Assembly (NCBI GenBank): GCA_001577635.1
Contig: LSBP01000022.1
Location: 1-56,517, forward strand
Length of the DNA: 56,517 nucleotides
Direction of reading: 5' to 3'
DNA from: Halomonadaceae bacterium T82-2
GTDB taxonomy: Bacteria; Pseudomonadota; Gammaproteobacteria; Pseudomonadales; Halomonadaceae
Both the position numbers and the translations under genes were made by a program. Below, one piece after another: positions 1 through 56,517 of the stretch. Within the stretch, counting starts at the first letter, position 1. Each line of letters opens with the position of its first letter. Below the pieces are notes generated by a model, which saw nothing but the letters and a program-made list of their open reading frames with translations, made no database searches and was not told the DNA's origin.

Positions 1-372
1 TCGGCGCTGTATTGCCTGCGTTTCCTGCTCATGATCAGGTTCTCCTGTCGGAATGATCAGAGCTTAGCGCCTGGTCCGAATTTCGGGGTCCACTTCAGGT
101 GTGGCTGTCCGAACAACCGCCCTCGTGTTTACCTGGTGGAGCTGATGACCGCCCCCCTTGAAGGGAGAAGATTCCCAATTTACCGAAGACCGGACAGGGA
201 GACTTGCCCAGGCCGTGGCTCCCTGTGTGAATTCACTTCCCTGAGCATGCCAGCCAGGCGACCAATCGCTCGTTTCGGATATTGCGAATTTTGTTTATTT
301 CGAATAGCCTGGCAAGTAACGCTAGAACACGAAACGGCAGCCAGCAGTAGCGGGCTGCGTGGAGGTCATGCC
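1..372. other. Non-coding left edge with IS-end-like sequence
   Basis: No convincing gene lies here; the reading frame open through it on the plus strand only becomes protein-like from 373. Positions 74-97 resemble the terminal inverted repeat of an IS3-family element (a GTCCGAA start, a GGGGTCC core and a terminal CTTCA); this is recalled family knowledge, not a database match. The octamer ATGATCAG occurs at 31-38 and again at 53-60, and GTCCGAA at 74-80 and 107-113. A ribosome binding site GGAGG at 361-365 belongs to the next gene. Confidence 0.4.
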
Positions 373-825
373 ATGAACACCGCCACCCAAGATACAGTGC
401 CCGACAACCTCGAGCTCACCCGTCTGGCCAGGGCCAGCGCCACCGAGCTCAGCCAGCTGCTCCGCGAGCGTCCCGAGAGTGACCGGGCGCATATCAAGCT
501 GGATGGAGCAGACCTGGTGCTGCCCCGTCAGGCGCTGGTGCTGCTGCGTGACCTGCTGACCGAGATGGCCCAGGGCAATGCCGTGACTATCCTCCCGACC
601 CATGCCGAGGTGACCACCCAGGAAGCCGCCAACATGCTCAATGTCTCGCGGCCGCATCTGGTCAAGCTGCTCGAGGAGGGCGTGATACCCTTTACCCGGG
701 TGGGCACGCATCGCCGGATTCGCCTGCAGGATCTGCTGGCCTACAAGCGCCAGCAGGAGGAGGCCTCCGAGGCCGCCCTGCAGGAACTGGCCGACCAGGC
801 TCAGGATCTGGGCATGGGCTACTGA
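373..825 (+). CDS. Excisionase-family HTH antitoxin
   Basis: A 150-residue protein. The ATG at 373 is preceded by a GGAGG (361-365). Residues 81-126 form an excisionase/MerR-like helix-turn-helix: TTQEAANMLNVSRPHLVKLL followed by a short wing around GTHRRI and a DLLAY tail. The first 70 residues are an alpha-helical region without a recognised motif. This architecture is typical of antitoxins encoded just before PIN-domain toxins, and the next gene starts on the last base of this stop codon (translational coupling). It probably binds its own promoter and neutralises the PIN partner. The partner is truncated here, so this gene may now be an orphan DNA-binding protein. Confidence 0.8.
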   Translation: MNTATQDTVPDNLELTRLARASATELSQLLRERPESDRAHIKLDGADLVLPRQALVLLRDLLTEMAQGNAVTILPTHAEVTTQEAANMLNVSRPHLVKLLEEGVIPFTRVGTHRRIRLQDLLAYKRQQEEASEAALQELADQAQDLGMGY

Positions 826-998
826 TGCGCTTCGTGGTCGTCTACGACGCCTGCGTGCTCTATCCCGCGCCCTTGCGGGACCTGCTGATGCGCCTGGCCA
901 CCACGGGGCTGTTCGCCGCACGCTGGACCGAGCAGATCCACGATGCGTGGACGCGCAACCTGCTCAAGAAGCGCCCCGAACTGGAGTTCGTCTCCTGA
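825..998 (+). pseudogene. Truncated PIN-domain toxin (VapC-like)
   Basis: The ATG at 825 overlaps the antitoxin stop. Only 57 residues remain before a TGA at 996-998, where intact partners of this antitoxin type usually run to about 180-190 residues. The N-terminus keeps the first PIN motif (VVVYDACVLYP, Asp8) and the conserved WTEQIHDAW segment. At position 41, where relatives usually carry an acidic residue (HDEW, from memory), there is Ala. The sequence stops matching a PIN protein after KKRPEL, and what follows is unrelated non-coding DNA. The toxin should therefore be inactive: it lacks the remaining acidic active-site residues. The break is most simply explained by insertion or deletion at the island edge. 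Confidence 0.75.
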
Positions 999-1220
999 GC
1001 CACCGAAGTACTCAGAGTGGCGCAATCATCGCGTCAGCGATCACATTCTGACCACCCCAGGTTGAAGTTTGAAGTGGTCCAATTGGAGCCACGGCCCCGG
1101 CTGGCGCGGTTACTGGCGGGGCTGGGGGCATCAGGGTATCGACTTCGATGTTGCGCCCCCAGATACGCCCCCTTGCATGGGGACATGTCAAGAAGTGCCA
1201 TGAAACGTCCAGACACAAGA

Positions 1221-1240
1221 AAGGGGCCCGGAGGCCCCTT
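1221..1240 (-). terminator. Intrinsic terminator downstream of ssrA
   Basis: An 8-bp perfect stem AAGGGGCC / GGCCCCTT with a 4-nt loop. Read on the minus strand it is followed by TTTCTTG. It lies 47 nt beyond the mature tmRNA 3' end and probably ends the precursor transcript. Confidence 0.65.
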
Positions 1241-1286
1241 CTCATGCGGTTTCTGAAGTTTTGTGGCACCTTCTGAAACCCTTGTT

Positions 1287-1665
1287 TGGTGGAGGCGGCG
1301 GGAATTGAACCCGCGTCCGCCGGCACTCGCCCATTGGCTCTACATGCTTAGTTCCGTCTTTTGTTTTAGCGTTACTAGCTCCGACGGGCAGGATCCAGCA
1401 ACGCGAGCCTTCTTAAGTTTGACGATTGACGTGAAGGCGCCGCCAATCGCGATCCCATTACTTTGCGCTCATCTCCCGTCCACGATGAATGGGCACATCG
1501 CTTCGGGGCCAGGCTAACACCAGCAGGTTTTAAGCTGCCAGCGCGCCCTGAGCGTAGTTTTCGTCGTTTGCGACTATTTAATCGTGATGTTGGATTTACG
1601 AGATACATCACGCTCTCGGCATGCACCGCAGGGATTGCAACCGGCGTCGAAGCCATGTCGCCCCC
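1287..1665 (-). ncRNA. ssrA: tmRNA (transfer-messenger RNA)
   Basis: The RNA rescues ribosomes stalled on broken mRNA, together with SmpB encoded just upstream. On the minus strand it begins GGGGGCGACATGG and ends GGGTTCAATTCCCG then CCGCCTCCACCA. The 5' GGGGGCG pairs with the 3' CGCCTCC (one G-U) to form a seven-pair acceptor stem before ACCA, and the T-arm GTTCAAT is intact. CCA is encoded. The tag frame lies at 1530-1571. Length 379 nt is normal for gammaproteobacteria. A short poor promoter (TAGAGT as -10, around 1679-1684) lies between it and smpB. The 3' end is an integration hotspot and borders accessory DNA here. Confidence 0.97.
1530..1571 (-). other. tmRNA proteolysis-tag reading frame
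   Basis: The resume codon GCA (1571-1569) opens a 13-codon frame reading ANDENYAQGALAA and ending in TAA (1532-1530). With the alanine charged on the tRNA-like end, the tag is 14 residues. The C-terminal ALAA is the ClpXP/ClpAP recognition end. Relative to the E. coli tag it is longer by QGA inserted after NYA or an equivalent position. Confidence 0.95.
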
Positions 1666-1723
1666 GTTGAACTTTCGTACTCTAGCAGATGGGGACCCGG
1701 TCACGCCAGTTCAAGGGGCGCGA

Positions 1724-2203
1724 TCAATTGTTTTCGCGCATGATCCGCGCCTTCTGGCGGTTCCAGTCGCGCTGCTTCTCGGTGGCGCGCTTGTCGTGGA
1801 GCTTCTTGCCCTGCACCAGCGCCAGCTCGCACTTGACGAGGTTCTTCTTCCAGTACAGCTTGAGCGGCACGCAGGTGTGGCCCTTGTCCTGGGTGCGCGA
1901 GAAGATCCTGGCGATCTCCTTGCGGTGCAGCAGCAGCTTGCGGGTCCGCGTCGGGTCGGCCAGCACGTGGGTACTGGCGGTGTTGAGCGGCGTGAAGTGA
2001 CTGCCCAGCAGCCAGGCCTCGCCATCCTTGATCAGGATGTAGGTGTCGGTCAGCTGGGCCTTGCCGGCACGCAGACTCTTGACCTCCCAGCCAGCCAAGG
2101 CCAGGCCGGCCTCGAAGGTCTCTTCGATGTGATACTCGAAGCGTGCCTTCTTGTTCAGGGCGATGGTGTTGCCGCCCGGCTTGTTGGCTTTCTTTTTGGC
2201 CAT
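1724..2203 (-). CDS. smpB: SsrA-binding protein SmpB
   Basis: A 159-residue protein, the normal length, that binds the tRNA-like domain of tmRNA and delivers it to stalled ribosomes. The conserved core is clear: [33 protein letters not shown], and the basic C-terminal tail [21 protein letters not shown], which becomes helical in the mRNA channel. The ATG at 2203 giving [11 protein letters not shown] is chosen because the upstream extension is not conserved-looking. It sits 58 nt upstream of ssrA on the same strand, so the two partners are neighbours and may share read-through transcription. Confidence 0.96.
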
Positions 2204-2332
2204 GGGTCCTCTGTGTTCGCTGAGTCCTGTCGACAGCCCTCCAACATGGGGCAAGGCGTGTTACCATTCAAGGGCTTGGCGTGATGATTCCCATGATACG
2301 CGCAAGCCCGAGTCAAGTCAGCGGAGAGGTGC

Positions 2333-2770
2333 ATGCCCACGGTCAATCGGTCCGCACTGGTGCGGCATTCCGCCCAGGCCATGTTCGATCTGGTCAACGA
2401 TTTCGAGCGTTACCCGGAGTTTCTGCCCGGCTGCCGCCGCGCGCGGCTGATAGAGAGCGACCAGGAGCACCTGGTCGGCGAGCTGACCCTGGCCAAGGCC
2501 GGCGTCGAGCAGAGCTTCACCACCCGCAACGACCTCTATGCGCCCGAGCGCATCGAGCTGTCGCTGGTCAGCGGCCCGTTCCGGCGCCTGCAGGGCCAGT
2601 GGCTGTTCATGCCCATGGGCGAACAGGCCTGCAAGGTGGCGCTGGAGATGAACTTCGAGTTTTCCAACCGCCTGCTCGGCATGGCCTTCGGCAAGCTGTT
2701 CAGCCAGATGGCCGGGCAACTGGTGGAAGCGTTCACGCGCCGGGCCGACGAGGTCTACGGACGTGGCTGA
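2333..2770 (+). CDS. ratA: RatA / Coq10-like START-domain protein
   Basis: A 145-residue protein of the polyketide-cyclase/START (COQ10) family: FDLVNDFERYPEFLPGCRRARL near the N-terminus and an amphipathic C-terminal helix ending FSQMAGQLVEAFTRRADEVYG. E. coli RatA has been described as inhibiting 70S ribosome association, while homologues act as ubiquinone-binding chaperones; which applies here cannot be read from sequence. It is divergent from smpB, as in many gammaproteobacteria, and overlaps the next gene by 8 nt. Confidence 0.9.
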   Translation: MPTVNRSALVRHSAQAMFDLVNDFERYPEFLPGCRRARLIESDQEHLVGELTLAKAGVEQSFTTRNDLYAPERIELSLVSGPFRRLQGQWLFMPMGEQACKVALEMNFEFSNRLLGMAFGKLFSQMAGQLVEAFTRRADEVYGRG

Positions 2771-3062
2771 TGCCGTGCGGGTCGAGGTGGCCTTCGCCCT
2801 GCCTCAGCGCCAGGTGATCGTGCCGCTGACGCTGCCGCCGGGCACCTCGGCGCGCGAGGCGGTGCGACGGGCGCATCTCGAGAGCCACTTCGCCGACCTG
2901 CCGACCGAGACGTTTTCCGAGGCCGAACTGGGCATCTTCGGGCGGCGCCTCGACGCCCCCGAGCAGTACACGCTGACGAACGGCGACCGCGTCGAGCTCT
3001 ATCGCCCTCTGCGCATCGATCCCAAGCAGGCGCGCCGGCTGCGCGCCGCCCGCAAGCGCTGA
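2763..3062 (+). CDS. rnfH: RnfH family ubiquitin-like protein (RatB)
   Basis: A 99-residue protein with a GTG start at 2763, inside the end of ratA, which implies translational coupling. It has the beta-grasp pattern of UPF0125/RnfH proteins: VRVEVAFALPQRQVIVPLTLPPG, then a LGIFGRRL segment and the YRPLRIDPKQARRLRA tail that defines the family. Its molecular function is not established. The ratA-rnfH-bamE neighbourhood is widely conserved. The stop lies one base from the convergent bamE stop. Confidence 0.9.
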   Translation: MADAVRVEVAFALPQRQVIVPLTLPPGTSAREAVRRAHLESHFADLPTETFSEAELGIFGRRLDAPEQYTLTNGDRVELYRPLRIDPKQARRLRAARKR

Positions 3063-3063
3063 T

Positions 3064-3543
3064 TCATTCGGCGGCGGGCGTGGCCCCCTCGACCGCCCCG
3101 GTCGCCGGCTCGCCGCCCTGCGGCACGCGGTTGGGCGTGGTGTCGAGCAGATTGCCGGGCAGGGCGTCTTCCTCGATGGCCGGCCCCGCACTCGACTCGG
3201 CCTTGAGCTCCACCTCCTTGTCGATGTCGCCGCTGGTGCGCATGTCGACCAGCCGATCGTCGGCGAAGGTCAGGGTCAGGCGCTTGTAGACCTTGCCGCC
3301 GTAGGCCTTGTCGAGCAGGAAGACGTAGTCCCACTGGCTGGCGCTGAACGGCGTCTCGAGCAGCGGGCTGCCCATCACGTACTGGACCTGCTTGCGGGTC
3401 ATGCCCGGCTTGAGCTGGGCCAGCATTTCCTGAGTGATGAGATTGCCCTGTGGCAGGTCGCGCTTGTAGACGCCGAAGTAGCTGCAGCCGGCCAGCAGCC
3501 CCAGGGCGAGCGAAAAGATGACTATTTTGATCAGGTTTTGCAT
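3064..3543 (-). CDS. bamE: Outer membrane assembly lipoprotein BamE (SmpA/OmlA)
   Basis: A 159-residue lipoprotein of the BAM complex that inserts beta-barrels into the outer membrane. Residues 1-20 are a lipoprotein signal with lipobox LLAGC, so Cys20 is lipidated. The SmpA/OmlA domain follows: LKPGMTRKQVQYVMGSPLL and WDYVFLLDKA, then KRLTLTFADDRLV. A C-terminal extension of about 40 acidic and proline-rich residues is longer than in E. coli (113 aa). It is transcribed divergently from fur across a 72-nt gap that must hold both promoters. Confidence 0.94.
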   Translation of the reverse strand: MQNLIKIVIFSLALGLLAGCSYFGVYKRDLPQGNLITQEMLAQLKPGMTRKQVQYVMGSPLLETPFSASQWDYVFLLDKAYGGKVYKRLTLTFADDRLVDMRTSGDIDKEVELKAESSAGPAIEEDALPGNLLDTTPNRVPQGGEPATGAVEGATPAAE

Positions 3544-3615
3544 TTGGCCCCGTTCTTCACTATCGTTGCTCTGGCCGATCATACCCGACCCACCACGATA
3601 CTGCGAAGAGTTACC

Positions 3616-4047
3616 ATGGCCGATCAGAACCATGAGCTGCGCCGTGCAGGCCTGAAGGTCACCCTGCCGCGCGTGAAGATCCTGCAGATTCTCGAGCGAT
3701 CGAAGGACATGGAAACCCACCTCAGCGCCGAGGACGTCTACAAGGCGCTGCTCGATGCCGGTGAGGATGTGGGTCTGGCCACGGTATACCGCGTTCTGAC
3801 CCAGTTCGAGGCCGCCGGCCTGGTGGTGCGCCATCACTTCGACGGCGGCCACGCCCTGTTCGAGGTCTCCCAGGAGGAACACCACGACCACATGGTGTGC
3901 CTGGAAAGCGGCAAGATCGTCGAGTTCTTCGACGAGGCCATCGAGCGCCGCCAGCAGGAAATCGCCGAGGAACACGGCTACGAGCTGGTCGACCATGCCT
4001 TGGTGCTGTACGTGCGCCCCAAGGACGCCGAGGCCCCCCACCAGTAG
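3616..4047 (+). CDS. fur: Ferric uptake regulator Fur
   Basis: A 143-residue iron-responsive repressor. The ATG at 3616 (MADQNHELRRAGLKVTLPR) is preferred to upstream starts because it matches the family N-terminus. The winged helix spans about 1-80 with recognition helix GLATVYRVLTQF. The metal-binding residues are present: His35, Glu83, the HHDH cluster at 89-92 and His127. Only one cysteine (Cys95) remains of the CxxC pair seen in E. coli Fur, since the second is replaced (CLESGK). Fur-box-like sequences at 51656-51704 suggest a target within this window. Confidence 0.96.
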   Translation: MADQNHELRRAGLKVTLPRVKILQILERSKDMETHLSAEDVYKALLDAGEDVGLATVYRVLTQFEAAGLVVRHHFDGGHALFEVSQEEHHDHMVCLESGKIVEFFDEAIERRQQEIAEEHGYELVDHALVLYVRPKDAEAPHQ

Positions 4048-4167
4048 GCAGCAGGCCGGCCATCCCCCGGCAGGTGGCGGGCCGCTCACGCGCGCTTGCC
4101 TTGATCCTCGCCGGGGCACCCCCACTGTCTATCCCGCTCGACCCCACCGATGACGGCCAAGCCGGTG

Positions 4168-4362
4168 TCACCGCGACAGATCCGTCCCCAGCAAATGCCC
4201 CAGCGCCTGCGTGTCACAGGCCGCGTGCGGCACCACGACACTCTCGAGATCCACCGCCCGGCAGCGCGGGCAGGGCTGCACGCCCCGCGAGCCGCGCCGC
4301 TCCACATAGACCAGCGCCTGACAGTGGCGGCACAGAAACAACGCCCGGCGTGATTCGATCAT
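4168..4362 (-). CDS. Small zinc-ribbon protein
   Basis: A 64-residue ORF. The ATG at 4362 has a strong GGGGGAGG ribosome binding site just upstream. It contains two CxxC knuckles, Cys11/Cys14 and Cys31/Cys34 (CRHC and CPRC), spaced as in a rubredoxin-like or DNA/RNA-associated zinc ribbon. The C-terminal 25 residues have no recognised motif. It is convergent with fur. Function unknown; the motif and start signal make it likely to be a real gene. Confidence 0.65.
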   Translation of the reverse strand: MIESRRALFLCRHCQALVYVERRGSRGVQPCPRCRAVDLESVVVPHAACDTQALGHLLGTDLSR

Positions 4363-4613
4363 GACACCTCCCCCTGACACCATCCCTTGTTCATGCCGGT
4401 CTCGGCCGGCTTGATATCTTCAGTGTGTCAGGCCCCGTGCGGGCGTCGAGATGAAAACCGTGACGCCGGCGACATGAACCGAATCGACTTATTACCTGTC
4501 GCAGGACTGAGAAGGGTGGCTGCGTCGGCATGATCGACGCTCGCCCGGCGTTCAATGGCCCGGCGCGGATATGCCACACTGTTCCCGAACCGTCATGGAA
4601 GGAGTTCGCCATC

Positions 4614-4826
4614 ATGCTCAAGAAAACGATCACCTGGCGTGAGGTGCCGGGCGCCGGCGACAGCGAGCCGCGTTACGAGGTCTACGACAGCGATACCGGC
4701 ACCGTCATCGGCCTCTACGACAGCCGCGAGGCCGCCCAGGCCGAAGTGGAGTCCATGAACCAGTCCGATGTGGAAGGCCGGGGAAGCGGCCATCGCAAGC
4801 AGGAAGCCGATCCCGCCGGCGGCTGA
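4614..4826 (+). CDS. Hypothetical 70-residue protein
   Basis: The ATG at 4614 lies 9 nt after a GGAAGGAG sequence. The first 50 residues look like a compact beta-beta-alpha fold: TITWREVP, YEVYDSDTGTVIGLYDSREAAQAEVE. The last 20 are polar and probably disordered. It has no membrane segment or cysteine. I do not recognise the family. It is convergent with the zinc-ribbon gene at 4866-5063. Coding potential is supported by the start signal and the amino-acid pattern only. Confidence 0.6.
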   Translation: MLKKTITWREVPGAGDSEPRYEVYDSDTGTVIGLYDSREAAQAEVESMNQSDVEGRGSGHRKQEADPAGG

Positions 4827-4865
4827 CGGCGAGTGGCCGGGCATTCCCCGGCCCTCTGGGGGCGA

Positions 4866-5063
4866 TCAGGAGGCGGCACGTCCCGCCGTTTCGCGCCAGG
4901 GCGCCTTGCCCGCCGCCATGACCTTCTCGAGATCATCGCCGTGGCACTTGAAGGCCCGACAGTCGGCACAGCGAATCTCCTGTTCGCTGTCCGCGGGCAT
5001 CGGCAGCAGGAAGCGCTCCCCGCCGCACACATTGCATTGCAGTTCCAGCGTTACCGTCAGCAT
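4866..5063 (-). CDS. Small zinc-ribbon protein
   Basis: A 65-residue protein starting at 5063, 6 nt after a GGAAAGGG site (the ATG at 5069 abuts that site and is less likely). Two CxxC pairs, Cys10/Cys13 (CNVC) and Cys32/Cys35 (CADC), frame a short acidic loop, followed by KCHGDDLEKVMAAG. This is a second, non-homologous-looking zinc ribbon within 1 kb. No function can be assigned. A perfect 15-bp palindrome lies about 105 nt upstream. Confidence 0.65.
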   Translation of the reverse strand: MLTVTLELQCNVCGGERFLLPMPADSEQEIRCADCRAFKCHGDDLEKVMAAGKAPWRETAGRAAS

Positions 5064-5168
5064 GGTCATCCCTTTCCGTTGTTGATGTGTCGCGTCCCTG
5101 GGTACGGCGCAGTCGGCCGTCCATTCCCGCCAACCCGCCACGCGACGGGTTGAACTCGGCGGCCCTAC

Positions 5169-5183
5169 GTACAAGAATTGTAC
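5169..5183. promoter_or_regulatory. Perfect palindrome, candidate operator
   Basis: GTACAA-GAA-TTGTAC, a 6-bp inverted repeat around 3 nt, in an AT-rich island within very GC-rich DNA. It lies between the divergent zinc-ribbon gene (start 5063) and the mechanosensitive channel gene (start 5360) and overlaps a possible -10 (TACAAT). The shape fits a dimeric repressor site; the regulator is unknown. Confidence 0.4.
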
Positions 5184-5359
5184 AATATACAGCCAAACGG
5201 GCCCCTTCGCTATCGCCGCCAGTATCCCGACGCCCCGTGACAGGGCCGTGAAACCCGCGATCGTGGCTCGGGCCGAGGGGGCGGCGATGTTATCATCAGG
5301 GCCTGCTAATTCCACAAGACAAGAATGGCGAGACGCGCCACTTCACATGGAGGTTCGAC

Positions 5360-7720
5360 GTGCTGAAACCATCCCTGCGTTCCTGGCTGGGGTACGGCCT
5401 GTGGCTGGCCCTGGTGCTGTTCACGCTACCGGCGCTGGCTCAACCAGCGGCGTCGGCATCCCCCGATGCCGACGCCGGTCCGGCCTACAGCACCCTGGCC
5501 GACCTGCTCGAGAATGATGCCTCGCGCCAGCAGCTGATCGAGGAACTGCGCCGCCTCGCCGACACCACCGGGGCCGCCGGGCAGGCGTCGGGAGCAGCGA
5601 CAACCTCGCCCGCCGCGGCGCCCGAGAACGTCAGTCTGGCCCGGCATATCGCCGAGATGACCAGCGACATAGCCAGCGACGCCGGCACCCAGCTCCATAA
5701 TCTGGGCCGGGCACTGATGGGCATTGTCTCGCCACAGGATCATGCCGGTCCGGGTATCGACCTGGCGGCGCTGAGCAGCGCGGCGATCAACCTGACCCTG
5801 GTGATCGTCGCCACCTTCGCGGTGTTCTTCCTGCTGCGCCGGCTGATGCATCCGCTGTTCGTGCGCATCAGCCACTGGTCCCAACAGGGCGAAGGCCGCA
5901 GCGCCCTGCTGCGCCTGGTGGTGGCCGTGGCCATCGCCGCGCTGGTCGACGTGGTGGTGATCGCCCTGGGCTATGTCGGCGGCAACCTGATCGCCACCTT
6001 CGCCATCGGCGAGAGCGGCAGCCTCTCCACCCAGGCCTCGCTGTTCCTCAACGCCTTCCTGGTCATCGAGCTGGTCAAGGCCGCCCTGCGCATGCTGCTG
6101 TCGTCGCACTACGACGGCCTGCGGCTGATTCCCACCAACGCCGCCACCGCCGCGCACTGGAACCGCTGGCTGGCCACGCTGACCGGCTTCGTCGGCTACG
6201 GCATGCTGGTGCTGGTGCCGATCGTCAACTTCAACCTGTCGCCGGCGCTGGGCAAGGGGATCGGCCTGCTGGTCATGATCCTGGCCTTCATCTATGCCAC
6301 CACCATGGTGCTGCGCAATCGCCAGGCGATGCGCGAGGCGCTCGACGCCAAGGCCGAACAGGCCACCATGAGCCCCAGCCGGGTCGGCCTGCGGCTGCTC
6401 GGCCGGGTCTGGCACTGGCTGGCCATCGCCTACTGCCTGATGGTGCTGCTGGTGAGCATCGTGCGCCCCGAGTCCGCCCTGCCCGACGTCGCCATCGCCA
6501 CCCTGCAGTCGCTGGTCATCGTCGGCGTGGGCCTGCTGATCTCGGGCAGCCTGACCCAGATCATCGGCCGGCGCATTACCCTCTCGGATGAACTGCGCCG
6601 CCGGCTGCCGCTGCTCGAGGTGCGTCTCAACGCCTACATTCCCACCTTCCTCAAGGTGATCCGCACCATCATCCTGGTCGTGGTGGCCATGCTGGTGCTC
6701 AATGCCTGGGGCGCCTTCGACCTGGCCGCCTGGTACGCCACCGAGGCGGGCCGCGGCATCGTCAGCAAGGTCATCGACGTCATCGTCATCCTCGCCGTCG
6801 CCGCGGCCGTGTGGATCGCCCTGGCCAGCCTGATCGAACATCGCCTCAATCCGGAAACCGGCAGCGGCGAGCCCTCGGCCCGCGCCAAGACCCTGCTCAG
6901 CCTGTTCCGCAACGCCCTGGCGATTGCCCTGGTTACCATGACGGCGATGATCGTGCTCGCCGAGATCGGCATCAACATCGGCCCGCTGATCGCCGGTGCC
7001 GGGGTGATCGGCCTGGCCATCGGTTTCGGCGCCCAGAAGCTGGTTCAGGACATCATCACCGGGGTATTCATCCAGGTGGAGAACGCCATGAACACCGGCG
7101 ACGTGGTCACCGTGGGCGGCGTCACCGGCACCGCCGAGCGCCTGAGCATCCGCTCGGTGGGCATCCGCGACCTGGCCGGCACCTACCATATCGTGCCCTT
7201 CTCCAGCGTCGACACCGTCTCCAACTACATGCGCGAGTTCGGCAACCACGTCGGCGAGTACGGCATCGCCTACCGCGAGAGCATCGACGACGCCATCGCC
7301 CAGCTGGAACTGGCCTTCGAGGATCTCAAGGCCAGCGAGCACGGCAACAAGCTGCTGGCGCCGCTGACCGTGGCCGGCGTGACCGCCCTGGCCGACAGCT
7401 CGGTGAACATCCGGGTGGTGATCAAGACCACGCCGGGCGACCAGTGGGGCATCGGCCGGGCCTACAACCGCCTGGTCAAGCTGCGCTTCGACGCTGCCGG
7501 CATCGAGATCCCCTTCCCGCACACCACGCTGTATTTCGGCGAGGACAAGGACGGCAGCGCCCCGGCGGCCAACATCCGTCTGGTCGAGAATCGCCGCCAG
7601 GCCGCCGACACCACCCGCAGCGAGCCCGCGACCGACGACAACGCCCCGGTCTACCGGGTCAGCGATCCCTCGCACAAGAAGCCGGACGAGGACGACGTGG
7701 ACTCGCCGCAGGAGCGTTGA
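5360..7720 (+). CDS. MscS-family mechanosensitive channel (YbiO-like)
   Basis: A 786-residue membrane protein that should open under membrane tension to release solutes on osmotic downshock. GTG start at 5360 with GGAGG 6 nt before. Residues 1-27 are a signal peptide ending PALAQ, then a periplasmic region to about 130 and some ten membrane segments. The MscS core is around residues 510-690: the pore helix NIGPLIAGAGVIGLAIGFGA, then KLVQDIITGVFIQVENAMNTGD and the beta-domain IVPFSSVDTVSNYMREF. A polar C-terminal tail of about 60 residues follows. Length and topology match E. coli YbiO (741 aa) better than MscS or MscK. Confidence 0.9.
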   Translation: MLKPSLRSWLGYGLWLALVLFTLPALAQPAASASPDADAGPAYSTLADLLENDASRQQLIEELRRLADTTGAAGQASGAATTSPAAAPENVSLARHIAEMTSDIASDAGTQLHNLGRALMGIVSPQDHAGPGIDLAALSSAAINLTLVIVATFAVFFLLRRLMHPLFVRISHWSQQGEGRSALLRLVVAVAIAALVDVVVIALGYVGGNLIATFAIGESGSLSTQASLFLNAFLVIELVKAALRMLLSSHYDGLRLIPTNAATAAHWNRWLATLTGFVGYGMLVLVPIVNFNLSPALGKGIGLLVMILAFIYATTMVLRNRQAMREALDAKAEQATMSPSRVGLRLLGRVWHWLAIAYCLMVLLVSIVRPESALPDVAIATLQSLVIVGVGLLISGSLTQIIGRRITLSDELRRRLPLLEVRLNAYIPTFLKVIRTIILVVVAMLVLNAWGAFDLAAWYATEAGRGIVSKVIDVIVILAVAAAVWIALASLIEHRLNPETGSGEPSARAKTLLSLFRNALAIALVTMTAMIVLAEIGINIGPLIAGAGVIGLAIGFGAQKLVQDIITGVFIQVENAMNTGDVVTVGGVTGTAERLSIRSVGIRDLAGTYHIVPFSSVDTVSNYMREFGNHVGEYGIAYRESIDDAIAQLELAFEDLKASEHGNKLLAPLTVAGVTALADSSVNIRVVIKTTPGDQWGIGRAYNRLVKLRFDAAGIEIPFPHTTLYFGEDKDGSAPAANIRLVENRRQAADTTRSEPATDDNAPVYRVSDPSHKKPDEDDVDSPQER

Positions 7721-7751
7721 TCACGCCGACCCGGCCATCACATCGACCCAA

Positions 7752-7781
7752 AAAAGGGGCTGCCTTCGGGCCGCCCCTTTT
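7752..7781. terminator. Bidirectional intrinsic terminator
   Basis: A 9-bp stem AAAAGGGGC / GCCCCTTTT with a 12-nt loop between two convergent genes (channel and purine permease). Runs of A before and T after let it work on both strands. Confidence 0.8.
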
Positions 7782-7809
7782 CATTGTCCACCCGGTGTGG
7801 CGCGCCAGG

Positions 7810-9177
7810 TTACTGAGTGGTCACCAGCATCACCGCGCTGAGAATCGCGGTGACCCACATCGCCGGCTTGATCGCCGTCAGCCGCCCGGTACACAGCTTG
7901 ATGATCACGAAGCTCAGGAAGCCGAAGGCGATCCCCAGAGTGATCGAATAGGTCAGTGGCATCAGGATGATCGCCAGGAAGGCGGGGAAGGCCTGGTCGA
8001 ACTTCTCCCATTCGATCTGGCGTACCGGCGCCATCATGAACAGCCCGACCATTACCAGCGCCGGCGCGGTGGCGACCGCCGGCACCAGCGACAACAGCGG
8101 CGAAAGGAACAGAAACGGCAGGAACAGCAGGCCGATGACCACCGCCACCAGCCCGGTACGCCCGCCCTGGGCAACGCCGGCGCCGGACTCGATGAAGGTC
8201 TGGGCGGCGCTGGTGCCCAGCGGCGCGGCGATCATCGAGGCGAAGGCGTCCACGGTCATCGAGCGCTTGAGGTTGCGTGGATTGCCGTCCTCATCCTTGA
8301 GATCGGCGGACTCCGCCAGCGCCAGGAAGCACGACAGCGAATCGAAGAAGTTGGTGAACAGCATGACGAAGATGAACGGCAGGTAGCCCACCTTCAGCGC
8401 CCCCCACACATCGACCTGCAGCACGGCGCTGAAGTCCGGCCACGACGCCAGGCCGTTCCACTGCACCACGACGTCACCGCCCCACAGCCGCCCCATCGGC
8501 AGCGCCAGCAGGGTGGTGAAGGCAATCCCCAGGATCAGCGCGCCGTTGAGGCGCAGGATGGTGAAGATCGCCGTGGCCATCATGCCCAGGAAGAAGGTGA
8601 TCAGCGCCGGGTCGAGATCGCCCAGCGAGACCAGCGTCGCCGGGTTGGCGACCACGAAGCCGGCGTTCTTGAAGCCGATGAAGGTGATGAACAGCCCGAT
8701 GCCGCAGGTAATGGCGAAGCGCAGCGAATCGGGGATCGCCTCGATGATCGCCTTGCGGACGTTGAACATCGCCAGCACCGCGAACATCACCCCGGACCAG
8801 AACACGCAGCCCAGCGCCGTCTGCCAGGGCAGCCCCGCCCCCTGGACCAGGGTATAGGTGAACAGCGCGTTCATGCCCATCCCCGGCGCGACGAGAATCG
8901 GATTGCGCGCATAGAGCCCCATCGCCAGGCTGCTCATGAAGCTGATCATCACGGTGGCGGACAATGCCGCCGAGAACGGGATACCGGCATCGCTGAGGAT
9001 CGCCGGGTTGACGACGATGATGTACATCCCCGCCAGAAAGGTGGCCAGGCCGGCCAGCAGTTCGGTCCTGAGCGTCGATCCACGACGCTCGATGTTGAAG
9101 TAGCGCACCAGGAAGGACGTGCGCCGCGAGTCGAGGGAACGAGACGCCTCGAGAGACGCCGAAGTGCCTTGTTGCAT
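7810..9177 (-). CDS. NCS2-family purine permease (AzgA/PbuG type)
   Basis: A 455-residue inner-membrane purine:proton symporter, probably for hypoxanthine, guanine or adenine. The ATG at 9177 gives MQQGTSASLE; the longer open frame upstream is GC-rich filler. Hallmarks are the N-terminal FLAGMYIIVVNPAILSDAGI, the APGMGMNALFTY re-entrant segment, NFFDSLSCFLALAESADL, and GTSAAQTFIESGAGVAQGGRTG, all typical of the AzgA branch rather than the uracil/xanthine branch. Substrate choice is inferred from the subfamily. A partial palindrome 60 nt upstream (9238-9255) may be its operator. Confidence 0.9.
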   Translation of the reverse strand: MQQGTSASLEASRSLDSRRTSFLVRYFNIERRGSTLRTELLAGLATFLAGMYIIVVNPAILSDAGIPFSAALSATVMISFMSSLAMGLYARNPILVAPGMGMNALFTYTLVQGAGLPWQTALGCVFWSGVMFAVLAMFNVRKAIIEAIPDSLRFAITCGIGLFITFIGFKNAGFVVANPATLVSLGDLDPALITFFLGMMATAIFTILRLNGALILGIAFTTLLALPMGRLWGGDVVVQWNGLASWPDFSAVLQVDVWGALKVGYLPFIFVMLFTNFFDSLSCFLALAESADLKDEDGNPRNLKRSMTVDAFASMIAAPLGTSAAQTFIESGAGVAQGGRTGLVAVVIGLLFLPFLFLSPLLSLVPAVATAPALVMVGLFMMAPVRQIEWEKFDQAFPAFLAIILMPLTYSITLGIAFGFLSFVIIKLCTGRLTAIKPAMWVTAILSAVMLVTTQ

Positions 9178-9237
9178 GGGTCGGGTTCCATTGTTGTTGT
9201 CGATCGGATGCAAGAGCGCCTTACAGCGTATGCGATA

Positions 9238-9255
9238 TTTGACCATTTGGACAAA
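9238..9255. promoter_or_regulatory. Partial palindrome upstream of purine permease
   Basis: TTTGACCATTTGGACAAA is symmetric at 14 of 18 positions (TTTG-CCA--TGG-CAAA) and lies about 61 nt before the permease start. The same stretch offers a loose minus-strand -35 (TTGTCC). It may be the site of a purine-responsive or LacI/LysR-type regulator; it does not match the E. coli PurR box. Confidence 0.35.
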
Positions 9256-9351
9256 CAAAGGGCACAGACTTTCGTATACAAACATCGCGACGATCTGGTG
9301 GCGGCCCACCCCGGGAATGACGAGGGCGCCCGGGCAAGGAGGGGGCTGAAC

Positions 9352-9378
9352 AAAAAAGGGCGCCCACGAGGGGCGCCC
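9352..9378 (-). terminator. Intrinsic terminator of the hem operon
   Basis: On the minus strand GGGCGCCC, a 5-nt loop, GGGCGCCC (each arm self-complementary) then TTTTTT, 23 nt after the hemY stop. Confidence 0.85.
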
Positions 9379-9400
9379 AGGAGAGCAATTCGCGGTCGCG

Positions 9401-10624
9401 TCAGGGGTTCTGGTCGCTGGGCTGCGGCAGCGCCGGCAGCGACTTGTCGAGCAGCTCGACGCTCTGACGGTAGTAGAGCTGGCTCTTGTTGTGGTCGCCA
9501 AGGTTGGCGAACAGCCGCGCCAGCTCGGCGCACACCACGCCGCTGGGGCGCTGGCGCTGGCTGGCCTCGAAGTACTCCTGCGCCTTGCCCCAGTAGGCGT
9601 TGCGCAGCGACAGGCGCCCCAAGGTCAGCAGCAGGTCGGGGTCATTGGGCCGTTCCTGCAGCCACTTCTCGGCATAGGCTAGCTGGCGGCCGGCATCGAC
9701 GTTGAGCAGGCCGTAACGCAGCACCAGACGGCTGTCCCAGTGCTCCTTGAGGGTCTGGCGCAGCAGGCGCTCGGCGATGCCCTCCTCCTTGCCGCGGACC
9801 AGGGCTTCGGTATACAGGCCGACCAGCTCCACGTCGCCGCGCAGGTAGTCGGGCATCTCCGCCCACAGGTTGCGCACCCGCTCGACATCGCCGGGCCGGC
9901 GGGCCGCCTGCAGGATCAGCTCGCGATAGGCGCGCTGCTCCATGTGGCGGCGCTCGTCGTCGCCGACCAGCTGCTGACGCGCCAGGCGCGGCATCAGGCG
10001 ACGAATGCCGTCCCAGTCGTTGACGCTCAGGTAGGCCTGCTTGAGCAGCTTGAGCACCTGCGGATGATCGGGCAGCTGCTTTTCCAGGCGCGTCAGGGTG
10101 GCCAGCGCCTCCTCGAACTGCTGGCGGTCGAGCATCAGCTGCGCCTGGACCAGCCCCACGGCGGCATCCGAGCCCTCGGTGCTGAAATGAGCCCGCTTGA
10201 GCAGCGCGTCGGCCTGGTCGTGGCGCCCCTGGTAGTGAGCCGCCAGGGCCGCCGAGAGGTAGTTGACCAGCGGCGTGCTGGAGTCGTCCGCCGCCTTGGT
10301 CAGGGACTTCTCGGCCCGCTTCCAGCGGCCCTCGGCGAGCGCCACCAGACCGCGCACGGTGCGGCGCATGGCGTTGCGCTGACGGGTGCGGGTGTTCCAC
10401 ACCTTGAGCCGGCTGACCGGACGCCGCAGGCGCATCAGCAGGCGCAGCACGAAATGCAGCACCACGAACACGGCGAACAGCAGCACCAGGCCGAACCAGA
10501 ACGAGGTCTGGAAGGAGGTATCACCCACGCGCACCAGCCAGTAGCCGGGCACCGACTGCATCAGCTGGCCGAACAGCGCACCGATCGCCAGGCCGAAGAC
10601 GACGACGAGAATCAGTTTCCTCAT
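9401..10624 (-). CDS. hemY: HemY, membrane TPR protein of the heme cluster
   Basis: A 407-residue protein. Two N-terminal membrane helices (about residues 2-22 and 40-64) are followed by cytoplasmic TPR-like repeats, for example AHYQGRHDQADALLKRAHF and YAEKWLQERPNDPDLLLTLGRLSLRNAYWGKAQEYFEAS. In enterobacteria HemY is needed late in protoheme formation but its biochemical role is unclear; it is unrelated to protoporphyrinogen oxidase HemY of Bacillus. Its ATG overlaps the hemX stop by 4 nt, making it the last gene of hemCDXY. Confidence 0.92.
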   Translation of the reverse strand: MRKLILVVVFGLAIGALFGQLMQSVPGYWLVRVGDTSFQTSFWFGLVLLFAVFVVLHFVLRLLMRLRRPVSRLKVWNTRTRQRNAMRRTVRGLVALAEGRWKRAEKSLTKAADDSSTPLVNYLSAALAAHYQGRHDQADALLKRAHFSTEGSDAAVGLVQAQLMLDRQQFEEALATLTRLEKQLPDHPQVLKLLKQAYLSVNDWDGIRRLMPRLARQQLVGDDERRHMEQRAYRELILQAARRPGDVERVRNLWAEMPDYLRGDVELVGLYTEALVRGKEEGIAERLLRQTLKEHWDSRLVLRYGLLNVDAGRQLAYAEKWLQERPNDPDLLLTLGRLSLRNAYWGKAQEYFEASQRQRPSGVVCAELARLFANLGDHNKSQLYYRQSVELLDKSLPALPQPSDQNP

Positions 10625-12036
10625 GCCGCGCCGCTCCCGGCGTCATGACGACGCTCCATGAAATCGCGCAGCTTCTGCAGCGAGGCGCTGATGTCCGGCA
10701 GTTCCGGGCGAATGGTCTTGTCGCCGAGCGAGCCGAGCTGATCCAGCGCGCTGCTCACGCCCTGGTTGCCGGTGTCGTAGTAGCCCTGAATCAGCGAGCG
10801 CGCCTTGTCCAGGCTGGCGCGGTACAGCTTGGGATCGCTCTGCAGCAGGGCCAGCTGGGCCTGCTCGAGCTGGAGACGCACGTTCTGGCGCAGGTAGGAC
10901 TCCTGCTCCGGCGTGATCAGCGCCTCGAGTGCCTGATCGTGCTTGCGCACCACCACCAGGTCCTTGAGCTCCTTGCCGAAGTGCACCAGTTGCTGCTGCC
11001 AGCCGCCCTTCACCGGCGAGGTGTCGCCGGCCTGAGCCGCCTGCTGCTGGATATCCTGTTCCAGCGGCAGCTTGGCCAGCTGCTCCTGCAGCGCCATCAG
11101 CGTCAGGTAGACACCGGTGCGGTCGATCTGCGGCACCGAGTTCAGTTCACCGAGCTCCGACTGGATGGCGCGACGCACCGGGGTCAGCGCCGGATTGTCG
11201 AGCTGGGCGAGGCGCTTGTCGGCGGTCTGCAGCAGCGAGACGGCGCCCTTCACGTCACGCTCGAGCTGCAGGCGCTGATTGGCCAGGCCCAGCAGGTATT
11301 CCACCTCGGCGAAGCGCCACTCGCTGGCGTCGGTCTGCTGCTTGCTGGCCAGCTGGGCCAGCACCTTGTCGAGGGTGGCGTTCATTTCCTGACGGTACTG
11401 CTGGAAGTCGTCGCGGATCGCCTGCACGGCCTGGCCGCGCTGGCTGTCGCGCTGCTCGAGCTGGCTGCGCAGATCATCGAGCCCCTGGCGGTTCTGCGAC
11501 ACCTGGTCGAGCGCACTCAGACGCTGCTGCTGTTGCTGAAGCTGCTGCCAGCCCCACCAGCCGCCGACGCCCACACCGGCCGCCAGCACCACCACCAGCG
11601 CCAGGGCGATGCCGCCGGCCTTGCCGCCGCTTCCGCCGCCCGAAGACCGCGCAGTACCGCCATTGCCGGTAGGCGGCGGCGTAGCCTTGCCGTTGCCGGC
11701 GGTCTTGCCGCTCTCGCCCTTCGCCGGGGTCTGTTTCGCGCCCTGCGATGAGCCGCTGGACTTGCCGCCCGATGCCTTGTCCGCGGCGGCTTTTCCGTTC
11801 GAGGCGCTCTTGGCGTTGTTCGTCTTGCCCGCGGCAGACGTGTTCGTCGAGGCCGGCTTCGTCGACGACGACGCGGCGGCCTTGTCGCGACCACGGTCGG
11901 ACGAGGCCCGCTCGGCCTTGCCATTGCCCGGCGCGGCGGACGTGTCGCCGGACGGCTGGTCACCGCCGGCCGCCGTGTCCTTGCCCCCGCCGGACGGCGA
12001 ACGCGGTTCGTCCTGATCGTGTTCTTGCTTGCTCAT
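10621..12036 (-). CDS. hemX: HemX, heme cluster membrane protein
   Basis: A 471-residue protein. Residues 1 to about 140 are low-complexity Ala/Ser/Gly/Lys/Thr sequence, cytoplasmic and probably disordered, followed by one membrane helix (GGIALALVVVLAAGVGVGGWWGW) and a periplasmic coiled-coil region rich in Gln with the conserved WRFAEVEYLLGLANQRLQLERD motif. HemX was long labelled a uroporphyrinogen methyltransferase, but it lacks a SAM fold; its role is not settled. It is co-transcribed with hemC, hemD and hemY. Confidence 0.92.
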   Translation of the reverse strand: MSKQEHDQDEPRSPSGGGKDTAAGGDQPSGDTSAAPGNGKAERASSDRGRDKAAASSSTKPASTNTSAAGKTNNAKSASNGKAAADKASGGKSSGSSQGAKQTPAKGESGKTAGNGKATPPPTGNGGTARSSGGGSGGKAGGIALALVVVLAAGVGVGGWWGWQQLQQQQQRLSALDQVSQNRQGLDDLRSQLEQRDSQRGQAVQAIRDDFQQYRQEMNATLDKVLAQLASKQQTDASEWRFAEVEYLLGLANQRLQLERDVKGAVSLLQTADKRLAQLDNPALTPVRRAIQSELGELNSVPQIDRTGVYLTLMALQEQLAKLPLEQDIQQQAAQAGDTSPVKGGWQQQLVHFGKELKDLVVVRKHDQALEALITPEQESYLRQNVRLQLEQAQLALLQSDPKLYRASLDKARSLIQGYYDTGNQGVSSALDQLGSLGDKTIRPELPDISASLQKLRDFMERRHDAGSGAA

Positions 12037-12042
12037 CTGTCG

Positions 12043-12831
12043 CTAGCCCTTTTCAAGATCATCATGATCGGCGCCATTGAGGTTGCAGACGTCGGCCACG
12101 GCGGCTGCCAGCGCGGCCGGCGAGGCGCCTTTCGCCATCACGGGGCGCAGGAAACCCAGGTTGTCGGCCAGTGTAGCCAAACGTCGACTGGAAACGATTA
12201 GCGGTTGGTTCAACGCTGCCTTGTGACACCATCCTGCCAGATGTTCGAGCAGTTCGCCGCTGGTCACAACCAGCGCCGCGAAATCCCCCTCGCGCAGTCG
12301 TGCCTGCATCGCCGGCTCGGGCGGCCGTAACTCGCGGCGATACAGCGCCAGCCGGGTGACCCGCGCCCCGCGCTGCGACAAGGTGTCGCCCAGGGTGGGC
12401 CGACCGCCCTCCCCGGCCGCCAGCAGCACCCGCTGGCCCTCGAGAGAAGCCAGCGAGGGCAGCGCCAGCAGTGCCTCACTGGTAGTGCCCGCCGCGGCCG
12501 GCGGCAGGTGGACGCGCACGCCGAGCTCGCGATGCAACACCTCGGCACTGCCGGCGCCGAGCGCATAGAAGCGCGGCCCCAGCGGCAGCTGTGGCCAGTA
12601 GCGGTCGAGCCCCTCGGCCAGGCAGCGGGCCGCGAACGGACTGACCACGATCACCCGGTCCATGTTGTCGAAATCGAGCCAGGCCTGGCGGGCCACCGGC
12701 GTCTCGGGCAGGGCCTCCAGGCGCATCGCCTCGAGCCTGACCGGTTCGGCGCCGCGCGCCTCGAGCGCCCGGGCCAGCGGCACCGCGCGCTCCCCCGGCC
12801 GGGTGATCAGCACACGCGGGCGTGCCGCCAT
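12043..12831 (-). CDS. hemD: Uroporphyrinogen-III synthase
   Basis: A 262-residue enzyme that cyclises hydroxymethylbilane to uroporphyrinogen III, inverting ring D. The two-domain fold is recognisable: RVLITRPGERAVPLARALEARGAEPVRLEAM at the start, VIVVSPFAARCLAEGL, then VLLAAGEGGRPTLGDTLSQRGARVTRLALYRRE and the FAALVVTSGELLEHLA segment. The sequence is divergent, as usual for HemD. Its ATG overlaps the hemC stop by 1 nt. Confidence 0.93.
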   Translation of the reverse strand: MAARPRVLITRPGERAVPLARALEARGAEPVRLEAMRLEALPETPVARQAWLDFDNMDRVIVVSPFAARCLAEGLDRYWPQLPLGPRFYALGAGSAEVLHRELGVRVHLPPAAAGTTSEALLALPSLASLEGQRVLLAAGEGGRPTLGDTLSQRGARVTRLALYRRELRPPEPAMQARLREGDFAALVVTSGELLEHLAGWCHKAALNQPLIVSSRRLATLADNLGFLRPVMAKGASPAALAAAVADVCNLNGADHDDLEKG

Positions 12832-13772
12832 CAGGGTTCGCCGTAGACCTGGGCCAGAATCTCGCCGGCGCCCTGGTCGAGCAGCTCCTCGGCGATGCGG
12901 ATGCCGAGCGTTTCAGGCTCGGTGGCCGCGCCACGGCCCTCGGTACGCAGCACGCGAGTGCCGTCCGGGGTCCCCACCAGCGCACGCAGCCACAACGTAC
13001 GTCCGTCGTCCTCGAGCACCGCGTGGCCGGCGATGGGCACCTGGCAGCCGCCCTCGAGGCGCGTGTTCATGGCCCGCTCGGCGCGCACCCGGGTGGCCGT
13101 CTCGGCATGGTCGAGCGGCGTCAGCAGCGCCAGCAAGTCCGGGTCATTGGTGCGGCATTCGATGCCCAGCGCGCCCTGGCCGCAGGCCGGCAGGCTGATC
13201 TCGGGCGGCAGCTCGCGGGTGATCCGCTCGCCGAGCCCCAGCCGGCGCAGCCCGGAGGTGGCGAGGATGATGGCGTCGAACTCGCCGGCATCCAGCTTGC
13301 CCAGGCGCGTCTGCACGTTGCCGCGCAGGTTGAGAATCTCGAGGTCGGGGCGTGCCTCGCGGATCTGCAGGCCGCGGCGCAGGCTGGAAGTGCCCACACG
13401 CGCCCCCTCGGGCAGGGCGTCGAGGTCGGTGTAGTCGTTGGAGACGAAGGCGTCGGTGGGCTCGGCCCCCTCGAGGATCACCGACAGCCCCAGCCCCTCG
13501 GGGAAGTGCATCGGAACGTCCTTCATCGAATGCACGGCGATATCGGCGCGGCCGTCGAGCATGGCGTCTTCCAGTTCCTTGACGAACAGCCCCTTGCCGC
13601 CGACCTTGGCCAGCGGCGCGTCGAGGATCTTGTCGCCCCGGGTGGTCATCGCTACCAGCTCGACGTCGAGCCCCGGGTGCAGCGCCTGGAGCCGCTCGCG
13701 CACATGTTCGGCCTGCCACAGGGCCAACCGGCTCTGGCGTGTGGCGATGCGAAGGGTCTGGATCGCGGGCAC
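12831..13772 (-). CDS. hemC: Porphobilinogen deaminase (hydroxymethylbilane synthase)
   Basis: The enzyme polymerises four porphobilinogens into hydroxymethylbilane. GTG at 13772 is chosen because AGGGAG lies 6 nt upstream and gives 313 residues, the E. coli length; the ATG at 13796 has no ribosome binding site. The dipyrromethane cofactor cysteine is Cys243 ([11 protein letters not shown]), and catalytic Asp85 lies in HSMKDVP. The Arg-rich [11 protein letters not shown] and LRGNVQTRL segments are present. It is divergent from argH, a pairing also seen in pseudomonads. Confidence 0.96.
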
Positions 13773-14013
13773 GGTGATCTCCCTGAAAGTCGGCATGATT
13801 CGGTGGGCAATGCGGCGGTCACGGCGGCACGCTCGGCGCCATGCCGTCACCTCGGCCCAAACTGTCATCATAAAGCAGTCGCGGGACAAGGAAAAATGCG
13901 CCGGGGCGAGCGGTCGCGCGCCGGGGTGATCGCGGCTTGCCGCCAGGTCAGCCCCGCGCCCGCTCCCCCGGCTTCGCCAGCCCGCGGGGCGCGCTCGCCA
14001 GGCGCGCTGACTC

Positions 14014-14022
14014 TGGTACACT
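14014..14022 (+). promoter_or_regulatory. Extended -10 promoter for argH
   Basis: TGGTACACT is a good extended -10 (TGn plus TACACT) placed 43 nt before the argH start. No strong -35 is visible, as is common for extended -10 promoters. Confidence 0.45.
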
Positions 14023-14064
14023 CGGTGCCAGACTTTCACGCAATCAAGCAGGATCGCATCCCCG

Positions 14065-15471
14065 ATGAGTCAGCAGACCAATCAATCCTGGGGGGGGCGC
14101 TTCAGCGAACCCACCGACGCCTTCGTCGAGCAGTTCACCGCCTCGGTGAACTTCGATCGCCGCCTCTTCCATCACGACATTCGCGGCTCGATCGCCCACG
14201 CGACCATGCTCGCGCGGGTCGGCGTGCTGACCCTCGACGAACGCGACGCGATCATCCAGGGCCTCGGCGAGATCGAGCGCGAGATCGAGGAGGGCGCCTT
14301 CCCCTGGTCGGTGGCGCTCGAGGACGTGCACATGAACATCGAGGCACGCCTGACCGAGAAGATCGGCATCACCGGCAAGAAGCTGCACACCGGGCGCTCG
14401 CGCAACGACCAGATCGCCACCGACATCCGCCTCTACCTGCGCGACGAGATCGACGCCATCGATGCCGAGCTGGCGCGCCTGCGTGACGGGCTGATCGAGC
14501 TGGCCACCCGCGAGGCGGACACCATCATGCCCGGCTTCACCCACCTGCAGACCGCCCAGCCGGTGACCTTCGGCCACCACCTGCTCGCCTGGCAGGAGAT
14601 GGTGGCCCGCGACCACGAGCGCCTGCGCGACTGCCGCAAGCGGGTCAACGTCATGCCGCTGGGTGCCGCGGCACTGGCCGGCACCACCTACCCCATCGAT
14701 CGCCACGTCACCGCCGAACTGCTGGGCTTCGAGCGTCCGGCCGAGAATTCGCTGGATGCGGTCTCGGATCGCGACTTCGCCATCGAGTTCGCCGCGCTGG
14801 CCAGCCTGCTGCTGATGCACCTGTCGCGGATGAGCGAGGAGCTGGTGCTGTGGACCAGCGCCCAGTTCGACTTCATCGACCTGCCGGATCGCTTCTGCAC
14901 CGGCAGCTCGATCATGCCGCAGAAGAAGAACCCCGACGTGCCCGAACTGGTGCGCGGCAAGAGCGGCCGGGTCTACGGTCACCTGATGAGCCTGCTGACG
15001 CTGATGAAGTCCCAGCCGCTGGCCTACAACAAGGACAATCAGGAGGACAAGGAACCGCTGTTCGACACCCTCGACACCGTCAAGGGTTGCCTGCGCGCCT
15101 TCGCCGACATGATTCCGGCGATCGAGGCCAAGGCCGACAGCATGTACGAGGCGGCCCGCCGCGGTTTCTCCACCGCCACCGACCTGGCGGACTACTTGGT
15201 GCGCGCCGGGGTGGCCTTCCGCGACGCCCACGAGATCGTCGGCCAGTCGGTGGCCTACGGTATCGAGCAGGGCAAGGATCTCTCCGAGATGACCCTCGAG
15301 GAGCTGCGCCAGTTCTCGGACGCGATCGGCGAGGACGTCTTCGAGGTACTGACGCTGGAAGGCTCGGTGGCCGCGCGCAACCACATCGGCGGCACCGCGC
15401 CGGACCAGGTCCGCGCCGCCGCCCAGCGCGCCCGCGACGCCCTGAGCGCGCTCATGGAGGAGCGGGCGTGA
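14065..15471 (+). CDS. argH: Argininosuccinate lyase
   Basis: A 468-residue cytosolic enzyme that splits argininosuccinate into arginine and fumarate, the last step of arginine synthesis. It has the fumarase/aspartase superfamily signature [12 protein letters not shown], the catalytic segments [12 protein letters not shown] and [16 protein letters not shown], and starts [20 protein letters not shown] as the family does. The next gene starts within its stop codon (GTGA overlap), so argH heads a seven-gene run to 20210. Confidence 0.97.
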
Positions 15472-15683
15472 CGGCCCGGCGCCTGACCGCGGCACTGCCG
15501 GCGCTGCTGCTGGCCGCCGGGGTGCTGGCGGGCTGCGGCCAGAAGGGGCCGCTGTATCATCCCGGCGACGAGCAGGCCGCCCGGCAGTACGATCCGGCGG
15601 ACGCCTACACCCCGGACGACGAGACCCAGGCACCGGACGCCGCTCCGGACTCCGGTGCATCGAGCGAACACAGCGGGACATAA
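15468..15683 (+). CDS. lptM: LPS translocon maturation lipoprotein LptM (YifL)
   Basis: A 71-residue lipoprotein with GTG start at 15468 overlapping the argH stop. The signal ends in lipobox LAGC with Cys23 lipidated, directly followed by GQKGPLYHP, the diagnostic LptM motif. The remainder is acidic and disordered. LptM assists disulfide maturation of the LptDE translocon in E. coli, where it also sits next to dapF. Confidence 0.88.
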
Positions 15684-15688
15684 GCAGC

Positions 15689-16957
15689 ATGGATCATTTC
15701 GACTACCGTGACGGCCAGCTTCATGGCGAGGACGTGCCGCTGGCGACAATCGCCCAGCGCTTCGGCACACCCTGCTACGTCTACTCCCGGGCCACGCTGG
15801 AGCGTCACTTCCGCGCCTACAGCGAGGCGCTGGCCGGGCACCCGCACCTGATCTGCTACGCGGTGAAGGCCAACTCCAACCTGGCCGTGCTCGACGTGCT
15901 GGCGCGGCTCGGCGCCGGTTTCGACATCGTCTCGGTGGGCGAGCTAGAACGGGTGCTGGCCGCCGGCGGCGACCCGTCCCGGGTGGTGTTCTCCGGCGTC
16001 GCCAAGGAACGCCACGAGATGGCCCGCGCGCTGGAAGTGGGCATCAAGTGCTTCAACGTCGAGTCGCTGCCCGAGCTGGAGCGCCTCGACGAGGTCGCCG
16101 GCGAGTGCGGGACGATCGCGCCGGTGTCGCTGCGCGTCAATCCCGATGTCGACGCCCGCACCCATCCGTACATCTCCACCGGGCTCAAGGCCAACAAGTT
16201 CGGCATTCCCGTCGACGACGCGCCGGCAGTCTACGCCCGCGCCGCCGAGCTGCCCAACCTGCGGGTGGTGGGGCTGGACTGCCACATCGGCTCGCAGCTC
16301 ACCGAGATCGCCCCGTTCCTGGACGCCCTCGACCGGCTGCTGGTGCTGCTCGAGCGGCTCGAGGCCCAGGGCATCACCATCGAGCACCTCGACCTGGGCG
16401 GCGGCCTGGGCGTTCCCTACCAGGGCGAACAGCCCCCGGCCCCGTTCGACTATGCCCGCGCCCTGCTCGAGCGCCTGGCCACCTGGAAGGAAGGCCGGGA
16501 CCTGACCCTGCTGTTCGAGCCGGGGCGCTCCATCGCCGCCAACGCCGGCGTGCTGCTGACCCGCATCGAGTATCTCAAGCCCGGCGAGACCAAGCATTTC
16601 GCGATCGTCGACGCCGGCATGAACGACCTGATCCGCCCGGCGCTGTACCAGGCCTGGCAGGCGATCCTGCCGGTGGACACCCGCGCCCCCCGCGAGCGCG
16701 CCACCTACGACGTGGTCGGCCCGGTCTGCGAGACCGGCGACTTCCTGGGCAAGGATCGCGAGCTCGCCGTGGCGCCGGGCGACCTGCTGGCGGTACGCTC
16801 GGCCGGGGCCTACGGCTTCGTCATGGCCTCCAACTACAACAGCCGCCCGCGCCCGCCCGAGGTCATGGTCGACGGCGACCGCAGCCATCTGGTGCGGCGC
16901 CGCGAGACCCTCGAGGAGCTGTGGGCGGGCGAGGCACGACTGCCGGAGAATCGCTGA
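15689..16957 (+). CDS. lysA: Diaminopimelate decarboxylase
   Basis: A 422-residue PLP enzyme that converts meso-diaminopimelate to lysine. PLP-binding Lys60 is in CYAVKANSN. The glycine-rich GGGLGVPY motif, HIGSQ, and the C-terminal active-site cysteine in [12 protein letters not shown] are present. It starts 5 nt after lptM and its stop overlaps the dapF start, so the enzymes that make and consume meso-DAP are coupled. Confidence 0.97.
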
Positions 16958-17793
16958 TGCGGGTGTACTTCACCAAGATGCACGGCCTGGGCAACGACTT
17001 CATGGTGGTCGACCTGGTCACCCAGCGGGCACGCTTCGACGCCGAGCAGATCCGCCGGCTCGCCGATCGCCACTTCGGCATCGGCTTCGACCAGTTGCTG
17101 CTGGTCGAGCCGCCGCGCGACCCGGAGATGGACTTCCGCTACCGGATCTACAACGCCGACGGCAGCGAGGTGGAGAACTGCGGCAACGGCGCGCGCTGCT
17201 TCGCCCGCTTCGTGCGCGACCAGCAGCTGACCCACAAGCGCGAGATCCGCGTCGAGACCCTCGGCGGTCCGCTGACGCTGCTGGTCACCGAGGACGAGCG
17301 CGTGCAGGTCGACATGGGCGCCCCGCGCTTCGCCCCCGAGGCGCTGCCCTTCACGGCCGACGCCGACCGGGTGCTGCATGCCCTCGAGGTGGACGGCGAG
17401 CGTCTCGAGATCGGCGCGGTCTCCATGGGCAATCCCCACGCCGTGCTGCGGGTCGATGACGTCGACAGCGCACCGGTGGCCCGCCTGGGGCCCCGGATCG
17501 AGCATCACCCGCACTTCCCGCGCCAGGTCAACGTCGGCTTCATGCAGGTGGCCTCGCGCCACGAGATCCGCCTGCGCGTGCATGAGCGCGGCGCCGGCGA
17601 GACCCTGGCCTGTGGCACCGGCGCCTGTGCCGCCGTGGCCAGCGGCATCCGCCAGGGCCTGCTGGAGAGCCCCGTGACGGTACACCTGCCGGGCGGGTCG
17701 CTGACCATCGAGTGGGCCGGCGATGAAACGGCGCCACTGCTCATGACCGGGCCCGCCGAGCGCGTGTTCGACGGCCGCGTGAACCTGCGCTGA
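16957..17793 (+). CDS. dapF: Diaminopimelate epimerase
   Basis: A 278-residue enzyme that epimerises LL-DAP to meso-DAP for lysine and peptidoglycan. The ATG at 16957 shares its first base with the lysA stop. The two catalytic cysteines lie in [13 protein letters not shown] and [12 protein letters not shown]; the N-terminus [15 protein letters not shown] is typical. The protein is cofactor-free, cytosolic and of normal length. Confidence 0.97.
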
Positions 17794-17852
17794 TCCTGCG
17801 CGGCAGGATCGCAACGCCCCGACTTTCCGCGAAACTGACGAGGACGCCACCC

Positions 17853-18572
17853 ATGCCTCCCGCGAAAGCGCCCGAACCCCGGCAGACCCTCGACCCCGAT
17901 ATGGTGGCGCAGTGGCTGGCCCGTCACCCCGACTTCTTCGTCGGCCGCGAGGGTCTGCTGCAGCAGCTCAAGGTGCCGCACCCCGACGCCCGTAACGGGG
18001 CCGTCTCGCTGCTCCAGCGGCTGGTGCTCGACCTGCGCGAGCGGGCCGAAGGTGCCGAGCGCCGTCTCGAGCAGCTGCTCGATTCGGCCCGCCACAACGA
18101 GTCGCAGTACCGGCGGACCCGTGAGCTGATCCTGGCGCTGCTCGAGGCCGAGGACAGCGACGCCCTGGGCGAGACCCTGGCCACCCAGCTGGCCGAACGC
18201 TTTCGCACCCAGGCCGTGGCGCTGTGGTGCGCCCCCTCGCTCACCGACTGCGACCCCGCACCGCCGCAGCCGCCGCGCTTCGTGCTCGACGAGGCCAGCG
18301 GTGCCCGCCTGGCGGCGCTGCTCGACGGCCGGGCCAGTCGCTGCCGGCGCCTCTCGCGTACCGACTGGAAGCGCCTGCTGCCGCATATCGACCCGCCCTC
18401 GCAGGCCGGCTCCTGTGCCGTCACCCGGCTGACGCTGGGCGAGCCGCAGGGTTACCTGATCCTCGCCAGCCATGACGCCGAGCACTTCCGCGCCAGTCTG
18501 GACACCCTGTTCACCGAGTACCTCGGCGAGGTCGTCACGCGACTGATGGTGGCCCATGCCCGCCCCGACTGA
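17853..18572 (+). CDS. DUF484 family protein
   Basis: A 239-residue protein with the family's N-terminal helical motif VAQWLARHPDFFVGREGLLQQLKVPHP, a coiled-coil (about residues 55-95) and a GAF-like C-terminal half ending in YLGEVVTRLM. DUF484 genes lie almost invariably between dapF and xerC; no function is established. It overlaps xerC by 17 nt. Confidence 0.92.
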   Translation: MPPAKAPEPRQTLDPDMVAQWLARHPDFFVGREGLLQQLKVPHPDARNGAVSLLQRLVLDLRERAEGAERRLEQLLDSARHNESQYRRTRELILALLEAEDSDALGETLATQLAERFRTQAVALWCAPSLTDCDPAPPQPPRFVLDEASGARLAALLDGRASRCRRLSRTDWKRLLPHIDPPSQAGSCAVTRLTLGEPQGYLILASHDAEHFRASLDTLFTEYLGEVVTRLMVAHARPD

Positions 18573-19485
18573 CGACCTGGACGCCGCCGTCGAGGACTTC
18601 CTGCAGGCCCTGGCGCGGGAGGCCAGCCCGGCCACGGTGGACGCCTACCGGCGCGACCTGGCGGCGCTGACCGCCTTCGTCCGCGAGGCCGGGCTCGCCG
18701 ACTGGGCCGAGCTGGATCGTGACCAGATCCGCCGCTTCCTGGGCCGCGAGCGCGCCCGCGGCCTGGCGCCACGCAGCCTGGCCCGGCGCCGGGCGGCACT
18801 GTCGCGCTTTACCCGCAGCCTGCACGATCAGGGTGTCCTGACCCACGACCCGGTCCGCCTGACGCGCACGCCCCGCGCCCCCGCGTCCCTGCCCCGGCCG
18901 CTGGACGTCGATCAGCTGTCGCGTTTCCTCGACACCCCGCACGACGGCTCGCCGCTGGCGTGCCGCGACCAGGCGATGTGCGAGCTGTTCTACTCCAGCG
19001 GCCTGCGTCTGGCCGAGCTGGCCGGCCTCGATCTCGACCACCTTGCCGCGCATCGCGTGCGCGTGCTCGGCAAGGGCGCCAAGCCCCGTCAGGTGCCAGT
19101 GGGGCAGCGCGCCGCCCAGGCCCTGGACGCGTGGCTGGCAGCCCGCCCGGCCCTGGCGGCGGCCGGCGAACCGGCGCTGTTCGTCGGCCGCCGCGGCGCC
19201 CGCCTGGGGCACCGCGCCATCCAGCAGCGCCTGTCGCGGCTCGCCGTCGAACGCGGTCTGCCGGAACACCTGCACCCGCACCGCTTGCGCCACTCGTTCG
19301 CCAGCCATCTGCTCGAGTCCAGCCAGGACCTGCGGGCCGTTCAGGAACTGCTCGGTCACGCCAACCTGTCGACCACCCAGATCTATACCCGGCTGGACTG
19401 GCAGCACCTGGCCGGCGTCTACGATGCCGCCCACCCCCGAGCGCGCCGGCGCACGCCGGATGCCGACGACCAACAGCCGGACTGA
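18556..19485 (+). CDS. xerC: Tyrosine recombinase XerC
   Basis: A 309-residue recombinase that works with XerD at dif to resolve chromosome dimers. All active-site residues are present: Arg in YSSGLRLAELAGL, Lys in LGKGAKPRQVPVG, HxxR in HPHRLRHSFASHL, His in LLGHANLSTTQIYTRLD, and the nucleophilic Tyr in that last motif. The SAM-like N-terminal domain covers about residues 8-90. It starts inside the DUF484 gene. Confidence 0.96.
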   Translation: MPAPTDDLDAAVEDFLQALAREASPATVDAYRRDLAALTAFVREAGLADWAELDRDQIRRFLGRERARGLAPRSLARRRAALSRFTRSLHDQGVLTHDPVRLTRTPRAPASLPRPLDVDQLSRFLDTPHDGSPLACRDQAMCELFYSSGLRLAELAGLDLDHLAAHRVRVLGKGAKPRQVPVGQRAAQALDAWLAARPALAAAGEPALFVGRRGARLGHRAIQQRLSRLAVERGLPEHLHPHRLRHSFASHLLESSQDLRAVQELLGHANLSTTQIYTRLDWQHLAGVYDAAHPRARRRTPDADDQQPD

Positions 19486-19505
19486 TCCCGCAAGGAGCCC
19501 CGCCG

Positions 19506-20210
19506 ATGCGCCCCATCACCGCCCTGACCTTCGACCTGGACGATACCTTCTGGGACAACGCGCCGGTCATGGCGCGCACCGAAACCGGCCACTACGACTG
19601 GCTGCACGAGCGCGTCGGCCATGCCGGGCATTTCCCGCTGGAGGAGTACCAGCGCCGCCGGCTGGCCTTCGCCGAGCGCCACCCCGTGCGCCGTGGCGAC
19701 TTCACCTGGGTGCGTCGCGAGACGCTGCGCGAGATGCTTGTCGAGTTCGGCCTGGAGGCGGCCGACGCGGCGCACTGGGCCGAGGCCGCCATCGAGCGGA
19801 TGCTGGCCCTGCGCCACGAGATCGAGGTGTTCGAGGAGGTGCCGGCGATGCTCGACGCGCTGGGGCAACGCTACCGGCTCGGCGCGATCACCAACGGCAA
19901 TGTGGACCTGACGCGCCTGGCGATCGGTCGCCATTTTCCGGTGATCATCAACGCCGGCGAGAGCCTGGCGCCCAAGCCCGATGCCCGCCCCTTCCTCGCG
20001 GCGCTGGCGCGACTCGGCCCGGTGCCGCCCTCGCAGGGCCTGCATGTCGGCGATTCCTGGCGTGAGGACGTGCTGCCGGCGCGGCGGCTGGGCATGCGGG
20101 TGGCCTGGATCGACAAGGATGACGAGCGTCCGGCGGCGCTGCCCGAGGGCGTGTATCGCCTGGGGCATATCCGCGAGCTGCCGGCGTTGCTGGAAAGACT
20201 GGAAGGCTGA
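19506..20210 (+). CDS. HAD-superfamily phosphatase (YigB-like)
   Basis: A 234-residue hydrolase with AAGGAG 8 nt before the ATG at 19506. HAD motifs: I DLDDTFWDN, II ITNGN, III the Lys in LAPKPDARPF, IV HVGDSWREDV. The alpha-helical cap domain is of C1 type. E. coli YigB, beside xerC, dephosphorylates a riboflavin precursor; position and length (238 aa in E. coli) support the same identity, but the substrate is not proved by sequence. Confidence 0.85.
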   Translation: MRPITALTFDLDDTFWDNAPVMARTETGHYDWLHERVGHAGHFPLEEYQRRRLAFAERHPVRRGDFTWVRRETLREMLVEFGLEAADAAHWAEAAIERMLALRHEIEVFEEVPAMLDALGQRYRLGAITNGNVDLTRLAIGRHFPVIINAGESLAPKPDARPFLAALARLGPVPPSQGLHVGDSWREDVLPARRLGMRVAWIDKDDERPAALPEGVYRLGHIRELPALLERLEG

Positions 20211-20223
20211 CGACGCGGCTTTT

Positions 20224-20249
20224 CCGGCGCCCGTCTGCCCGGGCGCCGG
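20224..20249. repeat. U-less palindrome between convergent genes
   Basis: CCGGCGCCCG, 6 nt, CGGGCGCCGG: a 10-bp perfect stem in the 51-nt gap between the HAD phosphatase and engB stops. No T-run follows on either strand. Confidence 0.6.
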
Positions 20250-20261
20250 CGTATCCCGCTC

Positions 20262-20879
20262 TCAGGTTTCGACGGCGTCGAGCAGCCAGGCGTCGAGCCG
20301 GGCCTCCAGGGTATCCAGTCCCTGGCGCTTGAGCGACGAGAACAGCTGGATGCTGACCAGGTCCTCCCACTCGCGCAGCTGCGAGCGCACCTTGGCCAGT
20401 GCGTTCTTCGCCGCGCCGGGCTTGAGCTTGTCGGCCTTGGTCAGCAGGATGTGCACCGGCATGTCCTGCTCGTCGGCCCAGCCCAGCATCATCTCGTCGA
20501 ACTCGCTAAGCGGATGGCGCACGTCCATCAGCAGCACCACCCCCTGCAACGAACCGCGCCGCTGCAGGTAATCGGCCAGGTGACGCTGCCACTCGCGCTT
20601 GACCGCTTCCGGCACCTTGGCGTAGCCGTACCCCGGCAGGTCAACCAGTCGGCAAGCCTCGTCGCCGCCGAGACTGAAGAAGTTGATCAGCTGGGTGCGC
20701 CCCGGTGTCCGGGAGGTCCGGGCCAGCGCCTTCTGCCGGGCGAGGGTGTTGATGGCGCTCGACTTGCCGGCGTTGGAACGGCCGGCGAAGGCCACCTCGC
20801 GACCCTCGTCGGCCGGGCACTGGCCGAGCGTGGGGGCGCTGGTCATGAAATGGGCGGTCTGGTAGTTGAGACGGGTCAC
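20262..20879 (-). CDS. engB: Ribosome biogenesis GTPase EngB (YihA/YsxC)
   Basis: A 205-residue TRAFAC GTPase required for large ribosomal subunit assembly. G1 is [10 protein letters not shown]2 TPGRTQ, G3 DLPGYG, G4 TKADK, with SSLKRQG as the G5 region. GTG at 20879 is used. A minus-strand extended -10 (TGCTACAAT, core 20922-20927) lies 43 nt upstream. Confidence 0.95.
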
Positions 20880-21289
20880 GGCTTGCCTCGTCGGGCTGGG
20901 CGGAAATCGGCTTGACCGGCGATTGTAGCACTCCCGTCCGGCGGCTGTGAGCCTCGCACCCGGCTAGCCAAGGCCATCGCCGTTGGCTCTGACGAGGGCG
21001 CCAGGGGCAGGTTGGAGAGGGGGTTTTTGGCCATGGCCGGAAAAATGTTCCTTTCCATATCCGGCATTCCCGCCATCCATGGCGGTCAGATAGCCCAAGT
21101 AGCGCCCAGGGAGGGGTCTATAGCGCCCCTCGGAAACCTGCCGACGGATCAGCCCGAGTCATGTTGCAGCTATCTACGATTGCCCCACCCGACGGCATCA
21201 CCGGAACCTCCGCGCCCGCGACGACTCCAACACGCCGACGAATCTGATACCTTTAGACGCATTGCCATCATCGAAAGGAGAGTGGGCGC
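20880..21289. other. 410-bp intergenic region without a supported gene
   Basis: It separates divergent engB and dsbA. Visible items: a minus-strand extended -10 for engB (20922-20930), a self-complementary GGCCATGGCC (21029-21038) bordered by T and A runs, a 6-bp hairpin GAGGGG/CCCCTC (21111-21131), a repeated TAGCGCCC (21100 and 21121), and GAAAGGAG before dsbA. Short open frames here have no protein-like character. In pseudomonads a cytochrome c4 gene lies between these two genes; none is present. Confidence 0.6.
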
Positions 21290-21922
21290 ATGTTGAAACA
21301 GTGGATCGCGGCCGTCGCCGGCCTGGGCTTCTCCGCGCTGGTCATGGCTGCACCGCCGGTGGCCGGCGAGGATTACAAGGTACTCGACACCCCGGTGGAA
21401 ACCTCGGTGCCCGACGGCCAGATCGAGGTGACCGAGGTCTTCTGGTACGGCTGCCCGCACTGCTACGCCTTCGAGAAGCCGCTCAACGCCTGGGTTGCCG
21501 AACTGCCCGACGATGTCACCTTCGTGCGCGTTCCGGCCACCATGGGCGATACCTGGACGGCCCATGCGCGTGCCTTCTATGCCGCCAAGTCACTGGGCAT
21601 CCTCGACAAGGTTCACGACGACTTCTTCGACGCCATCCACAAGGACGGTCGGCACCTGACCGACCCGGAAAAGGTGGCCGAGTTCTTCAGCCACTACGGC
21701 GTCACCAAGGACGAGGCACTCAAGGCGCTCGACTCCTTCGGCGTGAAGAGCGAACTCAACCAGGCCCACGCGCGGATGCGCGGCTACCAGATCATGGGCG
21801 TGCCGGCGCTGATCGTCGACGGCCACTACGTGATCACGCCGAAGTCCGCCGGCAGCCTGGAAAACATGCCCAAGGTCGCCGACGCGCTGATCGACAAGGT
21901 ACGTGAGCAACGCAGCCAGTAA
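21290..21922 (+). CDS. dsbA: Periplasmic thiol:disulfide oxidoreductase DsbA
   Basis: A 210-residue protein that introduces disulfides into exported proteins. Residues 1-20 form a signal peptide (AALVMA-like end), and the mature thioredoxin fold carries active site Cys55-Pro-His-Cys58 and the cis-proline loop GVPALIV. GAAAGGAG precedes the ATG. Length matches DsbA (208-211 aa) rather than the larger DsbG/DsbC family. Confidence 0.95.
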   Translation: MLKQWIAAVAGLGFSALVMAAPPVAGEDYKVLDTPVETSVPDGQIEVTEVFWYGCPHCYAFEKPLNAWVAELPDDVTFVRVPATMGDTWTAHARAFYAAKSLGILDKVHDDFFDAIHKDGRHLTDPEKVAEFFSHYGVTKDEALKALDSFGVKSELNQAHARMRGYQIMGVPALIVDGHYVITPKSAGSLENMPKVADALIDKVREQRSQ

Positions 21923-21991
21923 GCCACCGGCAAACGAGGTGGGCGTTCCCGGCGCCCACCAGATCGGGAGTCTGGAAATGACCGCCAAGCC

Positions 21992-22801
21992 ATGACACAG
22001 GTGCATGCCTTCCACCCCGGCTCCACCGCGACGCTGCGCCTGCTGACCTTCAACCTGCAGGTGGGCATCTCGACGTCGGCCTATCACCATTACCTGACGC
22101 GCAGCTGGCAGCACCTGCTGCCGCACCCCGACCGTCAGCAGCGCCTGGCGCTGATCAGCGACGTGCTCAAGGGCTATGACATCGTCGGCCTGCAGGAGGC
22201 CGACGGCGGCAGTTTCCGCTCGGGCAACGTCAATCAGGTGGACTATCTGGCGCAGCACGCCGGTTTCGCCCATCACTACCAGCAGCTCAACCGCAACCTG
22301 GGCCGCTTCGCCCAGCACAGCAACGGCCTGCTGTCGCGCCTCGCGCCCACCCACATCGAGGAACACCGCCTGCCGGGCACCCTGCCCGGGCGCGGTGCGC
22401 TGCACGCCCGCTACGGCGACGGTCCGGACGCCCTGCATATCTTCATCGCCCACCTGGCGCTCAGCCATCGCGGCCGGGTGCGCCAGCTCGACTACCTGAG
22501 CGAGCTGGTCGCGCCGCTCAAGCATGTGGTGGTGATGGGCGACCTCAACTGCACCCCGGAGCAGCTCCACAGCCACTCGCGCTTCTGCAGTGCGCTGCCG
22601 CTGCGCCCGGTGCGCACGTTATTGAGTTATCCTTCCTGGCAGCCACGCCGGGCACTGGACCATATCCTGCTGTCGTCGTCGCTGGAGGCGGACAACCTGC
22701 AGGTCCTCGACCAGCTGTTCTCCGATCACCTCCCCCTGGCCGTCGACATCCACCTGCCGCCGCGTTGTCAGCAGGCGGTGGGCATCCCGTCAGACCAATG
22801 A
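21992..22801 (+). CDS. Endonuclease/exonuclease/phosphatase family protein
   Basis: A 269-residue EEP-fold hydrolase. The fold markers are LLTFNLQVG (metal-binding Asn), DIVGLQEAD (catalytic Glu), HIFIAHLALS, VVVMGDLNCTPE, and the C-terminal SDHLPLAVDI (catalytic Asp-His). It has no signal peptide. It lies downstream of dsbA as in pseudomonads. The substrate (nucleic acid, phosphoinositide or other phosphodiester) cannot be told. Confidence 0.88.
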   Translation: MTQVHAFHPGSTATLRLLTFNLQVGISTSAYHHYLTRSWQHLLPHPDRQQRLALISDVLKGYDIVGLQEADGGSFRSGNVNQVDYLAQHAGFAHHYQQLNRNLGRFAQHSNGLLSRLAPTHIEEHRLPGTLPGRGALHARYGDGPDALHIFIAHLALSHRGRVRQLDYLSELVAPLKHVVVMGDLNCTPEQLHSHSRFCSALPLRPVRTLLSYPSWQPRRALDHILLSSSLEADNLQVLDQLFSDHLPLAVDIHLPPRCQQAVGIPSDQ

Positions 22802-22838
22802 CCCATTGCCGCCGCCCCTGCCCCCGGTCACTCTGAGC

Positions 22839-22869
22839 GGCGTTCCGGCGTTCCGGCGCTCCGGCGTGG
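22839..22869. repeat. Short tandem GGCGTTCC repeat
   Basis: Three consecutive 8-nt units (GGCGTTCC, GGCGTTCC, GGCGCTCC) and a partial fourth in the spacer before the TRAP genes. Confidence 0.6.
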
Positions 22870-22951
22870 CCGTCACGCCGCCGCTAAAGTTGGCGGCCGG
22901 CGTGTCGATACGACAGCAACCGACAAACAACGCCACGCAAGCGAGGGTTTC

Positions 22952-23509
22952 ATGAATCGAGGTCCATCCCTGCCAGCCCCCCTGGCCTGGATCGACGCCA
23001 TCACCGAACGGCTGGGCAAGGCGCTCGCCTGGCTGGTCATGGCCATGATGCTGATCCAGTTCCTGATAGTCGTGCTGCGCTATCTCTTCAATTTCAACAG
23101 CATTCCCATGCAGGAGTCGGTGATGTACATGCACGCCACCCTCTTCCTGCTGGCCGCCGGCTACACGCTCAAGCATGACGGGCATGTGCGGGTGGATATC
23201 TTCTATCGCAACTTCTCGCCGCGAAGGCAGGCCTGGGTCGACCTGCTCGGCACCCTGCTGCTGCTGCTGCCGTTCATGGTCTTCGTGATCGCCACCAGCC
23301 TGGGCTACGTGGGCAAGTCCTGGGCGATTCTCGAGGGCTCGCCGGACACCGGCGGCATCCACGGGGTCTTTTTGCTCAAGACGCTGATCCCGCTGTTCGC
23401 CGGCCTGATGATCCTGCAGGGCATCGGCGAGGTCATCCGCAAGAGCCTGATCATCGGCGGCCGGCTGCCGCCGCAGGAAGGCCACGACCATGCCGAGGAG
23501 CGCCTCTGA
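22952..23509 (+). CDS. TRAP transporter small membrane subunit (DctQ type)
   Basis: A 185-residue subunit with four membrane helices (about 28-48, 63-83, 102-122, 146-166) that bridges the binding protein and the large permease. The segment AGYTLKHDGHVRVDIFYRNFSPRRQAWVDL between helices 2 and 3 is the family hallmark. Its stop overlaps the start of the large subunit by 1 nt. No binding-protein gene accompanies the pair. Confidence 0.9.
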   Translation: MNRGPSLPAPLAWIDAITERLGKALAWLVMAMMLIQFLIVVLRYLFNFNSIPMQESVMYMHATLFLLAAGYTLKHDGHVRVDIFYRNFSPRRQAWVDLLGTLLLLLPFMVFVIATSLGYVGKSWAILEGSPDTGGIHGVFLLKTLIPLFAGLMILQGIGEVIRKSLIIGGRLPPQEGHDHAEERL

Positions 23510-24915
23510 TGCTGGAGTTCATGCCGCTGGTGCTCTTCGCGCTGATCTGTATCGTGCTGATGGCCGGCTTCCCGGTCGCCCTGACGCTGGCCGGGACCTC
23601 GCTGGCCTTCGCCGGGCTGGGCATGGGCCTGCAGGCGCTGGGCATCGATGCCAACTTCGATGCCAGCTTCCTGGCGGCCTTCCCCAACCGCCTCTTCGGC
23701 ACCATGACCAACCAGACGCTGCTCGCCGTGCCGCTGTTCGTGCTGATGGGCGTGCTGCTGGAGAAGTCCAAGGTCGCCGAGACCCTGCTCGACGCCATGG
23801 CGCTGCTGTTCGGCTCGCTGCGTGGCGGCCTGGGCATTTCGGTGACCATCGTCGGCATGCTGCTGGCCGCCTCCACCGGCATCGTCGGTGCCACCGTGGT
23901 AACCATGGGCCTGCTGTCACTGCCGACCATGCTCAAGCGCGGCTACAGCCAGTCGCTGGCCACCGGGACGATCTGCGCCACCGGCACCCTGGGTCAGATC
24001 ATCCCGCCGTCGATCGCCCTGGTGCTGCTCGGCGACGTGCTCTCCTCCGCCTACCAGCAGGCCCAGCTGTCGATGGGCATCTGGAGCCCCAAGACCGTCT
24101 CGGTCGGCGACCTGTTCATCGGCGCGCTGATCCCCGGGATGATCCTGGTCGTGCTGTACATCGCCTACGTGGCGTTCATCGCCTGGCTCAAGCCCGAGTC
24201 CGCCCCGCCGGCCGATCGCCGCGAGCTGATGGCGGAACTGGGCCACAACGGCAGCCTGTGGACCCTGCTGCTCAAGGGGCTGGTGCCGCCGATGGCGCTG
24301 ATCGTCGCCGTGCTCGGCTCGATCCTCGGCGGCTTCGCCACGCCCACCGAGGCCTCGGCGGTGGGCGCCTTCGGTGCGCTGGTACTGGCGCTGGCCTACC
24401 GCAAGCTGGACCGCGCCACGCTCACCGATGTGGTGCGCTCGACCACCCATGTCACCACCATGGTGTTCTTGATCCTGGTGGGCGCGGCACTGTTCTCGCT
24501 GGTCTTCCGCGCCTACGGCGGCGAGGCGCTGGTCAAGGATATCTTCAACAACATGCCCGGCGGCGTGGTGGGCGCGACGCTCATCGTCATGCTGGTGATC
24601 TTCTTCCTGGGGTTCATCCTCGACTTCATCGAGATCACCTTCGTGGTAGTGCCGATCGTCGGCCCGGTGCTGCTGGCCATGGGCCTCGACCCAGTGTGGC
24701 TGGGCATCATGATCGCCATCAACCTGCAGACCTCCTTCCTGACGCCGCCCTTCGGCTTCGCGCTGTTCTACCTGCGTGGCGTGGCCCCGGAGTCGGTGCC
24801 CACCACGGCGATCTATCGCGGCGTGATCCCGTTCATCGTGCTGCAGATCGCCATGCTCGTCGCACTGACCTTCATTCCCGAGCTGGCCACCTGGCTGCCG
24901 GCGCAGTTCAAGTAG
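23509..24915 (+). CDS. TRAP transporter large permease subunit (DctM type)
   Basis: A 468-residue permease with about 12-13 hydrophobic segments. Motifs: LLEKSKVAETLLDAM, LAASTGIVGATVVTMGLLSLPTML, GTLGQIIPPSIALVLLGD and FLTPPFGFALFYLRGV. It would import an organic acid or compatible solute using a sodium gradient when fed by a periplasmic DctP. The substrate is unknown because the partner is missing locally. Confidence 0.93.
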   Translation: MLEFMPLVLFALICIVLMAGFPVALTLAGTSLAFAGLGMGLQALGIDANFDASFLAAFPNRLFGTMTNQTLLAVPLFVLMGVLLEKSKVAETLLDAMALLFGSLRGGLGISVTIVGMLLAASTGIVGATVVTMGLLSLPTMLKRGYSQSLATGTICATGTLGQIIPPSIALVLLGDVLSSAYQQAQLSMGIWSPKTVSVGDLFIGALIPGMILVVLYIAYVAFIAWLKPESAPPADRRELMAELGHNGSLWTLLLKGLVPPMALIVAVLGSILGGFATPTEASAVGAFGALVLALAYRKLDRATLTDVVRSTTHVTTMVFLILVGAALFSLVFRAYGGEALVKDIFNNMPGGVVGATLIVMLVIFFLGFILDFIEITFVVVPIVGPVLLAMGLDPVWLGIMIAINLQTSFLTPPFGFALFYLRGVAPESVPTTAIYRGVIPFIVLQIAMLVALTFIPELATWLPAQFK

Positions 24916-24929
24916 GTGCCGGACCGAGT

Positions 24930-24953
24930 GCCCCGCGCCGGCCGGCGCGGGGC
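24930..24953. repeat. Perfect 24-bp U-less palindrome
   Basis: GCCCCGCGCCGG immediately followed by its reverse complement, in the 51-nt gap between the convergent TRAP permease and nuoN stops. No T-tract on either side. Confidence 0.7.
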
Positions 24954-24966
24954 CCTCGTCACCCGG

Positions 24967-26415
24967 TCAGCCCAGCATCATGGCGCTGACCACCCGTACG
25001 CCATCGATCATCGGCGCCGGATAGATCCCCAGCACGATCACCAGTACCGCCACGACCAGCACCATCAGCCCGCCGGCCTGGACCGCCCAGTCCTCGGGGG
25101 CGTCGCGACGCTGCATGCCGGCCTCGGCCAGGTACAGGGTGACCATCACCCGCAGGTAGTAGAACAGGCCGATGGCGCTGCCCGCGATCACCGCGCCGAC
25201 CAGCCACCAGCGCCCGGCCTCGACACCCAGCGCGACGATGTAGAACTTGCCGATGAAACCGGCGGTGAAGGGGATGCCCGCCATCGACAGCATGGTGATC
25301 GTCAGCACCGCCGTCAGGTAGGGACGCCGCCAGAACAGCCCGCGATAGTGGTGCAGCGCCGCCGCGTCCGAGCCGCCGTAGGGGCTCGAGATCAGCGTCA
25401 CCACACCGAAGGCGCCCAAGGTGGTGAGCATGTAGGTGACCAGATAGACCCCGGTGGCCTCGACCGACAGGCCGTCGCCGATTACCAGCGCGGTCAGCAG
25501 GTAGCCGAAGTGGGCGATCGACGAATAGCCCAGCAGCCGCTTGAGGTTGGACTGGGTCACCGCCAGCAGGTTGCCCACCAGCATGGTAAGCACGGCGAGC
25601 ACCGCCAGCACAGTGTGCAGGGCGCTGGCCTGGAAGGCCGGAGACGCCATCACCAACCGCAGCAGCACGGTGAACACCGCCACCTTGCTGGCCGTGGCCA
25701 GGAAGGTGGCGGCCGGCCCCGGCCCGCCCTCGTAGACGTCCGGCGTCCACATGTGGAAGGGTACCACCGAGAGCTTGAAGCCCAGGCCGATGATCATCAT
25801 CGCGGCCCCCGCCAGCCCCCAGACACCGATGTCGTCGCCGAGCCCGGAAACCAGGCCGGCAAAGTCCAGGTGGCCGGTCTCGGCGAACAGCAGCGCCATG
25901 CCGAACAGCAGGAAGGCGGTCGCCGCCGCCGACAGCACCAGGTACTTGACCCCCGCCTCCAGCGAGCGACGCTCCCGATAGGTGTAGGCGAGCATCCCGT
26001 AGAGCGGCATCGACACCAGCTCCAGACCGAAGAACAGCGTCGCCAGGTGGGTGCTCGCCGACAGTACCAGCCCGCCCGCCGTGGCGCACAGCAGCAGCAG
26101 GTAGAATTCCTCGCGCGGGCCGCCGTAATGGGCCAGGTAGGCGTGTGCCAGGGTCGTGCAGGCCAGTGCCGCGACCAGAATCAGCGCCGCCGAGAACAGG
26201 GCCAGCCCGTCGATGGCCAGCAACGGCGTGGTCAGCGGCGCCATGAACCACACGCCGATCAGCGCCAGCAGGGCCAGGTTGAGCCCTACCGCGGTGAAGG
26301 TGGCGATGGCGGTGTGATGGCGCCGCCAGGCGATCGCCAGCATCACCCCGATGGCCGTGGCGCAGACCAGGATCAGCGGCATCAGCGCCATCAATTGCGT
26401 CGCGGTCAACGTCAT
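24967..26415 (-). CDS. nuoN: NADH-quinone oxidoreductase subunit N
   Basis: A 482-residue antiporter-like membrane subunit of complex I with 14 predicted helices. The lysine of the discontinuous helix region is in ATASKVAVFTVLLRL and the conserved LLGYSSIAHFGYLL and GIPFTAGFIGKFYI are present. It is the last gene of the nuo operon and overlaps nuoM by 4 nt. Confidence 0.96.
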   Translation of the reverse strand: MTLTATQLMALMPLILVCATAIGVMLAIAWRRHHTAIATFTAVGLNLALLALIGVWFMAPLTTPLLAIDGLALFSAALILVAALACTTLAHAYLAHYGGPREEFYLLLLCATAGGLVLSASTHLATLFFGLELVSMPLYGMLAYTYRERRSLEAGVKYLVLSAAATAFLLFGMALLFAETGHLDFAGLVSGLGDDIGVWGLAGAAMMIIGLGFKLSVVPFHMWTPDVYEGGPGPAATFLATASKVAVFTVLLRLVMASPAFQASALHTVLAVLAVLTMLVGNLLAVTQSNLKRLLGYSSIAHFGYLLTALVIGDGLSVEATGVYLVTYMLTTLGAFGVVTLISSPYGGSDAAALHHYRGLFWRRPYLTAVLTITMLSMAGIPFTAGFIGKFYIVALGVEAGRWWLVGAVIAGSAIGLFYYLRVMVTLYLAEAGMQRRDAPEDWAVQAGGLMVLVVAVLVIVLGIYPAPMIDGVRVVSAMMLG

Positions 26416-27959
26416 GGGGCCCCCGTCAGCAGAAGAGTGGTCGACTGTGAAACGACACCGAACAGGCGCTGCACCTCACCCATGGCCGCGCCCGTGGTAT
26501 CCAGCAGGGGCTGGGGATAGAGCCCGAACAGCAGCACCAGGCCCACCAGCGACAGCATCATCAGGTATTCGCGCCGATCCAGGTCGGCAAACACGCCTTC
26601 ACCCTGGGCCGGGCCGAAGTACACGCGCTGCATCAGCAGCAGCGAATAGACGGCCGCCAGCACGAAGCCGAAACTGGCCACCACCACGAAACCGGGTGCC
26701 ACCGGGAAGCTACCGAACAGGATCAGGAACTCACCGAGGAAGTTGGCGGTGCCCGGCATGCCCAGCGAGGCGGCGACGAAGCACAGCGAGAAGCCCGGCA
26801 GGCTGCCCAGGCGCCCCCAGAGCCCGCCCATCTGGCGCATGTCGCGCGTGTTCAGGCGCTCGTAGAGCTGGCCGCTGAGGATGAACAGCCCGGCCGCCGA
26901 GAAGGCGTGGGCCACCATCATCAGCACCACGCCCTGCAGCGCCAGCTCGGTGCCGGCGTAGATGCCGATCAGCACGAAGCCCATGTGGGCGATGCTGGTA
27001 TAGGCGATCAGCCGCTTCATGTCCTGCTGGCCACAGGCCAGGATCGCGCCGTAGAAGATGCCGATCACCCCCAGGGTCATCGCCACCGGCGCGAACGCCT
27101 GGGAGGCATCGGGGAACAGCGGCAGGGCGAAGCGCAGCATGCCATAGGCCGCGGTCTTGAGCAGGATCCCCGCTAGATCGACGCTACCCGCGGTGGGCGC
27201 CTGGGCGTGGGCGTCGGGCAGCCAGCCGTGGACCGGCACCACCGGCAGCTTGACGGCGAAGGCGACGAAGAAGCCCAGCATCAGCCACATCGCCGTGCTC
27301 TCCGACAGCGAGGTCTGCATCAGGGTGGCGTAGTCGAAGGAATACTCGCCGGTATTGGCGTGGTGGACGAACACCAGCCCCAGGATCGACACCAGCATCA
27401 GCAGCCCGCTGGCCTGGGTGTAGATGAAGAACTTGGTCGCCGCGCGGATGCGGGTCCGCCCTTCCGAACCGCTGTGCCCCCACAGCGCGATCAGGAAGTA
27501 CATCGGCACCAGCATCATTTCCCAGAAGAAGAAGAACAGGAACAGGTCGATCGACAGGAACACCCCGACCACGCCGCCGAGGATCCACAGCAGGTTGAGG
27601 TGGAAGAAGCCGACCCGCTTGACGATCTCGTTCCACGAACACAGCACGGCGAGCATGCCCAGGAAACCGGTCAACGCGATCAGCACCAGCGACAGGCCGT
27701 CGAGCGCCAGGTGCACGTCGATGCCGAAGCGTGGAATCCACGGCACGCGCCACTCCATCGACCAGCGCACCGCCTCGCTGGCCGTGCCGGCGTTGGCCAG
27801 GTGGTATTCCCCCTGGAACCACAGCCCCAGCGTGATCAGCAATTCGATCAGCATCGTCCCCAGGGCGATCCAGCGGGGGGGCATAGGGCCGAAGCGTTCG
27901 GCCTGCCAGCACAGCAGGCCCCCGATGAAGGGGATCAGGATCAGCCAGAGCAGCGTCAT
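26412..27959 (-). CDS. nuoM: NADH-quinone oxidoreductase subunit M
   Basis: A 515-residue antiporter-like proton-pumping subunit. Key elements: FFFWEMMLVPMYFLIALWG, the proton-channel Lys in FFVAFAVKLPVVPVHGWLPDAHAQAPTAGS, and LIAYTSIAHMGFVLIG. Normal length. A 67-nt gap, the longest within the membrane-arm genes, separates it from nuoL. Confidence 0.96.
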   Translation of the reverse strand: MTLLWLILIPFIGGLLCWQAERFGPMPPRWIALGTMLIELLITLGLWFQGEYHLANAGTASEAVRWSMEWRVPWIPRFGIDVHLALDGLSLVLIALTGFLGMLAVLCSWNEIVKRVGFFHLNLLWILGGVVGVFLSIDLFLFFFFWEMMLVPMYFLIALWGHSGSEGRTRIRAATKFFIYTQASGLLMLVSILGLVFVHHANTGEYSFDYATLMQTSLSESTAMWLMLGFFVAFAVKLPVVPVHGWLPDAHAQAPTAGSVDLAGILLKTAAYGMLRFALPLFPDASQAFAPVAMTLGVIGIFYGAILACGQQDMKRLIAYTSIAHMGFVLIGIYAGTELALQGVVLMMVAHAFSAAGLFILSGQLYERLNTRDMRQMGGLWGRLGSLPGFSLCFVAASLGMPGTANFLGEFLILFGSFPVAPGFVVVASFGFVLAAVYSLLLMQRVYFGPAQGEGVFADLDRREYLMMLSLVGLVLLFGLYPQPLLDTTGAAMGEVQRLFGVVSQSTTLLLTGAP

Positions 27960-28026
27960 AAGCGGTGGATTCCCTGTCGTTGAAACATCAGCGGCGTTGT
28001 CCCGCGCGCGCGGACCGATGGCATCG

Positions 28027-29886
28027 TCATCCCCCCAGTACCAGTACCAGCAAAATCAGGGTCGCCCCGGCCGCCATGGTGGTGGCATAGAGCCGCAGCT
28101 TGCCGGACTGGGTCAGGCTCAGGCCGCGATGCAGCGCCCAGGAGAGCCAGGCCGGCAACAGCAGGGCACGGTCGATGACGTCGCTGCGCAGCAGCCGCAC
28201 CAGCCACCGATAGGGCCGCACGAACAGCCGGTCGTAGGCGATGTCGAAGCCCCAGGCCTGATTCCAGAACCACCAAAGGCGCGCCTCCCAGCCGCCGGCC
28301 ACGCGCTCGGCCAGCCAGCGCTGGCGCCGCAGGAACAGCCAGGCGGCGACGACCAGCCCGCCCAGCGACACCAGCGCCGCGACGACGCCCAGCACGGTAT
28401 GGCCGGCGCCGTGGGCATCGGCCCCGGGGCCGGCCGGCAGCACGCCCTCGAGCGGCGGGTGGATCCATGCCCCGATGAAGGTGGAGAGCACCGCCAGCAC
28501 CACCAGCGGCAAGCCGTGGACCGGCCCGCGCCCCGGCTCGGCATGGCGGGCATTGTCGCTGCCCGGCTCGCCGTGGAAGGTGCCGATGATCAGGCGCAGC
28601 GTGTACAGCGAGGTGAGGAAGGCGCCGACCAGCCCGGCCAGCATCAGTCCGCCATGGCCGGAGGCCAGCTCCTGCCAGAGGATCTCGTCCTTGCTGAAGA
28701 AACCGGCCGAGACCAGCGGCAGCGCCGAGAGCGCCGCCCCGCCGATCACGAAGCCGGCGTAGGTAAGCGGCAGCTTGCGCCACAGCCCGCCCAGCCGGCG
28801 CATGTCCTGCTCGTGGTGGGTACAGACGATCACCGAGCCGGCGGAGAGGAACAGCAGCGCCTTGAAGAAGGCGTGGGTCATCAGGTGGAAGATCGCCGCA
28901 TCGTAGGCACCGACACCCAGCGCCAGGAACATGTAGCCGATCTGGCTCATCGTCGAATAGGCCAGCACGCGCTTGATGTCGGTCTGCGCCAGCGCGGCGA
29001 AGCCGGCGAGCAGCAGGGTCAGCGCGCCGATCACGCCGACCAGGTAGAGCACCGCGGGGGCCAGCTCGAAGACGCCGTGCAGCCGGGCGATCAGGTAGAC
29101 CCCGGCGGTGACCATGGTCGCCGCATGGATCAGCGCCGAGACCGGAGTCGGGCCGGCCATGGCGTCGGCCAGCCAGGTATGCAGCGGCAGCTGCGCCGAC
29201 TTGCCCAGCGCCCCGCCGAGGATCAGCAGCGACGCGACCTGGGCCTGCCAGGCGCCCTCGGCCCACACGTCGGGAGCCCGGGCGAGGATCTCGGTGATGT
29301 CCAGCGTGCCCAGTTCGCGGAACATCAAAAACAGGCCGATCGCCAGGAAGACATCACCCAGCCGGGTGATGATGAAGGCCTTGAAGGCCGCCCAGCCGTT
29401 GGCCGCGGTCTCGAAGTAGTAGCCGATCAGCAGATAGCTGCACAGCCCCACGCCTTCCCAGCCCAGGTAGAGCAGCAGCACGTTGTCGCCGAGCACCAGC
29501 AGCAGCATGCTGAACACGAACAGGTTCATGTAGGCGAAGAAGCGAAGCCTCCCGGCCTCGTCCTGCATGTACCAGGCGGCGAACAGATGGATCAAAAAGC
29601 CGACGCCGGTGATGATGCCCATGAGCGTCAGCGACAGCCCGTCCAGGTGCAGCCCGATGGTCGGCCGGAAGTCGCCGACCGTCACCCAGGTCCACAGGGT
29701 CATGTCGATGCTCGTCTCGCCGGACGCCAGGAAGCGCCAGCCGACCCAGGCGGCGACCAGCGCCGCCAGGCCCACGCTGGTCACCCCGACCACCGAGCTG
29801 GCGCGCGGCGACAGCCGGCCTCGCGACAGCGACAGGATCAGGGTGCCGGCCAGCGGCAGCAGGAAGGTCCAGGGCAGTAACGTCAT
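28027..29886 (-). CDS. nuoL: NADH-quinone oxidoreductase subunit L
   Basis: A 619-residue distal antiporter-like subunit. Conserved [52 protein letters not shown], and [20 protein letters not shown] carry the proton-path residues. The C-terminal third holds the lateral helix and last anchor ([24 protein letters not shown]). Confidence 0.96.
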
Positions 29887-29896
29887 TGGCGGCTCC

Positions 29897-30205
29897 TCAT
29901 CCGTTCATGCGGCTGGCCGCATCCACGTCCAGCGTCTTGAAGCGATGGTGCAGCTGGATCAGCAGCGCCAGGCCGATGCTGGCCTCGGCCGCGGCCAGGG
30001 TGATCACCAGCAGGAACATCGCCTGGCCCTCGGGCTTGCCCCAGCCGGTGCCGGCGACGATGAAGGCCAGCGCCGCGGCGTTGAGCATGATCTCCAGGCT
30101 CATCAGCACGAACACCATGTTGCGCCGGCAGACCAGCCCGGCCAGACCCAGGGTGAAGAGCATCGCGGCCAGCACCAGGCCGTGCTCCATGGGGATACCG
30201 CTCAT
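29897..30205 (-). CDS. nuoK: NADH-quinone oxidoreductase subunit K
   Basis: A 102-residue subunit with three membrane helices. [19 protein letters not shown] (as [10 protein letters not shown]) holds the essential membrane Glu, and [15 protein letters not shown] holds the second. It overlaps nuoJ by 4 nt and lies 10 nt before nuoL. Confidence 0.96.
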
Positions 30206-30747
30206 GAGGCCTCCTTGCGGGCTCCGGATTCACGACTGACGGCGGGCTTGTCCGGCTCCGGCAGCCGCCCCACGTGCGACGCGGTGACCAGCGCCGCCAG
30301 CAGCAGCATGGCCGCCAGCTCGACCACCAGCAGCCAGGGGCCGAACAGCAGGCTGCCCACGGCCCGGGCGGTCAGCGTCTCGCCCCCGATGACCCGCCCG
30401 GCATCACCGCCCCACAGCGTGGCGATCAGGGTCAGCATCAGAATACCCGCCAGCACCGAGGGCCCCAGCCAGACCCGGGGGCGCATCCAGGCGCGCTCCT
30501 GGGCGACCACCGTCTCGCCGAGGTTGAGCATCATCACCACGAACACGAACAGCACCATGATCGCCCCGGCGTAGACGATCACTTCCAGGGCCCCGGCGAA
30601 CGGCGCCCCCAGGGCGAAGAACACCATCGCCACGCTGATCAGCGAGATGATCAGGTAGAGCAGCGCATGCACCGGGTTGGTGTTGGTGATCACGCCCAAG
30701 GTCGCCAGCACCGCGACCAGAGCACTCAGATAAAAGGCGATTTCCAT
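30202..30747 (-). CDS. nuoJ: NADH-quinone oxidoreductase subunit J
   Basis: A 181-residue five-helix membrane subunit. The pi-bulge segment [21 protein letters not shown] is intact and the N-terminus [21 protein letters not shown] is typical. It starts 21 nt after nuoI. Confidence 0.95.
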
Positions 30748-30768
30748 GTCATTCCCTTCGCGTGCGGT

Positions 30769-31314
30769 TCAGGGGAGCAGCGTCTTGACGTCGATCGGCT
30801 CGGCCTCGTTGCGCGCCTTGCCCTTGTCCTTGCCGGCGATCGCCAGCCCCGCGACCTTGTAGAAGTGATAGTCATGGTCCTTGCCGGGGCCGTTGATCAG
30901 CAGGTCGTCCTTCTCGTAGACCAGTTCCTGGCGCCGGAACTCGCTCATCTCGAAGTCCGGAGTGAGCTGGATCGCCGACGTCGGGCAGGCCTCCTCGCAC
31001 ATGCCGCAGAAGATGCAGCGCGAGAAGTTGATGCGGAAGAACTCGGGATACCAGCGGCCGTCCTCGCGCTCGCCCTTCTGCAGCGAGATGCAGGCTACCG
31101 GGCAGGCCACCGCGCACAGGTTGCAGGCCACGCAGCGTTCCTCGCCGTCCGGGTCGCGGGTCAGCACGATGCGCCCCCGGTAGCGCGGCGGCAGCGGCAC
31201 CGGCTCGTCGGGGTAGTTGAGCGTCTCCCGCTTGCGGAAGCTGTGCATGAAGACCATGCCCAGCGTGCGCAGCTGGGAAACGGTGCCTTTGATCACGTTC
31301 ATCAGCATGGGCAT
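30769..31314 (-). CDS. nuoI: NADH-quinone oxidoreductase subunit I (2x 4Fe-4S)
   Basis: A 181-residue ferredoxin-like subunit carrying clusters N6a and N6b in two CxxCxxCxxxCP motifs: [12 protein letters not shown] and [12 protein letters not shown]. It passes electrons toward NuoB. The N-terminal amphipathic helix ([18 protein letters not shown]) lies at the membrane. Confidence 0.96.
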
Positions 31315-31324
31315 CGCTCCTCGG

Positions 31325-32305
31325 TCACAGCGGGTCGGCGATCAGGATCACCGCCCCGGTCACCAGCAGATTGATCAGGGTCAGCGGCAGGCAGACCTTC
31401 CAGCCGAAGCTCATCACCCGGTCGTAGCGCGGTCGTGGCAACGAGGCGCGCAGCAGCACGAACAGCACCAGGAAGGCCGCCGTCTTGAGGGAGAACCAGA
31501 CGATCGGCGGCAGCCAGGGGCCGTGCCAGCCGCCGAAGAACAGCGTGACGATCAGCGCCGAGACCAGCACCATGCCCACGTACTCGCCGATGAAGAACAT
31601 GCCGAACTTCATGCTCGAGTACTCGACGTGGTAGCCGTCGGCCAGCTCCTGCTCGGCCTCGGGCTGGTCGAAGGGATGGCGGTGGGTCACCGCGATGCCG
31701 GCGATCAGGAAGGTGCAGAAGCCGAAGAACTGCGGCACCACGAACCACAGCCCCTCCTGGGCGTTGACGATCTCGCGCATGTTGAACGAGCCGGCCATGG
31801 CCACCACGCCCATCAGCGCCAGGCCCATGAACACCTCGTAGGAGAGCGTCTGCGCCGAGGCGCGCATGGCGCCGAGCAGGGCGTACTTGTTGCCGCTCGC
31901 CCAGCCGCCGAACAGCACCGCGTAGACGTTGATGCCGGCCAGGGCGAGGAAGAACAGCAGCCCGATGTTGAAGTCGGCCACGCCCCAGCCCGGAGTGATG
32001 GGGATGATCATGAACGACAGCAGCAGCGAGGCCATGGCGATGCCCGGGGCCAGCACATACAGCGTGCGGTCGGCGAAGGGCGGGATCCAGTCCTCCTTGA
32101 AGAAGATCTTGATCATGTCGGCGATCAGCTGCAGCGAGCCGAAGGGCCCCACCCGGTTGGGGCCGTAGCGGTCCTGCCACAGCCCCAGCAGGCGGCGCTC
32201 GACCACCGTCATCACCGCCCCCAGCAGTACCGCGCCCAGCAGGATCACCAGCGCCTGGAGCATGGCGATCAGGCTGGCGGCGACGGGCTCCGACAACCAG
32301 TTCAT
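31325..32305 (-). CDS. nuoH: NADH-quinone oxidoreductase subunit H
   Basis: A 326-residue, eight-helix subunit forming the quinone chamber. Signatures: [27 protein letters not shown] and the acidic loop [24 protein letters not shown]. It overlaps nuoG by 4 nt. Confidence 0.96.
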
Positions 32306-35049
32306 GCGCGCCCCTCCTCGTTGGCTTGCGTTGCGGCCACGGCCAGAGTCACCGCTTCACCGCCGGCCGGCCACGGCTCGATCCCCGCGGGCACCCCGAT
32401 GGTGCCCGCCGGCCAGCTCGCCTCGCAGCGCGCCGGCAGCACGAGTGCACCGTGCTCGCCCGCGACGCGCAGCGGCTGGCCGTCGCGCACGCCCAGCCGG
32501 GCGGCGTCATCGGCCGCCAGCCTCACGACCGGGGCGCCCGCCCGGGTCTGGATCGGTGCGGCGCGGGCCGAGGTCTCGTCGCCGCCGAACAGCCGCGGCA
32601 GCACCACCACCTTCCACTCATCCTCTGCGGGGCGATGGACCGCGGGGATGGCGTCGGCATAGCGATAGCCGCCGGGCCGGGGCGCCAGCAGGCGCACCCC
32701 CGGGTCGCCGGCGCGCAGATGGCCGCCGACCTCGTCGGTGAACTTGTTCCAGGCCTGGGGCGAGTTCCAGCCCGGCGCCCAGGCGAAGGCGACCTCCTCG
32801 CGGGGCCGGTCGAAGCCGTTGTAGCCCTCCATCGAGAAGGTGAAGGCCGAATCCGGGTCCTGCGGGGCACGCGGCTCGCTGACGTTGATGTGGGCGCGCA
32901 TGGCGGTGCGACCGCTGTAGCGCTGCGGCTCGCGGGCCAGCTTGAGCCCGCGGACCCGGTAGTCGGCCCCCGGCGCGGCATCGATGATGGCGGCCAGGTC
33001 GGGATAGTGGCGGGCGCAGTCGCGGGTCACCGCATCCAGGGCGATGTCGCCGACGTCGTGGCGCAGCACGTCGGCCCGCAGCACGTGCAGCCAGCGCCAG
33101 CTCTCGCGGATGCGCGTCTCCGGGCGCATGTAGGCCGGGTCGAAGACCTGGAAGAAGCGCTGGGCGCGCCCCTCGAGGCTGACCAGGGTGCCGTCGGCTT
33201 CGGTGAAGGCCGCCGCCGGCAGGCCCAGGTGGGCCCGCTCCCAGGTGGCGGTGCGCTGGTGATCGAGCACCACCACGGTCTCCGCGGCATCCAGCGCCGT
33301 CTCGATGCGCGCACTCGGCAACCGCTGATGGAGATCGTTCTCCAGGATCACCACGGCGTCGGCGCGCCGGCTCTCGAGTTCGTCGAGCGCCCATTCCAGC
33401 GGCGCGCCGCCCATCAGCGCCAGCCCGGTGCTGTTGGCCTCGCGCCGCACCAGCATCAGGCTGCCCCGGCACGCCCGGCGGGCCAGCGCCCGGGCCACAT
33501 TGCCGGCGGCTTCGACGATGGCTTCCGAGCCCAGCGAGCCGCCGCTGATCACCAGCGGCCGCTCGGCGGCCAGCAGGCTGGCGGCGATCTCGCGGGCCGC
33601 CTCGCGGGTGGCGGCGTCGAGATGGTCGACCGCCGGCGCCGCGGCGTCGATCTCGTGGGCCACGGCGAAGCCCAGCCGGGCGATGTCATCAGGCGCCAGC
33701 GTCCAGCCGCCCGCGGTGATGTCGTCCAGCTCGGTGGCGGCGGGATAGGCGATGAACACCGGATGGTAGCGGTCCTGGCCCAGGGTGCGCACCGCGGCGT
33801 CGTTCCAGGCGGGGATGCCGCGCTCGGCGGCCAGCGCCTCGCGCCGCGCCTGGGCGGCCTGGCGCACGGACAGGGCGACCCGGGCGGCGCTGGCGATCAG
33901 GTCCTCGCCGAGAATCAGCACCGCATCGTGATGCTCGACGTCACGCAGCGTCGGCGTGGGCAGGCCGCATTCACGGTTGAGCGTCTGCATGCGCGCCAGC
34001 AGGCGCTGCTCGGCGGCGGCGATGCCGGTCGAGAAGTTGCCCTCGCCGACCAGAGCACGCAGCTGGTGGTTGCTCTCCAGGCTGGCGCGCGGCGAGCCGA
34101 TGCCGATCACCCGGCGGGCGCTGCGCAGGCGGTCGGCCCCCCGGTCCAGGGCGGCATCCACTTCCAGGGTGACGCGCTCGTCGCCCCGGTCGCTGCGCCA
34201 TTCCGGCAGGCGCGGCCGGTCGTCGCGGTTGACGTAGCCGTAGCCGAAGCGCCCGCGGTCGCAGAGAAAATAGCGATTGACCTCGCCGTGGTAGCGGTTC
34301 TCGATGCGCCGGATGTCGCCGTAGCGCTCGCCGGGGCTGATGTTGCAGCCCACCGCGCACTGATGGCAGAGGCTCGGCGCAAACTGCAGGTCCCACTTGC
34401 GGGTGTAGCGCTCGGAGTGGGTCTGGTCGGTGAACACCCCGGTCGGGCAGACCTCGGTCAGGTTGCCGGCGAAGGGGCTTTCCAGCACGCCCTCCTGATG
34501 GCGGCCGAAGTAGATGTTGTCGTTGGCGCCGAAGGCGCCCAGGTCGGTGCCCCCGGCGTAGTCCCGGTAGAAGCGCACGCAACGGTAGCAGGTGATGCAG
34601 CGGTTCATCTCGTGGGCGATGAACGGCCCCAGGTACTGGTTGCGGTGGGTGCGCTTGCGGAAGCGGTAGCGCCGCCGGTCGTGACCGGTCATCACCGTCA
34701 TGTCCTGCAGGTGGCAGTGGCCGCCCTCCTCGCAGACCGGGCAGTCGTGGGGGTGGTTGATCATCAGCCACTCGACGACGCTGGCGCGGAACTCACGGGC
34801 CTCGTCATCATCGATCGAGATCCAGGAACCGTCGGACGCCGGCGTCATGCACGACATCACCAGCTTGCCCCGGGTGTCGTCTTCATCCTTGAACTGCTTG
34901 ACCGCGCACTGGCGGCAGGCGCCGACGCTGCCCATCGCCGGGTGCCAGCAGAAGTAGGGCACGTCGAGGCCCAGCGACAGGCAGGCGTCCAGCAGGTTGT
35001 CCGCCCCGTCCACGTCGTAGCGCTGCCCGTCCACGTGAATCGTCGCCAT
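32302..35049 (-). CDS. nuoG: NADH-quinone oxidoreductase subunit G
   Basis: A 915-residue iron-sulfur subunit. The N-terminal 2Fe-2S domain has [18 protein letters not shown], then the His-ligated 4Fe-4S motif [27 protein letters not shown], and a further CHQCAVGCN site that ligates the extra N7 cluster found in E. coli-type NuoG. The C-terminal molybdopterin-oxidoreductase-like domain has no obvious cofactor site. Length matches E. coli (about 908). Confidence 0.95.
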
Positions 35050-35094
35050 GCCCTTACCTCGCCTCGCAGTGAATGGATCGATGCCGGTAACGCC

Positions 35095-36453
35095 TCATAT
35101 CTGGCCCACCGGGATGGGGTCGGCGTGCGCGGTACGCGGCGGATGCGTCACGCCGCGCTCGAACTCGTCGCGGAAGTACTGGAGCGCCGACGCCAGCGGC
35201 ATCGCCGCCCCCGGGGCGTGGGCGCAGAAGGTCTTGCCCGGCCCCAGGTCGTCGGCCAGCTTGTCGAGCAGCTCGACATCGCCGCGCTCGCCCTCGCCGC
35301 GCTCCAGCGCCTGGAGGAGCTTCACCGTCCACGGCAGGCCGTCGCGGCAGGGGGTGCACCAGCCACAGGACTCGCGGGCAAAGAACTGCTCCAGGTTGCG
35401 CACCAGCGACAGCACGCTCTGGTCCTCGTTGACCACCGTCAGCAGTCCGGTGCCCAGGCGGCTGCCCAGCTTGCCGATGGTGTCGAAGTCGAGTGCCGAA
35501 TCGAGATGCTCGGGCAGCAGGAAACCGGTACTCCCGCCGCCGGGCAGCCAGGTCTTCAGCGCCTTGCCGTCGCGCAGGCCGCCGGCGCGCTCGAGCAGCT
35601 CGCGCCCCGGGGTGCCGATCGGCAGCTCCCACAGCCCGGTGCGCTCGACCTTGCCCGAGACACCGAACAGCTTGGTGCCGCCGTCGTTGCTCAGCTCGCC
35701 GGACAGATCCTGGTACCACTTGGCGCCGTGGGCCATCACCGCCGGGGCATTGCAGAACGTCTCGACGTTGTTGACCACGGTCGGCTTGCCCCAGGCGCCG
35801 GACTGGCCGGGAAACGGCGGCTTGGCGCGGGGGTTGGCGCGCTTGCCCTCCAGCGAGCTGATCAGCGCGGTCTCCTCGCCGCAGATGTAGCGCCCGGCGC
35901 CGGTATGCAGGGCGATGTCGAAGTCGAAGCCGCTACCGGCGATGTCGTCGCCCAGCCAGCCGGCCTCGCGGGCCTCGTCGAGGGCCTGCTGCACGGCGCG
36001 GGCGGCCTCGACGTACTCGCCGCGCAGGAAGATGTAGCCGTAGCGGGAGTGGTTGGCGTAGGCGCCGAGGATCATGCCCTCGATCAGCAGGTGCGGCTGC
36101 TGCTCGAGCAGCAGGCGATCCTTGAAGGTGCCGGGCTCCATCTCGTCGGCGTTGCACACCAGGTAGCCGCGCGGAATGCTGCCCCCCTTCATGGTCAGGC
36201 TCCACTTCATGCCCGCCGAGAAGCCCGCGCCGCCACGCCCGCGCACGTTGGCCTCCTTCATGGTGGCGACCACGTCGTCGGGGGACTGCCGGTTGAGCAC
36301 CTCGCGCACGGCGGCGTAGCCGTCCTTGCCGACGTACTCGTCGAGCCCGATCCGGGCGCCGTCGTCGCGCAGCCGCCAGGTCAGCGGGTGCGTCTCGGCA
36401 CGACGCTCGGCGGCGCTCTGGCGAAGCTGGCTGTGATAGCGCGTCACGCTCAT
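35095..36453 (-). CDS. nuoF: NADH-quinone oxidoreductase subunit F (FMN, NADH site)
   Basis: A 452-residue subunit that oxidises NADH. The FMN/NADH loop [16 protein letters not shown] and the 4Fe-4S N3 motif [12 protein letters not shown] are clear. The ATG at 36453 (MSVTRYHSQ) overlaps the nuoE stop by 4 nt. The C-terminus extends to [17 protein letters not shown]. Confidence 0.96.
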
Positions 36454-36953
36454 GCGAAGCCCTCCAGCAGGTCGGCCACGTCGCCGGGGGCGACGGGGCC
36501 GTAGGTGCAGTCGTCGATCATCAGCGTCGGGCCGCGATCGCAGGCCCCCAGGCAGCACACCGGCAGCAGCGTGAAGCGGCCGTCGGCGGTGGTCTGGCCG
36601 AAGCCGATGCCGAGCTCGGCCGACAGCGCGTCGCGCAGTTCCTCGTAGTCGTTGAGAAAGCACGAGCTGCTGTCGCAGACCAGGATCACGTGGCGCCCCA
36701 CCGGCTGGCGGAAGATCAGGCTGTAGAAGGTCGCCACGCCCTCGACGTCGGCGGGCCCCACGCCCAGTACCTCGGCGATCGCCGGGATCGCCGCGTCGGG
36801 CACCCAGCCGTGGCGGCGCTGGACGATCTTGAGCGCCTCGATGCAGGCCGCCTGGGGCTGCTCGTAGTGGTCGCGTTCGTGCTCGATGGCGCGACGGTCC
36901 TCGGGCTCGATGACGAAGCCGTCGCGGGCGATGGTGCGTGCGGTGTCGTTCAT
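36450..36953 (-). CDS. nuoE: NADH-quinone oxidoreductase subunit E (2Fe-2S)
   Basis: A 167-residue thioredoxin-fold subunit with cluster N1a. The four ligands lie in CDSSSC and [12 protein letters not shown]. The N-terminal helical part includes [17 protein letters not shown] at 36953 is 2 nt after nuoCD. The first cysteine pair has spacing CxxxxC as usual. Confidence 0.95.
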
Positions 36954-36955
36954 GT

Positions 36956-38734
36956 TCAGCGATCCACGTCGGCCATGACGAAGTCGATACTCCCCAGGTG
37001 GGCGATCAGGTCGGGCACGAAGCCGCCGCGCATCACCGCCGGGATCTGCTGCAGGTGCGGGAAGCTCGGCGTGCGAATGCGCGTGCGGTAGCTCATGGTG
37101 TTGCCGTCGCTGGTCAGGTAGTAGCTGTTGATGCCCTTGGTCGCCTCGATCATCTGCAGCGACTCGTTGGGCCTGAGCACCGGCCCCCAGGAGACCTGCA
37201 GGAAGTGGGTGATCAGCGTCTCGATGTGCTGGAGCATCTTCTCGCGCGGCGGCGGCGTGGTCAGCGGGTGGTCGGCCTTGTAATCGCCCGAGGGCATGTG
37301 GTCGACGCACTGCTGGATGATGCGCAGGCTCTGGCGCATCTCCTCGATGCGGATCTGGCCGCGGTCGAAGACGTCGCCGTTGCTGCCCAGCGGCACCTCG
37401 AAGTCGAAGTTCTCGTAGCCGCCGTAGGGGCGCTTCTTGCGCAGGTCGAAGTCGCAGCCGGTGGCGCGCAGGTTGGGGCCGGTGACGCCCCAGGCCAGCG
37501 CCTCGCGGGTGGTGTAGGCGGCGATGTGACGGGTGCGCTCGCGGACGATGGCGTTCTCCATCATCGCCCGCTCGTACTCGACGAGCCGCTTGGGCATCCA
37601 GTCGAGGAAGCCCTGGACCAGGGTATCCCAGCCTTTGGGCAGATCCATCGCCGTGCCGCCGATGCGGTACCACGCCGGGTGCATGCGGAAGCCGGTGATC
37701 GCCTCGATCACCTCGTAGCCCTTCTGGCGGTCGGTGAAGGTGAAGAACACCGGGGTCATCGCCCCCAGGTCCTGCAGGTAGGTGCCCAGGAACAGCAGGT
37801 GGCTGGTGATGCGGAACATCTCGGCCATCATCACGCGGATGGTCATGGCGCGCTCGGGCACCTCGATGCCGGCGAGCTTCTCCACCGCGAGGATGTAGGG
37901 CAGGTTGTTCATCACCCCGCCGGTGTAGTCGATGCGGTCGGTGTAGGGGATGAAGCTGTGCCAGGACTGGCGCTCGCCCATCTTCTCGGCGCCGCGGTGG
38001 TGGTAGCCGATGTCCGGCACGCAGTCGACGATCTCCTCGCCGTCGAGCTGCAGCACGATGCGAAACGCGCCGTGCGCCGAGGGGTGGTTGGGCCCGAGGT
38101 TGAGGAACATGAACTCGGTGTCCTCGTTCTCGCGGCGCATGCCCCATTCCTCGGGCTTGAACTGCAGCGCCTTCTGCTCGACGTCCTGGCCCTCGACGGT
38201 GAGCGTGTAGGGGTCGAACTCGGTGGCCCGGGCGCCGTGGTCCTTGCGCAGCGGATGGCCGTTCCAGGTCGGCGGCATGAGAATCCGCGTGAGGTGCGGG
38301 TGGCCGGCGAAATCGATGCCGAACATGTCCCACACCTCGCGCTCGTACCAATTGGCGTTGGGGTAGAGCGAGACCACGCTGGGGATCTTCAGGTCACGCT
38401 CGTCGAGCGCCACCTTGAGCATCACGTCGCGGTTCCGCGAGATCGACATCAGGTGATAGAAGACCGTGAAGTCCGAGGCCGGCAGGCCGCGGCGGTTGGC
38501 ACGCAGCCGCTCGTCGACCGCCGACAGGTCGTAGAGCATCTCGAACGGCTCGGGCATGTCGCGCAGGAACTTGAGCACCTCGGTGAGCGACTCGCGGGGG
38601 ATCCACACCACCGGCATGCCGGTGAGCGTGGCCTGCTCGAGGACGGCGTGTTCGCCAAGTCGCTGGCGGAGCGCGCCGACGATCGGGTCGTCGGCGGCGG
38701 CCGCATGATCGGGGGTCGGTGTGTCAGCGCTCAT
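36956..38734 (-). CDS. nuoCD: NADH-quinone oxidoreductase fused subunit C/D
   Basis: A 592-residue fusion of NuoC (about residues 1-185) and the hydrogenase-like NuoD (about 205-592), as in E. coli and Pseudomonas. NuoC has [17 protein letters not shown]; NuoD has [21 protein letters not shown] with the quinone-site histidine, and ends [21 protein letters not shown] at 38734 is preferred; an upstream TTG sits too close to the AGGAG. The join places the complex in the fused-CD gammaproteobacterial type. Confidence 0.95.
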
Positions 38735-38778
38735 GAGCGTCGGCAAACTCCTGCGGCGAAAGAAAAACGGTCGCGGTG

Positions 38779-39459
38779 TCAGATGCTGTCGGGCGTGCGC
38801 AGCTCGGTGGCCTGGATGCGCCGGTCGCGGTACTTCTCGCGCTGCGAGGGCATCTCGGCGCGGTAGACGCCCTGGTCACCGACCACCCAGGACAGCGGGC
38901 GACGCTCCTCCTGGATCGAGTCCTGCAGCAGCTGCAACCCCTGCAGGAAAGCCTCGGGACGCGGCGGGCAGCCCGGCACGTACACATCCACCGGCAGGAA
39001 CTTGTCGACGCCCTGCACCACCGAGTAGATGTCGTACATGCCGCCCGAGTTGGCGCAAGAGCCCATCGAGATCACCCACTTGGGCTCGAGCATCTGGTCG
39101 TAGAGCTGCTGGATCACCGGCGCCATCTTGATGAAGCAGGTGCCGGCAATGACCATGAAGTCCGCCTGGCGCGGGGAGGCGCGAATCACCTCCGAGCCGA
39201 AGCGGGCGATGTCGTGGGGCGCGGTGAAGGCCGTGGTCATCTCCACGTAGCAGCAGGAGAGCCCGAAGTTATAGGGCCACAGGGAGTTCTTGCGCCCCCA
39301 GTTGACCGTCGCGTTGAGGACCTCGTCGAGCTTGCCCATGAAGACATTGCGATGCACCTGCTGCTTCATCGGGTCGTCCTCGAGGCGCTGGCGCTCACCG
39401 AGCGGATAGCGGGCGTCCGCTGCCACAGCGTCTTCTGCACGCGTCAGGGTATAGGGCAT
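38779..39459 (-). CDS. nuoB: NADH-quinone oxidoreductase subunit B (cluster N2)
   Basis: A 226-residue subunit that hands electrons to quinone. Cluster N2 ligands: the tandem cysteines in [17 protein letters not shown] and PGCPPRPE. A 95-nt gap separates it from nuoA. The N-terminal 30 residues are charged and poorly conserved. Confidence 0.96.
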
Positions 39460-39554
39460 GCGATTCCTCCAGCGAACGTTATGCGACTACGTACTGCATC
39501 TTGGGCGGTCGGGGCGGCGTGAGGGTGCCGGACCCGACCGCAGCGGCCGGCGAC

Positions 39555-39962
39555 TCAGGAGCCGGGGTCGCGCATCTTGCGCTTGGGTGCCCACTCCAGG
39601 GCCCCCACGCGGCTGTCGTAGACCAGACCGGCCAGCAGGATGGCGATGAACACCGCCGCACCGGCGAAGCCGGCCCAGCCCACCTCGCGGACCGACACGG
39701 CCCAGGCGAACAGGAACACGGCCTCGATATCGAAGATCACGAACAGCATCGCGACCAAGTAGAACTTGACGGAGAAGCGCTGGCGCGCGCTGCCGGCACC
39801 GATGATGCCGGACTCGAAAGGCAGGGATTTGCTGCGCCCCTTGCTGCGGCCACCCAGCAGGCTGGAGGCGCCCATCATGAAGACACACAGACCGATGACG
39901 GCGATGACGAACAGTCCCACGGCCCAGTGCTGGGCGATGCTCGAAGCGGCGTCCTGGTTCAT
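39555..39962 (-). CDS. nuoA: NADH-quinone oxidoreductase subunit A
   Basis: A 135-residue, three-helix subunit and first gene of the operon. The conserved loop [38 protein letters not shown] is intact. ATG at 39962 (MNQDAASS) has GAGGGAG just upstream, better than the in-frame start at 39983. Confidence 0.95.
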
Positions 39963-40055
39963 ACACTCCCTCGTCCAGACCATGAAAGGTCGGCGGGCCG
40001 AGCTGCCACGACGCCGGAAAGCGCTGGGGTCGGCCTGACCAACCAGTACGCGTTA

Positions 40056-40084
40056 AGCATAGGAGAGCATTAGAGAATTGTCAG
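40056..40084 (-). promoter_or_regulatory. Sigma70 promoter of the nuo operon
   Basis: Minus-strand CTGACA (-35), a 17-nt spacer and TATGCT (-10), predicting a start near 40049 and a leader of about 87 nt before nuoA. It is the only good match in the nuoA-yqaA gap. No regulator site is obvious. Confidence 0.55.
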
Positions 40085-40162
40085 AAACAAGCCGTACTTT
40101 CGGCGTACCCGGGTGAACTGAGAATCGTTTCTGCAGCGCAGCAATCGCACCAGCTGCCAATT

Positions 40163-40594
40163 TCAGCCGCAATACGCGGCCAGCCAGCGCTCCGCCAGCC
40201 ACAGCACCACCGCGTAGCGCGCCCCCTTGCCGACCAGGATCAGCAACGTCGCCTGCCCGAACGGCAGCCGCAGCACGCCGGCGACCACGGTGAGGGCGTC
40301 GCCCACCACCGGCAGCCAGGCCAGCAGCAGGCTGAACCGCCCCAACCGGGCATAGGTGCGCTCGCCGCGCGCCAGCGCCGCCTCTGACACCGGAAACCAG
40401 CGGCGTCCGGCCAGATGGCGGGCGTAGCGCCCCAGGGCGACATTGACCAGGCTGCCCAGGGTGTTGCCGAGGGTGGCCACCAGCCACAGCAGCCACACGG
40501 CTTCGCCCCGGCACCACTGGCGCGCCAGCCAGACCTCCGAGCCGCCGGGCAGCAGAGTGGCGCTGGCCAGAGCGACGAGAAACAGGCTCAGCAT
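40163..40594 (-). CDS. yqaA: YqaA-family membrane protein
   Basis: A 143-residue, four-helix protein of the DedA/VTT-related YqaA family: LPGGSEVWL near the start, [19 protein letters not shown], and [23 protein letters not shown] with the family's Pro-Gly-Asp motif. Function is not known; DedA relatives are linked to membrane-potential homeostasis or lipid flipping. It is read in the same direction as nuo, but a separate nuo promoter follows it. Confidence 0.88.
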
Positions 40595-40651
40595 GGCCGC
40601 CCCGCCACCGGATCGGCTAGGCTGTAGCCCCGTTCACAGTTGAGGATTCGC

Positions 40652-41470
40652 GTGACGATGTCCGACGCCTCCCGCATTGCCAATGTCCTGACCATCGCCG
40701 GCTCCGACCCGTCGGGCGGCGCCGGCATCCAGGCCGATCTCAAGACCTTCTCGGCCCACGGCACCTACGCTACCAGCGTGATCACCGCGCTGACCGCGCA
40801 GAACACCTGCGGTGTCACCGGCGTGCACCCGGTACCGCTCGACTTCATCGCCGCCCAGCTCGACACCCTGCTCGACGACGTGGCCATCGACGCGGTGAAG
40901 ATCGGCATGGTCGCCGACCGCGAGGTAGCCGCGACGATTCGCGAGCGGCTCGAGCGCCGCCGGCCGCGCTGGATCGTGCTCGACCCGGTGATGGTCGCCA
41001 AGAGCGGCGACCTGCTGGTCGACGACGCCGGTATCCGCGCGGTGCGCGACATTCTCGTGCCCCTGGCCGACCTGATCACGCCCAACCTGCCCGAGGCCGC
41101 GGTGCTGCTAGGCGAACCCGAGATAGCCTCGGCCGACGCGATGGAGGCGCTGCAGCCCGCCCTGCGCCGGCTCGGCGCGCCCCACGTGCTGCTCAAGGGC
41201 GGCCACCTGGCCGGCGGGCGCTGCCCCGATCTGCTGATCTCGCCCGAGGGCGCCAGCTGGCTCGAAGCCGAGCGCATCGCCACCGACAACCTGCACGGGA
41301 CCGGCTGCTCGCTGTCCTCGGCGATCGCCGCGCGCCTGGCCCGCGGTGATACGCTCGTCGGCGCCGTGCAACATGCCAAGGTGTGGCTCAGCCAGGCCCT
41401 GCATGAAAGCCACCGCCTCGACGTCGGCCGGGGGCGCGGGCCGGTCCATCACTTCCACGCCTGGTGGTAG
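40652..41470 (+). CDS. thiD: Hydroxymethylpyrimidine (phospho)kinase
   Basis: A 272-residue ribokinase-fold enzyme that phosphorylates HMP and HMP-P for thiamine synthesis. GTG at 40652 is chosen because TTGAGG lies 6 nt upstream (ATG 40658 is possible). Signatures: [57 protein letters not shown], and the catalytic [13 protein letters not shown]. The other thiamine genes here (thiS, thiG) lie about 12 kb away on the other strand. Confidence 0.94.
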
Positions 41471-41581
41471 GCGGAACGCCGCACTTGCGGGGGCCCGCGG
41501 GGCGCACCATGCTGCAGTGACGGGTAACGTCCGCTTCGGCAGCCGGGTCTGCCGGAGCCAACTTCACGGGAGGATACCGCC

Positions 41582-42427
41582 ATGCCCCGGACGCTGCTCT
41601 TCGCCTGCGACCTGTCCGCCGAAAACCGCGCCGGCTTCGCCCGAGCCATTCGCCTGGCCGCGGAAAACGGCGCCCGCCTCGACGTGCTGCATGTCCTCGA
41701 CCCCCACCTGCCCCGCCAGGCGCTGCACGACCTCGAGAGCGCGGTGGTGGCCGAGATGGAGCGCACCCTGACCGACCTGCGCGAGGACTACGCCCTCCCG
41801 GCACCGGACACCCTGATCCAGACGGTGGCCGGCACCCCCTATGCCGAGGTCGTCCGCGAGGCCCACGAGCGCCATGCCGACCTGATCGTGCTCGGCACGC
41901 ATCGCAAGCGCGGGCAGCCCGACCTGGTCGCCGGCACCACGCTGGCCCGGGTGATGCGCAACGCGCCCTGCCCGGTGTTCTCGATCAGCCATCCGGCCCA
42001 TCAGGAGTGGCACGACATCCTGGTGCCCATGGACTTCTCGCTGCCCTGCCGGCACACCCTGCGCGAGGTCATCACCCGCTTCCCCGACGCCCGCCTGACC
42101 CTGCTGCACGCCTGGTGCATCCCCGGCGAGCGCGAGCTGGCCTCGAACAGCGACTACGCCCGCTGGCGCGAGCACGAGGTTGCACGGCTGCGCGAGCGCC
42201 TGGAGAGCGAGGTCGACCAGCTGATGGGCGAAGTGGGCGGCGTTCCCGAGCTCGAGCTGGTGCTCGAGCAGGGCGAGCCGCTCGAGGTGCTGATGGGTCG
42301 CCTGCGGCGCCAGCCCCCCGACCTGCTGGCATTGAGCAGCCAGTCCCGGCTGGGCCGCCAGAGCCCGCTGACCGAGCAGCTGCTCGCCGAACCGCACTGC
42401 GACCTGATGGTGTGCCGCGCCTGGTAG
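41582..42427 (+). CDS. Tandem universal stress protein (UspA family)
   Basis: A 281-residue protein with two Usp domains. The first (1-139) has [36 protein letters not shown] and the nucleotide-loop region [35 protein letters not shown]. The second (about 145-281) has [10 protein letters not shown] and ends [31 protein letters not shown], where the G-2x-G-9x-G/S ATP motif looks degenerate. Such proteins help stress survival; the partner is unknown. Confidence 0.88.
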
Positions 42428-42500
42428 CGATCCTGATGTTGCGCCCACGCGGCGTCTGGGGCAGCGTAACCCCGACCCAGACACACAGGACGACACTCGC

Positions 42501-42938
42501 ATGCGGGCACTCATCCAGCGCGTCACCCACGCCGGTGTCAGCGTCGACGGCCACACGATCGGCGCCATCGACCACGGCCTGCTCGCCCTGATCGGAGTGG
42601 AGCGCGGCGACGACGAGGCGCGCGCCGACCGGCTGCTGCACAAGCTGTTGCACTACCGGGTCTTCGCCGACGACACCGGGCGCATGAACCGCAACCTGCA
42701 GCAGGCCGAGGGTGGCCTGCTGCTGGTCTCGCAGTTCACCCTGGCCGCCGACACCCGCAAGGGGCTGCGCCCCGGCTTCTCCAGCGCCGCTGCCCCCGAG
42801 GAGGGCGACCGGCTCTTCCACTACCTGCTCGACCGCGCCCGGGCCGCCTGGCCGCATGTCGCCAGCGGCGAGTTCGGCGCCAACATGCAGGTCGAGCTGG
42901 TCAACGACGGCCCGGTGACCTTCCTGCTGGAAACCTGA
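42501..42938 (+). CDS. dtd: D-aminoacyl-tRNA deacylase
   Basis: A 145-residue proofreading enzyme that removes D-amino acids (and glycine) from tRNA. Diagnostic motifs: [24 protein letters not shown] and the cross-subunit Gly-cisPro in [12 protein letters not shown]-terminal [17 protein letters not shown] is the family start. Length is exactly standard. Confidence 0.96.
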
Positions 42939-42985
42939 CTCGAGCCCCCATGGCCGCTGCCCGCCCCGCCACGGCGGCGGCCGGC

Positions 42986-43035
42986 GGCCTCACCGTCGGT
43001 GGACAGCGGCAGGATGATCTACGCGCGGTGAGGCC
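42986..43035. repeat. 10-bp inverted repeat between dtd and yheS
   Basis: GGCCTCACCG (42986-42995) and CGGTGAGGCC (43026-43035) flank 30 nt in the gap between convergent dtd and yheS. No T-run; it could be a weak stem or chance in GC-rich DNA. Confidence 0.4.
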
Positions 43036-43044
43036 CGCCCCGGC

Positions 43045-44964
<1,920 letters not shown>

Positions 44965-45012
44965 GCCTGTCTCCCATCGTTTCGTCGCTGAAGGCCGCGC
45001 CGCTCGTCGACC

Positions 45013-45564
45013 ATGACCGCCCATTCTACCCAATCCGTCGCCGCTCTGGCCGCCCCCGAGGCACTCTGGCATTACGCCTGCGCCTGCTACGGTGCGCCCG
45101 GCGTCGCCGATGCCTGCCTCGCGGCCCAGGATGACCTGGGCGCCGATGTCTGCGAGCTGCTGTGGCTCGCCTGGTTGTATCGGTTCGGCCTGACCCCGAC
45201 GGCTGACGCCCCGCGCGCCCTGGCACCGGTCCGCGCCCATCAGGCTCGCCACACCCGGCCCCTGCGCGAGCGGCGACGCGCGCTCAAGCCACTGGCCCGG
45301 CCGGGCTCGGCACTCGAGACGTGGCGCGAGCAGCTCAAGCGTGCGGAACTCGCCGCCGAGCACGCCGCCCTGGGCATGCTGCAGACGCTGGCCCGGCGCG
45401 GTGACGGCGTGCGTGCCCGCCGGGCCGAGGACGGCGATCTCCGCACGATCCTCCAGCATCACCTGGGCCTCCCCACCGAGCGTGACGACCCCGTGCTGGC
45501 GCGGCTGGCCCGGGCGCTGGAAGCCATGAGCGAAAGCGCTCACTTCCCCCCCAGAGACGAGTAG
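45013..45564 (+). CDS. TIGR02444 family protein
   Basis: A 183-residue alpha-helical protein with the family pattern ALWHYACACYGAPGVADACLAAQDDLGADVCELLWLAWL. Function unknown; genes of this family commonly lie beside the ABC-F ATPase, as here (divergent, 48 nt apart). No cysteine cluster or membrane segment. Confidence 0.85.
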   Translation: MTAHSTQSVAALAAPEALWHYACACYGAPGVADACLAAQDDLGADVCELLWLAWLYRFGLTPTADAPRALAPVRAHQARHTRPLRERRRALKPLARPGSALETWREQLKRAELAAEHAALGMLQTLARRGDGVRARRAEDGDLRTILQHHLGLPTERDDPVLARLARALEAMSESAHFPPRDE

Positions 45565-45703
45565 CACTGGCGCCGCAAAGCCTGTAAGTTCGAGAGTAGG
45601 GCAAGGCGCCTGGTCAGGCCCCCGCCTGTCTGTCACAACCCGGAACGAGGGCTCGCCACCCTCGGCTAGCGAATCCCTGCAAAAATAAAGGAAAGCTTGC
45701 AAC

Positions 45704-46330
45704 ATGACCCAATCCTCCACTCCCCCCGGCGATCGCGCGAAGCGCCCCAACGGCCTTCTGCGAGCCCTGAATGCTCTCGACCGTGGACTGGGCATTGTTG
45801 AGCGCGTCATCGTGGCGGGCAGCATCCTCGTCATGGCCGCGTTGATGAGTGCTCACGTCGTCGGCAACCTCCTGTTTCAGCACGGCATCAGCGGTACCTA
45901 TGAAGTCACCGAAATGCTGATCGTCATCATCACCTTCGTCGGCGTCGGCTACGCGACCCGCAACGCCCGCCACATCAGCATGTCGGCGATCTACGACCAG
46001 CTCGGCGGCCGGCTGCGAAAGGGTCTGCTGATCCTGATCTGCCTGGGCACCGCGGTACTGATGTTCTACTTCGCCTTCAAGTCCGCCGAATACGTCATGA
46101 CGATCTACGGCCGCGGCCGCGCCAGCGCGTCGCTGCACATCCCGTTGTGGATCATCTATCTTGCCCTGCCGGTCGGCTTCACCCTGGCGGGCGTGCAGTA
46201 CCTGCTGACGGTGGCCCGCAACCTGGTCAGCCAGGATATCTACCGCTCCTTCAACGAGAAGGAGGCCTATGCCGAGGTGCCCGACGACCTCGAAACCTCC
46301 AGCGACGACGACGCATCACGCGGCGCCTGA
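45704..46330 (+). CDS. TRAP transporter small membrane subunit (DctQ type)
   Basis: A 208-residue protein with four membrane helices between about residues 35 and 175. The family segment VGYATRNARHISMSAIYDQLGGRLRKGLLIL lies between helices 2 and 3. The soluble acidic C-terminus (VPDDLETSSDDDASRGA) is unusual in length. It precedes the large subunit by 39 nt. The binding protein is probably the convergent gene at 48038-49063. Confidence 0.92.
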   Translation: MTQSSTPPGDRAKRPNGLLRALNALDRGLGIVERVIVAGSILVMAALMSAHVVGNLLFQHGISGTYEVTEMLIVIITFVGVGYATRNARHISMSAIYDQLGGRLRKGLLILICLGTAVLMFYFAFKSAEYVMTIYGRGRASASLHIPLWIIYLALPVGFTLAGVQYLLTVARNLVSQDIYRSFNEKEAYAEVPDDLETSSDDDASRGA

Positions 46331-46369
46331 CGATTCAACAAGACCAAGACCGATACGAGGATTTTCTTC

Positions 46370-47653
46370 ATGCTGATCTGGCTAGGCGTGATCATGCTCG
46401 TGCTGCTGCTGCTGGGATTCCCGATGATGGTTCCCCTGGCGGCGGGCATGCTCTACATGATGTTTACCGGAATGACGTTCTTCGGCCCCGACCAGGCCGT
46501 GAGCTGGATGATCAATGGGGTCGGCAGCTGGGTGCTGGCGGCGGTGCCCATGTTCATCTTCGCCGCCGACATCCTCACCAAGGGCCACACCGCCAACCGG
46601 CTGCTGGACGTGGTCGACGTCTTCACCCGCCATGTGCGCGGCGGCCTGCCCATCACCACCGCGGCCTCCTGCGCGCTGTTCGGCGCGGTGTCCGGCTCCA
46701 CCCAGGCCACGGTGGTGGCGATGGGCGGGCCGATGCGCCCGCGTCTGCTGGCCAAGGGCTACAGCGATGACTTCACGCTGGGGCTGATCATCAACGCCAG
46801 CGACATCGCGCTGCTGATTCCGCCGAGCATCGGCTTCATCATCTACGGCGTGGTGATGAAGACCTCGATCGGCGACCTGTTCCTGGCGGGCATCCTGCCC
46901 GGCCTGCTGATCCTGGCGATGTTCGCCCTTTATTGTTACATCTACTCGCGCGTCAAGGGCATCGAGGCGGAGCCCAAGGCGTCCTGGAGCGAGCGCTTTC
47001 GCGCCATTCGCCGCGTGATCCTGCCCATGGGCTTCCCGGTGCTGGTGGTCGGCGGCATCTATGGCGGCTTCTTCAGCGCCGTCGAGGCCTCGGCGGTGGC
47101 GGTGGCCTACGCGCTGATCCTCGAGGTCGTCATCTATCGCCAGGTGTCGATCCGCGACCTGTGGGGCCTGGCCCTGTCCACCGGCATGATCACCGCCGTG
47201 GTGTTCATCCTGGTGGCCATCGGTGCGGGCTTCTCCCAGACCCTGGGCACGGCCGGCGTTCCGGAGAAGATCCTCGGCCCGCTGATCGACGGCATCGGCG
47301 ACAATCAGTTCCTGGCGCTGCTGCTGATCGCCGTGTCCTTCTTCGTCGGCTGCATGTTCGTCGACCCGATCGTGGTCATCCTGATCCTGGTGCCGATCTT
47401 CAAGCCGCTCGTGCAATCCACCGGGCTGGATCCGGTGCACGTCGGCGTCATCGTCACCCTGCAGGCCGCCATCGGCTCGGCCACGCCGCCGTTCGGCTGC
47501 GATATCTTCACGGCCATTGCCGTGTTCCGCCGCCCCTATATGGACGTGGTCCGCGGCACGCCGCCGTTCATCGCCATCCTGGTGGTGGCGACCCTGGTGC
47601 TCATCCTCTTCCCGCAGATCTCGCTGCTGCTGCCCTCCCTGGGCGGCGACTGA
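46370..47653 (+). CDS. TRAP transporter large permease subunit (DctM type)
   Basis: A 427-residue permease, the usual length for DctM. Features: GFPMMVPLAAGMLYMMFTGM, the AASCALFGAVSGSTQATVVAMGGPMRPRLL loop, LLIPPSIGFIIYGVV, and GSATPPFGCDIFTAIAVFRRPYMDVVRG near the end. It should drive sodium-coupled uptake together with the small subunit and a DctP. An intrinsic terminator follows at 47673. Confidence 0.94.
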   Translation: MLIWLGVIMLVLLLLGFPMMVPLAAGMLYMMFTGMTFFGPDQAVSWMINGVGSWVLAAVPMFIFAADILTKGHTANRLLDVVDVFTRHVRGGLPITTAASCALFGAVSGSTQATVVAMGGPMRPRLLAKGYSDDFTLGLIINASDIALLIPPSIGFIIYGVVMKTSIGDLFLAGILPGLLILAMFALYCYIYSRVKGIEAEPKASWSERFRAIRRVILPMGFPVLVVGGIYGGFFSAVEASAVAVAYALILEVVIYRQVSIRDLWGLALSTGMITAVVFILVAIGAGFSQTLGTAGVPEKILGPLIDGIGDNQFLALLLIAVSFFVGCMFVDPIVVILILVPIFKPLVQSTGLDPVHVGVIVTLQAAIGSATPPFGCDIFTAIAVFRRPYMDVVRGTPPFIAILVVATLVLILFPQISLLLPSLGGD

Positions 47654-47672
47654 GCTTGCGGTTCCACCCTGT

Positions 47673-47703
47673 CGGCCCGGCTTCGCGCCGGGCCGTTTTC
47701 TTT
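47673..47703 (+). terminator. Intrinsic terminator after TRAP permease genes
   Basis: CGGCCCGGC, 5-nt TTCGC loop, GCCGGGCCG, then TTTTCTTTC, 20 nt after the permease stop. Confidence 0.85.
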
Positions 47704-47949
47704 CCCCCGCCGTACTCCACGCCGCCGCTTCCGGCGCTGCCTCTTCCCCTATATCGTCCGGGCTGTCTTCTCGCCACGTTCTCGCCACTGGTGGGGCCCT
47801 GTTGTCGCCATCGTTCCGACCTGGCTCGCCGGGGCGGCACTCGGCCGTCGCCGTTAGCCCGCCAGGCGGCGCCCGCCGAGGTCGCCCCGTGCAGTGGCGG
47901 AGCCTATCCACAACCCGCTCCGGGAGGAAGTCGGCCGAAGCCTGCGCAC
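47704..47949. other. 246-bp spacer between two facing terminators
   Basis: No gene is supported. It lies between the terminator of the TRAP permease genes and that of the convergent binding-protein gene. The short open frames crossing it look like GC-driven noise. Confidence 0.6.
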
Positions 47950-47980
47950 AAAAACGCCCGGGAGCGCAGGCTCCCGGGCG
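47950..47980 (-). terminator. Intrinsic terminator of the TRAP binding-protein gene
   Basis: Minus strand: CGCCCGGGAGC, 4-nt loop, GCTCCCGGGCG, then TTTTTGTG, 57 nt after the stop at 48038. Confidence 0.85.
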
Positions 47981-48037
47981 ATACGGTGGGGCATGGTACC
48001 GGGCGGAGGAGATTACCCCACCGCCACGGCGTCGGCC

Positions 48038-49063
48038 TTACTGGCTCTTGCTGTCGGCCTTGTTGATCTGGTCGAGCAGGATATCCAGGGATTCCTTGCC
48101 GCGCTCGCCAACCATGTCGATGTAGGTCTGGCGCACCGGCTTGGCCAGCTTGCGGAAGGCGTCACGCTCCTGTTCATCCAGGTGAATGATGTTGATGTCG
48201 CTCTTTTCCTTGATGGTATCGAGACGCTCGGAGTTGAACTGGGTCTGGATGTCGTGGCCCTTCTGGACCATTTCACCGAGCACCGAGTCCAGCATCTTCT
48301 GCTGGTCGTCGGAGAGCCCTTCGTACCAGTCCAGGTTGCCGATCAGGTTGGCCACGAACTGCGACTGATCGGCGAAGATCATGTAGTCCTGCACTTCGTA
48401 GAAGCCCATGTTCTCGTGGGCGAAGACCGGCTGGATGTTGCCTTCCGCCTGGCCCTGCTGCAGGGCGCTGTAGAGCTCGCCGTAGGCGATGGTGATCGGC
48501 GCGGCGCCGTAGGCTTCGTAGGTCGCGCGCAGCAGACTGTTGTCCATGACGCGGATCTGCAGCCCCTTCATGTCCTCGGGGGTGCGGATTTCCTTGTTGG
48601 CGGTCCACACCTGATAACCCTCGGGTAGCGCGCCCAGGGGAACCAGCCCGCGCTTGCGGAACGACTGCTGCCAGGGATCGCTCTTCAGGAACGCATCGGA
48701 GTTGAGGATCTTCGCCGTCTCGAGCTGATCGTTCGGCATGACGAAGTTGAGGCTCATCAGCTGGCTTTCCGGCACCGTGCCGCCCAGGAAGCCGGAGCCG
48801 AAACCGATCTGGATGGCGCCGTTCTGGATGGCGTCGTAGAGCGCCGAATAGTTCGACCCCCAGGCACCATAGGGAAGCAACTGTACGGTGACGTCACCGT
48901 CGCTCTTTTCCTCGATGAGCTTCTTGAATTCCTCGGCGTAACCATACTGGACACTGCCCTCGGTTTCCTCGAGGCCGAAGCGCCAAGTCTCGGCAAAGGC
49001 CGACGAAGCCATGCCGACCATGCCCATGGCGGTAACACCGATCACGATATTGCGCAGTTGCAT
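48038..49063 (-). CDS. TRAP transporter periplasmic binding protein (DctP type)
   Basis: A 341-residue exported protein; the signal peptide ends SSAFAETW (about residue 23-24). The fold and spacing follow DctP/TeaA proteins: WRFGLEETEGSVQYGYAEEFKKLIEEKS at the start, LQIRVMDNSLLRATYEAYGAAPITIAYGELYSALQQG with the carboxylate-binding Arg, and VQDYMIFADQSQFVANLIGN. It is similar in size to ectoine-binding TeaA of Halomonas, but whether it binds ectoine cannot be read from sequence. It faces its likely membrane partners and has its own terminator, so expression may be separate. Confidence 0.92.
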   Translation of the reverse strand: MQLRNIVIGVTAMGMVGMASSAFAETWRFGLEETEGSVQYGYAEEFKKLIEEKSDGDVTVQLLPYGAWGSNYSALYDAIQNGAIQIGFGSGFLGGTVPESQLMSLNFVMPNDQLETAKILNSDAFLKSDPWQQSFRKRGLVPLGALPEGYQVWTANKEIRTPEDMKGLQIRVMDNSLLRATYEAYGAAPITIAYGELYSALQQGQAEGNIQPVFAHENMGFYEVQDYMIFADQSQFVANLIGNLDWYEGLSDDQQKMLDSVLGEMVQKGHDIQTQFNSERLDTIKEKSDINIIHLDEQERDAFRKLAKPVRQTYIDMVGERGKESLDILLDQINKADSKSQ

Positions 49064-49096
49064 TGTGCTTGTTCCCCTTGTTGTCGATGTGAGTCC

Positions 49097-49125
49097 AGAA
49101 AAGAGCAAAGGCCGTGCAATGTCAA
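49097..49125 (-). promoter_or_regulatory. Candidate promoter of the binding-protein gene
   Basis: Minus-strand TTGACA (49125-49120), a perfect -35, then 17 nt and a poor -10 (TTTTCT). It would start transcription about 25-30 nt upstream of the ATG at 49063. The weak -10 suggests an activator or a misplaced call. Confidence 0.35.
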
Positions 49126-49253
49126 GATTCCACACGTCGTATGCCGGGTGCGGAACAGAAAGGCCCCTGTTAGAGTCACAATAGGCGTTTGGCGCCATTT
49201 CTGCTCGCCAACCGACAAGAACGCTTGCCGTACCAACCATTCGAGGAGTTTTC

Positions 49254-50018
49254 ATGAAAACCCGGTTAACCGCCGTTGCTCTGACACTGCTGTCGACCGC
49301 TCCGCTGGCGCTGGCCGCCCCGCAGAGCGATCAGGAAAAGCTCAGCTACAGCATTGGTGTGACGCTCGGCCAGAGCCTTTCCCAGGACATCAAGAACCTG
49401 GATATCGACAGCTTCACGCAGGCCATTCAGGACGTCTACGGTGGCAACGATCTGCAGATGAGCAAGAAGGCGATGACCGAAGCCCTCACGGCCTTCCAGA
49501 AGCAGAAGATGGCCGAGCGCAAGGCCGAGGCGGAGAAAGTCGCCAAGCAGAACAAGGCCGAGGGCGAGAAGTTCCTGGCCGAGAATGCCAAGAAGGACGG
49601 CGTCAAGGTCACCGATTCCGGTCTGCAGTACAAGGTCATCGAGTCCGGTGACGGCGCGAGTCCCGATGCCAACGATCAGGTCAAGGTCAACTACGAGGGC
49701 AAGCTGATCGACGGTACCGTCTTCGACAGCTCCTACAAGCGCGGCGAGCCGGTCGAGTTCCAGGTCGACCAGGTCATCCCCGGCTGGCAGGAAGCGCTGA
49801 AGAAGATGCACGTCGGCGACACCTGGATGATCTACCTGCCTTCCGACCTGGCCTACGGACCGGCCGGCACCGGCGGCCCGATCGGCCCCAACGAGGCGCT
49901 GACCTTCAAGGTCGAGCTGCTCGACGTCACCAAGAAGCCCAACGACGCCAAGGCCGACGCGGGCGACAAGGCCGCCAAGCAGGACGAACAGGCTGCAGGC
50001 GACACCGCCAAGAACTGA
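49254..50018 (+). CDS. FKBP-type peptidyl-prolyl isomerase (FkpA/Mip-like)
   Basis: A 254-residue periplasmic chaperone-isomerase. Signal peptide 1-21 (APLALA), an N-terminal dimerisation domain with SYSIGVTLGQSLSQDIKNLDIDSF, a long charged helix (about 80-115), and an FKBP domain (about 130-225): VKVNYEGKLIDGTVFDSSYKRG, VIPGWQEALKKMHVGDTWMIYLPSDLAYGPAG. A Lys/Asp/Ala-rich tail of 25 residues follows. GGAG lies 5 nt before the ATG. Confidence 0.94.
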   Translation: MKTRLTAVALTLLSTAPLALAAPQSDQEKLSYSIGVTLGQSLSQDIKNLDIDSFTQAIQDVYGGNDLQMSKKAMTEALTAFQKQKMAERKAEAEKVAKQNKAEGEKFLAENAKKDGVKVTDSGLQYKVIESGDGASPDANDQVKVNYEGKLIDGTVFDSSYKRGEPVEFQVDQVIPGWQEALKKMHVGDTWMIYLPSDLAYGPAGTGGPIGPNEALTFKVELLDVTKKPNDAKADAGDKAAKQDEQAAGDTAKN

Positions 50019-50030
50019 CCCTTCGCGTCA

Positions 50031-50052
50031 CCGGCCGCCCGCGGGCGGCCGG
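50031..50052. repeat. Perfect 22-bp U-less palindrome
   Basis: CCGGCCGCCCG directly followed by its reverse complement, between the convergent FKBP gene and the membrane-protein gene ending at 50072. No T-tract. Confidence 0.7.
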
Positions 50053-50071
50053 CCCCACCCGATAGCGCCCG

Positions 50072-50593
50072 TCAGGCGCCGCTGCCGGCACCCGGTCGGC
50101 GCACATCGAAGTCGAACCAGCTGCCACGCCGCCCTTCCGGGGTCGTCACGATCACCTCCGCCCGCCAGCGCGTGACCGATTCGTCGTCGACGCTGTTGAC
50201 GCTCAGCACCCCCTGCCCGTGAAAGTCCCCGTCGCCCCGCCCCTGGAGCACATAGCGGCGCAATCCCATGTTGCGGTTGCGACCGATAAAGGCCACCACC
50301 ACCCGCTCGGGATTCAGGCCGTCGACATGCACGTCGAGCGGCAACGGCCGCAGGGGCACGATGGCATCACCCAGCGACAGCGTGACCCGGGCGTCCCCGC
50401 CGATGCCGGCGTGACAGGGCCCCTGATGCAGCCGACAGACACCGTCCGGCGGGTACCAGACGACGTCGTTGCTGCCGCCGCGCAGGTAGTAGTGCGCCAG
50501 GTAGCCGACGGCCACCACCATCGTCACCAGCGTGACAGCAATCAGCAGGTTGAGAAGCGGCGAGCGGGCGTTGTCGTCGTCGGCATAGGGCAT
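50072..50593 (-). CDS. Hypothetical single-pass membrane protein
   Basis: A 173-residue protein from ATG 50593 (MPYADDDNARSP). One membrane helix at about 13-34 (LLNLLIAVTLVTMVVAVGYLAHYYL) anchors a periplasmic beta-rich domain. The domain has Cys residues near CRLHQGPCHAG that could pair, and WYPPDGVCRLHQGPC is reminiscent of FixH-like small domains. The family is not certain. It is divergent from the AEC carrier gene. Confidence 0.75.
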   Translation of the reverse strand: MPYADDDNARSPLLNLLIAVTLVTMVVAVGYLAHYYLRGGSNDVVWYPPDGVCRLHQGPCHAGIGGDARVTLSLGDAIVPLRPLPLDVHVDGLNPERVVVAFIGRNRNMGLRRYVLQGRGDGDFHGQGVLSVNSVDDESVTRWRAEVIVTTPEGRRGSWFDFDVRRPGAGSGA

Positions 50594-50717
50594 GGTCGGG
50601 CGGCGGGCCTCATCGACAGGCGGGACAATCCGGGTAAGCTTACCAGTTCGCACTCGGGCGTGACGCGCGTAAGGTTGTCGCAGCGCCCTCGTCATGCACG
50701 CGACAAGGAGATTCGCC

Positions 50718-51635
50718 ATGTCCGGCGTCCAGGCGGCTCTGGGCCCTTTGTTCCTGTTGATCCTGCTCGGCGCCCTGCTGGGGTGGCGTCGCCTGCCTGC
50801 GGATACCTTCTGGCCGGCGATGGAGCGGCTGATCTACTTTTTGCTGTTTCCCGCCATGCTGGTATCGACCCTGGCCACCGCCGACGTCTCGCGGGTGCCG
50901 ATCGCCCAGGTGGCGACCGTTCTGCTGGGCGGTATCGCCGCCTTCGCCGCACTGCTGTGGTGGATCAAGCCGCGACTGGGGCTCGACGCGCCCGCCTTCA
51001 CCTCGGTCTTCCAGGGTGCGCTGCGCTTCAACACCTATGTCGGCGTTGCCGGCGCCGCGGCGCTGCACGGCCAGCCCGGCGCCACCGTGGCCGCGGTGGC
51101 GGTCGCCCTAATGGTGCCGACCATCAACGTGCTGTGCGTGGCCAGTTTCATCGCCGCCGGCACCCTGGGCCCGTCCAGCCTGTCGAAGAGCCTCGCCGCC
51201 CTGACCCGCAACCCGCTGATTCTGGCCTGCGTGGCCGGTATTGTGCTCAACCTGAGCGGCATCGGCCTGCCGGGCTGGAGCGAGCGCGCGGTGTCTCTGC
51301 TGGGCCGCGCCGCCCTGCCCCTGGGGCTGGTCGCCGTCGGCGTGGCACTGCGTCCACGGGCGCTGCTGCGCCTGGACCGCGGCGTGTGGAGCGCCAACCT
51401 GGTCAAGCTGGTGCTGATGCCGGCGGTGGTGCTGGCGCTGGGCGCGCTGGTCGGCCTCGATCCGGTGAGCCGTGATGTCACGCTGCTGTTCGCCGCCCTG
51501 CCCACCGCGACCTCGGCCTACATCCTCGCCCGCCAGCTGGGCGGCGACGCCGAGCTGATGGCCGCGCTGATCACCGGGCAGACCCTGCTGGCGATGCTCA
51601 GCCTGCCGCTGTGGCTGAGCCTGGCGGGCGGCTGA
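50718..51635 (+). CDS. AEC-family transporter
   Basis: A 305-residue, ten-helix carrier of the auxin-efflux/malonate-carrier superfamily. AAGGAG lies 7 nt before the ATG at 50718 (MSGVQAALG). Recognisable segments: FLLFPAMLVSTLATAD, QGALRFNTYVGVAGAAALHG (family RFNTYV), TRNPLILACVAGIVLNLSGIGLP, and FAALPTATSAYILARQLGGDAELMAALITGQTLLAM. The substrate is unknown. It ends 20 nt before the first Fur-like box of the candidate RNA gene. Confidence 0.9.
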   Translation: MSGVQAALGPLFLLILLGALLGWRRLPADTFWPAMERLIYFLLFPAMLVSTLATADVSRVPIAQVATVLLGGIAAFAALLWWIKPRLGLDAPAFTSVFQGALRFNTYVGVAGAAALHGQPGATVAAVAVALMVPTINVLCVASFIAAGTLGPSSLSKSLAALTRNPLILACVAGIVLNLSGIGLPGWSERAVSLLGRAALPLGLVAVGVALRPRALLRLDRGVWSANLVKLVLMPAVVLALGALVGLDPVSRDVTLLFAALPTATSAYILARQLGGDAELMAALITGQTLLAMLSLPLWLSLAGG

Positions 51636-51655
51636 TCGTCGGCCACCGCTTCATT

Positions 51656-51670
51656 TGAAAATGATTCGCG
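51656..51670 (+). promoter_or_regulatory. Upstream Fur-box-like sequence
   Basis: TGAAAATGATTCGCG matches 10 of 14 positions of the 7-1-7 Fur consensus (TGATAAT-n-ATTATCA). It is 34 bp upstream of a second such box, about 15 nt before the -35. Confidence 0.45.
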
Positions 51671-51676
51671 AAAAGC

Positions 51677-51705
51677 TTGACGCCACAAATGAGAATCAAT
51701 ATTGT
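51677..51705 (+). promoter_or_regulatory. Sigma70 promoter overlapped by a Fur-box-like sequence
   Basis: TTGACG (-35, 51677-51682), a 17-nt spacer, TATTGT (-10, 51700-51705), giving a start near 51712. The box TGAGAATCAATATTG (51690-51704, 10 of 14 positions of the 7-1-7 Fur consensus) covers the spacer and most of the -10, so bound Fe-Fur should block RNA polymerase. The AT-rich patch stands out in GC-rich surroundings. Confidence 0.6.
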
Positions 51706-51711
51706 TAACCA

Positions 51712-51824
51712 CGTGGTGTTCGTCAGGCACCACACCGGGCAGGCGCCGCGGGTGCCTGCCATGGTTATCTCCTCATCAAGCTAGTCACGGTCCTTGCGGC
51801 GGCTCATCGAGCCGCCGCCTTTCT
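51712..51824 (+). ncRNA. Candidate Fur-regulated small RNA (PrrF/RyhB-type)
   Basis: A predicted 113-nt transcript with no start codon plus ribosome site. It folds from the 5' end as stem 1 GTGGTG/CACCAC (51713-51733), stem 2 GGCAGGCGCC/GGTGCCTGCC with a GCG loop and one G-U pair (51738-51760), an unpaired 35-nt linker (51761-51795) containing TTATCTCCTCATCAAGC, and a terminator. The linker resembles, from memory, the target-pairing core of Pseudomonas PrrF RNAs; that similarity is unverified. It would lower iron-protein mRNAs when iron is scarce. It lies between convergent genes with nothing else to explain the promoter. Confidence 0.6.
51796..51824 (+). terminator. Intrinsic terminator of the candidate sRNA
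   Basis: GCGGCGGCTC, ATC loop, GAGCCGCCGC (10-bp perfect stem) then CTTTCT. It could also end read-through from the AEC gene. Confidence 0.75.
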
Positions 51825-51873
51825 GTGCGCGGGTGTCAAGCTGGGGCGGGAACGCAACGGAGGGCGTGGCGAC

Positions 51874-52608
51874 TCAGGCGTCGTGGCGCTCGAAGATCAG
51901 GTCGAAGACGCCGTGGCCGAGCTTCTCGCCGCGGCTTTCGAACTTAGTCAACGGGCGGAAGGCCGGGCGCGGCACGTAGACGCCCTCGCTCGCGGTGTTG
52001 CGCCACCCCGGCGCCGCGACCATCACCTCGGCCATGTGCTCGGCGTAGGGCTCCCAGTCGGTCGCCATGTGCAGCCAGCCGCCGGGCCGGAGCCGCGAGC
52101 GCACCAGCTCGACGAACGCCGGCTGGACGATGCGCCGCTTGTGGTGCTTCTTCTTCGGCCAGGGGTCGGGGAAGAACAGCTGCACGCCGTCGAGCCCGGC
52201 CTCCGGCAGGCAGTGGCGCAGCACCTCCAGGGCATCCTCGCGGTAGACGCGCAGATTGGTGAGACCGCGCTTGTCGGCCTCGTCGAGCAGCTTGCCCACG
52301 CCCGGAGCGTGGACCTCGATGCCGATGAAGTCGGTATCGGGATGGGCCTCGGCCTGCTCGACCAGCGAGCCACCCATGCCGAAGCCGATCTCCACCACAC
52401 GCGGCGCGCGGCGGCCGAACAGGGCGTCGAGGTCCTGCAGGCCGTCGGCCAGGCTGAGCCCCAGCCGCGGCCAGACCTCCTCGAGCCCGCGACTCTGGGC
52501 AGCGGTCATGCGACCGGCGCGCAGCACGTAACTTTTCACGCCGCGACGCGGCCGGGACTCACTGGACTGCGGGGTATCGACACTCACGCTGGGGTCACTC
52601 ATGGTCAT
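51874..52608 (-). CDS. trmB: tRNA (guanine-N7)-methyltransferase
   Basis: A 244-residue SAM enzyme that methylates G46 of tRNA. SAM loop [16 protein letters not shown], then [15 protein letters not shown], and the TrmB-specific [23 protein letters not shown]. Starts at 52608 (MTMSDPS) or 52602 are both possible; neither has a clear ribosome site, which suggests coupling to thiG, 7 nt upstream. Confidence 0.95.
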
Positions 52609-52615
52609 TGAAGGA

Positions 52616-53413
52616 TCAGTCGTTGATACGGCCCTGGGTCGGCGAGGATGCCTGGGCATAGGCACGCCGCGGCATGCGCTCGGCCAGGAACGCCTCGCGC
52701 CCGGCCTCGATCGCCTTGCGCATGGCGCTCGCCATCGCCACCGGGTGGCGGGCATGGGCGATCGCCGAGTTCATCAGCACGCCGGCGCAGCCCATCTCCA
52801 TCGCCAGCGCAGCGTCGGAAGCGGTACCGATCCCGGCGTCGACCAGCACCGGCACCGTGGCGTTCTCGAGAATGATCGCCAGCGAATGCGGGTTGAGCAG
52901 GCCGTGGCCGGAGCCGATCAGCGAGCCCAGCGGCATGACCGCCTTGCAGCCGCGATTCTCGAGCTCCTTGGCAACGATCGGGTCATCGCTGGTGTAGACC
53001 ATCACGTCGAAGCCGTCGTTGACCAGCTCGTCGGCGGCCTTGAGCGTCTCGACCACGTTGGGATAGAGAGTCTTGTCCTCGCCGAGCACCTCGAGCTTGA
53101 CCAGGTTGTGGCCGTCGAGCAGTTCGCGCGCCAGCCGGCAGGTCCGCACGGCGTCACGGGCGGTGTAGCAGCCGGCGGTGTTGGGCAGCAGCGTATAGCG
53201 ATCGGGGGGAATCGCATCGAGCAGGTTGGGTGCATCGGCGTCCTGGCCGAGATTGGTGCGGCGCACCGCGAAGGTGACGATCTCGGCGCCGCTGGCGGCC
53301 ACCGCGGCGGCGGTTTCATCGAGATCGCGATACTTGCCGGTGCCGACCAGCAGCCGCGAGGTGAATTCGCGGCCGGCGACGTGCCACGGCTGGTCCAGTT
53401 GGGGGTCGGTCAT
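52616..53413 (-). CDS. thiG: Thiazole synthase
   Basis: A 265-residue TIM-barrel enzyme that forms the thiazole phosphate of thiamine using the thiocarboxylate on ThiS. AGGAG precedes ATG 53413. Catalytic Lys in [16 protein letters not shown] (first K), and the phosphate loops [14 protein letters not shown] and [18 protein letters not shown] are intact. It follows thiS after 77 nt. Confidence 0.96.
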
Positions 53414-53490
53414 GACAACTCCTGGGCTGTTCGGGAAACGGGCCGCGTCAGGCCCGGCTGGCCTGCGCAGGACAGGGCGGGCGACGCCGC

Positions 53491-53691
53491 TCAACCGCCG
53501 CCGATGGCGTGCACCACCTCGACCCGATCGCCCTCGGCCAGTCGGGTGGCCTCATGCTGACTGCGCGGGACGATCTGCTCGTTGACCTCGACGGCGATGC
53601 GCCGCCCGGCCAGCCCCAGGGTGGCGATCAGGTCATGGATGGTCGGCTGGCCAGCGAGATCATGCCGCTCGCCGTTGAGCTGAATCTGCAT
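53491..53691 (-). CDS. thiS: Sulfur carrier protein ThiS
   Basis: A 66-residue ubiquitin-like protein ending in Gly-Gly (HAIGGG), which ThiF adenylates and converts to thiocarboxylate as sulfur donor to ThiG. Standard length. It is immediately downstream of a terminator, so its promoter must lie within about 60 nt; no clear one and no TPP riboswitch are visible. Confidence 0.94.
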
Positions 53692-53716
53692 GGCTGTCCC
53701 TCGGGTAGCGTCGAAC

Positions 53717-53747
53717 GAAAAACGGCCCGTCGGGATCGACGGGCCGT
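53717..53747 (-). terminator. Intrinsic terminator of the AGCS symporter gene
   Basis: Minus strand ACGGCCCGTCG, 4-nt loop, CGACGGGCCGT, then TTTTTCG. It separates the symporter gene from the thiS-thiG-trmB run. Confidence 0.85.
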
Positions 53748-53769
53748 CATTTTAACGCCAAAGCGAGGC

Positions 53770-55251
53770 TCAGACACCCTTGGGCGGCCAGACGTCGGCA
53801 TCGACCTGGTCGGGGCGCTTGAGCACCTTGGGATCGAACACCGGCTCACTGACGCCGCTGTTGCGCTGGCGCTCGTAGTCCTGCAGCACGCGGATGGCGA
53901 TCGGCGACATGATCAGGATGGCGAACAGGTTGGTGGTGGCCATCAGGCCCATGGCCAGATCGGCAAAGTGCCAGACGAACTCCAGCTTGGCCATGGCGCC
54001 GACCAGGGTCATCCCCAGCACCGCCCAGCGCAGCACATGCACCGCCTTCTTGGCATGGTGGCGGAACAGGTACTCGATGTTGATCGCCGCGTACGAGAAG
54101 TTAGCGATGATCGAGGTGAAGGCGAACAGCAGGATGGCGATGGCGATGAACACCTCGCCGAAGGTACCCAGGTGATCGACCATGGCGTCCTGGGTCAGCT
54201 TGATGCCCTCGATCGACTGGCCGGCATGGCTGGCCAGCATGTCCTGATAGACGCCGGAAAGCAGGATCGCCACCGCGGTGCAGCTGCAGATCACCAGCGT
54301 ATCGACGAACACCCCGAAGGACTGCACCAGCCCCTGAGCCGCCGGGTGCTTGACCGTGGCCTGGGCCGCGGCGTTGGGCGCCGAGCCCATGCCCGCCTCG
54401 TTGGAGAACAGCCCGCGCTTGATGCCGTTTTCCATCGCCGCCTTGATCGCGTAGCCGGCGGCGCCACCGACCGCCGGGCCGAAGCCGAAGGCGCTCTTGA
54501 CGATCAGCGCCAGCATCGCCGGCACGGCACTGATGTTGGCGAACAGGATCCACAACGCGACCAGCAGGTAGGCGATCGCCATGAACGGCACGATCCACTC
54601 GGCGGTGCGCGCCACCGACTTCAGGCCGCCGAAGATGACCAGCGCCACTACCGCCACCAGCACGATGCCGGACAGCCAGTGCGGCACGCCGAAGGCGCCG
54701 TTCATGCCCTGGGCGATGGTGTTGGACTGCGCGGCGTTGAACGCCAGCCCGTAGGCGACCAGCAGGAAGATCGCGAACAGCGAGCCCAGCCAGCGCCAGC
54801 CCAGGCAGCGCTCGATATAGTAGGCCGGGCCGCCGCGGAACACCCCGTCCTCATTGCGGTGCTTGTAGGTCTGGGCCAGCGTCGACTCGACAAACGAGGT
54901 GGCAAAGCCCACCAGAGCGGTCATCCACATCCAGAAGATCGCGCCCGGGCCGCCGACCCACAGGGCGATCGCCACGCCAGCCAGGTTGCCGGTGCCCACG
55001 CGCGCCGCCAGCGAGGTGGCGAATGCCTGGAAGCCGCTGACCCCTTCACCGGCGCCGCGGGCGGTAACGGTGACCTTGGCCATGTGACCGAAGAGACGAA
55101 ACTGCATGCCGCGGGTCATGACCGTGAACAAGACCCCCGCGCCCAGCAGCAGGTAAACCAGTATGTAACTCCATATGAAATCGCTGACGGGCGTCATGAC
55201 CGCGTACAGGCCGTCGCGCAGGGGCGCGACGAGCGAGGCGAGGGATTCCAT
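53770..55251 (-). CDS. Sodium:alanine symporter (AGCS family)
   Basis: A 493-residue permease with about 11 helices that couples sodium entry to uptake of alanine or glycine. Family motifs: ATSLAARVGTGNLAGVAIALWVGGPGAIFWMW (substrate and sodium site), GGPAYYIERCLG, and KRGLFSNEAGMGSAPNAAAQA. The amino-acid specificity is not decided by sequence. No glycine-riboswitch pattern is seen in its leader. Confidence 0.94.
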   Translation of the reverse strand: MESLASLVAPLRDGLYAVMTPVSDFIWSYILVYLLLGAGVLFTVMTRGMQFRLFGHMAKVTVTARGAGEGVSGFQAFATSLAARVGTGNLAGVAIALWVGGPGAIFWMWMTALVGFATSFVESTLAQTYKHRNEDGVFRGGPAYYIERCLGWRWLGSLFAIFLLVAYGLAFNAAQSNTIAQGMNGAFGVPHWLSGIVLVAVVALVIFGGLKSVARTAEWIVPFMAIAYLLVALWILFANISAVPAMLALIVKSAFGFGPAVGGAAGYAIKAAMENGIKRGLFSNEAGMGSAPNAAAQATVKHPAAQGLVQSFGVFVDTLVICSCTAVAILLSGVYQDMLASHAGQSIEGIKLTQDAMVDHLGTFGEVFIAIAILLFAFTSIIANFSYAAINIEYLFRHHAKKAVHVLRWAVLGMTLVGAMAKLEFVWHFADLAMGLMATTNLFAILIMSPIAIRVLQDYERQRNSGVSEPVFDPKVLKRPDQVDADVWPPKGV

Positions 55252-55340
55252 GGCATCATTCTCCTGAGTGTTGTCTGCCGCATTCTGGATCGTGGCCGGC
55301 AGCGAAAGTTGTCGTCAGGGGCCGCCGGCAACGGGCCGGC

Positions 55341-55369
55341 ATCATAGCGGCCGGCGCGGGATAACGAAA
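55341..55369 (-). promoter_or_regulatory. Candidate promoter of the AGCS symporter gene
   Basis: Minus strand TTTCGT, 17 nt, TATGAT; predicted start near 55334, leaving a leader of about 83 nt. Confidence 0.4.
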
Positions 55370-55439
55370 CATGAACGCCGGCCGACGACTATTGCCTCCC
55401 CGTCTCAGCGTAGCCGTACTTCAGCAGGAGCCAATCATC

Positions 55440-55826
55440 ATGCGCCATCGCGCCGCCTGGATTACCGTCGCACTCAGTGGCTTCGTCATGGTCGCCGCCG
55501 GAGCCTTCGGCGCCCACGGGTTGCGGGATCACATCACGCCGCGCCTGTTCGACACCTTCGAGACCGGCGTGCGCTATCAGGCCTGGCACACCCTGGCGAT
55601 GCTGGCGGTACTGGTCTGGCGGGCGCATACGCCGCAGCCCGGTCAGGGCTGGGCGCTGCGATTGTGGGGGGCCGGCATCGTGCTGTTTTCCGGGTCGCTG
55701 TACCTGCTGGTACTGACCGGCACACCGGCGCTGGGCGTCATCACGCCGATCGGCGGCGTGCTGCTGATGGCAGGCTGGCTGGCCCTGGCGGTGGGCGCCT
55801 GGCGGGCCCGCACGCCGTCAGCCTGA
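55440..55826 (+). CDS. DUF423 small membrane protein
   Basis: A 128-residue protein with four membrane helices. The family signature GAFGAHGLRDHITPRLFDTFETGVRYQAWHTLAML is complete and the end GVITPIGGVLLMAGWLAL is typical. ATG at 55440 has AGGAG 9 nt upstream. No function is established for the family. Confidence 0.9.
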   Translation: MRHRAAWITVALSGFVMVAAGAFGAHGLRDHITPRLFDTFETGVRYQAWHTLAMLAVLVWRAHTPQPGQGWALRLWGAGIVLFSGSLYLLVLTGTPALGVITPIGGVLLMAGWLALAVGAWRARTPSA

Positions 55827-55856
55827 AGATGAAAGGGGGCTGCCAAGGGGCGTCGC

Positions 55857-56282
55857 TCAGTCGTCGTCCTCGTCGCGATCCGGCAGCACATAGGTCGCGG
55901 TGACGATCGCCACCGGCTCGTCGTCGCCGGCGGAGAACAGCTCCACCTCGCCCACCGCCAGGCGGCTGCCCAGCTTGATCAGCCGGGCGTTGGCGATCAG
56001 GTCGCGGTCGCCGCGGGCACGGCGCAGGAAGTGGCAGTTGAGATCGCTGGTCACCGCCATCGCCTCCGGCCCGACCTGCGCGAGAATCGCCACGTAGAGA
56101 CAGACATCCGCCAGCGCCATCATGCTCGGCCCCGAGACGCAGGCCCCGGGACGCAGATGCTCGTCCTCAATGGCCAGGCTCATGGTCGCACGCATGTCGT
56201 CGACCCCCTCGATGGTGCCCTGACGAAAGGGAAAGACTTCGTCGAGAAACTCCTCGATGGCGGCGGCGGTCATCACGGTCAT
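55857..56282 (-). CDS. PaaI-type hotdog thioesterase
   Basis: A 141-residue hotdog-fold protein of the PaaI/YbgC-like acyl-CoA thioesterase class: LRPGACVSGPSMMALADVCLYVAIL contains the helical active-site region (the acidic Asp of MALADVC), and VTSDLNCHFLRRA is the family strand. GGAG lies 7 nt before ATG 56282. The acyl-CoA substrate is unknown. It is convergent with the DUF423 gene, 30 nt away. Confidence 0.85.
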   Translation of the reverse strand: MTVMTAAAIEEFLDEVFPFRQGTIEGVDDMRATMSLAIEDEHLRPGACVSGPSMMALADVCLYVAILAQVGPEAMAVTSDLNCHFLRRARGDRDLIANARLIKLGSRLAVGEVELFSAGDDEPVAIVTATYVLPDRDEDDD

Positions 56283-56423
56283 GGGGGATCTCCTGGCGCT
56301 GGGCTCGGCGTGTTACTGCGCCCAAGATAGCGCAACCCGGCCCGACAGCCCATACCACGAGCCGTGGAGCCGACAGCGCCAATCTCTCCGCAGGCCGACC
56401 CCGTCACCCGCCTTCGGTAACGA

Positions 56424-56457
56424 CACCGCCCCCTGCCGTTCATGGCAGGGGGCGGTG
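56424..56457. repeat. Perfect 14-bp stem-loop near the right edge
   Basis: CACCGCCCCCTGCC, 6-nt GTTCAT loop, GGCAGGGGGCGGTG. No T-run follows on either strand. It probably lies at the end of a gene beyond the window. 56283-56423 and 56458-56517 show no supported gene. Confidence 0.65.
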
Positions 56458-56517
56458 ATATAGCAGCACCGGTGTCAAGGCGTCGCGGGGGCGCTGTGAA
56501 CCCTTCCATGGGCGCTA

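Follow-up and report, generated by a model that had tools for sequence, protein, structure and literature searches.

The intergenic stretch between an AEC-type carrier gene and a trmB-type gene of Halomonadaceae bacterium T82-2 raises the question of whether it holds an iron-responsive small RNA gene, as had been proposed from the letters alone, and, if so, to which kind of RNA that gene belongs. The window analyzed, 56,517 nucleotides long, is one complete contig (C29) of a 3.42-Mb draft genome. Our answer, to which we attach a probability of about 0.9, is that the locus is a gene for a PrrF-type iron-sparing small RNA. The computed support comprises homology to PrrF, a conserved promoter, Fur box, structure, core and terminator, and complementarity to sdhC, and from these we infer expression, Fur binding, Hfq binding and repression of targets. 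The features concerned are as follows:

3646-4011, + strand: Fur-family domain, sharing its contig with the RNA gene
50694-51635, + strand: Mem_trans (AEC-type) carrier gene, upstream neighbor of the RNA gene on the same strand
51651-51675, + strand: distal element 5' of the -35, either an UP element or a weak resemblance to a Fur box (10-11 of 19 consensus positions)
51677-51705, + strand: sigma-70 promoter TTGACG-17-TATTGT, from an independent scan, sole promoter of its class in 1 kb
51685-51709, + strand: proximal Fur box, spanning the promoter spacer and -10 (13 of 19 consensus positions)
51712-51824, + strand: predicted small RNA of about 113 nt, from the fold and the RF00444 match of the promoter-to-terminator stretch, with its start inferred from the -10
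51713-51733, + strand: hairpin 1, from the fold and covariation
51734-51765, + strand: hairpin 2, from the fold; its 3' arm bears UGCCAUGG, complementary to the sodB start
51766-51795, + strand: unpaired targeting core or linker of 30 nt, from the fold and common to PrrF
51796-51824, + strand: intrinsic terminator, a 10-pair stem (51796-51818) and a weak U tract
51874-52611, - strand: trmB-type methyltransferase gene, convergent neighbor of the RNA gene

The identity of the RNA was apparent from the Rfam PrrF model RF00444, which, with open thresholds on a 261-base stretch, matched 51677-51826 (+ strand) over its full length (model positions 1-150 of 150) at 55.3 bits and an E of 5.4e-9; the only other match was a single one at chance level (E 1.8). 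The RF00444 alignment contains the PrrF core feature UUAUCUCCUCAUCA-GCUA-UCACGGU, and the window core GGUUAUCUCCUCAUCAAGCUAGUCACGGU equals the PrrF consensus GAUUAUCUCCUCAUCAGGCUAAUCACGGU at 25 of 27 core bases. Since 55.3 bits is under the Rfam gathering score of 90 bits for RF00444, a scan at Rfam's cut-off does not list this RNA, and the sole match at gathering threshold in the whole window is a tmRNA at 1287-1665. Judged by its sequence and predicted structure, the RNA is a PrrF-type homologue and not a formal RF00444 match. The original prediction of a Fur-controlled RNA resembling RyhB or PrrF is strongly supported at this level and can be stated more exactly as a PrrF homologue; of the two models it had put forward for comparison, PrrF gave the full-length match, though one below the cut-off, and RyhB (RF00057) gave none at E up to 10 on the 261-base stretch.

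The predicted promoter, with a Fur box over its spacer and -10, was recovered by the independent scan, in which it was the sole promoter of the TTGACG-17-TATTGT class in 1 kb, versus a shuffle mean of 0.1, and TTGAC was retained just 5' of the proximal box in 60 of 89 upstream regions from relatives aligned on that box. Against a 19-position Fur consensus, the proximal site scored 13, a value reached at 7 of 56,499 window positions, two of which are this same site in two registers. A Fur match of at least 12 was present in 99 of 100 homologous upstream regions, which are related copies and hence not independent; it was present in 131 of 2000 pieces taken at random from those loci and in 245 of 2000 sequences made by shuffling the upstream regions. 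A Fur box placed on a sigma-70 promoter is thus predicted, as in PrrF. Two Fur-box-like sequences had been claimed, however, and while the proximal one is conserved, the distal score of 10-11 of 19 is within chance in the window. In the aligned relatives the distal site carries an A-tract with ATTCTC or ATTCGC in 65 of 89 upstream regions (consensus aaTaAAAAAtATTCtCgTT, an A-tract with ATTCTC immediately 5' of the -35). It may be a second Fur site, an UP element, or both.

The predicted fold of the 113-nt transcript has an energy of -57.1 kcal/mol (z -4.80), a value equaled by none of 200 shuffles, and the fold and scan bore out the proposed succession of two stem-loops, a linker and a 10-bp terminator. 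The linker is open as predicted but is 30 nt long rather than 35 nt. Two terminator-like sites, including the stem at 51796-51818, occur in 1 kb versus a shuffle mean of 0.5, and the U tract that follows this stem in the window is poor (CTTTCTGTGC). The transcript had also been described as free of open reading frames; its length and fold stood, but a 7-codon ATG frame lies inside it at 51761-51784. A protein-coding reading was rejected, as the frame does not look coding because it is broken in relatives that have ATGGTTTCTCC in place of ATGGTTATCTCC.

Conservation of the promoter, linker and terminator in related genomes, on which the original prediction had staked itself, was found: these elements recur together with the Fur box and core, and hairpin 1 covaries. 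After reduction at 90% identity, 66 copies showed a nearly invariant core, a well-kept promoter and Fur box, and variable hairpins; the invariance of 51769-51788 partly reflects the use of a core pattern to choose the copies. In a DNA search with a 175-nt query the best match in many relatives was confined to about 51751-51795, at 95-98% identity, and three genomes (G003, G005 and G007) gave a second match of 72% identity over the promoter side. Hairpin 1, counted on its named structure, was paired in 98.9% of 190 cells, and in 15 cells both sides differed; its covariation was 0.248, against a shuffle value of 0.163 and at most 0.101 when slid. None of 500 shuffles came up to hairpin 1 on any of these three measures. 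Two others were weaker: 31 of 500 shuffles matched or exceeded its number of pairs with a change on each side, and 11 of 500 its number of further pair types. RNAalifold on a 30-copy alignment returned just 4 terminator pairs and did not recover hairpin 1, because gaps and two terminator registers spoil that alignment. Terminators were therefore counted as per-copy stems, and the best stem after the core had 7 to 11 pairs in all 101 copies; stems of at least 7 pairs were found in 336 of 2020 shuffles. The mean unpaired probability of the core was 0.64, versus 0.32 and 0.31 for the rest of the RNA, and exceeded 0.7 in just 34 of 101 copies (0.72 in the window copy).

With iron present, Fur would occupy the box across the promoter and the RNA gene would be off, whereas in iron scarcity Fur would lose its iron and the 113-nt RNA would be made. 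The unpaired core at 51766-51795, presumably with Hfq, would then pair with the ribosome-binding sites of iron-protein mRNAs and block their translation. Besides the Fur-family domain in the window, the host genome encodes a weaker second FUR-family protein elsewhere, and it also encodes Hfq.

The best predicted target is sdhC: the host sequence at its inferred GUG start is AGAGCCGUGAAUAGC, which pairs with GCUAGUCACGGUCCU of the RNA; GCUAGUCACGGUC of the core is predicted to pair across this start, and through this pairing the operon for succinate dehydrogenase would be the first to be shut down. With opening costs included, the pairing reached -12.7 kcal/mol in the host, where 2 of 120 control leaders were as good. 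In all 18 genomes compared, each with its own RNA, 0-2 of 100 controls were as good; these were 17 genomes of the family and one of another family, with the first RNA copy found per genome, and they are not independent. Without opening costs, 116 of 277 controls were as good by plain duplex energy in the host, a measure that was rejected as a target criterion since it does not separate targets from GC-rich leaders; by ungapped complementarity the figure was 23 of 277 in the host and ranged from 3 to 51 of 277 across genomes. Some members of the order that lack a PrrF match (e.g. G067 and G070) likewise retain the sdhC GUG start and the first codons of this gene, and therefore coding or other pressures may explain part of this conservation. 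As a marker of PrrF presence the GUG start is not discriminating and was rejected.

Near complements (at most 3 mismatches) of UGCCAUGGUUAUCUCCU numbered 14 genome-wide besides the RNA gene, versus 0 for the reversed pattern, a control whose Shine-Dalgarno and AUG content is not matched. By our reading of the matches, eight of the 14 lie at the starts of real reading frames: those of an Fe/Mn superoxide dismutase, FixH, ETF-QO, a 4Fe-4S FDH-type subunit, SufB, an MntP-type exporter, an ABC ATPase and a coiled-coil protein. For ETF-QO, an iron-sulphur enzyme, the match falls at a GTG that precedes an ATG by a few codons. Seven of the eight names came from Pfam; the labels FDH and coiled-coil are our own. 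With accessibility, controls as good numbered 1 of 120 for ETF-QO, 6 of 120 each for SufB, MntP, the FDH-type subunit and AcnA, 14 of 120 for FixH, 36 of 120 for both sodB and the ABC gene, and 62 of 120 for the coiled-coil gene, ranks that are not independent tests for genes picked by the near-complement search for their complementarity. Among mRNAs of the sdh, acn and sodB types, then, predicted pairing was good for sdhC and acnA and mixed for sodB; acnB was rejected as a target, its leader being random-like and no better than controls (64 of 120 as good). ETF-QO, SufB, the 4Fe-4S subunit, AcnA and sodB are predicted as further target candidates. The start of the MntP-type manganese exporter gene, at G000:C53:53314-53330, is near-complementary to the RNA, a possible iron-manganese link if the pairing occurs.

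These matches allow a reading in which a PrrF-type RNA serves mainly some job other than iron sparing, for example a balance of sodB and manganese via UGCCAUGGUUAUCUCCU, and it is an unlikely one. Its appeal is that sodB has the longest complementarity, 17 nt, equaled by 1 of 277 controls in the host and by 0-1 of 277 in 6 of 17 Halomonadaceae genomes, and that the manganese exporter is among the start-site near complements. However, opening hairpin 2 costs 12 kcal/mol in the host, which leaves sodB at its 36 of 120 controls, and with accessibility sodB had at most 2 of 100 controls as good in just 4 of 18 genomes (in G016 the fetched gene may be a different superoxide dismutase). By plain duplex energy 20 of 277 controls were as good as sodB.

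Complex I had been suggested as a natural class of target, with nuoB, nuoE, nuoF, nuoG and nuoI named, and this was not upheld. With accessibility, controls as good or better numbered 65 of 120 for nuoA, 72 for nuoB and 69 for nuoG, so that all three look random; nuoI (20 of 120) and nuoH (14 of 120) were middling, and nuoL, which had not been named, stood at 6 of 120. Of the five named subunits this comparison covered nuoB, nuoG and nuoI. Across genomes the search pattern placed nuoA in just 2 of 13, where 61 and 33 of 100 controls did as well. When accessibility was ignored, nuoH ranked first among 44 window leaders (-29.0 kcal/mol), and other nuo frames also ranked high. All nuo names except nuoA are our presumed assignments. 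A second Oxidored_q4 (nuoA-type) gene lies at G000:C46:7268-7531 in the host genome, beyond the window copy. The leaders of - strand frames at 3003 of L096 and 6745 of L092 have long complementarity to the RNA (GAGGAGATGAC) and by look resemble those of the neighboring AEC carrier gene.

The host genome has a single RF00444 match. At E<=0.01 the model matched 92 of 146 genomes, namely 82 of 91 Halomonadaceae (host included) and 10 of 55 others of the order, and none of 14 named control genomes. In a class-wide even sample at E<=0.001 it matched 3 of 274 (the host, one family member and one order member) and again 0 of 14 controls. The filters in both of these large searches were stricter and miss some weak matches. 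Matches at E<=10 are meaningless, 9 of the 14 controls having matched in a one-genome search at that level (none over the cut-off), and the distribution counts therefore use E<=0.01 or 0.001. Of the nine family members that lack a model match, some, such as G023 and G058, have weak core-like DNA matches. The exact 25-base core pattern was found in 70 stretches of named genomes, from genera that include Halomonas, Chromohalobacter, Salinicola, Kushneria, Cobetia, Larsenimonas, Litchfieldella and Modicisalibacter; all but one of these stretches, titled just Gammaproteobacteria bacterium, carry the name of a Halomonadaceae genus.

Just one of the 146 genomes exceeded 90 bits (G080, of another family of the order, at 127.5), and scores of order members outside the family spanned 28.7 to 127.5 bits, six genomes having at least 62, so that intermediates exist. 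These intermediates, together with the 25 PrrF consensus bases in the same place in the same layout, make it very improbable that an iron-regulated RNA unrelated to PrrF has converged on this layout, as the score below the Rfam cut-off and the hairpin sequences that differ from the Rfam consensus might otherwise suggest. Among 132 loci with the RNA gene, a redundant set with many flanks of just 1.5 kb and with the window itself counted three times, both AEC and TrmB were found at 64, AEC only at 29, TrmB only at 17 and neither at 22. Least credible of all is that the locus is just where the AEC carrier mRNA ends, a terminator and 3' end whose hairpins and promoter arose by chance: it does follow the AEC gene on the + strand and has a terminator stem, but it has its own conserved promoter, Fur box and core, and there are copies that lack an AEC match in the examined flanks.

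Two or three copies of the RNA gene were found in 28 of the 92 positive genomes, several of them in tandem at 200-400 bases apart. Tandem double or triple copies occur at G001:C19:110481-110848, G009:C16:167931-168312, G011:C19:25423-25790, G034:C1:3523160-3523889 and G122:C371:47923-48671, and a PrrH-like read-through RNA from such copies is possible. Extra diverged core-like copies lie beside intact ones at L005:1679, right after the terminator, and at L046:1928; these are possibly decaying or new siblings. We tentatively entertain, while considering it rather doubtful, a fuller reading in which PrrF is order-wide and Halomonadaceae have a variant whose hairpin 2 3' arm UGCCAUGGUU extends the core to a 17-nt antisense of the ribosome-binding site and AUG, with targets that start like AGGAGnnnACCAUGG and with repeated tandem duplication giving PrrH-like double transcripts. 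Were it true, the wider target list would be sodB, ETF-QO, SufB, the FDH-type Fe-S subunit, FixH and the manganese exporter MntP.

A PrrF-type gene at this locus would be ordinary in kind and new in place, as far as our literature search reached: within titles and abstract openings, with most subscription journals outside its range, no description of a PrrF- or RyhB-type RNA in Halomonadaceae was found. RyhB-like regulation in cheese-ripening microbes is called understudied in PMC12096840. The range of the PrrF iron-sparing RNA would thereby grow from Pseudomonas and Azotobacter to take in 82 of the 91 Halomonadaceae genomes sampled, in a family where scans at the Rfam cut-off miss it (1 of 146 genomes over the cut-off). 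It offers a concrete and easily testable predicted regulon, with sdhC first, and the genomes with one, two and three copies form a natural series for the evolution of sibling RNAs.

Among known systems, enterobacterial RyhB is a functional analogue, an iron-repressed RNA that binds target mRNAs, of which PrrF is called a functional homologue in PMC2851614; RyhB differs from the window RNA in giving no sequence or structure match at E up to 10, and PrrF and RyhB are likewise stated to lack sequence homology in PMC4211561, where PrrF is said to have been found originally through a search for a Fur site together with a terminator. ArrF of Azotobacter vinelandii is described as a PrrF homologue in PMC2851614. 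The closest comparison is with PrrF1 and PrrF2 of Pseudomonas, which are Fur-repressed and lower acnB, m-acnA and sdhD expression in low iron, according to PMC2851614; acnB, a PrrF target in P. aeruginosa in that account, has a random-like leader in the host genome. Relative to RF00444, the window RNA is single-copy, has different hairpin sequences, scores 55.3 against a cut-off of 90 and has a UGCCAUGGUU segment before the core that is missing from the Rfam PrrF consensus; its gene lies between AEC and trmB genes. In common with PrrF1 and PrrF2 it has Fur control (predicted here), two hairpins, a near-identical unpaired core and a terminator, and its predicted length of about 113 nt compares with the 116 and 114 nt given for them in PMC2851614.
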